From an uncultured Pelagibacteraceae bacterium (GTDB lineage: Bacteria > Pseudomonadota > Alphaproteobacteria > Pelagibacterales > Pelagibacteraceae): 64,000 bases of DNA. Each line of letters begins with the position of its first letter. Position 1 is the first letter of the stretch. A program made the translations under genes and the position numbers. Where the stretch lies: assembly GCA_902585045.1 (NCBI GenBank), contig CACICB010000001.1, forward strand, positions 124,001-188,000, read 5' to 3'. Positions 1 to 64,000 of this stretch are shown here, one piece after another. The notes under the pieces were generated by a model, which did no database searches, had not been told where the DNA came from, and saw only the letters and a list, made by a program, of their open reading frames with translations.

Positions 1-1469
1 GGTTTATCATTTTTTTCACTTAAAAAAGAATATGTAATAGAATTACCTAAAAAATTATAGTTTGGATCAGTATAACGGAAATCTCCTATCAGGGACTCTT
101 CATCTGCCTGAATCTCTAGACCAACTGACTTTCCTTGTCCTAGCCAATTATTTTCTTTTATATTGAACGCTATAGTACCACCAGATGTGCCCACGCCAGC
201 TCCAGCACTAATTTCTCCAGTTGGTCTCTCTTCAACATTAATATCAATTATTTTTAAATTATTTTCACTTCCGTCAGTAATTTCATACGTTACTTCATTA
301 AATATATTTCTTGCTTTTATTTTTGCTATTGATTTTTTAAGACTTAAATTAACAAATGGATCGCCTTCATCTAATATAAGTTCTCCTCTTATTACGTCTT
401 CATTAGTAACATTATTACCAGTAATATTAACTCTCTCAACTAGATCCTTAGGTCCCTCATAAATGTTTAAGGTGATATTAATCGAGTTGTTTTGGATATC
501 TTCTTGAACATTATGTTCAACGAACTGCAAATTATTTAATTCAATTAATCTATCTAATTCTTCTAAAAGTTTTTTTATTTTAAATGGTGAATAGTAGTCA
601 CCAATGTATTTCTTAAATTCATTATTAAGAGGAAAAAATAACTTTTTGTCAAAAACTTCATCAATATTGGTAGATATTTTATTAATCGTGTATCTTGTTC
701 CTTCCTCAATAGAGTACACCAAATCAGCATTTCCTTTATTATTAATTTCTGCAATATTAGAACTTATTTTAATATCATAGTAGCCCAAAGACTTATAATA
801 ATTTAAAAGTAATCTCTTATCTAAACTAATTAAATTTTCACTTAAATTTGTATTGTTAGAAATTACTTTCCAAAATTTATCTTCATCACTAGCTATTACG
901 TCCCTTAATCTTCTAGATCTAATATTTTTATTACCGATAAAATTTATAGAAGAAATCTTAGTTTGCTCTCCTCTTTCGATCTCAATGAGCAAATCTAAAT
1001 TTTCATTATCGATCTCTCTAATTTTCGCATCTACTTGAGCAAAATTATAACCTAAGGAGGAATAAAGTTTTTTTATTATATCAATATCTTTTGCTAGATT
1101 TGCTTTAATAAAGGGTCTTTTAGATTTGATTTTTATTAGTTTTTTTATTTCTTCTACATTTCCTTTTTTTGGTTCACCTAAAATAACTAATTGATTTACA
1201 AAAGGATATTCTTTTACGATTATTTTTAAAGTTTTATTGCTTAAATTTATTTCAATATTTTCAAAAAAATTAGTCGAGTTAAGATTACTTAAAACTTTAT
1301 TAATATCACTTTCTGTAAAATCTTTATTTAGCTCAACTTCCCCATAAATTTTGATAGTTTCATCTGATATTCTTTTATTTCCCTCAATAATAATATTTTT
1401 AACTACCTCAGCTCTTGAAACTGAGAAGAATAATAAAAAGAACGATAAAATAATAATTTTTTTAGTCAT
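1..1469 (-). CDS. bamA: Outer membrane protein assembly factor BamA (partial, C-terminus outside window)
   Basis: My own translation of the minus strand from the ATG at 1469 gives an open frame of about 489 codons to the window edge; the ORF track omits it because it has no stop here. It begins with a signal peptide (MTKKIIILSFFLLFFSVSRA), then repeated POTRA-type modules (for example NIIIEGNKRI, SINFIGNKNIRSRRLRDVI, VNITGNNVTNEDVIRGEL) and reaches the start of the barrel (ERPTGEISAGAGVGTSGG). BamA is the barrel core of the BAM complex that inserts outer-membrane proteins. Its start overlaps the end of dxr by 8 nt (ATGACTAA). The usual upstream neighbour rseP is missing. The family assignment is firm; most of the barrel lies outside the window. 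Confidence 0.93.
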   Translation of the reverse strand, partial: MTKKIIILSFFLLFFSVSRAEVVKNIIIEGNKRISDETIKIYGEVELNKDFTESDINKVLSNLNSTNFFENIEINLSNKTLKIIVKEYPFVNQLVILGEPKKGNVEEIKKLIKIKSKRPFIKANLAKDIDIIKKLYSSLGYNFAQVDAKIREIDNENLDLLIEIERGEQTKISSINFIGNKNIRSRRLRDVIASDEDKFWKVISNNTNLSENLISLDKRLLLNYYKSLGYYDIKISSNIAEINNKGNADLVYSIEEGTRYTINKISTNIDEVFDKKLFFPLNNEFKKYIGDYYSPFKIKKLLEELDRLIELNNLQFVEHNVQEDIQNNSINITLNIYEGPKDLVERVNITGNNVTNEDVIRGELILDEGDPFVNLSLKKSIAKIKARNIFNEVTYEITDGSENNLKIIDINVEERPTGEISAGAGVGTSGGTIAFNIKENNWLGQGKSVGLEIQADEESLIGDFRYTDPNYNFLGNSITYSFLSEKNDK

Positions 1470-2628
1470 TTAAATTCAATTCTTTTTTAATATGTTCTCT
1501 TACCCATTTATCAATTTTAGTAATTTCATGAATATTTTTAGGGTTTGTTATAGCATATTTTTTGTAATTTCTGTCATTTAGTATCTTCAATATGGTTTTA
1601 GAAATGCTTAAAAAAGGTATCTTTTTCTTGAGAAACAGTTCAACTAATATTTCATTAGCCGCATTGATAATAATGGAAGTTGATGGATATTCATTCAGCC
1701 TATTTTTCAAATTGATGACAGGGAATATATTTTTATCAACTTTACTAAAAACTAAATTTTCTAATTTTTCTTTATTTTTATTATTTTTATAAAATTCTTT
1801 AATATTTAGCTTTCCATCAAACATTGCATTAGCTAGAGGAATTATCATTGATGTGTCGTGGTAAATAAACATTGATAATCCATTTTTTATTTTTATGATC
1901 GCGTGAACTAGAGAATTGGGATGGATTAATATGTCTAATTTATTATTAGGTATATCGAATAATTTTTGAGCTTCAATTAATTCTAAAATTTTATTCATAA
2001 GTGTTGATGAATCTATAGTAATTTTTTTTCCCATTTTCCACTTTGGATGTCTAAGAGCCTCTTCAGGCGAAATTTTATGCATTTGTTTTTTTTTATAATT
2101 CAAAAAAGGACCTCCAGAGGCTGTGATATATATTTTTTCTATTTCCTTGCGATCGAGGTTTTCAATTAATTTAAAAATTGAATAATGTTCAGAGTCTACT
2201 GGAATTATTGATGTTTTATTTTTAACTGCAAGTTTTTTCATAAGAGGCCACCCACAAATTACTGACTCTTTATTCGCAATCAGAATTTTTTTGCTATATT
2301 TTATGAGTAATAGCGTAGGTTCTAATCCAGCGATACCAGGGATAGCAGCAATACTAATGTCTATTTTTTTTAAATTAATCTTTTTAAAATTATTAAATAT
2401 TTTGACTTTTTTATTTTTAAATTTATTTTTTACTTTTTTGAAAACCTTTGAATTATTTATAATAAAATATTTTGGTTTATATATTTTGATTTGCTTGCAA
2501 ATCAACTTATAATTATTATTTGCAGCTAATAAAATAATTCGAAATAATTGTCTTTTTCTATCTATTATTTTTAAAGATGAGAGCCCAACTGATCCTGTAG
2601 ATCCTAAAATTGAAATATTTTTTTTCAT
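1462..2628 (-). CDS. dxr: 1-deoxy-D-xylulose 5-phosphate reductoisomerase
   Basis: Converts 1-deoxy-D-xylulose 5-phosphate to 2-C-methyl-D-erythritol 4-phosphate, the second step of the MEP isoprenoid pathway, using NADPH. The 388-aa protein opens with the NADPH-binding motif GSTGSVG (residues 9-15) and contains the substrate/metal-site motifs PVDSEH, ASGGPF and NKILELIEAQ expected of DXR. Full family length. It shares one base with the end of cdsA (TAATG) and overlaps bamA by 8 nt, so it is translationally coupled on both sides. Isoprenoids from this pathway feed UppS two genes upstream. Confidence 0.97.
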   Translation of the reverse strand: MKKNISILGSTGSVGLSSLKIIDRKRQLFRIILLAANNNYKLICKQIKIYKPKYFIINNSKVFKKVKNKFKNKKVKIFNNFKKINLKKIDISIAAIPGIAGLEPTLLLIKYSKKILIANKESVICGWPLMKKLAVKNKTSIIPVDSEHYSIFKLIENLDRKEIEKIYITASGGPFLNYKKKQMHKISPEEALRHPKWKMGKKITIDSSTLMNKILELIEAQKLFDIPNNKLDILIHPNSLVHAIIKIKNGLSMFIYHDTSMIIPLANAMFDGKLNIKEFYKNNKNKEKLENLVFSKVDKNIFPVINLKNRLNEYPSTSIIINAANEILVELFLKKKIPFLSISKTILKILNDRNYKKYAITNPKNIHEITKIDKWVREHIKKELNLND

Positions 2629-3278
2629 TAGAATAATAAAATAAGAAAGATGAAGCCAAAAGGAAGGCCAAAAAATACACTATCTAATCTATCTAGTACT
2701 CCTCCATGTCCTGGAAAAAAATTTCCTGTATCTTTAACATTGCTTTTTCTTTTAAGGAAAGAAAAAAATAAATCACCTATTTGGCAAATCATAGAAGTTA
2801 GTAAACCAACTAAAATAATTTTGATATTTATTATATTAGTAAAATAAAAAATGCTAAGTGAAAAAAAAATACTAGAGAATAAAAAGGATCCCACAGATCC
2901 TGATTTTGTTTTTTTTGGACTCAGTTTTGTTAATTTGGGACCTTTAAAAATTTTACCAACAATAAATCCTCCAATATCTGATGCAATACAAGTTAGTAAA
3001 ATTAGAAAAAGTAAAATTTTTAGTTGAAAAAAAGATGAAAAGTAAAAAAAGAAAAAAGAAAATAAGAAAATATATATAATAAAAATTAAATTTAAAAAAA
3101 ATTTAAATAATGGTTTTTTAGATATTTTGTTAATCAAGCTAGTAAACTCTATTATAGATAGAACACCCAACACAATAAGTGTATAAATAAGCATAAATTT
3201 TGAGTAGAATAGTAATGCTGCTAAAAATAGTAATACTATGGAAGTAAAAACTCTTTTTTTTAAATTTTTTTCAATCAT
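2628..3278 (-). CDS. cdsA: Phosphatidate cytidylyltransferase (CDP-diglyceride synthase)
   Basis: Makes CDP-diacylglycerol from phosphatidate and CTP, the branch point of phospholipid synthesis, in the inner membrane. The 216-aa sequence is mostly hydrophobic segments and ends with the CDS family signature SFLKRKSNVKDTGN followed by FPGHGGVLDRLDS, which carries the metal-binding Asp residues. It is shorter than the E. coli enzyme (about 285 aa), having lost N-terminal membrane segments, as many alphaproteobacterial forms have. Overlaps uppS by 4 nt and dxr by 1 nt. Confidence 0.95.
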   Translation of the reverse strand: MIEKNLKKRVFTSIVLLFLAALLFYSKFMLIYTLIVLGVLSIIEFTSLINKISKKPLFKFFLNLIFIIYIFLFSFFFFYFSSFFQLKILLFLILLTCIASDIGGFIVGKIFKGPKLTKLSPKKTKSGSVGSFLFSSIFFSLSIFYFTNIINIKIILVGLLTSMICQIGDLFFSFLKRKSNVKDTGNFFPGHGGVLDRLDSVFFGLPFGFIFLILLF

Positions 3279-3940
3279 ATAGCGCCATAATTTCTTTTAA
3301 TCTTTTTGAATTTATTTATAACTTTTTTTAAGTCTTTAGACTCGAAATCTGGCCAGAGTTTTTTCAAGAAAAAAAGTTCAGCATAAGCTAGTTGCCATAG
3401 CATAAAATTACTGAGTCTTTGATTTCCACCAGTCCTAATTAATATTTCTGGATCTGGCATATTTTTTGTATAAAGATTTCTCTCTAAGTTTCTTAATGAT
3501 ATTTTTTTATTCTTTTTGACAGCCATTAATATTTCATTTTTTCCGCCATAATTAATTGCTAAATTAACATTAATATTTTTATTTTTTTTAGTTAGATTTT
3601 CGCATTTAATTAAAATATTTCTAAGATCTCTTGGTAGTTTTTTTATTTCTCCTAGAATATTGATTTTTATACCCTGCTTAGTCACGCTATCTATTTCTTT
3701 AAAAAAATAATTCTTGATAAGTTTAAATAAAAAATTAATTTCAGTTTTCGGTCGTTTCCAGTTTTCAGATGAAAAAACAAAAAATGTAACGAACGGAATT
3801 CTATGTTTTATTGAACTTTTGACAATTTTCTTTACAGTCTCAACACCTTTTAAGTGTCCATAATTTCGTCCTTTATTTTTTTTTCTACCCCACCTACCAT
3901 TGCCATCCATGATAAAGGCAATATGGTTGAGTTTGTTCAT
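3275..3940 (-). CDS. uppS: Isoprenyl transferase (undecaprenyl diphosphate synthase)
   Basis: A cis-prenyltransferase that elongates farnesyl diphosphate with isopentenyl diphosphate to the C55 carrier lipid used for peptidoglycan and surface glycans. The N-terminal motif MDGNGRWG (residues 11-18) contains the catalytic Asp12, and the C-terminal RTGGNQRLSNFMLWQLAYAE is the diphosphate-binding family signature. The length of 221 aa is slightly below the usual 240-250. It overlaps frr by 4 nt and cdsA by 4 nt, in the conserved frr-uppS-cdsA-dxr order. Its product is used by the MraY/WecA-like transferase at 40326-41387. Confidence 0.96.
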   Translation of the reverse strand: MNKLNHIAFIMDGNGRWGRKKNKGRNYGHLKGVETVKKIVKSSIKHRIPFVTFFVFSSENWKRPKTEINFLFKLIKNYFFKEIDSVTKQGIKINILGEIKKLPRDLRNILIKCENLTKKNKNINVNLAINYGGKNEILMAVKKNKKISLRNLERNLYTKNMPDPEILIRTGGNQRLSNFMLWQLAYAELFFLKKLWPDFESKDLKKVINKFKKIKRNYGAI

Positions 3941-4497
3941 ATTTGAATAATCTCTTTTTCTTTTAATGACAATATTTTTTCAATATTTTCTATATTCGTA
4001 TCAGTTAATTTTTGAATATTTTTTTCAAAATTCTTACTTTGATCCTCTGAGATCGTCTTATCCTTTAATTTTTTTTTTAATTCCTCATTTGCCTCACGTC
4101 TAATATTTCGTATTGATATTTTAGATTTTTCTCCCATATTTTTTAAAATTTTAATTAAATCTTTTCTTCTTTCTTCAGTAAGGTCAGGGATTCTTAATCT
4201 TATTATTTGTCCATCGATTTGTGGATTGATACCAAGTTCTGATTTTTGAATAGCTGATTCAATATTAGATATATTAGCTTTATCCCAAACCTGAATTGAA
4301 ATTAACCTTGCTTCGGGTACACTTACAGTGCCAAGTTGTTCTATTGGCATTAATTGCCCGTATACATCAATTTTGATAGTATCAAGCATATTCACATTTG
4401 CTCTTCCTGTCCTCAAAGTAGAAATATCTTTTTTCAAAGAGTGAATGCTTTTATCCATTTTATTTGAATAGTTTTTTTCATTAAATTCACTACTCAT
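3937..4497 (-). CDS. frr: Ribosome recycling factor
   Basis: Splits post-termination ribosomes together with EF-G. The ORF track starts 11 codons earlier, but I prefer the ATG at 4497 (MSSEFNEKNY, 186 aa). This matches the family length of about 185 and has a clear Shine-Dalgarno GGAGAAGG just upstream, inside the end of tsf. Conserved RRF features include SLKKDISTLRTGRAN, IRIPDLTEERRKDLIK-like helix III and IRNIRREANEELKK. The start lies one base from the tsf stop. In most bacteria pyrH sits between tsf and frr; here it does not. Confidence 0.96.
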   Translation of the reverse strand: MSSEFNEKNYSNKMDKSIHSLKKDISTLRTGRANVNMLDTIKIDVYGQLMPIEQLGTVSVPEARLISIQVWDKANISNIESAIQKSELGINPQIDGQIIRLRIPDLTEERRKDLIKILKNMGEKSKISIRNIRREANEELKKKLKDKTISEDQSKNFEKNIQKLTDTNIENIEKILSLKEKEIIQI

Positions 4498-4498
4498 T

Positions 4499-5365
4499 TT
4501 AAATACCTTCTCCAACTTTATATCTAACAAATTTTAGTATTTTAATTTCTTCACTCAATGAGTTTTCCCTCAAAATATCAGAAACTTTTTTTTTAGGATC
4601 CATTATCCAAAGCTGATTTAACAAAGAATTATCATCTAAATATTTTTTAATTTTTCCTTTAGCGATTTTTTCAACCATATCTTTTGGTTTACCTGAATTT
4701 ATTATTTCAGCTTTTATAATTTCTAACTCTTTATTAACAATTGTTTTATCAATTTCATCACTTTTAATAGCTAATGGACTTGATGCTGCTATATGCATGG
4801 CTAATTTATTTCCAATATCATCGTTTTTGCCTTTAATAATTCCGTCTAGCGTAACTATTGAAACTATTTTTCCTATATTTTTTTCAGTTGCAGAATGAAT
4901 GTAAAAGAAATTTAAACCTTTTTTATTACTAAAAAAATCACATCTTCTAATTGTAATTTTTTCACCGATTTTTGCTATCAAACTCACAAGATTATCTTTT
5001 ACAAAATTGCCATCACTCATTTTAGAATCTTGAAGTTTCTTAAGGTCTCCTTTTACAGAAAAATTTATAGTTGAAAGTTCTTTACAAAAATTTTTAAAAT
5101 TTTCATTTTTCGCAACAAAATCGGTTTCACTATTTATTTCAATAATTGAAATTTCGCCATTATTCTCATTAGCCAAAACTAAACCATCGGAAGCTGTACG
5201 GTCCATTTTTTTTGAGGCTTTTGCTATTCCTTTTTTTCTTAAAAACTCAATAGATTTTTCTATATCTCCTTTGTTCTCATCTAAAGCGACTTTACAGTCT
5301 TTAAAACCAACTCCAGTAATTTCTCTGAGTTTTTTAATATTATCTAGTAAGTCTTTATTTGACAT
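4499..5365 (-). CDS. tsf: Elongation factor Ts
   Basis: Nucleotide exchange factor for EF-Tu. The 288-aa protein has the N-terminal UBA-like region with LREITGVGFKDCKVAL, and the core contact motif SETDFVAKNENF that inserts into EF-Tu, followed by two EF-Ts dimerisation-type subdomains. It follows rpsB after a 24-nt gap, as in nearly all bacteria. No convincing Shine-Dalgarno precedes its ATG, so it may depend on translation of rpsB. It is followed at once by frr. Confidence 0.97.
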   Translation of the reverse strand: MSNKDLLDNIKKLREITGVGFKDCKVALDENKGDIEKSIEFLRKKGIAKASKKMDRTASDGLVLANENNGEISIIEINSETDFVAKNENFKNFCKELSTINFSVKGDLKKLQDSKMSDGNFVKDNLVSLIAKIGEKITIRRCDFFSNKKGLNFFYIHSATEKNIGKIVSIVTLDGIIKGKNDDIGNKLAMHIAASSPLAIKSDEIDKTIVNKELEIIKAEIINSGKPKDMVEKIAKGKIKKYLDDNSLLNQLWIMDPKKKVSDILRENSLSEEIKILKFVRYKVGEGI

Positions 5366-5389
5366 AGGGAAATATTTTTAAATATAGGT

Positions 5390-6124
5390 TTATTTTTCCT
5401 TAGACTCTATTTTTTTGGGTTCTTTCTCAGTGCCTTTAATAAATTTTTCAGCATCTTTAATTGTGTTTTTTAAAAGATCACAATAAAGATTGATTGATCT
5501 TCTTGCATCATCATTACCTGGGATCGGGAAATTAATATCTGTAGGGTCTGAGTTTGTATCTAATACAGCTATAATTGGTATGCCTAATTTTTTTGCCTCT
5601 GCAACGGCTAAAGATTCAATATTTGTATCTATAATAAATATTAAATCTGGAGTTTTTTTCATGTCGGCTATACCACCTAAAGATCGTGCAAGTTTTTCTT
5701 TTTCTTTGCCAAATTTAAGTATTTCTTTCTTAGTAAAACCTAAGTTTTCTTTTGAAAGTTGATCGTCCAATTTTTTTAATCTTTTGATAGAATTTTGAAT
5801 AGTATTCCAATTAGTTAACATGCCTCCTAGCCATCTATAATTTACATAGTATTGACCAGTATCTTTTGCAAGGTCTTTGACTTGTTCAGAAGCTTGTTTC
5901 TTTGTAGAAACTACGAGTAGTTTACCGCCGCTTGCTATAACTTTATGTACTTGAACAAGAGCATTCTTAATAAATTCTACAGTCTGTGTTAGATCAATTA
6001 TATGAATTGAATTTTTTTCACCAAAAATATATTTTTTCATTTTTGGGTTCCATCTTAAAGTTTTGTGACCAAGATGGACGCCAGCTTCGAGCAATTGTTT
6101 AATGTCAACTTTTGGTACGTTCAT
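5390..6124 (-). CDS. rpsB: 30S ribosomal protein S2
   Basis: Small-subunit protein S2. The ORF track begins 34 codons too early; homology places the start at [20 protein letters not shown], giving ATG at 6124 and 244 aa. Conserved features include [33 protein letters not shown] and [14 protein letters not shown]. The extra residues in the track are the 5' leader, which carries a promoter-like element and a possible hairpin (see separate entries). First gene of the rpsB-tsf-frr-uppS-cdsA-dxr-bamA unit. Confidence 0.97.
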
Positions 6125-6180
6125 ATTTTTTTTCCGGTTAATCCACCACAGTAATTCCATCATATAAATGGACCGGTAGG
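6125..6180 (-). promoter_or_regulatory. Possible structured rpsB 5' leader
   Basis: Read on the minus strand, this leader contains CCGGTCCAT, a 7-nt spacer, ATGG, an 18-nt bulge and ACCGG, ending just before the weak ribosome-binding site GGAAAA and the rpsB ATG. The arms CCGGT/ACCGG and CCAT/ATGG can stack into one bulged hairpin (plus-strand 6134-6176). S2 represses its own mRNA through the leader in E. coli, so a regulatory role is plausible. The fold is only my reading of short complementary arms. Confidence 0.35.
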
Positions 6181-6215
6181 AAATTATCCTTACAACTGTG
6201 TGCGAAATTAATCTT

Positions 6216-6243
6216 GATATATACAATCGTTCTAAAAAATCAA
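6216..6243 (-). promoter_or_regulatory. Candidate rpsB promoter
   Basis: On the minus strand TTGATT (6238-6243) is followed after 16 nt by TATATC (6216-6221), a reasonable sigma70-type pair. It lies in the only sizeable gap (123 nt) between dnaE and rpsB, where a new transcription unit would be expected to start. The same TATATC -10 hexamer occurs in the candidate tRNA-Val promoter. Confidence 0.45.
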
Positions 6244-6247
6244 TACT

Positions 6248-9200
6248 CTAAACGGTAATTTTTTCAACGTAATCCTTGGATTTTAAAGCTTTGAGATGGT
6301 TTAGATCAAATTTTCTTGTGTTTTGAAGTGAATAATGAGCTATTCGGTTTTTATCTTTTATAACAAGTTGTACTTTTGTTTCTCCATTTTTTGACAAAAT
6401 TTCTTTAATCTCATTAAGATTAAAATTTTCTTTTAACTCAATTGTGACTTTTGAGTAAGGTTTATTTATCACTTCATCCAGACTAACTATTTTCCTTACA
6501 TTAATTCTTTTTTTTGTTTGTTCTCCAGGAATTTTGTCCTTTTGTAAAGTAATAACAAAGGATTCGGACTCTTTTAGCTTGTCTCTATTTTTAATCAAAA
6601 TTTCTGCAAATAAAAATAACTCAAATTCACCTTTTTTGTCACTAAATTTTACTATTGCATATGGAGTGCCCTTTGAGCTTTTTTTTTCTTGAATTGACAT
6701 AACTGTTCCTGCAACTGAACTCTCGTTATCGTTATCGTTATAAAATTGTTCAAATTCTTTTATTTTTAATTGGTTAAATAAATCATTATATTCAGTTAAA
6801 GGGTGGCTGGAAATATAAAAGCCTAATGACTTAAATTCTTCGGCTAATAGTTCTTTTTGTAACCAAGGCTTAGAAGGTAAAAAATCAAAATCGTTTTCAT
6901 AATTTTCATTATTTTCAAAAAGATTTGCTTGATTATTATCCTTCTCATCATTAAAATTTTTGATTTGCTGAATTATTTTAGGTATGGAATTAAAAATTTT
7001 ATTTCTGTTTTTATCAAACTCATCAAAAACGCCAGCTTTTGTCAAACCTTCCAGCTGTAATTTATTCACGTCTTTTGGGTTAACTCTTTTCATAAAATCA
7101 TAAAAAGATTTAAACAAACCATTTTTTTCTCTTTCAAAGATAATGTTTGAAATAGCTTCAAAGCCAACGTTTTTAATAGCGCCTAGACCATAATAAATCT
7201 TTCCATTTAAAGCTTTAAATTCTGCGAAAGATCTATTTATCGAAGGTTTTATTAAATCAATATTTAATCTTTTAATTTCTGCTACAAATTCTCTTAATTT
7301 AGAAGTGTTGGTTAACTCAGTAGACATTGTGGCAGCTATAAAATCTTCTTTATAATAAGTTTTGAGAAAGGCAGTTTGATAAGCAATTAATGCGTATGCT
7401 GCAGCGTGACTTTTATTAAAACCATACTGAGCAAAAGGTTCGATTTTAGTAAACACAAAATTTGCTACGTCTTTAGATATACCATTTTTTATTGCACCAT
7501 TGATAAATCTCTCTTTTTGTCTATCTAACTCTGCTTTTTTTTTCTTTCCCATTGCTCTTCTTAATATATCAGCTTCACCAGCTGAAAAACCAGCGAGTGT
7601 CTGAGCAATTTGCATCACTTGCTCTTGATAAATTATAATTCCGTAGGTCGGTTTTAAAATTTTTTTTAAAACTGGATGAATATAGTCTGGTTCTTTCAGT
7701 CCATTTTTACAATCATTATAAATTGGGATATTGCTCATTGGTCCTGGACGGTACAAAGCAACTAAAGCAATAATATCATCAAACTTATTTGGTTTCATTT
7801 GTTTAATAGCTTCTCTCATACCGGCGCTTTCTAATTGAAACAATCCAGTAGTTTCGCCAGTGGCAAGTAAAGAGAAAACCTTTTCATCGTCCTGATTTAT
7901 CTTATTAATATCAATTATAATATCTTTAACCTTTAATCTTTTTATTGTTTTATCAATGATAGATAATGTTTTAAGACCCAAAAGATCAAATTTAACTAAA
8001 CCTGCATTTTCAGACGAATACATGTCATACTGTGTTGAAGGTAAAATCAAATTTGATGTATGATCTATATATAATGGAAATTGTTCAACTAATTTTTCGC
8101 CAGCAATTACAACTCCAGCTGCATGTGTAGCCATATTTCTATTTAAACCTTCTAGTTTTAAAGATAGCTCAAGAAGTTTTTTTACTTTTGGGTTATTCTT
8201 TACTTCTTCTTTAAATCTAGGTTCTCTATCGATAGACTCTTGGAGAGAGAGGGGTTTGGAAGGATCAAATGGTACCATTTTACAAAGTCTATCAACATGG
8301 CCATAAGATAACCCTAAAACTCTCCCTATATCTCTTAAAACCATTCTGGCCTTAAGCTTTCCAAAAGTAATTATATGAGCAACTCCACCTTTATATTTAT
8401 TTTTTAAGTATTCAAAAACTTGATCTCTTTTCTCTTCACAAAAATCGATATCAAAATCAGGCATAGAAATTCGATCTGGATTTAAAAATCTCTCAAAAAT
8501 TAAATCATACTCGATTGGATCTAAATCAGTAATATCTAAACAATAGGCCACAAGTGAGCCAGCGCCAGAACCTCTACCAGGACCAACTGGAATTGAGTTT
8601 TTTTTAGCCCATTTAATATAATCTGAAACGATTAGGAAGTAGCTAGCATAATCCATAGAATTAATAATATTTATTTCATGGTTTAAACGATCCTCATAAA
8701 TATTTTGTAACTGATCTAGAGTTTTTGATTTATTTTTTTTTTGGATAAAATTAATTAATCTTTGTTTTAACCCCTCTCTTGCTTGTCTTTTTAATTCATC
8801 TTCTGGTGATTTGTTTTGATCCTTAGCTATCGAAGGAAGAATTGGTTTTGATTTTTTTAGTTTAAAATTAAATCTTAAATGAAAATTATAATTATTTTCT
8901 AAAGCTTCAGGAATATCTAAATAAAGTTTAGCAATCTCATCCTGTTTTTTCAAAAAATGTTGGTCACTAAGTTTAAATCTATTTTTGTCGTCAACAAAAC
9001 TTTTTTCTCCTACGCATCTCAAAGCATCATGTGCTTCATACATTTCTTTGTTTATATAAAAAACTTCTTGAGTTGCAATAATTGGAATGTCAAATGAATT
9101 TGAATTATTGAGAAGATAGTTTTCAAAGTTTTTTTCGTTTTTTTCATTATGTCTTTGAATTTCAAAATATATTCTATCTACAAAATGTATTTTAAGTAAG

Positions 9201-9664
9201 TTAATTATCTCATGAAAATTTTTTAATTTGTTTAATTGATATAATTTTCCAAAAAAATCTCTATAATTACCAGTTAGTAGAATTATATCTTTATTATAAG
9301 TAATTAAATCTTTGATCTGACAACATGGAACTTTCGTTTCCTTACTATTAAGATAACTAAGAGAGGATAGTTTGGTTAAATTTTTATAACCTTCCTCACT
9401 TTGTGCATATAATGTTACTTTTCCAATTATATTTTGATCTTTAAGATTTATTTGAGTTCCAATTATCGGTTGTGTGCCCACTTTAGATAATTTGTCTGAA
9501 AATTCTAAGGCACCACATAAATTGAAACTATCTGCCAAGCCTAGTGATTTTATTTTATTATTTTTACAATAATCAGCCAAATCATCGATCTTAATAGCTC
9601 CTTCGCAAATTGAATATTGAGTATGAATTTTAAAGTTATTAAAAGTTTTACTTATGACGTGCAT
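6248..9664 (-). CDS. dnaE: DNA polymerase III alpha subunit
   Basis: The replicative polymerase subunit. An N-terminal PHP domain (KIHTQYSICEGAIK, SLGLADSFNLCGALEF) is followed by the C-family polymerase core: GPGRGSGAGSLVAY, the catalytic aspartates in PDFDIDFCEEKR, HAAGVVIAG, EADILRRAMGKKK and YGFNKSHAAAYALIAYQ. A helix-hairpin-helix region and an OB fold (VAGTVMSIQEKKSSKGTPYA) come near the C-terminus. The track starts at a GTG; I prefer the ATG two codons on (9664, 1138 aa). It overlaps lolD by 17 nt and is the last gene of the long nuo-led train. Confidence 0.97.
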   Translation of the reverse strand: MHVISKTFNNFKIHTQYSICEGAIKIDDLADYCKNNKIKSLGLADSFNLCGALEFSDKLSKVGTQPIIGTQINLKDQNIIGKVTLYAQSEEGYKNLTKLSSLSYLNSKETKVPCCQIKDLITYNKDIILLTGNYRDFFGKLYQLNKLKNFHEIINLLKIHFVDRIYFEIQRHNEKNEKNFENYLLNNSNSFDIPIIATQEVFYINKEMYEAHDALRCVGEKSFVDDKNRFKLSDQHFLKKQDEIAKLYLDIPEALENNYNFHLRFNFKLKKSKPILPSIAKDQNKSPEDELKRQAREGLKQRLINFIQKKNKSKTLDQLQNIYEDRLNHEINIINSMDYASYFLIVSDYIKWAKKNSIPVGPGRGSGAGSLVAYCLDITDLDPIEYDLIFERFLNPDRISMPDFDIDFCEEKRDQVFEYLKNKYKGGVAHIITFGKLKARMVLRDIGRVLGLSYGHVDRLCKMVPFDPSKPLSLQESIDREPRFKEEVKNNPKVKKLLELSLKLEGLNRNMATHAAGVVIAGEKLVEQFPLYIDHTSNLILPSTQYDMYSSENAGLVKFDLLGLKTLSIIDKTIKRLKVKDIIIDINKINQDDEKVFSLLATGETTGLFQLESAGMREAIKQMKPNKFDDIIALVALYRPGPMSNIPIYNDCKNGLKEPDYIHPVLKKILKPTYGIIIYQEQVMQIAQTLAGFSAGEADILRRAMGKKKKAELDRQKERFINGAIKNGISKDVANFVFTKIEPFAQYGFNKSHAAAYALIAYQTAFLKTYYKEDFIAATMSTELTNTSKLREFVAEIKRLNIDLIKPSINRSFAEFKALNGKIYYGLGAIKNVGFEAISNIIFEREKNGLFKSFYDFMKRVNPKDVNKLQLEGLTKAGVFDEFDKNRNKIFNSIPKIIQQIKNFNDEKDNNQANLFENNENYENDFDFLPSKPWLQKELLAEEFKSLGFYISSHPLTEYNDLFNQLKIKEFEQFYNDNDNESSVAGTVMSIQEKKSSKGTPYAIVKFSDKKGEFELFLFAEILIKNRDKLKESESFVITLQKDKIPGEQTKKRINVRKIVSLDEVINKPYSKVTIELKENFNLNEIKEILSKNGETKVQLVIKDKNRIAHYSLQNTRKFDLNHLKALKSKDYVEKITV

Positions 9665-10340
9665 CAACACGTTTTATATTACCGTCAGAAATAAACAACT
9701 TGTAATCAGCCCTGTTAGCAAGTTCTCTATTATGAGTTGCAAATATAATTGTTTTTTTTAATTTTTTTAATTTCATGAAGAAAGAAAATATTTCTTTAGA
9801 TGTCCTATAATCTAAATTACCGGTTGGCTCGTCAGCAAGTATTATATTCGTTCCTGATATTAAGGCTCTTGCAATGGCTACTCTTTGTTGTTCTCCACCT
9901 GAAAGTTGATTTGGGAAGTGATTTGATCTATCAAATATTCTCATTTCTTTTAAAATTTGATCTGTTTTTTTTTTTATAATTTCTTTACGCTCATTTTTTA
10001 TAATTAATGGCATTTTTATATTTTCTATTGCAGTAAAATCTGTCAATAAATTATTATCCTGAAATATAATAGAAATATTCTTTCTTCTCATTTCATCTTT
10101 ATCATTATTTGTTAATTTATTTATGTCTATATTGTTTAATATAATTTTACCTTTTGTTGGTTCATCAAGTAAAGCTAGAAGATGCAGCAAAGATGACTTT
10201 CCTGAACCAGATGGACCTACTAAAGCTACAAGTTCTCCCTCTTTTATTTTTACATTAAAATTTTTAAATAAGGTTATAGATCCACTTAAATGTTCAAAAC
10301 TTTTTTTTAAATTTGATATTTCAATATGAATTTTACTCAT
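9648..10340 (-). CDS. lolD: Lipoprotein-releasing system ATP-binding protein LolD
   Basis: ATPase of the LolCDE complex that extracts mature lipoproteins from the inner membrane. The 230-aa protein shows Walker A GPSGSGKSSLL, ABC signature LSGGEQQRVAIARAL, Walker B IILADEPTGNLD and the switch His in ATHNRELA. It overlaps the upstream permease gene by 8 nt, which identifies its partner. MacB-type exporters share the ATPase fold, but the LolC/E-type partner and the alphaproteobacterial lolCD-dnaE order favour LolD. Confidence 0.94.
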   Translation of the reverse strand: MSKIHIEISNLKKSFEHLSGSITLFKNFNVKIKEGELVALVGPSGSGKSSLLHLLALLDEPTKGKIILNNIDINKLTNNDKDEMRRKNISIIFQDNNLLTDFTAIENIKMPLIIKNERKEIIKKKTDQILKEMRIFDRSNHFPNQLSGGEQQRVAIARALISGTNIILADEPTGNLDYRTSKEIFSFFMKLKKLKKTIIFATHNRELANRADYKLFISDGNIKRVDARHK

Positions 10341-11565
10341 AACGTAAAGCTCTAAATGTATTCATCTTTGAAATTTTTGTAGCTGGCAAATACGATGCGA
10401 TAGCAGAAATTACTAAAGAAATTATAAAAATAATAAAAATTGAATTTAAATTTATTTCATATGGAAGTTCATCTAAAAAATAAATATCAGAAGGAAAAAT
10501 TTCTAAATTGAATACTTTCGATAAGAAAATTCTAATTTTCTCAATATTAACTGAGAATAGAATCCCTAATATTATTCCACTTAATGTTGCAAAAAAACCA
10601 ATAGTTAATCCAGTTAAAAAAAATGTTTTTTTTATAGATTGATTGCTAAATCCTAAAGTTTTTAAAATAGCTATCTCTTTTGTTTTATTTTTAATAAGAA
10701 TAGTCAAACCTGAAATAATATTAAATGCAGCTACAACTATAATAAGTGAGAGAATTATAAACATTACGTTTCTTTCTACTTTAAGGGCGCTGAAAAGAGA
10801 TTTATTAAAATCAGACCAAGTATAAATGAAATAATTTTCATTTATTTTTTGAATATTTTCCTTGTAAAAATTTGCTTTTAAAGGATCTTTTAAATAAATT
10901 TCAATATTTTGATCTTTATCATCTTTATTAAAAATTGATAATGCATCTTCAATATTAATAAAAATTATATTTTGATCAAATTCTATAAAACCTGTATTAA
11001 ATATACCTGCAACTTTAAAATTTTCTTGTTTTGGTAAATTTCCTAGTGGGGTTCCAACAAAAGAGGAAGTCATTAAATTAATATTATCTCCCTTTTTTAA
11101 TTTCAAATTAAATGCAAGCTCTGAACCGATAAATACTTTATTAGGGTTAAAATTATTAAGATCTCCCTGTGAAGTAAAACTTTCAAAAAAATCCACAATA
11201 TTTTTTTCACTTTTATCAATACCTTTTAATATTACCCCTTTAGCTTTATTATTGCTGATTACAATCCCTTCACCAGAATATGACTTACTTATAGTTATAT
11301 CTTTAAAATCCTTTTTTAATCTTGAAATATATTTGTTATCTAATTGGAAACTATTTGGTTGAATGACGACATGGGGGTTAAGTCCTAGAATTTTGTTAGT
11401 TAAATCTGTTTTAAAACCATTCATTACAGACATTACTATTATTAAAATAGCAACGCCAAGTGTTATCCCTAGAAAAGAAAATATTGAAATAATTTTCAAA
11501 AAACCTTCCTTCTTTTTAGGTCTAAGATTTCTTAATGCTATAAGCCTTTCTGCTTTAGTAAACAA
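10333..11565 (-). CDS. lolC: Lipoprotein-releasing system permease LolC/LolE
   Basis: Membrane subunit that works with LolD to release lipoproteins to LolA. The 410-aa protein starts with RLIALRNLRPKKKEGFLK before the first membrane segment, contains VMSVMNGFKTDL typical of LolC/E, then a periplasmic domain (about residues 50-265) and three C-terminal membrane segments (FtsX-like fold; TKEIAILKTLGFSNQSI). A single permease gene suggests a homodimeric LolC/E-type complex, as in many alphaproteobacteria. It starts 4 nt after the proS stop. Confidence 0.93.
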   Translation of the reverse strand: MFTKAERLIALRNLRPKKKEGFLKIISIFSFLGITLGVAILIIVMSVMNGFKTDLTNKILGLNPHVVIQPNSFQLDNKYISRLKKDFKDITISKSYSGEGIVISNNKAKGVILKGIDKSEKNIVDFFESFTSQGDLNNFNPNKVFIGSELAFNLKLKKGDNINLMTSSFVGTPLGNLPKQENFKVAGIFNTGFIEFDQNIIFINIEDALSIFNKDDKDQNIEIYLKDPLKANFYKENIQKINENYFIYTWSDFNKSLFSALKVERNVMFIILSLIIVVAAFNIISGLTILIKNKTKEIAILKTLGFSNQSIKKTFFLTGLTIGFFATLSGIILGILFSVNIEKIRIFLSKVFNLEIFPSDIYFLDELPYEINLNSIFIIFIISLVISAIASYLPATKISKMNTFRALRYE

Positions 11566-11569
11566 TTTT

Positions 11570-12883
11570 TTAATTTTTTAATTTTTTTATGATTTTATCA
11601 AGACTTAATATCTCACTTTTTAAGTTTAATTCCTTAAATTCAAAATTACTTTCCTCAGATTTTGATCCTACTATTATTTGATAAGGAACACCAATCAAGT
11701 CATGTTTTTTAAATTTATTTGACATATTTTCATCAACATCATCTAACAATACGTCAATATTTTGTTTATTTAGTTCTTTATAAATTTTTTCAGCTTTTTC
11801 AAAGTTTTTTCTGTTATTTTTAGTGATGCTTGGTAAAATTACAACATCGAATGGTGAAACATTTACAGGCCATTTCATCACATCGTTATTAAAATTTGCT
11901 TCAATAATTGCTCCAACTAATCTTGAAACACCAATTCCATAAGAGCCCATTTTTACAGTCGTTTTTTTTCCATCTTTGTCATCTATTAAACAATTCATTG
12001 GTTTAGAATATTTATCATTAAAATAAAAAATATGGCCAACTTCTATTCCTTTTGTAAACATCTGGTTTTCCTTTTTTACTTTTGTGTTAAAATCTTCTTC
12101 TTTATATTTTTCATCAGTTACTGCGTAAATTTTCGTGAAATCTTCTCTCATTTTTTTTAAAGAGATATCGTTAAATTCATACTGGTTAAGATTAATTTCA
12201 AAAATATTTTTATCAGCATATATTTTACTTTCCCCTGTTTCTGCTAATATTATAAATTCATGAGAAAGATCCCCACCTATAGGCCCTGTGTCTGCTGCCA
12301 TAGGAATAGCTTTTAAACCCATCCTATTAAACGTTTTTAAATACGAGTAAAACATTTTATTATAAGATTTTTTTGCTTCTTCATCAGATAAATCAAAAGA
12401 GTAAGCATCTTTCATAAAAAATTCTTTACATCGCATCACTCCAAATCTTGGTCTAATCTCATCTCTAAATTTCCATTGAATATGATACAAAATTTGAGGC
12501 AGTGATTTATATGACTTTACACTTGATCTAAATATATCTGTGATTAACTCCTCATTAGTTGGGCCATAAAGCATTTCTCTGCCTTGACGATCTTTAATTC
12601 TTAACATTTCTTCACCATAATCCTCATACCTGCCACTTTCTTTCCATATTTCTGATGATTGAATAGTCGGCATCAACATTTCTTGAGCACCTACTGCATT
12701 TTGCTCTTCTCTTACTATTTTTTCAATTTTTTTCATTACTTTGAAGCCTAAAGGTAGCCAAGAATAAATTCCTGACGAGGATTGTTTGATCATCCCAGTT
12801 CTTAACATAAGTTGATGAGATTTTATTTTTGCCTCTGCTGGAAGATCTTTAGTAATAGGTATAAATAATTTTGAGAGATACAT
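11570..12883 (-). CDS. proS: Prolyl-tRNA synthetase (short alphaproteobacterial form)
   Basis: Charges tRNA-Pro with proline. Class II motifs are visible: motif 2 in YHIQWKFRDEIRPRFGVMRC and motif 3 in GSYGIGVSRLVGAIIE, plus the anticodon-binding domain in the last 100 residues (PFDVVILPSI, DVLLDDVDENM). At 437 aa it lacks the roughly 180-residue editing insert of the E. coli enzyme, as expected for alphaproteobacteria, so misacylated Ala-tRNA-Pro must be cleared by a separate trans-editing protein if at all. Shares one base with the DUF1467 gene. Confidence 0.96.
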   Translation of the reverse strand: MYLSKLFIPITKDLPAEAKIKSHQLMLRTGMIKQSSSGIYSWLPLGFKVMKKIEKIVREEQNAVGAQEMLMPTIQSSEIWKESGRYEDYGEEMLRIKDRQGREMLYGPTNEELITDIFRSSVKSYKSLPQILYHIQWKFRDEIRPRFGVMRCKEFFMKDAYSFDLSDEEAKKSYNKMFYSYLKTFNRMGLKAIPMAADTGPIGGDLSHEFIILAETGESKIYADKNIFEINLNQYEFNDISLKKMREDFTKIYAVTDEKYKEEDFNTKVKKENQMFTKGIEVGHIFYFNDKYSKPMNCLIDDKDGKKTTVKMGSYGIGVSRLVGAIIEANFNNDVMKWPVNVSPFDVVILPSITKNNRKNFEKAEKIYKELNKQNIDVLLDDVDENMSNKFKKHDLIGVPYQIIVGSKSEESNFEFKELNLKSEILSLDKIIKKLKN

Positions 12884-13137
12884 TATTTTAAAAATTCTCT
12901 TAAATTTAATAAATCAATATTTACAAGATAATATATGACAAAAAAAATTAAAGTAGTAATAAGTGTAGTTATTAAAAATTTTTTTCCAATTTTAGGATTT
13001 TTAGGAGCTCCTGGATCCATTCCTTCGATTTTTTCCTTAAAAACTTCTTTATTTGACTGAATTCCGATTGGCAGTACAGAAAAAAAAATTATCCACCATA
13101 TCATCACATAAACAATTATAGAGCCAGTTATTCCCAT
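12883..13137 (-). CDS. DUF1467 family membrane protein
   Basis: A small protein of 84 aa with two membrane segments (about residues 5-24 and 52-72) separated by a loop containing GMDPGAPKNPKIGKK, which I recognise as typical of the DUF1467 family. Function unknown. It lies between rnj and proS in many alphaproteobacteria, a conserved position but with no demonstrated link to either. One-base overlaps with both neighbours show tight translational coupling. Confidence 0.85.
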   Translation of the reverse strand: MGITGSIIVYVMIWWIIFFSVLPIGIQSNKEVFKEKIEGMDPGAPKNPKIGKKFLITTLITTLIFFVIYYLVNIDLLNLREFLK

Positions 13138-14804
13138 TAAATTCGTGTAATATTAATATTTGTGAAAGGTTTTTTTCCAGTTTTTTCTCTTACTATTCTT
13201 CTGCAATTTTGTTTAAGAGTTTCAATTAAATTCTGTTGCTGTTTTTTGTTATCCATTGAAAATGTTCTACAAATTGACACTATTTCATCTTCAATATCAA
13301 AAATAAAAGTATCATCTTCGTTTTTTTCAGGAATGCCCTTGTAAGAAATAACAGGTTTCTTTACACTCCCATTATTTGATATAATTAAAGTAATTTCTAA
13401 ATATCCGTTTGCAGATAAGTTTTTTCTATCTTTTATTGATTTGGAGTCTGTTTCAACATTAATGTTACCGTCAAGGTAAACTTTTCCTGATGGGGCCTTA
13501 TCAATTATTTCAGGTTTGTTTCCAGGTAGAATTTTAATTATGTCTCCATTTTCAATTAATAGAGTTTTTGGAACCTGCATTTCTTTTGCAAATTTGACGT
13601 GTTCAGCCATGTGACGGTGTTCTCCGTGAACCGGTATAACGCACTGTGGCTTCACCCATTTGTACATATCCTTAAGATCATCTCTATTTGGATGTCCGGA
13701 AACATGTACAAAGGCGTTCTCTTCGCTGATCATTTCCATCTTATTTTTTACTATTAAATTTTGTAAATGATATAATTTTTTTTCATTACCTGGTATAATT
13801 TTAGATGAAAAAATTACGCAGTCTCCACTTTCTAAATATACATCTGGGTGAATACCATTTATTATTCTAGTCATTGCTCCCATTGGTTCTCCTTGACTGC
13901 CGGTAGCTAAATACAAGATCTTATTTTTTACTACTTTTTTTGCGTCCTTAGGGTCTAAGGGTTCAATCAACCCTTGAAGATAGCCACATTTTTTCGCTGC
14001 CCTGTAAATTCTCTGCATAGACCTGCCAACTAAACAAATATTTCTTCCTGTTTTTTTTGCACAATAGAAAATGGACTCCATTCTTGCTACATTTGAGGCA
14101 AAAGAGGTAACAAGAATTCTGTTCGTCTTTAATTCCATAATTCTTAAAAGACTATCTCTAACATTAGACTCTGAGCCTGCTCTACCTGGACTAAAAATAT
14201 TTGTAGAATCACAAATCATTGCTGATACACCTCTTTCCCCGATAGATTTAAGTTTTTGCTCATCGATTTGACTGCCAATCAATGGATTAGGGTCAATTTT
14301 CCAATCTCCAGTATGTAAAACTGTTCCAAGAGGTGTTTTTATACTTAAACCATTAGGCTCAAGAATAGAGTGTGTCAGTGTAACAAAATCGATCTCAAAC
14401 TTTCCAAGTTTAATTTTGCTATTTAGCGGTACTATTTCAAGGAAAGAAGAAATATCAATTTTTTTTTCTTTAAACTTTTCGAGTATAAGAGCTGCAGTAA
14501 AAGGTGTAGCATATATTTTGCATCTAAGATCAGGCCATATATGTGCAACAGCTCCTATATGATCCTCGTGAGCGTGTGTAAGAACAATCCCTAATAAGTC
14601 GTCTTTCTTATCAATAATAAAACCCGCGTCAGGCATTATTAAATCAATTCCTGGCACAGATTCGTCAGCGAAAGACACGCCCAAATCTACTATAATCCAT
14701 TTTTGATCTTCTTCTTTTCCATAGGCGTATAAATTCATATTCCCACCTATTTCGCCTGACCCGCCTAAGGGACAAAAAAGTAATTCTTCTTTTTCTTTAC
14801 TCAT
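13137..14804 (-). CDS. rnj: Ribonuclease J
   Basis: Metallo-beta-lactamase/beta-CASP nuclease for RNA processing and decay. The zinc-site motif HAHEDH is at residues 77-82, a further metal ligand region is LHTGDWKIDPNPLIG, the beta-CASP part includes CDSTNIFSPGRAGSE and ATGSQGEPMGAM, and VSGHPNRDDLK and PVHGEHRHM complete the active site. 555 aa is the normal length. Alphaproteobacteria commonly carry both RNase J and RNase E, and both are in this window. Overlaps coaX by 4 nt. Confidence 0.95.
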   Translation of the reverse strand: MSKEKEELLFCPLGGSGEIGGNMNLYAYGKEEDQKWIIVDLGVSFADESVPGIDLIMPDAGFIIDKKDDLLGIVLTHAHEDHIGAVAHIWPDLRCKIYATPFTAALILEKFKEKKIDISSFLEIVPLNSKIKLGKFEIDFVTLTHSILEPNGLSIKTPLGTVLHTGDWKIDPNPLIGSQIDEQKLKSIGERGVSAMICDSTNIFSPGRAGSESNVRDSLLRIMELKTNRILVTSFASNVARMESIFYCAKKTGRNICLVGRSMQRIYRAAKKCGYLQGLIEPLDPKDAKKVVKNKILYLATGSQGEPMGAMTRIINGIHPDVYLESGDCVIFSSKIIPGNEKKLYHLQNLIVKNKMEMISEENAFVHVSGHPNRDDLKDMYKWVKPQCVIPVHGEHRHMAEHVKFAKEMQVPKTLLIENGDIIKILPGNKPEIIDKAPSGKVYLDGNINVETDSKSIKDRKNLSANGYLEITLIISNNGSVKKPVISYKGIPEKNEDDTFIFDIEDEIVSICRTFSMDNKKQQQNLIETLKQNCRRIVREKTGKKPFTNINITRI

Positions 14805-15544
14805 AAAAACTCTCTGTACACTCGAGATGCTCCTTTGATCGTAATATCTTGATCAACAATACTTTTTCTTTTAATAATTTTTTTAAATAAATTTGCATAA
14901 CCCCCTGTAAGAATTATTTTATAGTTCATTTTCCAATTTTTTGTTATTTTATTAATTATATTATTTATCAAACCATCATAACCCCAAATAAAACCTGCGT
15001 TTAAAGCATCTATTGTATTTTTCCCATAACTCTTTTGTATATTTTTCAAATCGAACATTGGAAGTAAAGCTGTAGATTGACTTAAATTTTTGATAGATGA
15101 TTTAACCCCAGGAGCTATAACACCGCCTTCATATACCCCATTCTTGACAATGTCAAAGGTTGTAGCGGTTCCAAAATCAATTATTAAACAATTTCTAAAT
15201 TTTTTTCCTTCAATAGAATTTACAATTCTATCTGATCCTAATTGTTTTATATTTTTGATATTTATTTTTATCATTTTTTTCAAGTTAAATTTTTTAATTT
15301 CGTAAATTGTAAAATTTGAGGTTTTGAAATTTTTTTTTATTTTTTTGAATGCTAGTGGAACAACAGACGAAAATAATATTTCTTTTTTTAGTTTTTTATG
15401 AAAAAATTTACTCAAAATCTTTTTAATATAACCTTTCAAAAAAATATTTTTAGTATCAAAAATGATAGATTTCAAAATTTTTGATCTATTTAGTAAACAA
15501 ATTCTAGTTGAGGTGTTTCCAATATCTCCAATAATATAATACAT
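14801..15544 (-). CDS. coaX: Type III pantothenate kinase
   Basis: Phosphorylates pantothenate, the first step of coenzyme A synthesis. The 247-aa protein has the ASKHA phosphate motif DIGNTSTRICL at the N-terminus, the PHOSPHATE-2 type motif LIIDFGTATTFD, and GGVIAPGVKSSIKNL typical of CoaX. The enzyme family needs a monovalent cation and is not feedback-inhibited by CoA. Sits between birA and rnj, the common alphaproteobacterial arrangement. Confidence 0.94.
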   Translation of the reverse strand: MYYIIGDIGNTSTRICLLNRSKILKSIIFDTKNIFLKGYIKKILSKFFHKKLKKEILFSSVVPLAFKKIKKNFKTSNFTIYEIKKFNLKKMIKINIKNIKQLGSDRIVNSIEGKKFRNCLIIDFGTATTFDIVKNGVYEGGVIAPGVKSSIKNLSQSTALLPMFDLKNIQKSYGKNTIDALNAGFIWGYDGLINNIINKITKNWKMNYKIILTGGYANLFKKIIKRKSIVDQDITIKGASRVYREFL

Positions 15545-15549
15545 TTTAA

Positions 15550-16113
15550 TTATCTATATTTCATCTTTAGATCTGAAAATGACAACTTATTTTTTTCACC
15601 AAGAAATTTTTCATATGCGACGGCAATCTTTTTTAAAATTTTTTGATTATCGATTTTTTTATTTAATATATTTTTTAAACATGTTGATTTAAAGTTTTTG
15701 TTTTGTGGAACTGTATTAGTATTTAACCCTATTCCAACTATTAGATAATCAAAGTTATTAAACTTAATAACTTCTTGTAATATTCCGCAAAATTTTAGTT
15801 TATTAAATAATAAATCATTAGGCCATTTAATTTTAATTTTTTTTGAAATTATGTTGGAAATGACTTTCTTGAGTAAGAATGCATTAAGAACTGCAAATTG
15901 TTTAAAATTAATTCTTTTTTGATCAAATTTAAAAAATAAAGTTATAAAAAGATTACCTTTTAAAGAAATCCATTTTTTTCCAATTCTACCTCTTCCGTTA
16001 GTTTGTTTCTCAGTACTAATTAAAGTTGGTTCTAAAATATTTCTTTTAATAAGTTTCATTGCAACATCATTAGTGCTTTTAACTTTTTTATAATTTTTTA
16101 TTTTAATCTTCAT
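15550..16113 (-). CDS. birA: Biotin--[acetyl-CoA-carboxylase] ligase (short, catalytic domain)
   Basis: Attaches biotin to the carrier lysine of AccB, encoded at 63221-63646. Catalytic motifs are present: NGRGRIGKKWISLKGNL (biotinyl-AMP loop), KWPNDLLFNKLKFCGILQE and VGIGLNTN. At 187 aa there is no N-terminal DNA-binding domain and little or nothing of the C-terminal SH3-like domain found in E. coli BirA (about 320 aa), so it should be a ligase only and not a repressor. Shares one base with nuoN and precedes coaX by 5 nt. Confidence 0.9.
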   Translation of the reverse strand: MKIKIKNYKKVKSTNDVAMKLIKRNILEPTLISTEKQTNGRGRIGKKWISLKGNLFITLFFKFDQKRINFKQFAVLNAFLLKKVISNIISKKIKIKWPNDLLFNKLKFCGILQEVIKFNNFDYLIVGIGLNTNTVPQNKNFKSTCLKNILNKKIDNQKILKKIAVAYEKFLGEKNKLSFSDLKMKYR

Positions 16114-17528
16114 TAATTAATGAATAATGTATTTACTATGTTGTTCAAAACAGAGGGATATAAAAAAAATGTAACTAAAATTATACAACTGGTAAATATA
16201 GATATTTGTGCAGTTCTATTTTTTGAAGATTCAAAAGTAATAACACTATCATCAAAATAAATAGTTTTTATAATTTTAAGATAGTAAAACGCTGACATCA
16301 CTGTTGTTAATAATCCGATAATTGCTAATGCATACATTTCTTTTTCCAGCACAGATACAAAAACATAAAATTTTGCGAAAAATCCTCCTAAAGGTGGTAC
16401 ACCTGCTAAAGAAAATAAAATAATCAACAATGAAATAGCTAGTAAAGGATTTTTTTTTGAAATTCCAGATAGATCAGAAATATTCTCTTTATATTGTCCA
16501 TCTTTCTTTAATAAGTATAGGCAAGAGAATGCTCCGATATTCATAATTACGTAGATTGATATATATACTATTGCACTTTGATAACCTGATACCACACCAG
16601 TAGCAACACCTGCAAGAGCATAACCAATATGACCTATCGAACTGTAAGCTAGGAGTCTTTTAAAATTTTTTTGAACCATTGCTGCGACGGCTCCTAAAAT
16701 CATAGACGCGATTGAAATAAAAATAATAATTGTTTGCCACTCTAAAAGTATTTTTGAAAAAGGAATAAACATAAATTTTATTAATAAGGCTAAACCAGCA
16801 ACCTTTGGTACAACTGCAAAATAACTTGTTATTGATGTTGGAGCTCCTTCATAAACATCTGGAGTCCACATATGAAATGGAACCGCAGAAACTTTAAACG
16901 CCAGTCCAACTAAAATAAATACCATCGCGAATACTGCACCTGTATTTTCTTTATTTAGTTGACTCGCTATTAATTCAAAATTTGTAGAGCCAGTAAATCC
17001 ATAAAGCAATGAGCATCCATATAATAATAAACCTGAGGACAAAGCACTTAGTACAAAATATTTTATTCCAGACTCTGTTGACCTCAAGTTGTCTCTATCA
17101 ATAGATGCAAGGATATATAATGATAGAGATTGCAACTCTAATCCCAAATAAAAGAGAATTAGATCATTTGAACTCACCATGAAAAACATCCCTAAAATTG
17201 ATAACAAAATAATTATAGGGTATTCAAATTTATCTAATTTATTATCTAAAATAAAAATTTTGGATGAGTTAAGAACAAATAATGAAGAAACGAGTATCAA
17301 AATTTTAAAATAGTTTGAAAATGCATCTCTTGTAAAACTATCTAGAAATATTTTTTCTTCATTATTAGGATTTGTTAAAATTATTGTAATAGTAGCAACT
17401 ATTATAAGAGAAGTAAGATTAAATATTAAATTAAAACTTTTTTTAATAAAAACACCAATCATTAAAACAGAAAAAATTGATAAAGATAAAAAGATCTCAG
17501 GAAGCATTATGTTAATATTATTCATCAT
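16113..17528 (-). CDS. nuoN: NADH-quinone oxidoreductase subunit N
   Basis: Antiporter-like membrane subunit of complex I, contributing one proton channel. The 471-aa protein is a chain of hydrophobic helices with the family's conserved charged sites: SSNDLILFYLGLELQSL, FKVSAVPFHMWTPDVYEGAP and KRLLAYSSIGHIGY. Normal length. Last gene of the nuoA-N series, 2 nt after nuoM and sharing one base with birA. Confidence 0.97.
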   Translation of the reverse strand: MMNNINIMLPEIFLSLSIFSVLMIGVFIKKSFNLIFNLTSLIIVATITIILTNPNNEEKIFLDSFTRDAFSNYFKILILVSSLFVLNSSKIFILDNKLDKFEYPIIILLSILGMFFMVSSNDLILFYLGLELQSLSLYILASIDRDNLRSTESGIKYFVLSALSSGLLLYGCSLLYGFTGSTNFELIASQLNKENTGAVFAMVFILVGLAFKVSAVPFHMWTPDVYEGAPTSITSYFAVVPKVAGLALLIKFMFIPFSKILLEWQTIIIFISIASMILGAVAAMVQKNFKRLLAYSSIGHIGYALAGVATGVVSGYQSAIVYISIYVIMNIGAFSCLYLLKKDGQYKENISDLSGISKKNPLLAISLLIILFSLAGVPPLGGFFAKFYVFVSVLEKEMYALAIIGLLTTVMSAFYYLKIIKTIYFDDSVITFESSKNRTAQISIFTSCIILVTFFLYPSVLNNIVNTLFIN

Positions 17529-17530
17529 AA

Positions 17531-19009
17531 TTAATTTGAAATTACTGCTGTATCATAATTATCAATTAAGCTATTAACTGAAACGCTAAAAGTTTCCATC
17601 AATGGAAGCGGATAAAAACCAAAAAAAAGTATAAAGAATGCTAAAGTGGCTAACATTATAATTTCAGATTTGTTTACATCGTTAAATTTCTTCACTTCAG
17701 AATTATTTGTTTCTCCAAAAATAACTCTTTTTGTAAGCCAAAGCATGTAAGCAGCTCCTAGGACTACTCCAAATGTAGCTAACATAGCAGCTAAATAACT
17801 TTTTTGAAATGCTCCAGTTAATACAAGAAACTCACCCAAAAACCCTGAAGTTCCAGGCAACCCTAGCGCTGCTAGTGCGAAAATTAAAAACAGAAAAGAG
17901 TATTTAGGAATATAATTAACTAGCCCACCATAAGCACTAATCATTCTAGAATGTAACCTATCATAAACAACTCCCACACATAAGAAAAGTGCTGCTGAAA
18001 TTAAACCATGGCTAATCATTTGATATATACTTCCTTCTATACCTTGTTTTGTCAGTGTAAAAATTCCTAAAGTTACATAACCCATATGAGCTACAGATGA
18101 ATATGCTATTAATTTTTTCATATCATCCTGCATAAGCGCAACTAAAGATGTGTAAATAATTGCAATGATACTTAAAGTGTAAATAAGTGGAGTAAAATAT
18201 TCTGAGGCTATAGGGAACATAGGTATAGAAAATCTTAAAAAACCGTAACCAGCCATCTTTAATAGAATCGCAGCAAGAATAACAGAGCCAGCTGTAGGTG
18301 CTTCCACGTGAGCATCTGGTAGCCAAGTATGAACTGGCCACATTGGCATTTTGACTGCGAAAGAACTAAAAAAAGCTAGCCAAAGTAGATTTTGATATTC
18401 TTTTGGTATTTTTATTTCGTAAATTTGGGTAATGTCAGTAGTTCCAGTAAGCCAATAAATAACTATTATAGCTACAAGCATTAAAACTGAGCCGAGTAAA
18501 GTAAATAAAAAAAACTTAAAAGCAGAGTAAACTCGTCTAGCCCCGCCCCAAACCCCAATTATCAAAAACATTGGTATTAATCCTGCCTCAAAAAACAAAT
18601 AAAAAATTACTAAATCAAGTGAACAGAATACACCGATCATAAATGTTTCTAATACTAAAATAGCTATTAAAAATTCTTTGACTCTAATCTTAACGCTATT
18701 TACGCATGAAATTATACAAATTGGTGTAATAAATGTTGTTAAAACTATAAAAAGTATTGATATACCATCAACTCCCAATTTAAACTTAATAAAATTACTA
18801 ATCCAAGATTTTTCCTCTACAAATTGAAATTCAGAAGTGTTTAAATCCAAAGAATACCACAAGAATAAGGACAATAAAAAAGTGGCAAAACTACTAAACA
18901 AAGAGATATAAATTGAACTATTATTTGAAGTCCTGTCTTTAGACAATAAAATAAAAAAAGAACTTATTAAAGGTAAAAAAATTAAAGTTGATAAAATTGG
19001 AAAACTCAT
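17531..19009 (-). CDS. nuoM: NADH-quinone oxidoreductase subunit M
   Basis: Antiporter-like proton-channel subunit of complex I. The 492-aa sequence contains the conserved helix motifs FYLFFEAGLIPMFLIIGVWG (catalytic Glu), FAVKMPMWPVHTWLPDAH and KLIAYSSVAHMGYV. Membrane segments run throughout. It follows nuoL after one base and precedes nuoN by 2 nt. A 72-aa ORF in another frame inside it (18123-18341) is a shadow. Confidence 0.97.
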   Translation of the reverse strand: MSFPILSTLIFLPLISSFFILLSKDRTSNNSSIYISLFSSFATFLLSLFLWYSLDLNTSEFQFVEEKSWISNFIKFKLGVDGISILFIVLTTFITPICIISCVNSVKIRVKEFLIAILVLETFMIGVFCSLDLVIFYLFFEAGLIPMFLIIGVWGGARRVYSAFKFFLFTLLGSVLMLVAIIVIYWLTGTTDITQIYEIKIPKEYQNLLWLAFFSSFAVKMPMWPVHTWLPDAHVEAPTAGSVILAAILLKMAGYGFLRFSIPMFPIASEYFTPLIYTLSIIAIIYTSLVALMQDDMKKLIAYSSVAHMGYVTLGIFTLTKQGIEGSIYQMISHGLISAALFLCVGVVYDRLHSRMISAYGGLVNYIPKYSFLFLIFALAALGLPGTSGFLGEFLVLTGAFQKSYLAAMLATFGVVLGAAYMLWLTKRVIFGETNNSEVKKFNDVNKSEIIMLATLAFFILFFGFYPLPLMETFSVSVNSLIDNYDTAVISN

Positions 19010-19010
19010 T

Positions 19011-20918
19011 TTATTTTAAAATTAAATAAGTTAATAAAATTGATAAACCTAAAAGCATGACAAATGCATAATCATATATAAAACCTGTTTGAAGTTTCCC
19101 TGTTTTATTAGAAATAATTTTAACTATTTTTGAAATACCATCAGGACCGAACCTGTCAATTATACCTATATCTCCTTTTTTCCAAAAAAGGGAACCTAAT
19201 TTTTTAGATGGATTAACAAAGGTTTTGTCATAAAACTCATCAATGTACCACTTATTAAGTAAAAAATTATATAAGGGTAAATTGGTATTTTTAAACTCCT
19301 CTAAAATTCTTGGATTCAAAATATATAGATAAAATGAAATTGGAATTGATATTAAAACTAAGATTGGAGTAATTAATAAAAACCACAATGGTATAACATC
19401 GTGTTTTATTTCATTTAAGAAAAAGATTGAGCTTTGCCAAAATTCATTGCTATCATGTCCAATAAAAATACTTTTAAAAAAATAACCTGAAAATACTGCT
19501 CCAACACTCAAAAATACAAGTGGTGTCAACATCACTATAGGTGACTCATGAGTTTCATTAATTGGAATTTTTTTATTATTGTAAGATCCATGGAAAGTTT
19601 TAAAAAATAATCTCCAAGAATAAATTGAGGTTAAAAATGCTGTGAGTATGCCGACCGTAGCTGCATAATTTCCTAAAGAAGATTTTTTAAGATAAGCAAA
19701 TTCTATTATTGCATCTTTTGAGTAGAATCCTGAAAGAAACGGAAATCCAGTTAAAGCTAAAGTTCCTAACAACATGAAAATGTAAGTATATGGTAGCTTT
19801 TTTCTTACACCGCCCATATTTCTGATATCTTGCTCATCTTTAAATGCGTGTATTACTGAACCAGCACCCAAGAATAATAGTGCTTTAAAGAAAGCGTGTG
19901 TAAATAAATGAAACATTGCAACATGATAAGCGCCCACTCCTGCAGCAAAAAACATGTAACCTAATTGACTACATGTTGAGTAGGCTACAATTTTTTTTAT
20001 GTCGTTTTGCACAAGTGCAACTGATGCAGCAAATAGTGCTGTGATCATCCCTACCACAGCAACTAGATTCAAAGCAAATTGAGAAAATTCAAAAATTGGA
20101 GAACATCTGACAACTAAAAATACACCTGCAGTTACCATTGTTGCAGCGTGAATCAAAGCTGATACTGGTGTTGGCCCCTCCATCGCGTCTGGTAACCAAG
20201 TATGCAACAAAAATTGTGCAGATTTTCCCATTGCTCCAATAAAAAGGAATACACATATTATTGTTATTAAATTTAATTCAAAACCAAAAAAATCTATTTT
20301 TTTTTCTACAAACTGACTTGAAGCTTGAAAAGTTTCCTCAAAATTAATTGTCCCAAAAAAGAAAAAAATTAAAAATATTGCAATGGCAAGACCAAAGTCT
20401 CCTATTCTATTAACTATAAAAGCTTTGATAGCTGCGTTGTTTGCAGTTTCTTTTTTATACCAAAAACCTATTAGAAGATAAGAACATAAACCGACACCTT
20501 CCCATCCAAAAAAAAGTTGTAAAAAATTGTCTGAAACAACTAAAGCAAGCATTGAAAAAGTGAATAATGACAAATAAGACATAAATCTTGGTTTGTGAGG
20601 ATCGTGGCTCATATAACCAATAGAGTAAATATGTACAAGTGCAGATACAAAAGTTACGACTACTAACATAACTGAGCTTAAAGGATCTATATTAATCGAC
20701 CAGTTAGCAATAAAATTACCAGAGCTGATCCATTCAAAAATTATATAGTTTCCATAAATATCATTTTGAATTCCGTTCCAAAAAACAAAAACTGATAGGA
20801 CAGCTGAGACACTAACAAATAAACTTGTAGAGATCTCAGCGAAATATTTTGTAATTGATTTACCTAGATAACCAATTAGAGATCCTATTAATGGTAAAAA
20901 TAATATTGCGTATTCCAT
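19011..20918 (-). CDS. nuoL: NADH-quinone oxidoreductase subunit L
   Basis: Largest antiporter-like subunit of complex I. The 635-aa protein carries FGWEGVGLCSYLLIGFW, GKSAQFLLHTWLPDAMEGPT and KKIVAYSTCSQLGYM. The C-terminal part (LYNFLLNKWYIDEFYDK, about residues 540-556) is the start of the long lateral helix that spans NuoM and NuoN. Full length. It starts 3 nt after nuoK. Confidence 0.97.
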   Translation of the reverse strand: MEYAILFLPLIGSLIGYLGKSITKYFAEISTSLFVSVSAVLSVFVFWNGIQNDIYGNYIIFEWISSGNFIANWSINIDPLSSVMLVVVTFVSALVHIYSIGYMSHDPHKPRFMSYLSLFTFSMLALVVSDNFLQLFFGWEGVGLCSYLLIGFWYKKETANNAAIKAFIVNRIGDFGLAIAIFLIFFFFGTINFEETFQASSQFVEKKIDFFGFELNLITIICVFLFIGAMGKSAQFLLHTWLPDAMEGPTPVSALIHAATMVTAGVFLVVRCSPIFEFSQFALNLVAVVGMITALFAASVALVQNDIKKIVAYSTCSQLGYMFFAAGVGAYHVAMFHLFTHAFFKALLFLGAGSVIHAFKDEQDIRNMGGVRKKLPYTYIFMLLGTLALTGFPFLSGFYSKDAIIEFAYLKKSSLGNYAATVGILTAFLTSIYSWRLFFKTFHGSYNNKKIPINETHESPIVMLTPLVFLSVGAVFSGYFFKSIFIGHDSNEFWQSSIFFLNEIKHDVIPLWFLLITPILVLISIPISFYLYILNPRILEEFKNTNLPLYNFLLNKWYIDEFYDKTFVNPSKKLGSLFWKKGDIGIIDRFGPDGISKIVKIISNKTGKLQTGFIYDYAFVMLLGLSILLTYLILK

Positions 20919-20921
20919 TTA

Positions 20922-21233
20922 TTATCCTTTCATGCCATGGATGTCTTCAACTCTAATGGATCCTCTGTTCCTATAATAAATTACTATAATAGCGAGACCG
21001 ATAGCTGCCTCAGCTGCTGCGACCGTTAGAATTAGCATTGTGAAGATTTGACCAACAATATCGCCAGAAAAAATTGAAAATGATATTAAATTAATATTGA
21101 CTGCCAATAAAATAAGCTCAATTGACATTAATATAACTATTACATTTTTTCTATTTAAAAAAATTCCTATTACTCCTAAGAAAAAAATTATAGCACCTAA
21201 TGATAAATAATGTCCTAAACCTATCTCAATCAT
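20922..21233 (-). CDS. nuoK: NADH-quinone oxidoreductase subunit K
   Basis: Small membrane subunit of complex I, 103 aa with three hydrophobic helices. The conserved glutamates appear in [16 protein letters not shown] and [20 protein letters not shown]; these lie on the proton-translocation axis in the family. Overlaps nuoJ by 8 nt and precedes nuoL by 3 nt. Confidence 0.97.
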
Positions 21234-21852
21234 CTACCCTCACTCCTTGATTTGATTTTGCTTCTACAAGTTCTATTGAACTAGATGGATTTCTAGAAAT
21301 CTGGTTTATATAACTTTGTTTTTTTACGCCTACTCTTTCCCTAAATGTAAGAAGAATAGCCCCAATCATAGCTAAAAGAAGTACAACGCCAGCTAACTGA
21401 AAATATAAAATATAATCAGTATACATAACTAGACCTAATTGATGAGTGTTTGAAACATTTGATAAAATTAATGTACTGCTGGACATTACATCTTCCTTAT
21501 ATTTCCATCCTCCTACTACAACTAATAATTCTAATAAAATTAATACACTCACAATTAATCCAGTAGGAATATGAGTTGATTTTTTACCGATAAACCATGA
21601 TTGTTTTTGTTCTGCAACGTTCAGCATCATCACAACGAATAAAAATAGCACTGCTACTGCTCCTACATAAACTATTAATAATATCATCCCTAAAAATTCA
21701 GCTCCGACCATAATAAATAGGCAGCCAACTGAGATAAAATCTAATATTAAAAAGAAAACTGAATTTATTGTACTTCTTGAAGTTATTACCATTAAGGACG
21801 AAAAAATAGCAATTACCGAAAAAAAATAAAAAAAAATAGAATGAACTATCAT
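21226..21852 (-). CDS. nuoJ: NADH-quinone oxidoreductase subunit J
   Basis: Membrane subunit of complex I next to NuoH and NuoK. The 208-aa sequence shows five hydrophobic helices with the conserved [29 protein letters not shown] stretch around residues 48-76 (quoted in part: [19 protein letters not shown]). It directly abuts nuoI and overlaps nuoK by 8 nt. Confidence 0.96.
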
Positions 21853-22338
21853 CTATCTATATGGTTTATCCATCTTTATGTTTTTAGCCAAAACTGACTC
21901 CCACCTATCACCATTCTGTAAGAGTTTTTCTTTGTTATAATAAAGCTCTTCTCTAGTCTCAGTAGCAAACTCAAAATTTGGTCCTTGCACGATTGCGTCT
22001 ACTGGACAAGACTCTTGGCAAAGACCACAATAAATGCATTTAAGCATATCAATGTCATATCGCGTTGTTTTCCTACTACCATCTGATCTTTCAGATGACT
22101 CAATAGTAATTGCTTGAGCTGGACATACCGCTTCGCAAAGTTTGCATGCTATACATCTCTCTTCACCATTGGGATATCTTCTTAGAGCATGCTCGCCTCT
22201 CATACGAGGGCTGATCGGTCCTTTTTCAAAAGGATAATTTATAGTTTTCGACTTTCTGAAAAGTTCTTTTATTGCCATGTATAATCCAGCAATAAATTCA
22301 ACAAGAAATATGGTTTTTAAAAGCCTACTAAAATTCAT
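21853..22338 (-). CDS. nuoI: NADH-quinone oxidoreductase subunit I (2x 4Fe-4S)
   Basis: Ferredoxin-like subunit of complex I holding clusters N6a and N6b on the way to NuoB. Two complete 4Fe-4S motifs are visible: [16 protein letters not shown] and [16 protein letters not shown]. The length of 161 aa matches the alphaproteobacterial and mitochondrial TYKY-type subunit. Shares one base with nuoH. Its clusters depend on assembly machinery such as the SUF system encoded at 44899-51015. Confidence 0.97.
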
Positions 22339-23345
22339 TAGATACTCACCTTAGGTAGTTTATCAAAATAAAATAAAAAACTTGCGGTTAGTACAAGATA
22401 AATTAATGAAAATGGTAAAAATATTTTCCAACCAAGTCTCATGAGTTGGTCATATCTGTATCGCGGTACAATAGCTTTTATTAATGCAAATAATAAAAAT
22501 AAAAATAATATTTTTAGTATCATCCAGAGTGGTGCTGGGATTACGTTAAGAGGATAGACATCCATAATTGGAAGCCATCCGCCAAGGAATAGAATTGAGC
22601 CCATCGCACACATTAAAAGAATATTTGCATACTCTCCAAGCCAAAACATTGCATACATCATACCAGAGTATTCTGTCTGATAACCCGCAACTAATTCTGC
22701 CTCAGCTTCAGGTAGATCAAAAGGGGGTCTGTTCGTTTCAGCGAGCGCAGAAATAAAAAAAATTACAAACATAGGAAAAAGAGGTATTACATACCATAAC
22801 TCTTTTTGTGCGATGACGATTTCGTTTAAATTTAAAGATCCAACACATAACAAAACATTAATGATGATAATTCCAATAGAAACTTCATAGGAAACCATTT
22901 GAGCAGCTGATCTAATTGCTCCTAAAAAAGGGTATTTTGAATTAGATGCCCACCCTCCCATTATAATACCGTAAACACCCAAAGACGAAACAGCAAATAA
23001 ATATAGAATTCCTACGTTTATATCTGCTAAAACTAAATTTTCACTCATTGGAATTACAGCCCATGCTACTAAAGCTAAAGTCATAGTTACAATTGGAGCA
23101 AGAATAAAAACTACTTTATTCGCACTAGCAGGAATTATGATTTCTTTAAAAATATACTTTAATGCGTCAGCTAAAGTTTGGAAAAGTCCAAATGGACCAA
23201 CAACATTAGGTCCTCTTCTTTTTTGTACTAAACCCCATACTCTTCTATCTAACCAAACTATCATTGCAACAGATACAAGTATTGGAACAAGTAAAAAAAT
23301 AATCTTATAAATCTCTTGTCCTAAAATTTGTAAGTACTCAATCAT
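22338..23345 (-). CDS. nuoH: NADH-quinone oxidoreductase subunit H
   Basis: Membrane subunit that forms much of the quinone-binding chamber together with NuoB and NuoD. The 335-aa protein contains the conserved [19 protein letters not shown] loop, [15 protein letters not shown] and the glutamate-rich loop [20 protein letters not shown]. Eight or so hydrophobic helices. Shares one base with both nuoG and nuoI. Confidence 0.97.
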
Positions 23346-25399
23346 TAATTATCAGTTCCAGTTTTCTTTGAATCTTGTTTTATTTGTCTACATTCACTCA
23401 TTGTTTTAGATGCTCTTGAAATTGAATTAGTAAAAAAATAATCTAACTCTCTAATTTTAATTATCTCACTAAAAAAATACGGTGAGGTATTAGTAACTTT
23501 GCTGTCGTCAAAACTAGGTAACTCATTAATTTCTGTGAAATTCGGTATTAAACTTAATGTTTCTTTTCTTAATGAGTCAAAATTTAACAATTTATCATTT
23601 TTTTCTAATTTTTTTAAAATCAAATTAAAAATCTTCCAGTCCTCTAACGCTTCTCCGATCGGGTAAGAGGCTTTTCTACACTCTTGAACTCTACCTTCTA
23701 AATTTTCGTAAAGTCCACTTTGTTCTGTAAAAGCTGCACTTGGAAGAACGATGTCTGCAATCTCTGCTCCTCTATCCCCATGACTGCCTTGATAAACTAC
23801 AAACTCATTATTTTTTTTAATTTCAAGATTATCTGATCCTAAAAGATATAGTAATTTAAACTTATTGTTATTTAATTTTTCAAAAAAAGAATTTTTTTCC
23901 TCATCCTCTTTAGATAATATTTTCAAATCTATTAATCCTACTGTTGAGGCATTTTGAGGAAGAAAATTAAATGCATTCCACTCTTTGTTAATAAAGTTAT
24001 TTTTTATTAAAATATTTTTTAATCCTTCAACTAAATATTTCCCGCTTTTTAATTCTAAAGCAGACTCACCAATTATTATTAATGGTTTTTTTGAGGAAAA
24101 GAGTTTTTTCGAGAGATCTCCTTCCTTATTTAATATTTTTTTTATTTCATCAGTTTTGTTACTTACTTTAGTGTATTCATACGTTAAATCTCCAGGATCA
24201 CCTATTGAAAAGATAGGAATTTGCTTTTGAACAAATACTTTTCTAATTCTAGCATTAAGCATTGTTGCCTCATGCCTAGGATTTGTTCCAATTAAAAGTA
24301 TGAAGTCAGACTCTTCTATTCCTTTTATAGAGGAATTAAAAATATAATTACTTTTTTCGGAAGAGTTTATATAAAAACTTTTTTCTCTAAATTCTAAATT
24401 TTCACTTTTTAAAACTGAAAAGAGTTTTTTAAAACTAAGTGCATTCTCTAAATTAACCATATCACCAATATGTCCGCCTATTTCATCTGGATTTGTCGAA
24501 TTAATCTTATCTACTAAAAGTGAAATAGCTTCTTCCCAGGTAGATTTTTGTAATTTTTTGTTTATTTTTATATATGGAACATCTAACCTTTGTTTGAGTA
24601 AGCCATCACATGAGTATCGAGTTTTGTCTGAAATCCATTCTTCATTTATGTCGTTGTTTAATCTAGGTAATATTCTTTTTACCTCCCAATTATAGGTATC
24701 AACCCTTATATTTGATCCAACAGCGTCCATTACATCTACACTTTCAGTTTTTTTTAGTTCCCATGGTCTTGCCTCAAAAGCATATGGTTTAGAGGTGAGA
24801 GCGCCCACTGGACATAAATCTATTACATTTGCTGAAAGTTCTGACTCCATTGCTTTTTCAAGATATGTTGTGATTTCCATGTTTTCTCCTCTGCCAATGG
24901 CTCCTATTTCTGGAACTCCAGCAACCTCAGTTGCAAATCTCACACATCTCGTACAATGAATGCAACGTGTCATTTGAGTTTTAATCAATGGACCCATGTA
25001 TTTTTCTTTAACTTGTCTTTTATTTTCAACAAATCTTGATTTATCGACACCGTAATACATTGATTGATCTTGCAAATCACATTCTCCCCCTTGATCACAA
25101 ACAGGACAATCTAAAGGATGATTAGCCAACAAAAATTCCATGACGCCTTTTCTGGCTTTATCAACTGAAGCAGTGTTAGTTTTAATATTCATACCCTCGG
25201 TTGCAGGCATTGCACAGGAAGCAATTGGTTTTGGAGATTTTTCCATTTCCACAAGACACATCCTACAATTACCGGCTATTGATAATTTTTCGTGATAGCA
25301 AAATCTTGGAATTTCAACATCTGCAAGCTCACATGCTTGAAGAACCGTCATCCCTTTTTCAAATTCAATCTCTTTTCCATTAATTGTAATTTTAGGCAT
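23345..25399 (-). CDS. nuoG: NADH-quinone oxidoreductase subunit G
   Basis: Large peripheral-arm subunit carrying clusters N1b, N4 and N5. The track begins nine codons early; I choose the ATG at 25399 ([13 protein letters not shown], 684 aa), which overlaps nuoF by 8 nt (ATGCCTAA). Cys motifs: CRMCLVE (2Fe-2S), [15 protein letters not shown] with its His ligand, and [10 protein letters not shown]. The C-terminal molybdopterin-oxidoreductase-like part is present but, as in all NuoG, not expected to bind cofactor. Length matches mitochondrial/alphaproteobacterial 75-kDa subunits rather than the longer E. coli form. Confidence 0.96.
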
Positions 25400-26723
25400 T
25401 CTTGTTCTCCAAGAGATGTTGATCAACTAAATATGGATTATTAATTTTCTTTTTAATTAGTGGCTCGTCTCTGCAACGACTTTCAATTTCTTTTCTAAAA
25501 TGTCTTAATAAACCTTGTACTGGCCATGCAGATCCTTCTCCAAAAGCACAAATAGTATGACCTTCTATCTGTTTAGTAACATCTGATAATAAATTAATAT
25601 CACTAAAGGTAGCTTTTCTTTTTACAACTCTATCTAATATTCTCCACATCCATCCAGCCCCTTCTCTACAAGGAGTGCACTGACCGCAACTTTCATGTTT
25701 GTAAAATCTCGCTATTCTTGCCATACAAGCAACAATGTCTTGATCTTTATTAATAACTACTATTCCAGCTGTGCCTAATCCACTTTTGTTTTCAATCAAA
25801 GAGTCAAAATCCATTGTTATGGTATCGCAAATTTCTTTTGACAATAGAGGCATTGACGAACCACCTGGTATCACAGCTTGAAGGTTATCCCATCCACCGA
25901 CTACTCCACCAGCATGTTTTTCTATTAAATCTTTTAGAGGTATCCCCATTTCCTCCTCAACATTGCAAGGTGAATTTACATTACCAGATATACAAAATAT
26001 TTTTGTACCTGTATTTTTTGGCTTTCCAATTGATGCGAACCATTTTCCACCCCTTCTTAAAATAGTTGGCACAACTGCGATTGTCTCAACATTGTTAACA
26101 ATTGTTGGACAACCATATAACCCGACTAAAGCAGGGAATGGGGGTTTTAATCTTGGTTGACCTTTATTACCTTCAATGCTTTCTAATAAAGCTGTTTCTT
26201 CGCCGCAAATATATGCACCTGCGCCATAATGAATAAAAATATCGAAATCCCATCCAGAACCACACGCATTCTTTCCTAAATAATTTTTTTTGTAAGCTTG
26301 ATCAATTGCTTCTTGTAATCTTTTACCCTCGTTAAAGTATTCACCTCTAATATAAATATAACAAATATGCGCGTTAACAGCGAAACCTGCAATTAAACAT
26401 CCTTCTATCAATTTTTGAGGCTCAAATCTTAAAATGTCTCTATCTTTACATGTTCCAGGTTCTGATTCATCTGCATTAATTACTAAATAATGCGGTCTCG
26501 ACCCAACTTCTTTAGGTGCGAATGACCATTTAAGTCCAGTTGAAAATCCAGCACCTCCTCTACCCCTCAGCTCAGAAGTTTTCACCTCATTAATTATCCA
26601 TTCTCTTCCTTTTGAAATAAGATTTTTGGTATCTTTCCAATCATCTCTTTTGATAGCATTCTCTATTTCCCAGCCATATTCATTATAAAGATTTTTAAAT
26701 ATTTTATTTTCTGATTTAAGCAT
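25392..26723 (-). CDS. nuoF: NADH-quinone oxidoreductase subunit F (NADH/FMN site)
   Basis: Binds NADH and FMN and passes electrons to cluster N3. The sequence shows the glycine-rich site [28 protein letters not shown] and the 4Fe-4S motif [11 protein letters not shown]. The track adds four residues at the front; a Shine-Dalgarno GGAG lies 7 nt before the next ATG (26723, MLKSENKIF, 443 aa), which I prefer because homologues begin there. Overlaps nuoE by 8 nt and nuoG by 8 nt. Confidence 0.97.
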
Positions 26724-27321
26724 GATTTTCTCCATTGATTGTTGGTTTTTTTTCTGGAGCTGTATTATTGCGACCTCTATACGATCCTGGTTTTAAAGGT
26801 TTGTCCTTGATTAGTGAGTCTAAAATTTCAATTGTACTTTTTTCATCTAAATCTTCGTAATAATGATCATTAACTTGTATCATTGGAGCGCTTACGCATG
26901 CACCTAAACACTCTACTTCCATCCATGAGCAACTTCCTTTTTGCGATATTTCATTTTCATTTGGTGATATTTTTTCTTTACATAATTTAACAATTTTATC
27001 AGCTCCTCTAATTAAACAAGGTGTAGTTGTACATACTTGTATAAAATGTTTTCCTACAGGTGCTAAGTTGTACATAGAATAAAAAGTTGCCACTTCATAA
27101 ACAGATATGTAGGGCATTGATAAAAATTTAGCTATATATTTCATTGCTGCTAGAGGTATCCAATTACTGTTTTGTTTTTGAGCTAAATAAAGAAAAGGCA
27201 TTACAGCACTTTTTTTGTTCTTCTTTGGGTACCTTTTTAAAATTTCTTCAGCTTTTTTTAAATTTCCATCAGTAAATTTAAATTCTTTTGGTTGGTTGTC
27301 ATGTACTTTTTTTAAACTCAT
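26716..27321 (-). CDS. nuoE: NADH-quinone oxidoreductase subunit E (2Fe-2S)
   Basis: Carries cluster N1a next to NuoF. The 201-aa protein has the thioredoxin-like 2Fe-2S ligands in [12 protein letters not shown] and [11 protein letters not shown]. Homologues share [18 protein letters not shown]. The last 40 residues ([19 protein letters not shown]) form a low-complexity tail seen in alphaproteobacterial forms. Overlaps nuoD by 4 nt. Confidence 0.96.
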
Positions 27322-28493
27322 CTGTCCACCTCGCCGAAAACTATATCAAGAGAACCTAAAACTGCTGGGACATCTGCTAACATGTGTCCACGAATTAAAT
27401 AATCCATAGCTTGTAAATGAGAAAATCCAGGAGCTCTAATTTTACACCTGTAAGGTTTATTTGATCCATCTGATATTAAATAAACACCGAACTCACCTTT
27501 TGGTGCCTCAACAGCTGTATAAACATCTCCCTTAGGAACTCTGTATCCCTCAGTAAATAATTTGAAGTGATGAATTAGTGCCTCCATAGACTGTTTAAGG
27601 TCTTCTCTATTTGGAGGAGATATTTTCCCATCAATAGATTTTATTGGTCCCTTTGGTAGTCTCTCTATGCATTGTAGTATAATTTTTACACTCTCTCTCA
27701 TTTCCTCAATCCTACAAAGATAACGATCATAACAATCGCCATTTTTTCCAATAGGTATTTTAAAATCTAAATCTTTATAAATTTCATATGGTTGCGACCT
27801 TCTCAAATCCCATGGAATCCCTGAGCCTCGAAGCATAACCCCTGAAAAACTATGGTCTAAAGCCTCTTGCTTAGATACAATTCCAATTTCGACATTTCTT
27901 TGCTTAAAAATTCGATTATCTGTAAGTAACCCTTCCAAATCATCTATAATTTTTGGAAATGACCTGCAAAATTTTTCAATATCCTCTACTAGTTTCATGG
28001 GTATATCCTGATGAACTCCTCCAGTTCTAAAATAGTTGGCATGCAATCGGGAACCTGAGGCTCTTTCATAGAAAGTCATTAATGTTTCTCTCTCTTCAAA
28101 ACCCCAAAGTGAAGGTGTAAGCGCTCCGACATCCAAAGCTTGTGTAGTTACATTAAGTATGTGGCTTAAAATTCTTCCAATCTCACAGAAAATAACACGA
28201 ATATATTTTGCGCGAATAGGCACTTCAATATTTAATAATTTTTCAGCAGCAAGAGCAAAAGCATGTTCTTGGTTCATTGGGGCTACATAATCTAACCGAT
28301 CAAAATAGGGGAGTGCTTGAGTATAAGTCTTCTGTTCTATGAGTTTTTCAGTCCCTCTGTGAAGTAGTCCAATGTGCGGATCAGCTTTCTCTACAACTTC
28401 TCCATCAAGCTCAAGTATTAACCTCAAAACACCATGAGCAGCAGGATGTTGAGGTCCAAAGTTTAGATTAAGTGATTTAGTTTTTTTTACCAT
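27318..28493 (-). CDS. nuoD: NADH-quinone oxidoreductase subunit D
   Basis: 49-kDa-type subunit lining the quinone pocket with NuoB. The 391-aa sequence contains [13 protein letters not shown] with the quinone-headgroup His, [12 protein letters not shown], and the C-terminal [28 protein letters not shown] ending (quoted in part). NuoC and NuoD are separate genes here, unlike the E. coli fusion. Overlaps nuoC by 17 nt. Confidence 0.97.
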
Positions 28494-29091
28494 CTTTTTC
28501 CAAATTTTTAATTTCCTTTAAATAATTAGTGCCTTCCCAAGGACTTTCGAAATCAAAGTTTCTATAGTTTTGCTCAAGTTTTACTGGCTCATAAACTACT
28601 TTTTTTTCTTTTTCGCTGTACCTAACCTCATTAAATCCAGTTAATGGAAAATCTTTTCTTAATGGATGGCCCTTAAATCCATAATCAGTGAGAATTCTTC
28701 TTAAATCCGGATGATTTTTAAATTTAACTCCATACATGTCAAAGACTTCTCTTTCCATCCAATTTGCAGACGGAAAAATTTTAGTTAATGAGTTTATAGA
28801 ATGAGTGGATTGAAATTTAATAATAATTTTGACTCTTATATTATTTTCATGTGATAAAAAAAGATAGACTAATTGAAAGCGTTCCTCCTTTTCAGGATAG
28901 TCTACTCCAGCAATATCAATTAATTGTCTAAATTTACATTTATCATTTGATTTTAAAAATTGCACGACTTCTATGAGGTCATTTACATCAATTTCAACTG
29001 ATAATTCCTCATTTATAATAAATGAATTCTGGACTTTGCTGGCAAGTTCTGAGTTAATTATTTTTTCGATCTTTTTTAAGTTTTCGACCAT
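28477..29091 (-). CDS. nuoC: NADH-quinone oxidoreductase subunit C
   Basis: 30-kDa-type peripheral subunit that scaffolds the quinone module. The 204-aa protein carries the family signature [20 protein letters not shown] followed by [20 protein letters not shown]. Starts 3 nt after nuoB and overlaps nuoD by 17 nt. Confidence 0.97.
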
Positions 29092-29094
29092 GAA

Positions 29095-29631
29095 TTATCT
29101 TTGTATGTTTCCCTCTCTTCGTATTTTTTTTTGTAATTGCAAAATTCCATAAAGAAGTGCTTCCGCAGACGGTGGACATCCAGGGATATAAATGTCTACT
29201 GGAACAATTTTATCACAGCCTCGCACAACAGAATAAGAATAATGATAATAACCTCCACCATTTGCGCAGCTACCCATTGAAACTACGTATCTTGGTTCAG
29301 GCATTTGATCATAAACTTTTCTGAGAGCTGGAGCCATTTTATTTGTAAGTGTTCCTGCAACAATCATCACATCAGATTGTCTTGGAGAGGCTCTAGGAGC
29401 TGCACCAAATCTTTCTAGGTCATATCTTGGCATTGAGGTTTGCATCATTTCAACCGCACAGCAAGCAAGTCCAAAGGTCATCCAATGTAATGAGCCAGTT
29501 CTTGCCCAATTAATTAAATTTTCTGATGAAGTAGTTATGAAACCTTTTTCAGCAAAATCTTTTGCTAAATCTTTAAATTCTTCTGGAATTTGCTTTTCTT
29601 TATTTGAGTTTAAATTAAATTTTACTCCCAT
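29095..29631 (-). CDS. nuoB: NADH-quinone oxidoreductase subunit B (cluster N2)
   Basis: Holds the terminal 4Fe-4S cluster N2 that reduces quinone. Ligands are seen in [29 protein letters not shown] and [12 protein letters not shown]. The track starts seven codons upstream; I prefer the ATG at 29631 ([10 protein letters not shown], 178 aa), because GGAG lies 7 nt before it inside the end of nuoA. The overlap with nuoA is then 10 nt. Confidence 0.97.
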
Positions 29632-29990
29632 TCTAAAGCTCCTTTTTTCCACTCATAAATAAATCCAATAGTTAAAATACCTAAAAAAATCATCATTGAC
29701 CAAAAACCTAAAGCTCCTAAATTACCTAAAGATATCGCCCATGGAAAAAGAAAGGCTATTTCTAAATCAAAAATTATAAATAATATTGCTACTAGATAAA
29801 ATCTTACATCGAATTCCATTCTTGAGTCATCAAATGCCTCAAATCCACATTCATATGCAGATAATTTTTCAGGATCGGGGTTAGATGGTGATGCTAAATA
29901 ATTAGCAACGATAAATCCAATGCTTAAAAATAAAGCAATAAATAAAAAAATTATTATGGATAAATATTCTGATAAAAAGTTATAAATCAT
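29622..29990 (-). CDS. nuoA: NADH-quinone oxidoreductase subunit A
   Basis: First gene of the complex I operon. The 122-aa membrane protein has three hydrophobic helices and the conserved loop [21 protein letters not shown] (switch loop with the conserved Cys) plus [22 protein letters not shown] with the conserved acidic residues. All 14 nuo genes follow without insertions. A leader of up to about 160 nt separates it from tRNA-Asp. Confidence 0.97.
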
Positions 29991-30149
29991 GTTTTTAAAT
30001 ACCTACCTTAATGCCTTAGCTTAAGGATTCTTGTATTAATGTTAATACTTATAACATTTATCTATAAAGAGTACAGGACAGATGGAAGCATTTTGTTGAT
30101 CAATTTAGGGTCGATTATAACCCACTAGATGAAAATCATTATCAACTGA
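29991..30149 (-). promoter_or_regulatory. nuo operon upstream region with candidate promoter
   Basis: Between tRNA-Asp and nuoA. On the minus strand a perfect -10 hexamer TATAAT lies at 30114-30119, with no good -35 at the usual spacing (ATAATG at 17 nt). A start there would give a leader of more than 100 nt. The leader contains a small inverted repeat CCTTA-AGC-TAAGG (30014-30026). Read-through from the two tRNA genes upstream on the same strand is also possible. Confidence 0.4.
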
Positions 30150-30227
30150 TGGCGGGAGTGACGGGACTCGAACCCGCGACCTCCTGCGTGACAGGCAGGC
30201 GCTCTAACCAAGCTGAGCTACACCCCC
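30150..30227 (-). tRNA. tRNA-Asp (anticodon GTC)
   Basis: The minus strand reads GGGGGTGTAGCTCAGCTTGG, then anticodon arm CCTGC-CTGTCAC-GCAGG, then TTCGAGTCC in the T arm and an encoded CCA. All four stems pair, with a G-U wobble at position 4 of the acceptor. The anticodon GTC decodes Asp. It lies 8 nt downstream of tRNA-Val on the same strand, so they are probably one transcript. Confidence 0.97.
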
Positions 30228-30235
30228 TTATTCAA

Positions 30236-30311
30236 TGGTGGGCGGTAAAGGACTCGAACCTATGACCCTCTCGGTGTAAACGAGATGCTCTACCAACTGA
30301 GCTAACCGCCC
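30236..30311 (-). tRNA. tRNA-Val (anticodon TAC)
   Basis: The minus strand reads GGGCGGTTAGCTCAGTTGGT, then anticodon arm TCTCG-TTTACAC-CGAGA, then GGTTCGAGTCC and an encoded CCA; GGGCGGT pairs with ACCGCCC. 76 nt. Anticodon TAC decodes valine. First gene of the tRNA-Val/tRNA-Asp pair. Confidence 0.97.
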
Positions 30312-30328
30312 TAATTAAATAAAATCGA

Positions 30329-30357
30329 GATATACAATAAAAACTTTACAAAGTAAA
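30329..30357 (-). promoter_or_regulatory. Candidate promoter of the tRNA-Val/tRNA-Asp pair
   Basis: Minus-strand TTTACT (30352-30357), 17-nt spacer, TATATC (30329-30334), placed about 18 nt before the mature 5' end of tRNA-Val. The position and spacing fit a sigma70-type tRNA promoter; the hexamers are only moderate matches. Confidence 0.4.
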
Positions 30358-30411
30358 AAAGTATTTAATTTCTCGTGTAATTTATATAAATAGCAGTATT
30401 ATTGAATTTGT

Positions 30412-30945
30412 ATGATTTTAACTTGTAATTCATGTGGTAAAAAATTTGTAGTTCCTGAAAGTGCAATAACTGCATCTGGAAGAATGGTGCAATGTGGCTC
30501 ATGTGGAAATAAATGGAGACAGTACCCTGTAGGAGAAGTTGAAAAAAAACAACCAGCTCCTCGAACAAAAAAGGTAGTTTCAAAACCTCAGCCAATTAAA
30601 CAAAAAACAGACAAATCAAAAAAAGTAAAAAGAACTGCTCCAAAAAAACCAAGAGAAATAAGTTTGTACTCACCTGAATATTTAGCAAAAAAACATGGTA
30701 TTAAAATCAACGACGCACAACCTGAAAAAAAAATTAGCAAACAAGAAAAAGTGAAAGTTTCTTTTGGATTTTATAATTCACTACTTGTGTTTATTTTCTT
30801 TGTGATAACTTTGTCGCGTGTTTTATATTTTTCACAGGAATTTATAATAACAAATGTACCAGCATCTGAATATTATTTAAATTATTTCTTTGAAAGTATA
30901 AGAAATATTTTTGAAATTTGGAAAAACTTAATCACTAGTTATTAG
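30412..30945 (+). CDS. Zinc-ribbon (MJ0042-type) single-pass membrane protein
   Basis: The 177-aa protein begins with an MJ0042-type zinc ribbon: CNSCGKKFVVPESAI and CGSCGNKWRQYP, two CxxC pairs about 20 residues apart. A Lys-rich linker (residues 43-115) follows, then one membrane helix (about 122-142) and a short C-terminal tail. Similar alphaproteobacterial proteins exist; their role is not established to my knowledge. Its 3' end overlaps the convergent fusion gene by 11 nt, and a terminator-like hairpin lies 29 nt beyond its stop. It is the only gene here on this strand until the GT17 gene. Confidence 0.8.
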   Translation: MILTCNSCGKKFVVPESAITASGRMVQCGSCGNKWRQYPVGEVEKKQPAPRTKKVVSKPQPIKQKTDKSKKVKRTAPKKPREISLYSPEYLAKKHGIKINDAQPEKKISKQEKVKVSFGFYNSLLVFIFFVITLSRVLYFSQEFIITNVPASEYYLNYFFESIRNIFEIWKNLITSY

Positions 30946-33487
30946 ACTCTAAATCTTTTATATTAATAAAATTTTCTGAAAGCTCAGAATTGTTTTTTAC
31001 AATATCTTTATAAAAATTCCATGCTAAAACAATTAATGTATTTTTTTTATTCTTGATTTGAGATTTTTTTTTAATAGGAATCTTTACCCCGGGTATAAAT
31101 TTGTTATGTTTTAATTTGTTATCCTCGACTATAAAATCTATTTCTTTAGAAATACCAAAAAAATTTAAAGCAGTGGTTGCCTTTGCTGGAGCTCCATAAC
31201 CTACGATTACTTTACTACTTTTTTTAAGTTTTTTAATATTTTTTCTAACATTTTCTCTAATTTCATAAACTTTTTCACCAAATTTTTTATATGTTTCAAA
31301 TTTTTTAATTCCAAATTTTTCTTCTTCTTTCAACATTCGCTTTACGCTTTTTTCAACCTTAGTTTTTTTGTCCTTTTTTATATAAATTCTTATTGAGCCA
31401 CCATGAGTATCGACCTTTTCTGATCTGAAAATTGTACTATCAAATTTTTCAAAAAAATTATTTAAAGAAGTAAGTGACCAATAATTGTAATGTTCGTGAT
31501 AAATATTATCAAATGTGAGATCCTTTAACGTATTTAATAAATATTGAACTTCAATGATAATTGTTCCTTTTTTACTAAGTAATTTAAACATACACTCAGC
31601 CATTTCTTGCAATTTATCAGAGTGGGCAAAAACATTTGAAGCTATAATTAAATCTGCTCCATTCTTTATTTTTTTAATATTTTTTTTATCTAAAAAACCA
31701 TTAAAGGTTTTGATCTTATTTTTATTCGCTAATTTAGCTAAATTTTTTGCTGGTTCGATCCCAAGTACTTTTTTAAATCCTTGATCTAAAAATGGTCTTA
31801 AAGCAACACCATCGTTACTTCCAACATCAATTATGTATGATTTTTTTTTATTTAGTTTTAAATCCCTAATATATTTTTTTGATGCTTTAACAAAATGCTC
31901 TCGAAATACACTCGAGGTTGATGACGTGTAAAGATAATTAGAAAACATTTTTTTTGGGTTAACAGATACTGATAATTGGCAATTATGACATTTTTCACAA
32001 TAATTAACTTCAAGAGGGTAAAGTTCACATTTATCATTTTGCTTATTTAAAAGGTTGTTTGCTAAGGGTTGGTATCCTAAAGATACAACTCTTTTCAAAT
32101 CGGTATTTCCACAAGATCTACAATTAAATTTATAACATGATAGTAGTAAATTTTTTTCTTTTTCATCTACAAAAACATGTTTTACAGTATGAGTTATTCC
32201 ATAATTATCATGGTCTCTCTCTCCTCTTACTAAGTTTAAAAAAGTGGTATCTTTTGTAAAAACCATCGTATGAGCAACATTTGGTTTAATAACTGAAAGT
32301 TGTCCAGCATTAACTACCTGGGTAATTTTTGGAGAGTCCGGATTAATTATATCTTGATAAATTTCTATAATTTGTCCTTTTGTGAATAAACATTTTTGTT
32401 CTTGTTGAGGATGATAATGGTTTGCTCTGATAGTTCCTTTTTTGGAATCAATTAGTCCAATTAAATTAATTGGCTCTGTGAGTTCATGGTTACTAATTTT
32501 ACCTCTATTATCAACAAATAAATTCTCTCCGTTTCTCACATATTCCAGATCTTTTATTAAATTTTGTTTTGACCATTTATCAATCATTTCTTTTATATTT
32601 TGATCAATATTGTAAAGAAATTTAAATCCTGTTTTTAATATCTTCTTATTTGATAATGAAAAACCTAAATTTGGAATTTCATCATTAGTCTCTCTTAATT
32701 GGATTTTTGGATTATGCTTTTTACAAATATCTGCTACTTCCCTAACAGTTAAAGTATCTTTAGTTATATTGAATAAATCAAATTTTATCTGATCATTTTC
32801 TTCAACAAACTTAAAACATCGAGCTACATCGATTAATGGAACCAAACTTTTAATTTGTCTTCCGGCTGCAAATAATTTCAAAGTTCCATTTTGAGATGCA
32901 ATTTTAGAGAATAAATTAGGCATAATATCAATCCGCATCGTATCGTTTGAATATCCGTAAACAGATCCGAGTCTTAAAATAACATAATTTTTACCAGACT
33001 TTTTTAATTGTTTTTCGTTAGCTGCTTTAGATGAAGAATACGACAAAATTGGCTGAGTAATTTCATCCTCTTTAATATCTTTTTTAACATTAGATATTCC
33101 TTCATAAACAACATGTGTAGAAGGAAAAATTATTTTACATTTATTGCTTATTATATTTAAGATATTTTGTGTACCTTCTTGTGCAACTAATTTTATTTTT
33201 TTATCTTGTTCAAATGAAGACTCACTTTTTGTTCTCGGCACTGAGGTTATTCCGGCTAAGTGGTGAACTACATCTGCGTTCTTAAAATATTTATTGACCA
33301 GATCCTTATCCAAAATATCGCCATGAATAAATTCAATATTCCAATTTCTAAGTTGATTAACTCTCTCAGATATAAATCTATTGTCAATAACAGTTATATT
33401 ATGGTTCCAACTAACTCCTGAATACAATCTACATAGTTCTGTTCCTATATATCCCAGTCCACCAGTGATTATGATTTTCTTTTTCAT
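30935..33487 (-). CDS. Fusion: sugar-nucleotide epimerase/reductase (SDR) + cupin + zinc-binding C-methyltransferase
   Basis: A single 850-aa frame with three enzyme modules. Residues 1-310 are an extended SDR with NAD motif TGGLGYIG (8-15) and catalytic Y150-x3-K154. Residues 320-440 are a cupin (RANHYHPQQEQKCLFTKG and PNVAHTMVF supply metal-type ligands); SDR plus cupin recalls the CapF architecture. Residues 451-850 form a deoxysugar C-methyltransferase: Cys cluster (C451, C456, C459; C497, C500, C503), SAM loop DVGSNDG (554-560), NIYHEHYNYW, THGGSIRIY and the C-terminal GYGAPAKATTAL domain. It should make a branched deoxysugar nucleotide for a surface glycan; the exact product cannot be told. 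Divergent from the GT17 gene across 52 nt. Confidence 0.85.
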   Translation of the reverse strand: MKKKIIITGGLGYIGTELCRLYSGVSWNHNITVIDNRFISERVNQLRNWNIEFIHGDILDKDLVNKYFKNADVVHHLAGITSVPRTKSESSFEQDKKIKLVAQEGTQNILNIISNKCKIIFPSTHVVYEGISNVKKDIKEDEITQPILSYSSSKAANEKQLKKSGKNYVILRLGSVYGYSNDTMRIDIMPNLFSKIASQNGTLKLFAAGRQIKSLVPLIDVARCFKFVEENDQIKFDLFNITKDTLTVREVADICKKHNPKIQLRETNDEIPNLGFSLSNKKILKTGFKFLYNIDQNIKEMIDKWSKQNLIKDLEYVRNGENLFVDNRGKISNHELTEPINLIGLIDSKKGTIRANHYHPQQEQKCLFTKGQIIEIYQDIINPDSPKITQVVNAGQLSVIKPNVAHTMVFTKDTTFLNLVRGERDHDNYGITHTVKHVFVDEKEKNLLLSCYKFNCRSCGNTDLKRVVSLGYQPLANNLLNKQNDKCELYPLEVNYCEKCHNCQLSVSVNPKKMFSNYLYTSSTSSVFREHFVKASKKYIRDLKLNKKKSYIIDVGSNDGVALRPFLDQGFKKVLGIEPAKNLAKLANKNKIKTFNGFLDKKNIKKIKNGADLIIASNVFAHSDKLQEMAECMFKLLSKKGTIIIEVQYLLNTLKDLTFDNIYHEHYNYWSLTSLNNFFEKFDSTIFRSEKVDTHGGSIRIYIKKDKKTKVEKSVKRMLKEEEKFGIKKFETYKKFGEKVYEIRENVRKNIKKLKKSSKVIVGYGAPAKATTALNFFGISKEIDFIVEDNKLKHNKFIPGVKIPIKKKSQIKNKKNTLIVLAWNFYKDIVKNNSELSENFINIKDLESNN
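30974..30998 (+). terminator. Possible intrinsic terminator for the zinc-ribbon gene, inside the opposing fusion gene
   Basis: Plus strand TTCTGA-AAGC-TCAGAA forms a perfect 6-bp stem followed by TTGTTTTTT, 29 nt after the stop of the zinc-ribbon gene. It lies within the 3' coding end of the convergent 850-aa gene. The stem is short and low in GC, so it is a weak call made mainly on position. Confidence 0.35.
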
Positions 33488-33539
33488 AAGATTTAAATAT
33501 GCATTTACATATATTATATTTTATAATAACTCAATTACC

Positions 33540-34430
33540 ATGAACATTTATGATTGCTTTATGTATTTTGATGAGGATTTGCTTTTAGATTTAAGGCTTA
33601 ATTCTTTAGATAAATATATTAAAAAATTCGTTATTACTGAGGCGACATATACCCATAATGGAAATAAAAAAAAACTCAATTTCGATATAAATAATTTTAA
33701 AAAATTTAAAGATAAAATTGAATACATAGTAGTCGACACTCAACCACAAAATATTTTAGAACTCGCTGATGGAGAGTCTAAAGATAAGAGAGGTGAAAAA
33801 TTAATACTTAATGGAATGGCCAGAGATTATTTTCAAAGAGAAAGTTTGGCCAAAGGTTTGAAAGAGGCTGCAAGTGAGGATTTAATTTTAGTTAGCGACC
33901 TTGACGAAATCCCAAATTTAGAGAGTCTTAATTTTAAAGAAATTAAAAATAATATAGTAATTTTTGAACAGAAGATGTTTTATTATAAGTTTAATCTTTT
34001 TTATAGCGACTTTATTTGGCAAGGAACTAAAGCAACAAAAAATAAGAACTTTTTATCTCCACAATGGTTAAGAAATATTAAAGGGAAAAAATATCCGAAA
34101 TGGAGAATAGATACGTTTTTTTCAAAAAAAAAATATTCAAATTTACTTTACGTTAAAAATGGAGGCTGGCACTTCACTTGTATTAGAACTCCAGAGGAAT
34201 TAGAAAAAAAATTACTAAATTTTGCTCATCATTATGAGTATGAAGAAAGTGGATTAAAAGTAAATGATTTAAAAAAATTAATTGATGAAAAAAGAGTAAT
34301 GTATGACCACAATATTGACCAAAAAGGCTATAAGTGGTCAGGCAAATCTATCTTGAAAAAAATTAAAAATGACGAACTTCCTAATTTTATCAATAATAAT
34401 TTAGATAAATATAAAGATTGGCTTGATTAG
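33540..34430 (+). CDS. Glycosyltransferase family 17 protein
   Basis: The ORF track extends 53 codons upstream into the divergent gene; the protein homology begins at MNIYDCFMYFDEDLLLDLRL, giving ATG at 33540 and 296 aa. It resembles GT17 proteins (beta-1,4-N-acetylglucosaminyltransferase-like): KKFVITEATYTHNG, the acidic donor/metal motif VSDLDEIPN, and GGWHFTCIRTPEEL. No membrane segment or signal is visible, so it should be cytosolic. Next to the deoxysugar fusion enzyme it probably adds a sugar to a surface glycan. It ends 2 nt before the convergent lon stop. Confidence 0.82.
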   Translation: MNIYDCFMYFDEDLLLDLRLNSLDKYIKKFVITEATYTHNGNKKKLNFDINNFKKFKDKIEYIVVDTQPQNILELADGESKDKRGEKLILNGMARDYFQRESLAKGLKEAASEDLILVSDLDEIPNLESLNFKEIKNNIVIFEQKMFYYKFNLFYSDFIWQGTKATKNKNFLSPQWLRNIKGKKYPKWRIDTFFSKKKYSNLLYVKNGGWHFTCIRTPEELEKKLLNFAHHYEYEESGLKVNDLKKLIDEKRVMYDHNIDQKGYKWSGKSILKKIKNDELPNFINNNLDKYKDWLD

Positions 34431-34432
34431 TT

Positions 34433-36817
34433 TTAGTGAGTGCTGATTTCTTCTTTTGCTTTTTCTTTTTTACTTATTTGATCAACTTCAACCCAGTCAA
34501 CTCTTTTAAAAGGTTTGGTTAATGCTACCTTTAAGACTTCCTCAATATTTTTAACTGCAATTACCTCGATGGAATCTAGTATGGTTTTCGGGACTTCAAC
34601 TAGATCTTTTTTATTTTCAATTGGTATTAAAACTTTTTTTATACCTGCTCTGTGTGCAGCTAACAGTTTCTCTTTCAAACCGCCAATTGGGAGAACTAAA
34701 CCCCTTAATGTAATTTCACCTGTCATTGCAACATTTTTGTTAACGGGTATTTCTGTAATTGCAGAAATTATTGAGGTTACCATACCTACACCTGCTGAAG
34801 GTCCATCTTTTGGTGTAGCTCCCTCGGGAACATGTATATGAAAATCTTTTTTATCAAATATTGGTGGTATAATTCCATAATCTAAACTTTTTGATCTTAT
34901 ATAAGACTTTGCAGCTTTAACTGACTCTTGCATTACATCACCAAGCTTTCCTGTAATTTGCATTTTTCCTTTCCCCGGCATCACAGCTGACTCTATTTTA
35001 AGGATTTCACCTCCAACTTCTGTCCAAGCTAGTCCAGTAACAACTCCTATTCTGTTTTCCTCTTCAATTTCACCATAGTTAAATTTTTGAACTCCTAATA
35101 AGTCTTTTAAATCTTTTTCTTCCAAAGAATTATTCACTTTCTCTTTATTATCAATTTTTTTTACCAATTTTCTAGCAATTTTAGAAATTTCTCTTTCTAA
35201 ATTTCTTACACCTGACTCTCTTGTGTAGTGTCTTATAATTTTTCTAATTATATTTTCTTCAACATTCCACTCGTCTTTTTTTAATCCATTGTTTTTACTT
35301 TGGTTTGGAATTAAAAATTTTTGGGAAATTTTTAGTTTTTCATCCTCTGTATAACCTGAAAGTCTAATTACCTCCATTCTATCTAATAATGGAGGTAAAA
35401 TATTTAATGTATTTGCAGTTGTAACGAACATTACATCCGATAAATCATAGTCAACCTCTAAATAATGATCGTTAAAATCTTTATTTTGTTCTGGATCCAA
35501 AGCTTCTAATAATGCCGATGAAGGATCGCCTCTGTAGTCATTTCCAACTTTGTCTATCTCATCTAAAAGAAAAAGTGGGTTTTTGGTACCTGCTTTTTTC
35601 ATCATTTGGATTATTTTACCGGGCAGTGAACCTATATAGGTTCTTCTGTGACCTCTTATTTCTGCCTCGTCTCTTATTCCACCTAATGAAATTCTAATAA
35701 ATTTACGGTTAGTAGCTTTAGCTATAGATTTACCTAAAGAAGTTTTGCCAACTCCAGGAGGTCCTACTAAACATAATATTGGACCCTTCATTTTCTGGAT
35801 CCTTTTTTGAACAGCTAAAAATTCGATAATTCTCTCTTTAACTTTTTCAAGGCCATAATGATCTTCATCAAGAATTTTTTGAGCGTTATTTAAATCGGTA
35901 TTTATTTTTGACTTATTTGACCAAGGTAACTCTGTCATCCAATCTAGGTAGTTTCTAACAACTGTTGCTTCAGCAGACATTGGGCTCATAGATTTTAATT
36001 TTTTTAATTCAGATAGACATTTTTCTTTAGCTAATTTTGGCATTTTTGCTTCTGTGATTGCTTTTGATAAATTAGTTAATTCATCTTTTCCTTCATCTAT
36101 TTCACCTAATTCTTTTTGAATAGCTTTTAATTGTTCATTTAAATAATACTCTCTTTGAGTTTTTTCCATTTGGTTTTTTACTCTTCCACGTATTTTCTTT
36201 TCTACTGAAATAACACTTGTTTCTTTTTCAATAAATGTATGTATTTTTTCTAATCTCTTTTTAAGGTCAACTATTTCAAGTAGTTCTTGTTTTTCAAAAA
36301 TTTGAATATTTAAGTTTGATGAAATATTATTTGCTATATGAGAAGGGTTTTTCATATTTTTTAAATTATTTGACCCCTCATTTAAATCCTTTTTATTTAA
36401 AATTTGCAATTTTTCAAATTTTTTGACTAAACCAACGGCAAATAATTCCAAGTCTTTTGAAATGTTTTCATCTTCTACCACTTCAACTTCGCAAGTTAGA
36501 TAGTTTTCTTTTTCGTTGTTATGTTTTACAATCTTTACTCTTTTTTCACCCTCTACAAGTACTTTCACAGTTCCGTCAGGAAGTTTTAAAAGTTGAAGCA
36601 CTTTACTCAAACAACCATATTGAAATAAATCTTTACTTTCCGGATCGTCAATTTCAGAATTTTTTTGCGTTACTAAGACTATTGATTTATCTGATTTCAT
36701 TACCTCTTGAAGAGCTTTAATTGATTTATCTCTTCCGACAAATAAAGGAACTACCATTGAAGGAAAAATCACGATATCTCTTAAGGGTAATAGAGGCTTT
36801 AAATAAGTTGTTTTCAT
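34433..36817 (-). CDS. lon: ATP-dependent protease La (Lon)
   Basis: Cytosolic AAA+ serine protease for misfolded and regulatory proteins. The 794-aa protein has the N-terminal LON substrate domain (LPLRDIVIFPSMVVPLFVG), Walker A GPPGVGKTSLGKSIA, Walker B FLLDEIDKV, and the protease domain with the catalytic Ser in KDGPSAGVGM and Lys in GGLKEKLLAAHRAG. Full length. No Shine-Dalgarno lies before its ATG; instead a sigma32-like promoter ends only a few bases upstream (separate entry). Follows clpX by 50 nt. Confidence 0.97.
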   Translation of the reverse strand: MKTTYLKPLLPLRDIVIFPSMVVPLFVGRDKSIKALQEVMKSDKSIVLVTQKNSEIDDPESKDLFQYGCLSKVLQLLKLPDGTVKVLVEGEKRVKIVKHNNEKENYLTCEVEVVEDENISKDLELFAVGLVKKFEKLQILNKKDLNEGSNNLKNMKNPSHIANNISSNLNIQIFEKQELLEIVDLKKRLEKIHTFIEKETSVISVEKKIRGRVKNQMEKTQREYYLNEQLKAIQKELGEIDEGKDELTNLSKAITEAKMPKLAKEKCLSELKKLKSMSPMSAEATVVRNYLDWMTELPWSNKSKINTDLNNAQKILDEDHYGLEKVKERIIEFLAVQKRIQKMKGPILCLVGPPGVGKTSLGKSIAKATNRKFIRISLGGIRDEAEIRGHRRTYIGSLPGKIIQMMKKAGTKNPLFLLDEIDKVGNDYRGDPSSALLEALDPEQNKDFNDHYLEVDYDLSDVMFVTTANTLNILPPLLDRMEVIRLSGYTEDEKLKISQKFLIPNQSKNNGLKKDEWNVEENIIRKIIRHYTRESGVRNLEREISKIARKLVKKIDNKEKVNNSLEEKDLKDLLGVQKFNYGEIEEENRIGVVTGLAWTEVGGEILKIESAVMPGKGKMQITGKLGDVMQESVKAAKSYIRSKSLDYGIIPPIFDKKDFHIHVPEGATPKDGPSAGVGMVTSIISAITEIPVNKNVAMTGEITLRGLVLPIGGLKEKLLAAHRAGIKKVLIPIENKKDLVEVPKTILDSIEVIAVKNIEEVLKVALTKPFKRVDWVEVDQISKKEKAKEEISTH

Positions 36818-36825
36818 TATATATT

Positions 36826-36854
36826 AATATGGCAATATATTTAACAATTTCAAG
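36826..36854 (-). promoter_or_regulatory. Sigma32-like heat-shock promoter before lon
   Basis: The minus strand reads CTTGAAA (36848-36854), 13 nt, then TGCCATATT (-10 part CCATATT at 36826-36832). This fits the enterobacterial sigma32 consensus of roughly CTTGAAA-N13-CCCCATnT except for the first two C. It lies in the 50-nt clpX-lon gap, exactly where a lon promoter is expected, and lon is a classic heat-shock gene. A start about 7 nt beyond the -10 would be almost at the ATG. Confidence 0.55.
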
Positions 36855-36867
36855 AAACAAATTTGTT

Positions 36868-38121
36868 TTAAGCTACTGATGTTGATGATTTCTTGCCATA
36901 TGTGACAATGGGCTCTGAGACACCTTTAACAGAAGATTTATCTACAGTAACTTTGATTACATTATCCATGTCTGGTAACTCAAACATTGTTTTCAACAAG
37001 ATGCTTTCTAATATTGACCTTAATCCTCTTGCCCCTGTTTTCTTGAAGATTGCTTTTTTTGCTATTTCAAATATTGCATCTTCTTTAAATTCTAAAGTTA
37101 CATTTTCAAAATCAAATAATCTTTGATATTGCTTGATTAAAGAATTTTTAGGTTCTGTTAAAATCTTAACTAAAGAAGTCTCATCAAGATCATCCAGTGT
37201 GGCAATAATCGGCATTCTTCCAATAAATTCTGGAATTAAACCATACTTAATTAAATCTTCAGGCTCCAACATTTTCATAATTTCTGAAAGTGGTTGCTCC
37301 TTGTAACTTTTTACTTTTGCACCAAAACCTATAGAACTACCTTTTCCTCTGCTGTCAATAAGTTTATCTAATCCAGCGAAAGCACCACCGCAAATGAATA
37401 AAATATTAGTAGTATCAACTTGCAAAAATTCTTGTTGAGGGTGTTTTCTACCTCCTTGTGGCGGCACACTCGCCACTGTTCCTTCCATAATTTTTAACAA
37501 GGCCTGTTGAACTCCTTCACCAGAAACATCTCTAGTGATTGATGGGTTTTCTGATTTTCTACTAATTTTATCTACCTCATCTATATAAACAATTCCTCTC
37601 TGAGCTTTTTCAACATTATAATCAGCTGCTTGTAAAAGTTTTAAAATTATATTTTCTACATCCTCACCTACATAACCTGCTTCTGTGAGTGTGGTAGCAT
37701 CTGCCATGGTAAAAGGAACATCTAATATTCTTGCTAACGTTTGAGCTAACAAAGTTTTTCCACATCCAGTAGGACCAACAAGTAAAATATTTGACTTTGA
37801 AAGCTCTACATCTTTACTATTTTTAGTTTCATGACTCAATCTCTTGTAATGATTGTGAACTGCCACAGATAAAATTTCTTTTGCAAGCTTTTGTCCAATT
37901 ACATATTCATCCAAAACACCACAAATTTCTTTTGGAGAAGGAACACCTTCTTGATGTTTGACCAATGAGCTTTTATTTTCCTCTTTAATGATATCCATGC
38001 AAAGCTCGACGCACTCATCACAAATAAATACGGTAGGACCAGCAATTAGTTTTCTAACTTCGTGTTGGCTTTTTCCACAAAACGAACAATATAAAATATT
38101 TTTATTATTTTTTTCAGTCAT
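36868..38121 (-). CDS. clpX: ATP-dependent Clp protease ATP-binding subunit ClpX
   Basis: AAA+ unfoldase that feeds ClpP. The 417-aa protein has the N-terminal C4 zinc-binding domain ([19 protein letters not shown]), Walker [16 protein letters not shown], Walker [11 protein letters not shown], sensor motifs, and ClpP-contact IGF-type loop region (SSIGFGAKV). Normal length. Lies between clpP (79-nt gap) and lon, the conserved tig-clpP-clpX-lon order. Confidence 0.97.
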
Positions 38122-38200
38122 ATCGAATCAATAAGGTTAATATAAAACTCTAAAATCATGTTATCAAGTTGAAGTTGTGTTTATAGCTATATCTTGTGTT

Positions 38201-38812
38201 TTATTTTCTTTTTTCCACAACTGAATCAATTAAGCCAAATTTTTTAGCCTCATCAGCTGTCATAAAATTATCTCTCTCTAAAGCATCGGATATTTCATTA
38301 ACGGATTTTCCTGTGTGTTTGGAATAAATTTTATTTAGCCTCTCTTTTAATGATAAAATTTCTTTTGCATGAATTTGAATATCAGTTGCTTGACCTTGAA
38401 ATCCAGCTGATGGTTGATGGACCATAATTCTAGAATTTGGTAGAGAATATCTTTTACCTTTTTCGCCAGCAGCCAATAAAAAAGAGCCCATGGATGAAGC
38501 TTGTCCTATACACAAAGTAGAGACAGGAGAGTTTATATATTGCATTGTGTCATAAATACCTAAACCAGCTGTAACCAATCCTCCTGGACTATTAATATAA
38601 AAATTTATCTCTTTATTTGGATTTTCTGACTCTAAAAATAAAAGTTGAGCGGTAACTAATGAGGCAACAGCATCATTCACAGGACCTACTAAAAAAACAA
38701 TTCGTTCTTTTAAAAGTCTTGAGTAAATATCATAAGCTCTTTCCCCTTTGCTTGTTTGCTCAACAACCATTGGGATGAGACTATTCATTTTTTCATCAAA
38801 TTGACGACTCAT
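38201..38812 (-). CDS. clpP: ATP-dependent Clp protease proteolytic subunit ClpP
   Basis: Serine protease chamber of ClpXP/ClpAP. The catalytic Ser lies in [14 protein letters not shown], the His in [12 protein letters not shown], and the Asp in the LERDNFM region. The track begins at a TTG; I prefer the ATG at 38812 ([20 protein letters not shown], 203 aa), in line with family length. Starts 22 nt after the tig stop. Confidence 0.97.
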
Positions 38813-38834
38813 AGATGTTTTATACAACTATTGG

Positions 38835-40205
38835 TTACTTTTTACTAATTTTTTTTGATTTTGTCTTATTTTTAGCTTGGGATGAGGTTTTAGTTTTCTC
38901 ATTAACTATATTTGGTTTATTGAATTCTGCAATAATTTTTTCAGCCTCTTTTTCATTAACCTCTTTGGTAGTAACATTAATTTTTGATTTAATAAGTTCT
39001 AAAATTTTTTCTTCATAGATTGAACCTTTCAGGCTCTGGAATGCGCTAGGATTTTTTTTATAATAATCTATAACCATTTTTTCTTGACCTGGCATACCTT
39101 GTATTTGCTTTTGTATTTGATTTTTAACTTCATCATCCGATACTTTAAGATTATTTTTTTCACCATATTCATTCAATAATAATCCAAGTTTGATCCTTGA
39201 TTTAGCAAGTTTTTCATTGTTTATTTTATTTTTTTCTTTTTCGTCAGGTTTAAGATTTTGTGTCAATATTGAAATTTCTTGATCAATCAGATTTTGAGGT
39301 AATTCTACCTCGTGATTTTTTTCAATTTGGTCTAAAATTTCTTTTTTAGTTTTTGAATTTAATACTTGTAAATATTGACTTGAAATTTGTTTTTCTATTA
39401 AAGATTTTAAATCTTTAATATCTTTTGCTCCCATTAATTTTGCAAAATTATCATCTATTTTAACATCTTTAGGTTTTTTTATATTTAAAATTTTACATTC
39501 AAATTTCGCTTTTTTATTCGCGAGTTCTTTTTTAGGATGATTTGCTGGAAGAGTTGCGTCTAATTTTTTTATGTCATTTTTCTTTACTCCAATTAATTGT
39601 TTGTCAAAACCTCCAAGAAAAAGGTCTTTACCTAGTTCTAGTTGTACTCCCTTGCCTTCACTTCCCTCAAATTTACTTTCATCAACGGTAGCTGAATAAT
39701 CAAAAATAACCTGATCACCGTTTATTGCTTTTTCGTTTTCACTTTTATCCTCAAATTGTTTATTTTGATCAGCTATTTGTTTTAATCTTTCATCAATGGT
39801 TTTACCTTCTATTTTTACTTTAAAACTTGTAGCTTTAAATTTATCAAAACTTTGTAAATTTACACTTGGTAAACAATCTATCTGAAGCTCATAGTTTAAA
39901 TCTTTGCCTTCACCAAATTGTTTTAAATCAATTTTTGGCTGTCCAGCAATTTTAAGTTTTTTTTCATCTATCGCTTTAGCGGTTGTTTCTCTCAAAATTT
40001 TATCTACCACCTCTCCATAAATTGATTTACCAAATTGACTTTTTATTACTGCAGGCGGAACTTTTCCAGGCCTAAAACCTTTTAAGGCAACTTCTTTTTG
40101 AAGCTCTTTAAGTCTTTCATCCAATTTAGTTTGTACATTCTTTTTATCTACTATTACAGATAAGATTGTCCTTAAACCTTTTTTTGATTTTACTTCTACT
40201 TTCAT
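38835..40205 (-). CDS. tig: Trigger factor
   Basis: Ribosome-bound chaperone. Domains in order: N-terminal ribosome-binding domain with the signature GFRPGKVPPAVIKSQFG (residues about 42-58), the FKBP-like prolyl isomerase domain (NGDQVIFDYSATVD, ELGKDLFLGGFDKQLIG), and the C-terminal chaperone arms, ending in a Lys-rich tail. 456 aa is normal. The ATG lies only 7 nt after the encoded CCA of tRNA-Leu, with no Shine-Dalgarno, so its mRNA must be made from a joint transcript with the tRNA or start inside it. Confidence 0.96.
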   Translation of the reverse strand: MKVEVKSKKGLRTILSVIVDKKNVQTKLDERLKELQKEVALKGFRPGKVPPAVIKSQFGKSIYGEVVDKILRETTAKAIDEKKLKIAGQPKIDLKQFGEGKDLNYELQIDCLPSVNLQSFDKFKATSFKVKIEGKTIDERLKQIADQNKQFEDKSENEKAINGDQVIFDYSATVDESKFEGSEGKGVQLELGKDLFLGGFDKQLIGVKKNDIKKLDATLPANHPKKELANKKAKFECKILNIKKPKDVKIDDNFAKLMGAKDIKDLKSLIEKQISSQYLQVLNSKTKKEILDQIEKNHEVELPQNLIDQEISILTQNLKPDEKEKNKINNEKLAKSRIKLGLLLNEYGEKNNLKVSDDEVKNQIQKQIQGMPGQEKMVIDYYKKNPSAFQSLKGSIYEEKILELIKSKINVTTKEVNEKEAEKIIAEFNKPNIVNEKTKTSSQAKNKTKSKKISKK

Positions 40206-40212
40206 AATTATT

Positions 40213-40297
40213 TGGTGGGCAAGAAGAGACTCGAACTCTTAAGCCTTGCGGCACTGGTTTCTAAGACCAGCGCGTATACCAATTCCGCCACTTGCCC
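40213..40297 (-). tRNA. tRNA-Leu (anticodon TAG)
   Basis: The minus strand reads GGGCAAGTGGCGGAATTGGT, anticodon arm CTGGT-CTTAGAA-ACCAG, a long class II variable arm (TGCCGCAAGGCTT), then GAGTTCGAGTCTC and an encoded CCA. GGGCAAG pairs with CTTGCCC. Anticodon TAG decodes leucine. The 3' end is 7 nt from the tig start codon. Confidence 0.97.
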
Positions 40298-40325
40298 AAT
40301 GTTAACGAATTTCTTATATATCAAA

Positions 40326-41387
40326 TTAATTTTTTGTTAAACGGTAAAGTCTATAATAAATTATCACATAGATTAACAAAAGCATAAAAAACCAATATTT
40401 ACTTAAGTCTGGTTTATCTGAAAAATATATCCCGGGTATAATTAAAATTAGAAAATTAAAGTTTACAAAAATTGAGTTTAAGAAATTACTTTTCTCTTTC
40501 CCATAAATTGTAGAAATCTTGTAAAAACTTAGCATATGTAAGTGGCTATCATCTGGATAGAAAGGAGATTTTCGATTGTATAATTTTCTAAAAAAAGAGA
40601 AAAATACCTCAAAAAAAAGATAAAACAAAAGAGTACAGAAAAAAAATGAAGAAATATTAGAATTTAAATTGTTAGTAATAATTACATTTAAAGCGAGTAA
40701 TGATCCTAAAAGATAAGCACCTCCATCGCCAAGGAAGATTTTCGCTCTCGGAAAATTAAATAATAAAAAGGAAAGTAAAATAATTATTTGACCGATAAGT
40801 ATAAAGGATAACTCGAAATGTGAATTTTCTAAATTAATATATATTAATACAGAATTAATTATTAATAAATGAATTGTAAGCATACCATTAAATCCATCAA
40901 TTAAATTTGCACCATTTATTATAAATAAAAAACACAAAACTACAAAAATTGAAGATAGAAAATTATTTTCAATAATTGATTTTAAAAAAATTAATTCTAC
41001 GTGAAGAATTTTTAATTCAAAAAAATATATAAAGGAAAACAGAGTAATAATCATTAATATTAGTCTTTTCGTTGGAGTAATTTTAATTTTAAGATCATCT
41101 AAAAAACCTACAAAAAATATTATTGAACTTAAGAAAATATAGTTGAGTAAAACATTTGAAAATAGCAAATAATATATTCCAAAAAGAATATAAAAAGAAA
41201 ACAAAACTGCAATCCCGCCACCTCTGCTAATCGGATTTTCATGAAATGCTTGAGGTTTTGCAAAATCCATATCTAAAAGTATTCCGCTTTTTATTTTATG
41301 AGAATATTTACTTACTAGTAAAAAAATAAAAAAACTAATTAACGCAAAAATAGATAAAAAGCTTGCTTCAATTGACTCGTTTTCCAT
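40326..41387 (-). CDS. Polyprenyl-phosphate glycosylphosphotransferase (MraY/WecA family)
   Basis: Integral membrane protein of 353 aa with about ten hydrophobic segments. Family motifs: ISRGGGIAVLFSFY, FVGFLDDLKIKITPTKR (the Asp pair), NGANLIDGFNGM, FPRAKIFLGDGGAYLLGSLL and the C-terminal PDDSHLHML resembling the WecA-type substrate motif. These point to transfer of a HexNAc-1-phosphate from a UDP-sugar to undecaprenyl phosphate, starting a surface glycan rather than peptidoglycan (MraY proper lies in the mur cluster). It overlaps the transporter gene upstream by 20 nt. Confidence 0.85.
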   Translation of the reverse strand: MENESIEASFLSIFALISFFIFLLVSKYSHKIKSGILLDMDFAKPQAFHENPISRGGGIAVLFSFYILFGIYYLLFSNVLLNYIFLSSIIFFVGFLDDLKIKITPTKRLILMIITLFSFIYFFELKILHVELIFLKSIIENNFLSSIFVVLCFLFIINGANLIDGFNGMLTIHLLIINSVLIYINLENSHFELSFILIGQIIILLSFLLFNFPRAKIFLGDGGAYLLGSLLALNVIITNNLNSNISSFFFCTLLFYLFFEVFFSFFRKLYNRKSPFYPDDSHLHMLSFYKISTIYGKEKSNFLNSIFVNFNFLILIIPGIYFSDKPDLSKYWFFMLLLIYVIIYYRLYRLTKN

Positions 41388-42273
41388 TTAATTCTAATCC
41401 TTTATTGTGTTTTTTAAAAATATAGATTCCTGAAAGAATTATAGCTAATGATAGTAAAACTCTCCATGTAATTATTTCATCCATTAAGAAAAAGCCAAAA
41501 AAAATTCCAAAAATTGGAATTAAATATGCTACTTGTGTTTGAAAAACTAATCCATTTACAGTCAGTATTCTAAATCTTATAAGCCAAGCAAAGCCAGTTG
41601 CTACGACTCCTAAATAAAGTAGTGAAATAGTTGAGGCAAATGTTGGGTTAGAATTCCAAGGTGTTTCAATAATAAGTGAAAAAGGTAAAAGAAAAATTAC
41701 TGACCATAAGGTTGTAGATGTGGTGACATTCTCATTTTTTTTATTTTTTAACTTTAAGGTAAGTAAACCGCCTATACAGTAAAATGTTGATCCTAATATA
41801 GTAATTAAAGCATAAAAGTAATTTTCGCTATTAATAATTACTTTATCAAAAAATAATAATATTATCCCACTGAATCCAATTAAAACTCCCATGGATTTTG
41901 GAACAGATAGTTTTTCATCTTTTAAAAAAAAATGTGCTAAGATAGATCCGCTTAAAGGAGTTGTGCTCATTAAAATTGCTGCTAGATAACTGTTTATCAT
42001 TGAGGTACCTATTGCAATCAAAACAAACGGTATAGAAATATTGCATAGTCCAATTAAAGCATATAATTTCCAATTATTGTTAAATGCTTCAATTTTAATT
42101 TTCCTAAATTTACATAAAAGAAGTAAGGGTATGCTGGCAAATATTACCCTAACTAAAGCTAGCGTGAAAGGTTCATATGAATAAGTTGCTATCTTTATAT
42201 TAAAAAAAGCTGAGCCCCAAATTATGGACAATAATATTAACAGTGATAAATCAAAGGAGTTAGCTTCTCTCAT
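41368..42273 (-). CDS. DMT-family (EamA) transporter
   Basis: Inner-membrane protein of the drug/metabolite transporter superfamily with ten hydrophobic helices in two EamA repeats (first SLLILLSIIWGSAFFNIKIA, second FYCIGGLLTLKLKNK to FKKHNKG). Substrate unknown; the family moves amino acids, nucleosides and other metabolites. The track starts at a GTG; the ATG six codons on (42273, MREANSFDLS, 301 aa) is the better start. It is transcribed away from glnA. Confidence 0.85.
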   Translation of the reverse strand: MREANSFDLSLLILLSIIWGSAFFNIKIATYSYEPFTLALVRVIFASIPLLLLCKFRKIKIEAFNNNWKLYALIGLCNISIPFVLIAIGTSMINSYLAAILMSTTPLSGSILAHFFLKDEKLSVPKSMGVLIGFSGIILLFFDKVIINSENYFYALITILGSTFYCIGGLLTLKLKNKKNENVTTSTTLWSVIFLLPFSLIIETPWNSNPTFASTISLLYLGVVATGFAWLIRFRILTVNGLVFQTQVAYLIPIFGIFFGFFLMDEIITWRVLLSLAIILSGIYIFKKHNKGLELNGKRVN

Positions 42274-42399
42274 TTCAAGTTTAAATTGCACTCATGTGAT
42301 TAATGCATAGCTGTTATATATTTTTAGTTATACTCTAATAAAACACCTTATATATTGTCAGCTCGAAATTAAAACAATTAAATTAATAAGAGGATTAAA
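42274..42399 (+). promoter_or_regulatory. Divergent region upstream of glnA
   Basis: A 126-nt AT-rich gap between the DMT transporter start and glnA. A TATACT hexamer and several TATA-type stretches are present, and a clear ribosome-binding site AAGAGGAT lies 7 nt before the glnA ATG. I see no sigma54-type GG-N10-GC promoter and no recognisable riboswitch. Confidence 0.35.
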
Positions 42400-43806
42400 A
42401 TGAGTTCTAAAAATATTTTAAAGCTTATGAAAGATAAGCAAGTAGAATTCGTAGATTTGAGATTTACAGATCCAAAAGGTAAATTACAACATTTAACAAT
42501 GGACGCTACTGTGGTTGACGAGGATATGCTAACCAAAGGAGTATTTTTTGACGGGTCATCAATAGCAGGTTGGAAAGCAATAAATGAATCTGATATGATT
42601 TTAAAACCTGATTTAGAAAGACCAATAATTGATCCTTTTAACTCTCATACTACTTTAAATATTTTCTGCGATATTTTAGACGCAGTAAAAAAAGATCCTT
42701 ATGAAAGAGATCCAAGAGGTACAGCAAAGAAAGCTGAGGCTTATCTTAATAAAACTGGTATAGGAGACAAATCTTATTTTGGACCAGAGCCTGAATTTTT
42801 TGTATTTGATGACGTTAGATATAAAAACGATATGAACGAAACAAGCTTCTCTATTGATAGTTCAGAAGGTCCTTATAATACTGGGAAAAAATATGAAAAT
42901 GGTAACTTAGGTCATAGACCAGGAGTAAAAGGAGGCTATTTCCCTGTACCCCCTGTAGATAGTGCACAAGACATGAGAGGTGAGTATTTAAAAGCTCTAA
43001 AAGATATGGGAGTAAAGGTAGAAAAACACCACCACGAAGTTGCTCCAAGTCAACACGAACTTGGTATGTATTTTGGAACTTTAACTAATCAAGCTGATAA
43101 TGTCCAACTTTATAAATACGCAGTTCAAATGGTAACTCATTCATTTGGTAAGACAGCAACTTTTATGCCAAAACCAGTAAAAGGAGATAACGGTTCAGGA
43201 ATGCATTGTCACCAATCGATTTGGAAAGGTAATACTCCTTTATTCATGGGTAAAGAATATGCAGGTCTCTCAAAAGATGCACTTTACTATATCGGAGGAA
43301 TTTTAAAACACGCTAGAGCAATTAATGCGTTTTCAAATGCGACTACAAATAGTTATAAAAGATTAATACCAGGTTTTGAGGCTCCCGTTATACTAGCTTA
43401 TTCAGCTAGAAATAGGTCTGCTTCATGTAGAATACCTGTAATAATGAACCCAAAAGCCGCTAGAATGGAAATACGATTTCCAGATGCCGCGGGCAATCCT
43501 TACCTAACTTTTGCTTCAATGCTAATGGCAGGTATAGATGGGATAAAGAATAAAATTGATCCTGGTAAAGCTTTTGATCAAGATTTGTACTCTTTATCTG
43601 AGGATGAAGTAAAAAAACTTCCAACAGTTTGTGGGTCTTTACGTGAAGCTATGCAAAATCTCGATAAAGACAGAAAATTTTTGACCCAAGGGGGTGTTTT
43701 TACTGATGATCAAATCGATGCTTACATAGAACTTAAATTTCAAGAAATATACAATTTTGAGCATACTCCTCATCCTATTGAGTTTGAGATGTATTACAGT
43801 GGCTAA
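42400..43806 (+). CDS. glnA: Type I glutamine synthetase
   Basis: Assimilates ammonium into glutamine with ATP. The 468-aa protein has VFFDGSSIAGWK (beta-grasp part), FGPEPEFFVFDDV (metal ligands), KGDNGSGMHCHQSIWK (ATP site), NRSASCRIP (Arg flap) and the adenylylation-site region DLYSLSEDE with the conserved Tyr, so it is the GSI-beta type that GlnE can regulate. The C-terminus HPIEFEMYYSG is standard. Strong ribosome-binding site. No glnB (PII) gene precedes it, unlike the usual alphaproteobacterial glnB-glnA pair. Its stop overlaps the convergent acyltransferase stop by 4 nt. Confidence 0.97.
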   Translation: MSSKNILKLMKDKQVEFVDLRFTDPKGKLQHLTMDATVVDEDMLTKGVFFDGSSIAGWKAINESDMILKPDLERPIIDPFNSHTTLNIFCDILDAVKKDPYERDPRGTAKKAEAYLNKTGIGDKSYFGPEPEFFVFDDVRYKNDMNETSFSIDSSEGPYNTGKKYENGNLGHRPGVKGGYFPVPPVDSAQDMRGEYLKALKDMGVKVEKHHHEVAPSQHELGMYFGTLTNQADNVQLYKYAVQMVTHSFGKTATFMPKPVKGDNGSGMHCHQSIWKGNTPLFMGKEYAGLSKDALYYIGGILKHARAINAFSNATTNSYKRLIPGFEAPVILAYSARNRSASCRIPVIMNPKAARMEIRFPDAAGNPYLTFASMLMAGIDGIKNKIDPGKAFDQDLYSLSEDEVKKLPTVCGSLREAMQNLDKDRKFLTQGGVFTDDQIDAYIELKFQEIYNFEHTPHPIEFEMYYSG

Positions 43807-44879
43807 TTTTTAGAAGTTTCTTTTGAAAATTTTTCTCTAATAAATATTCTCATTTTTTTCTCATAAAAAATAAAACTTATTTGTGAAAAACCAAACACAA
43901 GCATTATATAAGATAAGAAAAAAATCTTTGATTGAAATATTGCCGTTCCAATATCAAATTCTTTAATAAAAATTATTATAAGTATTTGAATTGGAACATG
44001 CCATAAATATGTTCCATATGTAAGATTTCCTAAAAAGCAAAAAATTCTACTGATTTTTTTTGTGATCGTTTTTTCCAGGCTAAGAAAAATAATAATTATA
44101 CTTGGCAAAAACATAAATATCTTAAAATTTCCTATTAGTGATAAGATAAATAAAATTATTCCTAAGCTGAATAAAGTTAGATTATTTTTAAATTTTAAAA
44201 ATAAATAATAAACAAGCACTCCCTCAAAAAATAAAATTGAACAAGTTAGAAAATATTTTGGAAAATATATTAAGTATTCTTCACTTAAAACTTTTCTAAG
44301 GCATATAAATGATAACACTAAAACTATAGATTTTAACAACCTAAAATTTTTAAAACTTACTATTAAATAAAAAAATAAAAAGTATATGATTATTTCTATT
44401 GAAACACTCCAAATAGGTCCATTATATGAAGGTCCATTTTCAAATCCCCATCCTGAGATAAAGAATAAATTTAAAAAAAAATGATAAACGTCATTAAAGT
44501 TATAAATAAGAAAAATTTGAAAATTTTTATTTGAATAGGTTTGAAGAAGCAAAACTATAAATAATGTTAATAAATGGAGGGGGTATAATCTGGCAAAACG
44601 ATTAACAAAAAAGGTTTTGAAGGAGGCATTATTGTATTTAGACAAATAAACATGTGCAAAAACAAAACCAGAAATGATAAAGAAAAAATCTACACCTTTA
44701 TTGCCAAAATTATAAAAAATATTAAGAAGTTTATAGAAAGGTTGAATAGATCTGCTTGATAAAATTATCTCCAAATTTGAAAAGGGGTTATACGGCAAAT
44801 AAAATTGCTGATAATGCCAAACTAAAACCATGAACGCGCTAATAAACCTTAAAAGTTCAATGCTAGCTACTTTGTTCAT
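43803..44879 (-). CDS. Acyltransferase family 3 membrane protein (OafA-like)
   Basis: A 358-aa multi-pass membrane protein with the acyltransferase-3 hallmarks: N-terminal IELLRFISAFMVLVWHYQQF with the conserved Arg and His, GVDFFFIISGFVFAHVY, and WSVSIEIIIYFLFF. Members transfer acetyl or other acyl groups to sugars of LPS, peptidoglycan or capsule. It starts 19 nt after sufA on the same strand and may be carried on the suf transcript, although no functional link is evident. A role in decorating the surface glycan made by genes at 30-41 kb is an inference. Confidence 0.88.
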   Translation of the reverse strand: MNKVASIELLRFISAFMVLVWHYQQFYLPYNPFSNLEIILSSRSIQPFYKLLNIFYNFGNKGVDFFFIISGFVFAHVYLSKYNNASFKTFFVNRFARLYPLHLLTLFIVLLLQTYSNKNFQIFLIYNFNDVYHFFLNLFFISGWGFENGPSYNGPIWSVSIEIIIYFLFFYLIVSFKNFRLLKSIVLVLSFICLRKVLSEEYLIYFPKYFLTCSILFFEGVLVYYLFLKFKNNLTLFSLGIILFILSLIGNFKIFMFLPSIIIIFLSLEKTITKKISRIFCFLGNLTYGTYLWHVPIQILIIIFIKEFDIGTAIFQSKIFFLSYIMLVFGFSQISFIFYEKKMRIFIREKFSKETSKN

Positions 44880-44898
44880 TCTTTCAGTTTAATATAAA

Positions 44899-45234
44899 TT
44901 ATATTTTAAAAGACTCTCCGCAGCCACATCTCTCCGTTTCATTCGGATTCTTAAATACAAATTGCGAAGAAAATTTTTCTTTCTTATAATCCATCTCTGT
45001 TCCCAATAAATACATTATAGCCTTGGGATCAATAAAAACCTTTACTCCTTTTTCCTCTATTACTTCCTCGTCAGGTTTAATTTCTTTCGCGTACTCCATC
45101 ACATAAGACATTCCTGCACAACCACCAGATTTAATACCTACTCTTACTCCTATAGCTGTATTTTCAGCCTTAGACATTATTTGCTTAATTCTATCAGCTG
45201 CATTATTGCTTAATTTAATTATTTGCTCACTCAT
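44899..45234 (-). CDS. sufA: Iron-sulfur cluster carrier, A-type (SufA/IscA/ErpA family)
   Basis: Transfers clusters from the SufBCD scaffold to targets. The 111-aa protein has the three conserved cysteines of A-type carriers in GGCAGMSYVMEY and CGCGESF at the C-terminus. Last gene of the suf series, overlapping sufT by 4 nt. The family name is sure; SufA rather than ErpA is assigned from the operon. Confidence 0.92.
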   Translation of the reverse strand: MSEQIIKLSNNAADRIKQIMSKAENTAIGVRVGIKSGGCAGMSYVMEYAKEIKPDEEVIEEKGVKVFIDPKAIMYLLGTEMDYKKEKFSSQFVFKNPNETERCGCGESFKI

Positions 45235-45533
45235 AAATTTAATTCTAGCTTAGCTGCTTCTGACATTTTATCTTTTGTCCATGGAGGATCCCAAACTAAT
45301 TTGAGTTCAACATCATCAATCTCGTCAATTTTTAATATATTCTTTTTTACATTGTTTGGCAAACTCTCAGCTACAGGACAATTAGGAGAGGTTAAAGTCA
45401 TTTCCACTAGTGCTTTTTTGTTATCAATTACCTCTATTTTATAGATAAGGCCCAATTCAAAAATATTAACTGGAATTTCTGGATCATAAATTTTCTTAAT
45501 TTCATTTATAATTTTTTCTTTAATATTATCCAT
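45231..45533 (-). CDS. sufT: SufT (DUF59/MIP18 family Fe-S maturation protein)
   Basis: A 100-aa MIP18-type protein with the hallmark YDPEIPVNIFELGLIYKIEV and TLTSPNCPVAESLP containing the conserved reactive Cys. Proteins of this family help Fe-S maturation under high demand and are commonly encoded in suf operons. It follows sufU by 4 nt and overlaps sufA by 4 nt. Confidence 0.9.
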   Translation of the reverse strand: MDNIKEKIINEIKKIYDPEIPVNIFELGLIYKIEVIDNKKALVEMTLTSPNCPVAESLPNNVKKNILKIDEIDDVELKLVWDPPWTKDKMSEAAKLELNL

Positions 45534-45537
45534 AATT

Positions 45538-45981
45538 TTATACCTTTTTTTCTAAGGCTGATAAAAGAGTATGCCATGCCATAGTAGCACATTTAATTCT
45601 CATTGGAAATTCTTGGACTCCCGATAAAGAAGATATAGTTGTTATTTGGTTATCTGATAAACTGTTTAAAGTGATTTTTGATTTATTTTTTAACATATTT
45701 AAAAAATCATCCGTAATTTTTTTTGAAATTTGCAAATCTCTACCTTTCAAAGTATCTGTAAGAATGGAAGCTGATGCCAAAGAAATTGCACATCCTTCAC
45801 CTTCAAAACTTAGGTCTGAAATATTTTTGTCTTTTTCTAATTTTAAATAAATATGGACTTTATCTCCACACAGGGGATTATGCGCTTTTGCATCATGATT
45901 ATACCCTTCACACCTACCTTTGTTTCTAGGATTCTTTGCGTGATCTAAAATAATTTCTTGATATAGTTCTTTTAGTTCCAT
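45538..45981 (-). CDS. sufU: SUF system scaffold/sulfur-transfer protein SufU
   Basis: IscU-like protein of 147 aa that accepts sulfur from SufS. The three conserved cysteines lie in NPLCGDKVHIYL, EGEGCAISLASASILTD and MRIKCATMAWHTL. The extra spacing between the second and third cysteines marks the SufU type rather than IscU. No sufE gene is present, consistent with SufU serving as the SufS partner. One-base overlap with sufS. Confidence 0.93.
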   Translation of the reverse strand: MELKELYQEIILDHAKNPRNKGRCEGYNHDAKAHNPLCGDKVHIYLKLEKDKNISDLSFEGEGCAISLASASILTDTLKGRDLQISKKITDDFLNMLKNKSKITLNSLSDNQITTISSLSGVQEFPMRIKCATMAWHTLLSALEKKV

Positions 45982-47198
45982 TAAATTTGAAATACTTTCT
46001 TACATTTTTTAATTGACTCGCTTAAAACATCAATATCCTCTTTACTATTATAAACTCCAATTGAAGCTCTTGCAGACGCAGGAATTCCTAATTTATCGTG
46101 TAAAATTTGACAACAATGATGACCAGCTCTAATTGCAACACCATCATCATCTAAAATTGTTGCTATGTCATGTGGATGAATTCCTTTTATTGTGAAAGAA
46201 ATTATAGATGCTCTATTTTTAGGATTTCCAATAATATTGATGGAGTTGTCTTTTCTCAATTTTTCTAAACCGTACTCAAGAATTTGACTTTCGTGTTTTT
46301 CAATATTTTTTATTCCAAAATCTTGAATAAACTTTATTGATTTTGCGAAAGCCACTACCTCTGCTGTTTGCATTGTTCCTGCTTCAAATTTATTAGGTGA
46401 GTCTGCGTAGGTGATTTCATCTCTTTTTACCTCATTAATCATTCCACCACCTCCTTGATATGGTGGCAACGCATCTACCCATTTTTTTTTAGCATACAGA
46501 ATACCTAATCCATTTGGACCATACATTTTATGGCAAGAAATGGCATAAAAATCACAACCTAAATCTTGTACATCTAAGACTGAGTGGGGAGCACCTTGCG
46601 TCCCATCAATTAAAACTGGAATATTTTTTGATTTTGCTAAATCTGTAATTTTTTTTATAGGCATAATGGTTCCTGTCACATTTGAAATATGAGTAAAAGC
46701 GATCATCTTAGTTTTTTTTGTAATTTGTTTTTTGAATTCGTCGATGTCTATTTCTCCATTCTCATTTACTGATGCAAATTTAATAATTGCTCCTTTTTTT
46801 TTTCTTAAATAATGCCATGGTACATAATTTGAATGATGCTCTAACTCGGTAACAAGAATTTCATCACCATGTTTTATAAATTTTTCTCCATAGGTATTTG
46901 CTACTAGGTTAATTGCCTCTGTAGCTCCTTTTGTAAAAATTATTTCTTCTCTAAATTGAGCGTTAACATAAGATTTAACAATATCTCTAGTTTCCTCAAA
47001 TTTATTTGTGGCTTTAACTGCTAAAGTATGAACACTTCTTCCTACATTTGAAAATTCAGTTTCATAAAATCTAGACATCTCATCTATAACTACTTTTGGT
47101 TTTTGTGAAGAATTAGCGCTATCCAAATATGTTAGAGGTTTGCCTTTAATCTTTTGCTTAAAAATTGGAAATTTTGATTTTATATTATCGAATTTCAT
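45981..47198 (-). CDS. sufS: Cysteine desulfurase SufS
   Basis: PLP-dependent group II desulfurase providing sulfur for Fe-S clusters. The 405-aa protein has FTKGATEAINLVANTYG, the PLP lysine in ISCHKMYGPNGLGILY and the active-site Cys in RAGHHCCQILHDKLG. The track starts at a TTG; I choose the next ATG (47198), with GGAA about 9 nt upstream. Overlaps sufD. Confidence 0.95.
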   Translation of the reverse strand: MKFDNIKSKFPIFKQKIKGKPLTYLDSANSSQKPKVVIDEMSRFYETEFSNVGRSVHTLAVKATNKFEETRDIVKSYVNAQFREEIIFTKGATEAINLVANTYGEKFIKHGDEILVTELEHHSNYVPWHYLRKKKGAIIKFASVNENGEIDIDEFKKQITKKTKMIAFTHISNVTGTIMPIKKITDLAKSKNIPVLIDGTQGAPHSVLDVQDLGCDFYAISCHKMYGPNGLGILYAKKKWVDALPPYQGGGGMINEVKRDEITYADSPNKFEAGTMQTAEVVAFAKSIKFIQDFGIKNIEKHESQILEYGLEKLRKDNSINIIGNPKNRASIISFTIKGIHPHDIATILDDDGVAIRAGHHCCQILHDKLGIPASARASIGVYNSKEDIDVLSESIKKCKKVFQI

Positions 47199-48429
47199 CA
47201 ATCTGTTCCGCTATGCTTTTTTCTAGAAAAATTCTTATTTTCTCTTCTGGTACGTTATCAAAAATTTCATTTAGAAATCCTTTTATCAAAAGTTTTTTTG
47301 CCTCTATTAATTTAATACCTCTAGTCATTAAATAATGTATAGCTTCCTCATCTATGCTGCCAGAAGTAGATCCGTGAGAACACTTAACATCATCAGCATA
47401 AATTTCTAACTCTGGCTTGGCGTTAAATTCAGCCTGATCATTTAAAATTAAAGCTTTACTTAGTTGATATGCATCGGTTTTTTGAGCAATATCTTTAACA
47501 AATATCTTTCCTTGATAAACGCCGACGCTATCATTTTCTAAAACATTTTTAATTTTTTGATAACTTTTACAATTAGGTGCCAAATGATTTATTTGAGTTT
47601 TAATTTCCTGATGTTCATCTTTACTTAAATTTATTCCAGATAAAATATAACAACTGCTTTTCTCTTTTTCTAATTTGATATCAATTTCAATTTTACTAAA
47701 TTTAAGTCCTGAGCTTAATATGAAATTTTGATAACTTGAGTTGTAATCTTGTATGCCAGAAATATTCTTATAGAAATAACCGTTGTTTTTTGTTTTTTGC
47801 AAAATAATACTTTTTAAAATTGCGCCTTTATCAATGCTAATTTTTTCATAGGTATTTTTAATAAATTTACTTTTTTCACAAATATTATACTCGATTAGAG
47901 TTAGTTCGGAGTTTTGACTTAGTTTAATCTTATTCGAATTATTAATTATCTTGTTATTTAAGTTTGTAGTAAAATAATTATAAATTATTATTGGTTTTTT
48001 ACATTTGTAGTTTTGTTTCACTTCCAAATTAAATCCACCGATAGATAAAGCTTTATTAAGATAATCAAGATCATTTTTAGACTCATTTTCAAAATCCTTA
48101 AATGATTTTAGTCTCTCAGCTTTTATTTTTCCTCTTTCCTCGAATTGAAAATCACAGGATTTAAATGATCCGTTTACAAGAATGATTTTATTATGATCAA
48201 AGTCATTAATTGGTTCAATTTTTTTATCAAATTTGTAATCATAATTATTTGTAATATTCTTGAAATTCTTACTGATTATCAAACTTAAATCAGAAAATTT
48301 CCAATTTTCATTTTTTTTATTTGGAAATCCTCCTTTTAAAAACAATTCAAGGTTTTTCTTTCTATCTTCAACCTCCTTGTCATTAGAATAGGGTATTTTT
48401 TTTAAATCTATGTTAAATAATTTTTCCAT
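47185..48429 (-). CDS. sufD: Fe-S cluster assembly protein SufD
   Basis: Scaffold partner of SufB in the SufBC2D complex. The 414-aa sequence is poorly conserved in the N-terminal half, but the C-terminal beta-helix core is typical: VGVYQGKIFVKDIAQKTDAY, KPELEIYADDVKCSHGSTSG (including the conserved His) and EEAIHYLMTRGI. Shares one base with sufC and overlaps sufS. Confidence 0.94.
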   Translation of the reverse strand: MEKLFNIDLKKIPYSNDKEVEDRKKNLELFLKGGFPNKKNENWKFSDLSLIISKNFKNITNNYDYKFDKKIEPINDFDHNKIILVNGSFKSCDFQFEERGKIKAERLKSFKDFENESKNDLDYLNKALSIGGFNLEVKQNYKCKKPIIIYNYFTTNLNNKIINNSNKIKLSQNSELTLIEYNICEKSKFIKNTYEKISIDKGAILKSIILQKTKNNGYFYKNISGIQDYNSSYQNFILSSGLKFSKIEIDIKLEKEKSSCYILSGINLSKDEHQEIKTQINHLAPNCKSYQKIKNVLENDSVGVYQGKIFVKDIAQKTDAYQLSKALILNDQAEFNAKPELEIYADDVKCSHGSTSGSIDEEAIHYLMTRGIKLIEAKKLLIKGFLNEIFDNVPEEKIRIFLEKSIAEQIDEIR

Positions 48430-49163
48430 TATTTGAGATTTTCATAACCTGTTTTCTCTAATTCTTGACCTAGTTCTGCACATCCAGTCTTAATAATTTT
48501 ACCTTTTGACAATACATGAATGAAATCTGGTTTAATGTAATCGAGTAATCTCTGATAATGCGTAATAATTATAAAAGCATTATTCTTATTTTTATGAGTG
48601 TTAACCCCATCAGCGACAATTCTTAATGCATCTATATCTAAGCCTGAATCTGTTTCATCCAAGATAGCTAATTTTGGCTCTAAGAGTTTCATTTGAAGTA
48701 TTTCATTTTTCTTTTTCTCGCCTCCTGAGAACCCTACATTTAATTGTCTAGATAAAAATTTTTCATCTATATTCAATTCAGAAGCTTTTTCTTTTATTAA
48801 TTTTAAAAGATTTAATGTATCTAATTCTTTTTCACCTTTAGCTTTTCTAATTGAATTTAAAGAGGTTTTTAAAAAATTACTTGTGTTTACACCTGGTATT
48901 TCTAAAGGATATTGAAAAGCTAAAAAAATTCCTTTTTGAGCACGCTCTTCAATAGGAATTTCCTGTAAGTTTTTACCCTCGTATTTTAGGCTTCCGCTAA
49001 TATCATATCCGCTTTTACCGGATAAAATATTAGCTAAAGTGCTTTTTCCTGATCCGTTTGGACCCATGATAGCATGAACTTCTCCAGATTTAACTTTTAG
49101 GTTTAATCCATTTAAAATTGACTTATCATTTACTGAAGCTTTCAAATTTTGCAATTGTAACAT
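48429..49163 (-). CDS. sufC: Fe-S cluster assembly ATPase SufC
   Basis: ABC-type ATPase of the SufBCD scaffold. The 244-aa protein has Walker A GPNGSGKSTLANILSG, the Q-loop region GIFLAFQYPLEIPGV, the degenerate signature FSGGEKKKNEILQM typical of SufC, and Walker B LAILDETDSGLDID. It shares one base with sufB upstream and one with sufD downstream. Confidence 0.96.
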   Translation of the reverse strand: MLQLQNLKASVNDKSILNGLNLKVKSGEVHAIMGPNGSGKSTLANILSGKSGYDISGSLKYEGKNLQEIPIEERAQKGIFLAFQYPLEIPGVNTSNFLKTSLNSIRKAKGEKELDTLNLLKLIKEKASELNIDEKFLSRQLNVGFSGGEKKKNEILQMKLLEPKLAILDETDSGLDIDALRIVADGVNTHKNKNNAFIIITHYQRLLDYIKPDFIHVLSKGKIIKTGCAELGQELEKTGYENLK

Positions 49164-50596
49164 TATCCCACGCTCCCTTCTAAACTAATAGAAACTAATT
49201 TTTGCGCTTCAACTGCAAATTCCATAGGGAGTTGCTGTAAAACTTCTTTGCAGAAACCATTTACGATAAGACTTACTGCTTCTTCTTGATTTAGTCCTCT
49301 TTGATTACAATAAAATAATTGGTCCTCGTTAATTTTTGATGTCGTAGCCTCATGTTCAACTGTCGAAGATGAGTTTTTATTTCTTATATAAGGCACGGTA
49401 TGAGCTCCACATTTATTACCCATCAAAAGTGAGTCGCATTGAGTATAATTTCTGGAATTTTTAGCCTTTGCTCCAATATCCACAAGGCCTCTATATGTAT
49501 TGTCGGCTTGACCCGCAGAAATTCCTTTTGAAATAATTTTACTTTTGGTATTTTTGCCTAAGTGGATCATTTTAGTACCAGTGTCTGCTTTCTGATGATT
49601 ATTAGTTATTGCAATTGAATAAAACTCACCGACGGAATTGTCACCTTGTAAAATACAACTTGGATATTTCCAAGTTATTGCTGAACCGGTCTCTACTTGC
49701 GTCCATGAGATCTTTGAATTTTTACCTCTACATGCACCCCTTTTAGTTACAAAATTATAAATTCCACCAACTCCATCTTTGTCTCCAGGATACCAATTTT
49801 GAACTGTTGAATATTTTATTTCTGCGTCATCTAAAGCAACTAATTCCACATTGGCTGCGTGTAACTGATTTTCGTCTCTCATCGGAGCAGTGCAACCTTC
49901 TAAATAACTTACGTAACTGCCTTTATCTGCAATAATTAATGTTCTTTCGAATTGACCAGTTTCTGATGCATTTATTCTAAAGTAGGTAGAAAGTTCCATT
50001 GGACATCTCGTGTTTGGTGGAATGTAAACAAAAGAACCATCTGTAAATACTGCAGAGTTCAGCGTTGCAAAATAATGATCGCTAATAGGAATTACAGATC
50101 CAAGGTATTTTTTAACTAAATCTGGATGTTTTTGAATAGCCTCAGAAATAGGACAAAAAATTATTCCCTTTTTATCTAATTCTCCTTTAAAAGTTGTTGC
50201 TACCGAAACAGAGTCAAAGACTGCATCAACTGCAACTCCACTTAATTTTTTTTGTTCATTAAGAGGGATACCAAGTTTATTATATGTTTCGATAAGTTTT
50301 GGGTCTACTTCGTCTAAACTTTTTGGTTTATCTTTCATGCTTTTTGGAGCCGAATAATAATACAAATCTTGATAATTAATTTTAGGATACTTTGGTTTTT
50401 GCCAGTTAGGCTCTTTCAAAACTTTTAATCTGTGAAATGCCTTAAGCCTCCAATCAAGCATCCATTTAGGTTCTTTTTTAATCTCAGAAATAAACCTTAT
50501 AGTTTTCTCTGAAAGTCCTTTTGGAGCTTGAAAATTTTCGATCTCGGTAGTGAAACCGTACTTATAATCCTGATTTTTTAGTTCTTCGCTTTTCAT
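49163..50596 (-). CDS. sufB: Fe-S cluster assembly protein SufB
   Basis: Main scaffold for cluster assembly with SufC and SufD. The 477-aa protein has the SufB signature stretches [57 protein letters not shown] and the C-terminal [20 protein letters not shown] with the functional Cys and His region. First structural gene after the Rrf2 regulator (2-nt gap). Confidence 0.97.
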
Positions 50597-50598
50597 AA

Positions 50599-51015
50599 TT
50601 ATTTTTGGACTGTTTTAGTAATATCTTGTAATTTTACTTTTTCAAAAAAACTATTAATGTGTTGATCTAATTGGTCCCATAAGTTGTGAGTAATACATTT
50701 TGTAGATTTATTATTACACCCTCGTTTTGAATTTTTTTTACAATTTAATGTTTTTACTTCTTCATTAACTGCAAAAATAATATTTGATAATTTAATTTCG
50801 GAGGCTGGTTTTTCTAAAACATATCCTCCTGCAGCTCCTCTTGAACTTCTTACAAGTTTATTGCTTTTCAACTTTAAAAAGATTTGTTCTAAGTAAGCCA
50901 ATGAAATATTTTGTCTTAAAGATATTTCAGACAGGCTTATAGGTCCATGCCTAGCATTAGATGCTAAATCTGCCATTGCCATAACTGCGTATCTTCCTTT
51001 ATTTGTAAGTTTCAT
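50599..51015 (-). CDS. iscR: Rrf2-family Fe-S-type regulator (IscR-like)
   Basis: Likely represses the suf operon when clusters are plentiful. The track starts 11 codons early; the family start is [18 protein letters not shown] (ATG 51015, 138 aa). The winged helix-turn-helix includes [20 protein letters not shown] and [11 protein letters not shown]. Three cysteines spaced as in IscR ([18 protein letters not shown]) could bind a 2Fe-2S cluster. Heads the rrf2-sufBCDSUTA operon, and an IscR-type palindrome lies just upstream. SufR is an alternative name, but the box is of the IscR kind. Confidence 0.9.
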
Positions 51016-51046
51016 AATTAATGTTGTCTTATAACAGTTTTTTGAC

Positions 51047-51071
51047 AATTCCTACTATTTTAGTCGGGTTT
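51047..51071 (-). promoter_or_regulatory. IscR type 1-like operator upstream of the suf operon
   Basis: The minus strand reads AAACCCGACTAAAATAGTAG then GAATT. Compared with the E. coli type 1 IscR consensus (ATASYYGACTRWWWYAGTCRRSTAT) I count 20 of 25 matching positions, including the full CCGACTAAAATAGT core. It lies 32-56 nt before the regulator's start codon. A TTATAA -10-like hexamer is at 51030-51035, so the box would overlap the -35 region, as expected for repression. Confidence 0.7.
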
Positions 51072-51145
51072 AAAAAAAAATATTTGTCGCATAAAAACGT
51101 GTTATAAATCTGTGATTTTTTTTTTAATAATAATCATTATCAATT

Positions 51146-51802
51146 ATGAAACCAAAAAGTTTAGAAATCTTTATTCCTGGTCCTGCTGGAAGACTTGAGG
51201 CCAAGTATTATAAAAATCCAAAATTCGGTTCTCCTGTCGCGATCGTTCTTCATCCTCACCCTCAGTATGGAGGGACTATGAACAATAGAATTGTGCAACT
51301 AATGTATAATATTTTTTTAGAAAATGGTTTTTCAGTTATAAAAGTAAATTTTAGAGGAGTTGGTAAAAGTGATGGGGTGTTTGATAATGGTCAAGGAGAA
51401 CTTTCTGATGCAGCAGCAGCATTAGATTGGATTGAAAGGCAAAATTTAGATTACAGTCAATGCTGGGTTTCTGGTTTTTCATTCGGATCTTTGATTTGTA
51501 TGCAATTGATAATGAGAAGACCAGAAGTAAATAATTTCATAGCAGTTTCTCCACAACCTAACGTTTATGACTTTTCTTTTTTAGCTCCATGCCCCACTTC
51601 TGGTCAAGTAATCTTCAGTGAAAATGACGAATTGGTGACTAAAGAAAGTATAAATGAACTAGATAGTAGAATAAAAAGTCAAAAGGGTGTTGAGGTAATT
51701 TTTTCTAAAATAAAAAATTCAAACCATTTTTTTAAAGATAAGGAAAAAGAGTTAGCTACAGAAATTGAAAAATATTTGAAAGAAAAGACTGCTCTAATTT
51801 AA
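51146..51802 (+). CDS. Alpha/beta hydrolase
   Basis: A 218-aa alpha/beta-hydrolase with the oxyanion region LHPHPQYGGTMNNR, VNFRGVGKSDG, the nucleophile elbow SGFSFGS (Ser), and a late His in IKNSNHFF as catalytic base. No signal peptide. Similar short bacterial hydrolases are annotated only generally, and the substrate is unknown. It is divergent from the suf regulator and convergent with anmK, overlapping its stop by 4 nt. Confidence 0.85.
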   Translation: MKPKSLEIFIPGPAGRLEAKYYKNPKFGSPVAIVLHPHPQYGGTMNNRIVQLMYNIFLENGFSVIKVNFRGVGKSDGVFDNGQGELSDAAAALDWIERQNLDYSQCWVSGFSFGSLICMQLIMRRPEVNNFIAVSPQPNVYDFSFLAPCPTSGQVIFSENDELVTKESINELDSRIKSQKGVEVIFSKIKNSNHFFKDKEKELATEIEKYLKEKTALI

Positions 51803-52914
51803 CTTTCAATAATTTTACCCCCAGTGCATGGTTTTGAACAATTTGTAGTGCTAGGAAAAGTTATTGGTAATTTTTTATAAGATCTAATTGCTAAAAAACC
51901 AAAAGCTTGGGACTCTACAAAATCCCCGTTTATTCCGAAATCATCTATCATAGAAATTTTTAATTTTTCCGAAAGATTTTTTCTAATTATTTTTATCAAT
52001 ATTTTATTTTTTCTTCCTCCACCAGAAATTATAATCTCATTAAATACAATTTCATCTTCTGCTAAAAGAGAAATTGCTTCAGCAATTATACTACCTGTAA
52101 ACTCAGTGAGAGTTGCTGATCCATCCTCTAGTGTTAAACCTCTCGAAAAAGATATATCAAAATCGTTTGTATCAAACGATTTTTTCTCTCGACTTCTATT
52201 ATAATATAATTCTTGCGCCTGTTCGAAAATTATTTCATTTTTCTTTCCTCTATTAGCTAATTGTCCATCATAGTCAAATTTTTTATCAGAATTTTTTCTT
52301 ACCCAACTATCAATTAGACAATTTCCAGGTCCTATATCTTTGCTAAATAATCCATCGAAACTTGTTTTATCTTTTATAATTGTAACGTTAGATATTCCTC
52401 CAATATTAAGAATACAAATAGGAGGTTTAATTTTTTTTTCAGTAGCTATTAATTGATGAAAAATAGGCACCAGAGGAGCTCCCTCGCCGCCATTTAGAAT
52501 ATCATTTTCTCTAAAATTATAAACTATTCTCTTTCTTGTTAGTTGATATAGTAATTTTCCATCCCCTAACTGTCTCGAAATTTTTTCCATTGCATTATGA
52601 TAAATTGTTTGACCGTGAAAACCGACTAAGGTAATCTCGTTATTGATTGATAACTCTTTTACAATCTTGGCATGAAATAATGTAATTTTCCTTTCTAATT
52701 CATTAATTTCTTTTGAAAGTCTTTTAAGATCGTGGAAATTAAATATTCTCTCTTTTAAAAAATGAAAATCTTTATAGATACTAGTATCATATTCAAAATA
52801 CTTATCTTTTATTGCCTCGAATTTATTAATACCATCAGAATTTATTATAGATGCGTCTACTCCATCTCCAGATGTTCCGCTCATCAAGCCTATTGATGTA
52901 TATTTTTCACTCAT
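51799..52914 (-). CDS. anmK: Anhydro-N-acetylmuramic acid kinase
   Basis: Phosphorylates and opens 1,6-anhydroMurNAc released from the wall, giving MurNAc 6-phosphate for peptidoglycan recycling. The 371-aa protein has the ATP motif IGLMSGTSGDGVDAS at its start, VGFHGQTIYHN, LNIGGISNVTI, DIGPGNCLIDSW and ISGGGRKNKIL typical of AnmK. Normal length. A perfect 11-bp inverted repeat lies inside it (separate entry). Confidence 0.95.
   Translation of the reverse strand: MSEKYTSIGLMSGTSGDGVDASIINSDGINKFEAIKDKYFEYDTSIYKDFHFLKERIFNFHDLKRLSKEINELERKITLFHAKIVKELSINNEITLVGFHGQTIYHNAMEKISRQLGDGKLLYQLTRKRIVYNFRENDILNGGEGAPLVPIFHQLIATEKKIKPPICILNIGGISNVTIIKDKTSFDGLFSKDIGPGNCLIDSWVRKNSDKKFDYDGQLANRGKKNEIIFEQAQELYYNRSREKKSFDTNDFDISFSRGLTLEDGSATLTEFTGSIIAEAISLLAEDEIVFNEIIISGGGRKNKILIKIIRKNLSEKLKISMIDDFGINGDFVESQAFGFLAIRSYKKLPITFPSTTNCSKPCTGGKIIES
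52159..52185 (+). terminator. Terminator-like hairpin inside anmK, oriented for plus-strand transcripts
   Basis: AAAATCGTTTG-TAT-CAAACGATTTT is a perfect 11-bp inverted repeat with a 3-nt loop, running into six consecutive T (52180-52185). It is within the anmK coding region, antisense to it, 357 nt beyond the stop of the convergent hydrolase gene. It could end read-through from that gene; equally it may be chance in AT-rich coding sequence. Confidence 0.4.
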
Positions 52915-52941
52915 ATTTTTATTTATTTATAACAAATTTCG

Positions 52942-52947
52942 TATAAT
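52942..52947 (+). promoter_or_regulatory. Candidate -10 element of the tyrS promoter
   Basis: A perfect TATAAT lies 22 nt before the tyrS start codon, in the 55-nt divergent gap between anmK and tyrS. The -35 region at 17-nt spacing (TTATTT) is weak. Confidence 0.45.
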
Positions 52948-52969
52948 AGTAGTTTAAATAGTAAGTGCT

Positions 52970-54208
52970 ATGAAAAATAAATTTTTAGTTGAGATGAATT
53001 CTAGGGGATATTTAAGTCAGTGTACGGACTTTGATAAACTTAAAGAAATTAGTGATAAAAAATCAATTTCTGCTTACATAGGTTTTGATTGCACAGCTAA
53101 AAGCTTACATGTTGGAAGTTTGCTTCAAATAATGATCCTCAAAATGATGCAAAAATACGGTCATCGACCAATCGTTCTCTTAGGAGGGGGTACAACACTT
53201 ATTGGGGATCCATCAGGTAAGGATGTAACAAGAAGAATTCTTGAGAAGAAAGAAATCGATAAAAATATAAAGAGTATTAAAAAAGTTTTTAATAAAATTT
53301 TAGATACTTCTAATAAATATACCAAACCTATTTATGTTGACAACGCAAAATGGCTTACAAAATTAAATTATATTAAATTTTTACGTGATATAGGTGTTCA
53401 CTTTACTATAAACAAGATGCTTACTTTTGAAAGTGTCAAACTTAGATTAGAGAGAGAGCAATCGCTTAGTTATATGGAATTTAATTACATGATTTTACAA
53501 GCTTACGATTTTTACCAATTATTTAAAAAGAATAATTGCATTTTACAGATTGGAGGCTCAGATCAATGGGGCAATATTGTAAATGGAGTTGAACTTATAA
53601 GAAGGATGCTAAAAAAAGAAGCGTACGGCATAACCTCTCCATTGATTACTTTAGCATCTGGCGCAAAGATGGGTAAAACTGAAACCGGTGCAATTTGGCT
53701 TAACCAAGATATGTTCTCTGCTTATGATTATTGGCAATTTTGGAGAAATACTGATGATAGAGATGTAAAAAAATTTTTAAACTTTTTTACTGAAATAGAA
53801 ACTAATGAAATCGAAAATCTATTTCAAAAAAAAACTAATATAAATGATCTAAAAATTTTATTAGCTAATGAAGCGACAAAAATTTTACATGGAAAAGCTG
53901 AATCAAAGAAAGCAGAACAAACTGCCAAAGATACGTTTCATGGAAGAGGATTGGGATCAAGCCTTCCTGAGATTCTTATTGAGAAAAATGATATAATAAA
54001 AGGGGTAAAACTTCTAGATTTCTTATCAAAAAATCAAATTGTTCAATCAAAGAGTGAGGCAAGAAGAATTATTGAAAATAAAGGTTTTAAAATAAATGAT
54101 GTTTTAGTTGATGAATCCAATAAAATTTTGGAAATAGCAAACTTTAAAAATGGAGTTTTAAAAATTTCTTATGGTAAGAAAAAACATTATATAGTCAAGC
54201 TTAATTAA
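52970..54208 (+). CDS. tyrS: Tyrosyl-tRNA synthetase
   Basis: Class I synthetase charging tRNA-Tyr. The 412-aa protein has YIGFDCTAKSLHVGSLLQIM with the HIGH-type motif (HVGS), the tyrosine pocket FNYMILQAYDFYQLF and GGSDQWGNIVNG, the KMSKS-type loop AKMGKTETGAIWL, and a C-terminal S4 RNA-binding domain (QSKSEARRIIENKGFKIND). Full length. It overlaps the convergent AsmA-like gene by 8 nt. Confidence 0.97.
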   Translation: MKNKFLVEMNSRGYLSQCTDFDKLKEISDKKSISAYIGFDCTAKSLHVGSLLQIMILKMMQKYGHRPIVLLGGGTTLIGDPSGKDVTRRILEKKEIDKNIKSIKKVFNKILDTSNKYTKPIYVDNAKWLTKLNYIKFLRDIGVHFTINKMLTFESVKLRLEREQSLSYMEFNYMILQAYDFYQLFKKNNCILQIGGSDQWGNIVNGVELIRRMLKKEAYGITSPLITLASGAKMGKTETGAIWLNQDMFSAYDYWQFWRNTDDRDVKKFLNFFTEIETNEIENLFQKKTNINDLKILLANEATKILHGKAESKKAEQTAKDTFHGRGLGSSLPEILIEKNDIIKGVKLLDFLSKNQIVQSKSEARRIIENKGFKINDVLVDESNKILEIANFKNGVLKISYGKKKHYIVKLN

Positions 54209-56384
54209 TTATTTTATTTCTATCTATAATTTTTTGAATAAATCTTGGTGTAATTGTTCTGATTGGATTTATCGATGTTTTTATTTTTCCTTTAGGTCCC
54301 TTCATTTTAAAACTTATTCCAAATAATCCTTCTCCTACTTCTTTTGGGATTACTATATCTCCAATCAAAGGTATTCTGGAAATCATTTTATTGATTGTCT
54401 TAGCAGGAATTAATGTACCTCTTAAGCTTGTTATGTTTTTATCTTGATAACCATCCATCAAAACTGAGATACTTGGTCCCAAAGCTAAAATTTCATTTAT
54501 CCTGATTAATTCTCCAGTTTGTTCGATATCAATTTCTAATGTATCAAAAGATATTCCTTCTCCTGCAGCTAAATCTGCTAAACCTCCTAGATCAGCTAAT
54601 GTAAGTAATTTTACCATACCAGGTGCATCTACAACTTTAAAATTTTCAATTTTAAGTTTAGAGATTGATGATTTTTCATCAATTATTGATGAGTACAATA
54701 ATTTTCCACCTGTTAATCCTTTAAAAAAACCGTACTCAGTTAATAGAGGCTTAGTGATGTCTGAGTAAATTTCTAAATATTTTTTCTTATTTAATTTATC
54801 ATTTTTCATTGAGATATCTAAAAAATTGTTATTCCCAAAATCACCTTTAGAAGAAATTTTTATAAATTTTCCTCTTTCAATTGTTCCAATAAGTCTAAAT
54901 TTTGAAAGTTTTTCAGACAAAGGAACAATAACATTAACTAAATCGATTTCTATATCCTTATTTAATTTTCTGAAATTATTATCTTTTTCTTTTTGGTTTA
55001 TTATTTTGATTAAATTACTTGCATCAAATTTATTACCTGTAATTATAATTTTATTTCCTAGTAAAATTGTAAAATCATTATTTAATATTTGTTCATCAAA
55101 CGTTTTGATTGACACTTTTTTTAAATTTAAAAATTTACCTTTTTGAAGTTTAAGATCCTCTATAATCATAGAATTGTTGCCTTCATTATAATTTAAATAT
55201 TTAAATTTTAGATTGTCTCTAAATTTTTCTAGTTCAAAAGAAATTTCAGCGATTGTTTTTTTTGGTTTTACATAGTTTATTAAATCTATTTCTATTTTTT
55301 CGTCTATATCTGCTTTAATTTTGAAATTTAAAATTTCTTTATTAGTTATATTATCTAACTCAAAATTCAAAAAATTCTTATTATTTAAAGAATATTTACC
55401 TTTCGTACTTATATTATTTTGGTTTAAGTTGATTAAAGTATTTACTTCAACATCTTTAACTGTAATAAATTTGGGACTTTCTTCAAATAAAACTTTTTCG
55501 ATAGAATTTTGTAAATTAAATTTTGCGTTTTCAATTTTACCTCTATTTTTGAAATTATAACTTTTTACTTTTAAAGTTTTGTCTAAATTGACCGTAAGAC
55601 TATTATTAAACTTACCACTTAAATTATCTAAAGAACTTAAATTCAAAAATTTGTTTAAAATCTCGTATTCTCTATAAAAATTATTATTAATTTTTATATT
55701 ACTTAAAAAGTTAGTTTCTATTAAAATTTCTGGAAAAATTTTAATTTTCGCGTCACCATCTTTTATATTCAATGGGCCTAATTTACTAAGAAAACTCTTA
55801 ATCAAAATGTCTGTATTATCTGCAAAAAAAGTAAAGCTTGTATCCTCGAAGAAGATTTCTTTTTCAAAATAAATCTTTGCATCCTCAACAGATCCTCTCG
55901 TTATAAAGTTCTCAATTTCATTGCTCTTATTAAAAAAAAAATCAATTTCTGTATTTAATTTTCCCTCAACAAGTTTATTATTCAAAAAACTTGAAAAATT
56001 AGATGGCTTTAATATGGATGAAATTTTTTTAATATTCTTAAAATTAATTTGTTTGAAATTTAAACTTATTTTTTCAAACTTATTTTCAGATTTTATCAGT
56101 GAAAGAAAATTAACATAAGCTTTAATGTCATTTACAGGTAAGGTGATTTCTTTAAAGTTAATGCTTGGGTTTTTAGCCTCTAAAAATAAACTAATTTCTT
56201 TTAAATCAACCTTAAACTTTATAGTTTTTAAATTTAAATCTATATCTGCGTTACTTGCTTTAATTTTTTTTGTAATTAAATTATTAAATCTTTTTGTTTC
56301 AATGCCTGTTGTAGATAAAAAGAATAATAATAGAAATAAAATAGTTAAGATTGATATAAGTGAAAAATTAAGTAATGTCCTCAT
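54201..56384 (-). CDS. AsmA/YhdP-like (DUF3971-type) envelope protein
   Basis: 727 aa with one N-terminal membrane anchor (ISILTILFLLLFFLSTTG, residues about 7-25) followed by a long beta-rich, Asn/Lys-rich periplasmic region with repeated short strands. The C-terminal part (IPLIGDIVIPKEVGEG, FKMKGPKGKI, INPIRTITPRFIQKI) resembles the AsmA-like C-terminal domain of alphaproteobacterial YhdP-type proteins. Such proteins are thought to carry phospholipid between the two membranes; that is family knowledge, not visible here. Overlap with tyrS is convergent; the start abuts prfB (TAATG). Confidence 0.75.
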   Translation of the reverse strand: MRTLLNFSLISILTILFLLLFFLSTTGIETKRFNNLITKKIKASNADIDLNLKTIKFKVDLKEISLFLEAKNPSINFKEITLPVNDIKAYVNFLSLIKSENKFEKISLNFKQINFKNIKKISSILKPSNFSSFLNNKLVEGKLNTEIDFFFNKSNEIENFITRGSVEDAKIYFEKEIFFEDTSFTFFADNTDILIKSFLSKLGPLNIKDGDAKIKIFPEILIETNFLSNIKINNNFYREYEILNKFLNLSSLDNLSGKFNNSLTVNLDKTLKVKSYNFKNRGKIENAKFNLQNSIEKVLFEESPKFITVKDVEVNTLINLNQNNISTKGKYSLNNKNFLNFELDNITNKEILNFKIKADIDEKIEIDLINYVKPKKTIAEISFELEKFRDNLKFKYLNYNEGNNSMIIEDLKLQKGKFLNLKKVSIKTFDEQILNNDFTILLGNKIIITGNKFDASNLIKIINQKEKDNNFRKLNKDIEIDLVNVIVPLSEKLSKFRLIGTIERGKFIKISSKGDFGNNNFLDISMKNDKLNKKKYLEIYSDITKPLLTEYGFFKGLTGGKLLYSSIIDEKSSISKLKIENFKVVDAPGMVKLLTLADLGGLADLAAGEGISFDTLEIDIEQTGELIRINEILALGPSISVLMDGYQDKNITSLRGTLIPAKTINKMISRIPLIGDIVIPKEVGEGLFGISFKMKGPKGKIKTSINPIRTITPRFIQKIIDRNKIIN

Positions 56385-57473
56385 TATTTATTTTTAATAC
56401 CCTCTTCAATAAATTCATCAATATTTCCATTGAGAACACTTGAGGGATTTGTGCTCTCAATTTTATTACGTAAGTCTTTTACTAATTGATAAGGTTGTAA
56501 AACATAAGATCTTATTTGATGACCCCAACCAATATCAGTTTTGGAGTCTAAATCTTTTTGATTTTTCTCCTCTCTTTTTTGTATCTCATGCTCGTACAGT
56601 CTAGCTTTTAGCATTTTGTAACAAGTTTCTTTATTTTTGTGTTGAGATCTTTCATTTTGACACTGAACAACTATTTTAGTTGGAAGATGAGTAATTCTTA
56701 CTGCGCTATCAGTTGTATTTACATGCTGGCCGCCAGCTCCACTAGATCTATACGTGTCAACTCTTAAGTCTTTTTCATCAATCTTAATATCTATGTCATC
56801 ATCAACTACAGGATAAACCCAAACACTTGCGAAGCTTGTATGTCTTCTCGCACCACTGTCAAAAGGTGATATCCTAACCAGTCTGTGAACACCTGACTCA
56901 GCTCTCATTAATCCGTATAAGTAATCGCCATCTGCTTTAATAATTGAGGATTTAATTCCAGCTTCATCTCCTTTATGCTCACTAATAACTTCATATTTGT
57001 ATTTTTTTTTGTCAAACCACCTTAAATACATTCTTCTTAACATGTCTGCCCAATCTTGGCTTTCAGTGCCTCCAGCCCCAGCATGTATTTCTAAATAAAT
57101 ATCAAAGTCATCATTCTCTCCGGAAAGAAAACAAATTTTTTCGCAATTTTTTAAATTTTTTTGAATTTCTTCTATTTTATTATTACAATCTTTGATTGTT
57201 TCTTCATCTTTTTCCTTGTTCGCAATATCAAATAATTCTCTTAAATCTGAAATATCATTTAATGATCTTCTGTAGATATTTAGGATTTGTTCGTAAATTT
57301 TTTTTTGTTTTACAGTCTTCTTAACAAGCTTTTGATCTTTCCAAAAGTTTTCTTTTTGCGATACTGTTTCAAGCTCTTTTATTTTATTTTCAACTTTATT
57401 TTTATCAAAGATACCCCCTTATATTTTTAAGGTTCTTTTCTAAATCATTCAATTTATTTTCAAAATTTTGCAT
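56384..57473 (-). CDS. prfB: Peptide chain release factor 2, expressed by +1 programmed frameshift
   Basis: Reads UGA and UAA stop codons. The track shows only the last 219 codons. Upstream the gene continues in the same frame to 57406, and its first 22 codons (ATG at 57473, MQNFENKLNDLEKNLKNIRGYL) are in frame 0, ending at an in-frame TGA (57405-57407). The junction AGGGGGTATCTTTGA is the classic RF2 shift site. Joined length is 362 aa (E. coli 365). Visible motifs: LEIHAGAGGTESQDWADM, the anticodon-like SPF (RISPFDSG) and GGQ (SSGAGGQHVNTTDS). Its start shares one base with the mrcA stop. Confidence 0.96.
57405..57419 (-). promoter_or_regulatory. Programmed +1 ribosomal frameshift site in prfB
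   Basis: On the minus strand AGGGGG (internal Shine-Dalgarno), TAT, then CTT TGA. The slip from CTT onto TTT with UGA in the A site autoregulates RF2 in many bacteria: low RF2 gives a pause, frameshift and more RF2. The motif is identical to the well-studied E. coli site through CTTTGA; the following base is T rather than C. Confidence 0.95.
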
Positions 57474-59836
57474 TAGTAAAATTGCCTATATTTAATTAGA
57501 GTATCACGACTGTTAATTGAAATTAAATTATTATTATTAATATTGTTAATATCTTTTACCTTTAGTGCCTCGACAATAGTTTTTTTATCCCCTAATGAGG
57601 CTTTCAGCCCTGTATCATAATTAAGAGAAGTTAAATAAATTTTTTGTGGAACTTTAAATTCTTTAAAATCACCTTTAAAAAGTGCGTTTTCAATAAAATC
57701 TTTAAATATTGGTAAAGCTGCTTTCGATCCTGTTTCAAACTTTCCTAAAGTTTGAGGATTATCAAAACCGATGTAAACTCCGATTACTAAATTTGATGAA
57801 AATCCTATAAACCATGCATCAAAATTTTTATTTGTTGTACCGGTTTTGCCTGCCAAAGGAACGTTAAGTGATTTCAATTTTTTTGCTGTTCCTCTTTTAA
57901 CTGTTCCATTAAGTATAGAAACCATTTGGTAAGCAGTTTCCTCACTAAAAACTCTTATATTTGTATTTTCTATCTTAGGAAGTTCTTCATTTTGGTTTAT
58001 AAACTTATCACATCCAATACATTTTCTATTTTTTAAACTAAATATTGTATTTCCCCTTCTGTCTTGAATTCTTGAGATTAATGTAGGATTAATTTTTTTT
58101 CCTCCATTAACAAATGGAGCATAAGCGGAAGTAAGATTCAATAAAGTAGTTTCAGCTGCTCCAAGTGAAACTGATAAAAGTTCTGGTATATCATCATAAA
58201 TATCTAATTTTTCTGATAATTCTAAAATCTTATTTAATCCTAAAATTTTTGCTATCCTAACTGTCATTAAATTTCTAGAATATTCAATGCCTTTTCTTAA
58301 AGTGGTAGGCCCGTAGAATTTTTTTCCGTAGTTTTCTGGTTTCCAGTTTTTTAATCCCACACCTTGACTTTCAACAAATGGTGCATCCAAAATGATTGAG
58401 TTAGGTGAGAAACCATTTTCTAAAGCAGCAGCATATACAATAGGTTTAAATGCTGAACCGGGTTGTCGTTTGGCTTGTGTGACTCTATTGAATTCACTAG
58501 ACCGAAAATTAAAACCGCCTACTAGAGCTTTGACATCTCCAGTGTAAGGATCTAATGCTACAATACCTCCATCAACCTTTGGATATTGTTTTAAATTCCA
58601 AGAATTTTTATTTTTTTTTACAAATATTATATCGCCAACTTTAAAAACTTCTTTTAATTTTTTTTTATTTGAAAGAGCCCATTTTACTTTCTTATTGCTT
58701 AATACGCCGTAAGTATCTTTTTTAACTTTCTCATTAATGATCTTAAAATTAATTTCATTATCGTCTAAGTTTTGAATTTCAGCAAATTTCCATCCCAACG
58801 TTGGATCTAATTTATAAGTGTCTAATTTATTTTTCCAATTTTTATTTGCTGTGGTGTTAGAAATAGGACCTCTCCAACCATGTCGTTTGTCATAATCTTC
58901 TATTCCCTTTCTGAGAGACTTAAGAGCTTGAATTTGATAATTAATATTAAGCGGTGTTCTAATACTAAGTCCTTCTGAATATAATTTTTCAAATCCATAA
59001 TTTTCTTTTACTGACCTTCTGACCTCCTCAGTATATGAATTTGCCTCATTCACAATCTCTATTTTTCTTTTCTTTAGGTTTAATTTTGAAACCTTTAAAC
59101 TCTTTAACTCTTCTTTAGAAATAAACTTATTTTCCTCTAAGTTTTTTAAAACTAAATTCCTTCTAAATTTACTTATCTCTGGAAATCTATAAGGATTGTA
59201 TTTACTTGGAGCTTTAGGCAAAGCAGCAAGCAAAGCAGCATCAGCATAATTTAATTCTTTTATTGGTTTATCAAAATATTCCAAGCTTGCAGCAGCAATT
59301 CCATATGTCCCTTGTCCAAGGTAAATTTGATTCAAATAAAGTTCTAAAATCCTCTCTTTCGAATAAGCTCTTTCAATTCTAAAAGCTAAAATTGCCTCTT
59401 TAATTTTTCTTTTTATTGAAACCTCGTTAGTTAAAAGAAAATTTTTAGCTACTTGCTGGGTAATTGTAGATGCTCCCTCTAATCTTTTATTTTGTGATAT
59501 ATTTTTAATATTATTTATTAAAGCTCTTAAAATTCCTTTGGCATCTACTCCTGGGTGATTAAAGAAATTTTTATCCTCTGCCGAAAGAAATGAGTTGATT
59601 ACTGTAGAAGGAATAGAGTCATAAGGTACAAATAATCTTTTTTCTATAGCGTACTCTGCTATTAACTTTCCATCTTCAGAATAAACTCTGCTTGATATAG
59701 GAGGTTGATAGTTTGATAACTTTTTATAATCAGGTAAACCTATGGAAAAATACCATAAAGTAGATAATAAAAATAAAAGGGCTACTATAAAAAAAATTAT
59801 AATAGATTTGATAGAAAAATTAATAAATTTAAGCAT
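57473..59836 (-). CDS. mrcA: Penicillin-binding protein 1A (bifunctional class A PBP)
   Basis: Polymerises and cross-links peptidoglycan at the inner membrane. The 787-aa protein has an N-terminal membrane anchor (residues about 9-31), a GT51 glycosyltransferase domain (SAEDKNFFNHPGVDAKGI, GASTITQQVAKNFLL with the second Glu region RKIKEAILAFRIE), an OB-like insert, and a transpeptidase domain with SxxK (GSAFKPIV), SxN (SRNLM) and KTGT (AGKTGTTNKNFDAWF). Divergent from rne across 144 nt; followed by prfB with a one-base overlap. Confidence 0.96.
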   Translation of the reverse strand: MLKFINFSIKSIIIFFIVALLFLLSTLWYFSIGLPDYKKLSNYQPPISSRVYSEDGKLIAEYAIEKRLFVPYDSIPSTVINSFLSAEDKNFFNHPGVDAKGILRALINNIKNISQNKRLEGASTITQQVAKNFLLTNEVSIKRKIKEAILAFRIERAYSKERILELYLNQIYLGQGTYGIAAASLEYFDKPIKELNYADAALLAALPKAPSKYNPYRFPEISKFRRNLVLKNLEENKFISKEELKSLKVSKLNLKKRKIEIVNEANSYTEEVRRSVKENYGFEKLYSEGLSIRTPLNINYQIQALKSLRKGIEDYDKRHGWRGPISNTTANKNWKNKLDTYKLDPTLGWKFAEIQNLDDNEINFKIINEKVKKDTYGVLSNKKVKWALSNKKKLKEVFKVGDIIFVKKNKNSWNLKQYPKVDGGIVALDPYTGDVKALVGGFNFRSSEFNRVTQAKRQPGSAFKPIVYAAALENGFSPNSIILDAPFVESQGVGLKNWKPENYGKKFYGPTTLRKGIEYSRNLMTVRIAKILGLNKILELSEKLDIYDDIPELLSVSLGAAETTLLNLTSAYAPFVNGGKKINPTLISRIQDRRGNTIFSLKNRKCIGCDKFINQNEELPKIENTNIRVFSEETAYQMVSILNGTVKRGTAKKLKSLNVPLAGKTGTTNKNFDAWFIGFSSNLVIGVYIGFDNPQTLGKFETGSKAALPIFKDFIENALFKGDFKEFKVPQKIYLTSLNYDTGLKASLGDKKTIVEALKVKDINNINNNNLISINSRDTLIKYRQFY

Positions 59837-59980
59837 CTTACCTTTATATTGTTAAAAAATTTGACTTTCTTTAGGCATTTAAATTTAAATATGTGTATTT
59901 ATAGTTAAAATTGTATAAAATAACCATATGACAAAATTAAAATTCACAATTTTTACAAAAATAAAAGGAATTCAATCAAA
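59837..59980. promoter_or_regulatory. Divergent mrcA/rne promoter region
   Basis: 144 nt between two divergent starts. It holds a perfect 14-bp AT palindrome ATTTAAATTTAAAT (59877-59890), TTGACT (59861-59866) and TATAAA (59914-59919) on the plus side, and a good ribosome-binding site AAAGGAATT before rne. No complete promoter pair at ideal spacing is evident. E. coli rne is autoregulated through its leader; I cannot recognise such a structure here. Confidence 0.35.
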
Positions 59981-61789
59981 ATGGAAAAAAATTTATATAT
60001 TGATGCCTCGCATCCAAATGAAACACGTATTATTCTTAAATCTACAAATTCAATTGAAGAATATGAATTTGAAGATAAGAACAATCTAACTTTTAAAAAC
60101 AATATTTATTTAGGAGCTATAAGTAGAGTTGAGCCTTCATTACAGGCAGCTTTTGTTAATTTTGGAAGAGACAGACACGGGTTTTTAGCCTTTAATGACA
60201 TTCAATCAGACTATTATCAAATTCCCTTCGAAGATAAGGAAAAAATTAAAGAAGTTGAAGAAGAAATAAGAGAAAGTTTAAAAAATAAGAATTTGGAGGA
60301 CCCTGGTGAAAGTGCTTTATCGAATACTTCTCAAGAAAATAATATTGTGGAAAATAATGAAACATCTAAATCTGGTGAAATTGAAAAAAAGGAATATAGA
60401 GAAGAAATTAAATCATCATACGGCATTAAGAAATATAAAATTCAAGAAGTAATTAAGCCTGGTCAAGTAGTCTTAATTCAGGTTATTAAAGAAGAGAGAG
60501 GTCAAAAAGGGGCTGCTCTAACTACTTTCATTTCATTAGCTGGAAAATACATGGTACTAATGCCTAACACTCCGAAAGGTGGAGGAATATCAAGAAAAAT
60601 TTTTAATTCCTCTGATAGACAGAAAATAAGAACTATTCTAAACGAAATTCAAATACCAAAAAGCATGGGAGTAATCGTTAGAACAGCAGGCGCTAATAAA
60701 ACAAAAAATGAAATTGAAAAAGATTTTCAAAATACTTTAAAAACTTGGGAAGAAATTAAAGATAAAGCAATAGACTCTAATGCGCCTTCATTGGTTTATG
60801 AGGAGGGAGATATAATTAAAAGAACTTTAAGAGATACCTATGATAACGATACTAAGAATATATATATCGAGGGTAATGAGGCATATCAAAAAGCAAAAAA
60901 ATTCATGAAAGAATTAATGCCTAGAAACGTAAAAAATATTAAAAAATATAGGGGTAAAAAACCATTATTTCAAGATGCAAATATTGAAAAGGAGTTAAAT
61001 AATATTTTTGAACCTACTGTCAAACTTAAATCTGGTGGATATATAGTTATAAATCCCACTGAAGCTTTGGTTTCAATCGATATCAACTCAGGTCAGTCAA
61101 CAAAACAAACAAATATTGAAAAAACTGCATTGAACACAAATTTAGAAGCAGCTGAGGAGATTGCCCGTCAAATAAAATTAAGAGATTTATCAGGTTTAAT
61201 TGTAATTGATTTTATTGATATGATGAATTTTTATAATAGGCGTACAGTTGAAAAAAGAATGAGAGAAAGTATCAGAAAAGATAGAGCTAGAATTCAACTA
61301 GGAAAAATTAGTAACTTTGGTTTGTTAGAAATGACAAGGCAAAGGTTGAGAGAGGGTTCTATTAAATGGGAAACTCAATTATCTTTGGGTTCTTTTGCTC
61401 AAAAAGTTTTAAAAAAAATCCAGTACTTAGCTTTTGGTGATAAGATCAAAATAGTCAAGTCATATGTGCCAGAAAAAGTAAAATTGTATATAGAGAAAAA
61501 TCTGCTTGAAGAATTAAAATATTTTCAAAAAAAATACTCGTTCAAAGTTGAAATTTTATCTAATAAAGAATTAATTATACCAGAATATAAAATTGAACTA
61601 TTAAATAAATCAAAGAAATTAATTAACAAAATAGAACACTTAGAAAATATTATAGGTACTAAAAAAAATAAGATTTCCATTTCCAAAGAAAAAAAAGAAG
61701 GAAAAAAATTAAAAAAAGAAATAAAAAAAGTAAAAACTAAAAAAAATCTTAGAACACTATGGGTGAGAAGAAAAAAAAAATCAAATTAA
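59981..61789 (+). CDS. rne: Ribonuclease E/G (short, no zinc-link)
   Basis: Endonuclease for mRNA decay and RNA processing. Residues 35-180 form an S1 domain ([20 protein letters not shown]) split by an acidic, low-complexity insert (about 80-145) common in alphaproteobacterial RNase E. The catalytic DNase I-like part has [11 protein letters not shown] (D367) and [12 protein letters not shown] (D410/D413). The stretch after [13 protein letters not shown], where other RNase E/G proteins carry the CPxC zinc-link, has none, and I find no Cys in the 602 residues. The tail is Lys-rich and there is no long degradosome scaffold. Ends 9 nt inside the convergent thiG. Confidence 0.93.
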
Positions 61790-62554
61790 GCCTTTAATTG
61801 GAGAGCTTGCTATAGCAAAATGACTTTTACCCATTCTTCCGGCTAAATAGGAATTTCTACCTGAAATTACTGCATCTCTAAAGGCTTCAGCCATTAAAAT
61901 TGGTTTTTTAGCTTTAGCTATAGCGCTATTAATTAAAACACCGTCACAACCTAATTCCATAGCGATAGTCGCATCGGAGGCTGTGCCTATTCCTGCATCA
62001 ACTATTACAGGAACCTTTGATTGTTTGATTATTAATGAAATATTTACTTTATTTTGTAATCCTAATCCTGAACCAATCGGTGAAGCTAAGGGCATAATAG
62101 CTGATGCTCCGTTATCCTCTAATTTTTTTGCTAATAATGGATCATCAGTGCAATAGACCATAACTTTGAATCCCTCTTTAGAAAGTATCTTTGTAGACTT
62201 AATTGTTTCTATCATATTAGGGTATAAAGTTTTTTTATCACCTAGAACTTCTAATTTAACCAGTTTCCATCCACCCATTTCTCTGGCTAATCTTAGTGTC
62301 CTTAAAGCCTCATCCGATGTATAACAACCTGCCGTATTTGGTAAAAAAATTATTTTTTTTGGGTCAATATAATCACTTAATAATGGTTTTTTTTTATCTA
62401 AAATATTTATTCGTCTTACGGCTACAGTTACCATACTAGCTCCTGAGGCTTTTACTGCCTTAGCAGTCTCTAAGAAGCTTTTATATTTTCCAGTTCCGAT
62501 AATTAACCTAGATTTAAGAGATTTACCTGCAACTTTAAAAATATCCTTTTTCAA
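61781..62554 (-). CDS. thiG: Thiazole synthase
   Basis: Forms the thiazole phosphate of thiamine from deoxyxylulose phosphate, dehydroglycine and ThiS-thiocarboxylate. Motifs: [47 protein letters not shown] (Schiff-base Lys region) and [20 protein letters not shown]. The track starts at a GTG (62566); a TTG at 62554 lies 5 nt after a perfect GGAGG and is the likelier start (257 aa, [10 protein letters not shown]). No other thi genes than thiS are adjacent. Confidence 0.92.
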
Positions 62555-62555
62555 A

Positions 62556-62759
62556 TTATCCTCCACCTATAAAGTGTACTATTTCTAATCTATCATTGTT
62601 TTTTAAATATTTTTTTTTAAAGAAAACTTTAGGTACTATTACGCCATTATGTTCTACTGCTATTTTTTTATTAGTTAAATTGTATTTTTTTAAAAGGTCC
62701 AATATTGAATATTTTGATTTTATAACTACTTTCTTTCCATTTAATTGTATTTTTGCCAT
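62556..62759 (-). CDS. thiS: Sulfur carrier protein ThiS
   Basis: Small ubiquitin-like sulfur carrier for the thiazole ring. The track's 89-aa frame is too long: homology begins at [11 protein letters not shown], giving ATG at 62759 and 67 aa. The C-terminus ends ...IVHFIGGG, supplying the Gly-Gly that is thiocarboxylated. It is followed by thiG, whose Shine-Dalgarno overlaps the Gly codons. Only 28 nt separate its start from divergent aroQ. Confidence 0.93.
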
Positions 62760-62787
62760 AATTAAGTTATTCAATATCAAGATACTT

Positions 62788-63234
62788 ATGAATAAAATTA
62801 TAGTTCTTAATGGACCAAACCTCAACCTTTTAGGTGAAAGAGAAAAAAGACAATATGGTAGTACAACTTTAAAAGAAATTGAGAAAAATTGTAAATATTT
62901 TGCTGAAAAAAATAATATTAAACTTTCTTTATTTCAATCAAATATTGAGGGAGAGCTAATTACTCAAATACAAAATTCAAGGAATGATCAAGATGGTATA
63001 ATTATTAATGCTGGAGGCTATACTCACACATCTGTTGCTATTCATGATGCCTTGAAAATATTAAAAATTCCAATTATTGAATTGCATATAAGTAACATTT
63101 ATAATAGAGAAGAGTTCAGGCACAAATCCTTAATTAGTAAAGTTGCTAGTGGTATCATTTGTGGTTTTGGGGCTGAAGGCTATATTATGTCTTTAAAAGC
63201 TATGTTAAATATTTTGAAAAATGAAAATAGATAA
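62788..63234 (+). CDS. aroQ: 3-dehydroquinate dehydratase, type II
   Basis: Third step of the shikimate pathway. The track's frame runs 64 codons too far upstream, into thiS; the type II start is MNKIIVLNGPNLNLLGERE (ATG 62788, 148 aa, normal length). Other motifs: FQSNIEGELI, INAGGYTHTSVAIHDAL, ELHISNIYNREEFR and the catalytic Tyr in RQYGS. It overlaps accB by 14 nt, the usual aroQ-accB-accC operon. Confidence 0.96.
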   Translation: MNKIIVLNGPNLNLLGEREKRQYGSTTLKEIEKNCKYFAEKNNIKLSLFQSNIEGELITQIQNSRNDQDGIIINAGGYTHTSVAIHDALKILKIPIIELHISNIYNREEFRHKSLISKVASGIICGFGAEGYIMSLKAMLNILKNENR

Positions 63235-63646
63235 AAAATTAATTAAAGAACTTGTAGAAAATCTAAAAGAATTTGAGCTCTCAGAATTAGAATACCAAGA
63301 TGGACAAACAAAAATTAAAGTATCAAAAGCTTCTAAATTAGTTGATCAAGTGAAAACTAGCGCAATTGTATCTCCTAATAAATCAGTTTTAAAATCATCA
63401 GATGAAATTGATGGCGTGAGAATAAAATCTCCAATAATCGGAACTGCTTATTTAGCACCGGAGCCAGGGGCTAAAAAATTTGTTGAAGTAGGCGATAAAA
63501 TAAAAAAAGGTCAAACAGTAATGATTGTAGAAGCGATGAAAACAATGAATCATGTTCCTTCTACTTCTGATGGAGAAGTAAAAAAAATTCTTATTCAAGA
63601 TGGTCAACCAGTTGAATTTGGGCAGACTTTAGTTCTTTTAAAATAA
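63221..63646 (+). CDS. accB: Biotin carboxyl carrier protein of acetyl-CoA carboxylase
   Basis: Carries biotin between AccC and the carboxyltransferase for malonyl-CoA synthesis. The 141-aa protein has an N-terminal helical part, a linker and the biotinyl domain with the biotinylation motif [10 protein letters not shown]; the usual Met after Lys is Thr here (AMKT rather than AMKM), as in many AccB proteins. The BirA ligase at 15550-16113 should modify this lysine. Overlaps aroQ, 5 nt before accC. Confidence 0.96.
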
Positions 63647-63651
63647 TAAAA

Positions 63652-64000
63652 ATGTTTAACAAAGTTTTAATAGCTAATAGAGGTGAAATAGCTGTTAGAA
63701 TAATTAGAGCTTGTAAAGAGTGGGGAATAAAAACTGTTGCTGTACATTCTGATGTAGATGCAGATTCAATGCATGTCAGATTAGCTGACGAAAGTGTATG
63801 TATTGGCTCACATCAGCCTCAAAACAGTTATTTAAATATTTCATCAATAATGTCAGCAGTAGATTTGACTGGTGCCGAAGCTGTTCATCCAGGATATGGA
63901 TTTTTATCAGAAAATGCAAAATTTTCAGAAATTGTAAATAAACATGGAATAAAATTTATAGGGCCCAGTGCTAAAATAATTTCAATGATGGGAGATAAGA
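63652..64000 (+). CDS. accC: Acetyl-CoA carboxylase biotin carboxylase subunit (partial, cut by window end)
   Basis: My translation from the ATG at 63652 gives [20 protein letters not shown], then [36 protein letters not shown] and [15 protein letters not shown], the start of the ATP-dependent biotin carboxylase N-terminal domain. About 116 codons are in the window. Downstream of accB by 5 nt, in the aroQ-accB-accC operon. Confidence 0.95.

Follow-up and report, generated by a model that had tools for sequence, protein, structure and literature searches.

Seven nucleotides between a tRNA-Leu(UAG) gene and the trigger factor gene: a probable streamlined variant of the tRNA-mRNA operon in Pelagibacterales

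A trigger factor gene whose start codon follows a tRNA gene almost directly raises the question of how its mRNA is made and how ribosomes begin on it. In the window, which is the whole 64,000-nucleotide stretch of Pelagibacteraceae DNA analysed here, the minus strand carries in order a tRNA-Leu(UAG) gene (40213..40297; ARAGORN; Rfam RF00005, 61.1 bits) ending in an encoded CCA (40215-40213), the spacer AATAATT (40206..40212) and the ATG (40205-40203) of tig (38835..40205; 456 aa). The tig product scores 341 bits against TIGR00115 (cut-off 180) and holds the complete trigger factor domain set by NCBIfam and Pfam, with ribosome-binding (Trigger_N), PPIase (FKBP_C) and C-terminal (Trigger_C) domains. 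A wrongly assigned start codon was ruled out, since the Trigger_N alignment begins at residue 1 and M1-K2 is invariant among 13 aligned orthologues. Chance adjacency was likewise ruled out by the conservation described below and by shuffling of the window, in which a tRNA end followed within 0-25 nt by ATGAARRT was expected 0.00 times. The original prediction that tig begins 7 nt after the tRNA CCA is thus exact by ARAGORN, Rfam, the open reading frame and the Trigger_N start, and its claim that a promoter could not fit into the 7-nt gap was correct. These seven nucleotides are all that is available as tRNA 3' trailer and, at most, as tig leader, and they form a candidate RNase E cut site.

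When the spacer was compared across Pelagibacterales, all 17 relatives first examined (51-86% protein identity) had the same tRNA, a gap of 6-10 nt and the tig ATG, and tRNA-Leu(UAG) lay upstream of tig in each of 22 further genomes picked across genera, including ones missed by the pattern search. Counted together, 40 Pelagibacterales tig loci divide into 34 with 4-16 nt between the genes (median 10; shortest 4 nt, in G090) and six with more; close relatives did not share a longer spacer, the finding that had been named as refuting the proposal. The pattern search matched 158 of 197 Pelagibacterales genomes, and among the matches listed at least 69, assigned to the tRNA-Leu(UAG)-tig pair by sequence and not translated singly, had a T-stem like that of verified tRNA-Leu(UAG) and spacers of 4-16 nt; they comprised 49 distinct spacers, 95% A+T, two of them with a Shine-Dalgarno-like triplet. 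The Pelagibacterales spacer is therefore A/T-rich, conserved in length and variable in sequence. It is not obligatorily short, given spacers of 54-116 nt in four genomes of family f1 (L115, L117, L118, L123). In one of these (L123, G125) the tRNA-Leu(UAG) ahead of tig resembles a different, possibly foreign tRNA, and 116 nt downstream, directly before tig, CCTACCA+ATAAAATTT resembles the original tRNA 3' end, a pattern that replacement of the tRNA would leave. In two others (L117 and L118, from G181 and G072) the 115-nt spacer contains inverted copies of the tRNA D-arm/anticodon region (GGTAGTCGCGTTAGTCTTA, AACGCGTCTACCAATTCC).

The pairing itself extends well beyond this order. Among 69 alphaproteobacterial genomes outside Pelagibacterales, mostly one per family, 57 have a co-oriented tRNA-Leu(UAG) gene a short way upstream of tig, with a median spacer of 69 nt. 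Elsewhere in the phylum, the same tRNA precedes tig at 9 of 26 loci outside the alphaproteobacteria, some gammaproteobacteria included, and there it often closes a Pro-Arg-His-(Lys)-Leu tRNA array. A linkage confined to SAR11 is ruled out by these pairs and, since they are so widespread, the pair is, to judge from its distribution, ancient, the speciality of Pelagibacterales being the loss of the spacer. Pelagibacterales spacers differ from those of the 57 other alphaproteobacteria at p = 5e-12 (Mann-Whitney, relatedness ignored). Within the 57, a spacer of 16 nt or less occurs only in G403 (7 nt), G522 (10 nt) and G424 (12 nt), all with loci of 30-33% GC; similar spacer loss has occurred in a few other AT-rich lineages. 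Overall, spacer length and GC correlate weakly (rho 0.26, p 0.054).

Downstream of tig on the minus strand follow clpP (38201..38812, 22 nt behind tig; TIGR00493), clpX (36868..38121; TIGR00382) and lon (34433..36817; TIGR00763), each above cut-off, while the upstream gene, a glycosyl transferase of family 4 (MraY/WecA-like; 40326..41387, minus strand; Pfam PF00953), lies 28 nt ahead of the tRNA. The order is that of the tig-clpP-clpX-lon cluster of Proteobacteria, and the proximity of tig to clpXP is already known (PMC7804408); the window's cluster differs in being headed by a tRNA gene at 7 nt.

We searched for promoters in the 60 nt ahead of the tRNA and the 60 nt ahead of tig. In the window, a predicted -35 element TTAACA (40335..40340, minus strand), within the final codons of the gene upstream, and a predicted -10 element TATAAG (40313..40318, minus strand), ending 15 nt ahead of the tRNA, are separated by 16 nt (p = 0.03 against order-1 shuffles) and would place the transcription start near 40306. 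Promoter-like elements of the form TTGACA-like -35, 16 nt, TATAAR were found 13-20 nt ahead of the tRNA in the window and in L002, L014, L016, L017, L108, L113, L119 and L120 (shuffle p 0.005-0.04), other genera reading TGGACA or TTGATA, 16 nt, TATAAA; in eight other loci, among them f2, g4 and L107, the element was not significant. Most of the Pelagibacteraceae examined preserve this architecture, and one architecture with differing -35 words suggests a maintained promoter. In nine representatives the 60 nt leading up to tig, spacer included, contained no promoter-like site (p 0.36-0.97). A promoter-like element thus stands before the tRNA, and neither the tRNA nor the spacer contains one; tRNA-Leu and tig are therefore very likely transcribed together, which supports the dicistronic tRNA-mRNA transcript of the original prediction, and transcription continuing from the upstream gene may contribute as well. 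The pair shows several attributes of a tRNA-mRNA operon, namely one strand, no promoter-like site between the genes and, judged by sequence and outside f2 and g4, a predicted promoter upstream of the tRNA. In family f2 (L112, L114, L121, L122, L124, L127) the sequence ahead of tRNA-Leu is strongly conserved (ATAGTCTATTTTGCATTTTCTATTAA) and does not match the TATAAR element seen in the other family; it is perhaps another promoter type.

For the processing of such a transcript we surveyed the enzyme repertoire of 13 Pelagibacterales genomes. All 13 encode an RNase E/G above cut-off, and none encodes an RNase Z above the cut-off of the one model used, a model that was likewise matched only below cut-off in 5 of 14 control genomes. 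Two RNase Z candidates were rejected: a 259-aa MBL-fold protein scored best against other MBL families, and a second protein, of 355 aa and hydrophobic at its N-terminus, fell well below RNase Z cut-offs. In E. coli, tRNA 3' ends are made by an endonucleolytic cut a few nucleotides downstream followed by trimming (PMC4681348), and in the metU precursor RNase E makes its cut 2 nt past the tRNA (PMC4191395).

We regard the following scheme, taken as a whole, as moderately probable. A sigma-70-type promoter just ahead of tRNA-Leu(UAG) would yield a single transcript, tRNA first, that runs into tig and probably continues through clpP-clpX-lon. RNase P would make the tRNA 5' end, and an endonuclease would cut the A/U-rich spacer right behind the CCA; in view of the failure to find a canonical RNase Z, RNase E is the likeliest candidate. 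Exonucleases would finish the tRNA end, and the downstream fragment would be a tig mRNA with a leader of 0-7 nt, on which ribosomes would begin without a Shine-Dalgarno sequence, as on a message with a short leader or none. The gene order would descend from early Proteobacteria, with the Pelagibacterales spacer shrinking as the genome was streamlined. Against the scheme count the relaxed spacers of the four f1 genomes and the single RNase Z model with its poorly matched controls; moreover, a 5'-monophosphate left by RNase E could make the tig mRNA short-lived, and a cut at the CCA would remove the Shine-Dalgarno-like AGGA or GAGG that genera g2 and g5 hold inside 11-12 nt spacers. Given the A/T-rich spacer and the enzyme repertoire, the processed mRNA is the likely translated form, one of the two possibilities originally proposed being that tRNA 3' processing releases a short-leader tig mRNA.

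The claim that the spacer leaves no room for a Shine-Dalgarno sequence stands for the window, where none precedes tig, and fails for g2 and g5, lineages in which initiation may differ from that in other genera. Gene statistics were compiled with a simple ORF caller from the 64-kb window and 300 kb of the complete genome G001. Four-base Shine-Dalgarno matches occur at 13% of unambiguous starts in the window against a background of 10%, and at 13% against 3% in G001. Absence of the motif is normal in this clade, and the motif-free tig start is weaker evidence because such motifs are rare in these genomes anyway. In Caulobacter, also an alphaproteobacterium, 375 leaderless mRNAs are translated as efficiently as leadered ones (PMC4117421), and the first 20 nt of the processed tig mRNA are predicted to be unpaired.

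Two other accounts of how tig is expressed bear on this scheme. The ribosome might initiate on the uncut dicistronic RNA, the folded tRNA acting as a 5' structure that shields the mRNA until 3' decay of the message halts at the CCA and frees the tRNA. The predicted fold of the dicistronic RNA, with the acceptor stem ending about 11 nt ahead of an unpaired AUG, agrees with such initiation, as does the prevalence of starts without a Shine-Dalgarno sequence, and the motif retained in g2 and g5 suggests that ribosomes begin on an intact spacer there. A folded tRNA 11 nt from the AUG should, however, clash with the 30S footprint, another tRNA-gene pair has a 1-nt spacer, and the 3' side of a tRNA is as a rule cut quickly, by an endonuclease, so that we consider initiation on uncut RNA unlikely. 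Less probable still is a separate tig promoter inside the tRNA gene or the upstream gene, giving a leader that carries unprocessed tRNA sequence: the 60 nt before tig lack a promoter-like site in all nine representatives, and the TATACG within the window's tRNA reads TAGACG in other genera. Processing behind the CCA thus remains our preferred reading of tig expression.

Whether this arrangement regulates anything is a separate matter, on which other tight tRNA-gene pairs bear. In the window's genome 10 of 26 tRNAs are followed on the same strand by an ATG within 15 nt, and in G001 10 of 30 within 12 nt. The genes concerned are of unrelated function: those for NAD kinase (6 nt) and GalE (12 nt), that for the CCA-adding enzyme behind tRNA-Gln(UUG) (7 nt in L032, G000; 6 nt in L189, G001), and that for an acyl-CoA ligase behind tRNA-Leu(CAA). 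The last, with 1 nt (CCA-T-ATG; L198, G001) or 4 nt (L043, G000) and N-termini that align, is the tightest tRNA-gene junction seen and leaves hardly any leader. The gene hisS, for histidyl-tRNA synthetase, starts 5 nt behind tRNA-His (L181, G001:C1, tRNA 412994-413067), so that a synthetase gene abuts its substrate tRNA; the tRNA-Gly-tuf spacer of the window's genome is 35 nt. Gaps between same-strand coding sequences are just as tight (medians -1 and 3 nt). The tig spacer is one case of genome-wide compaction, and compaction explains its origin. That nothing more than compaction is at work, tig having lost its promoter and leader when tRNA read-through sufficed and its level being independent of regulated tRNA processing, we hold to be likely: the tight pairs serve unrelated functions, coding gaps are minimal, spacer sequence is unconserved and spacer length can relax. 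Compaction is compatible with the proposed mechanism and competes only with a regulatory reading. The original suggestion that trigger factor output would be tied to tRNA maturation gained no support as a form of regulation. A wider reading posits genome-wide tRNA punctuation in SAR11: some ten genes, among them tig (with clpP-clpX-lon behind it), hisS and the CCA-adding enzyme gene, would need tRNA excision to obtain a leaderless mRNA, so that chaperone, protease and tRNA-maturation genes would track the rate of tRNA maturation. We think this wider reading unlikely.

Among known systems, the E. coli operons metY-nusA-infB and thrU-tyrU-glyT-thrT-tufB resemble the window in placing the tRNA first and the protein gene downstream under one promoter, with the tRNA freed by RNases. 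In those operons the mRNA retains a real leader with a Shine-Dalgarno sequence, whereas the whole leader in the window would be 7 nt at most and has none. Release of the tRNA from metY-nusA-infB is cited in PMC2777011. The tRNA-Leu-tig junction is real and very likely a streamlined variant of the tRNA-mRNA operon. It also resembles tRNA punctuation in animal mitochondria, in that an almost leaderless mRNA would owe its 5' end to tRNA excision; tRNA-to-start distances are 7 nt in the window, 4 nt at the shortest tig junction and 1 nt at the acyl-CoA ligase pair of G001. Unlike in mitochondria, a minority of SAR11 genes is involved, the CCA is encoded, and the processing predicted from the genes would fall to bacterial RNase P and RNase E rather than to mitochondrial RNase P and ELAC2. 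With the leaderless mRNAs of Caulobacter and Sinorhizobium the tig mRNA would share translation without a Shine-Dalgarno sequence at or near the 5' end (PMC4117421), but those mRNAs begin by transcription at the AUG, whereas the 5' end of SAR11 tig mRNA would come from tRNA processing. In the literature searched, which comprised open papers only so that absence proves little, we found neither a map of SAR11 RNA 5' ends nor any description of the tRNA-Leu-tig junction. Pelagibacterales (SAR11) are among the commonest groups of ocean bacteria, and the locus is a clean case in which streamlining leaves an mRNA without a leader or promoter of its own and would merge tRNA processing and mRNA production into one event. 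The interesting part is this consequence for mRNA 5' ends: each genome offers about ten defined junctions where RNA 5' ends bear on mitochondria-like punctuation and leaderless initiation in bacteria.

Two observations concern tRNA-Arg(UCG). The pattern matches from family f2 (L048-L076) were rejected as tRNA-Leu-tig junctions and instead consist of tRNA-Arg(UCG) and, starting 7-11 nt behind it, a conserved open reading frame of 199 aa (MKIYKPFGPTIGK...), a second conserved tight tRNA-gene pair. In G000 the tRNA-Arg(UCG) gene (L041, G000:C7:16515-16589) ends in GCAC-AA with no encoded CCA, unlike the 25 other tRNAs; in G001 its CCA is encoded.
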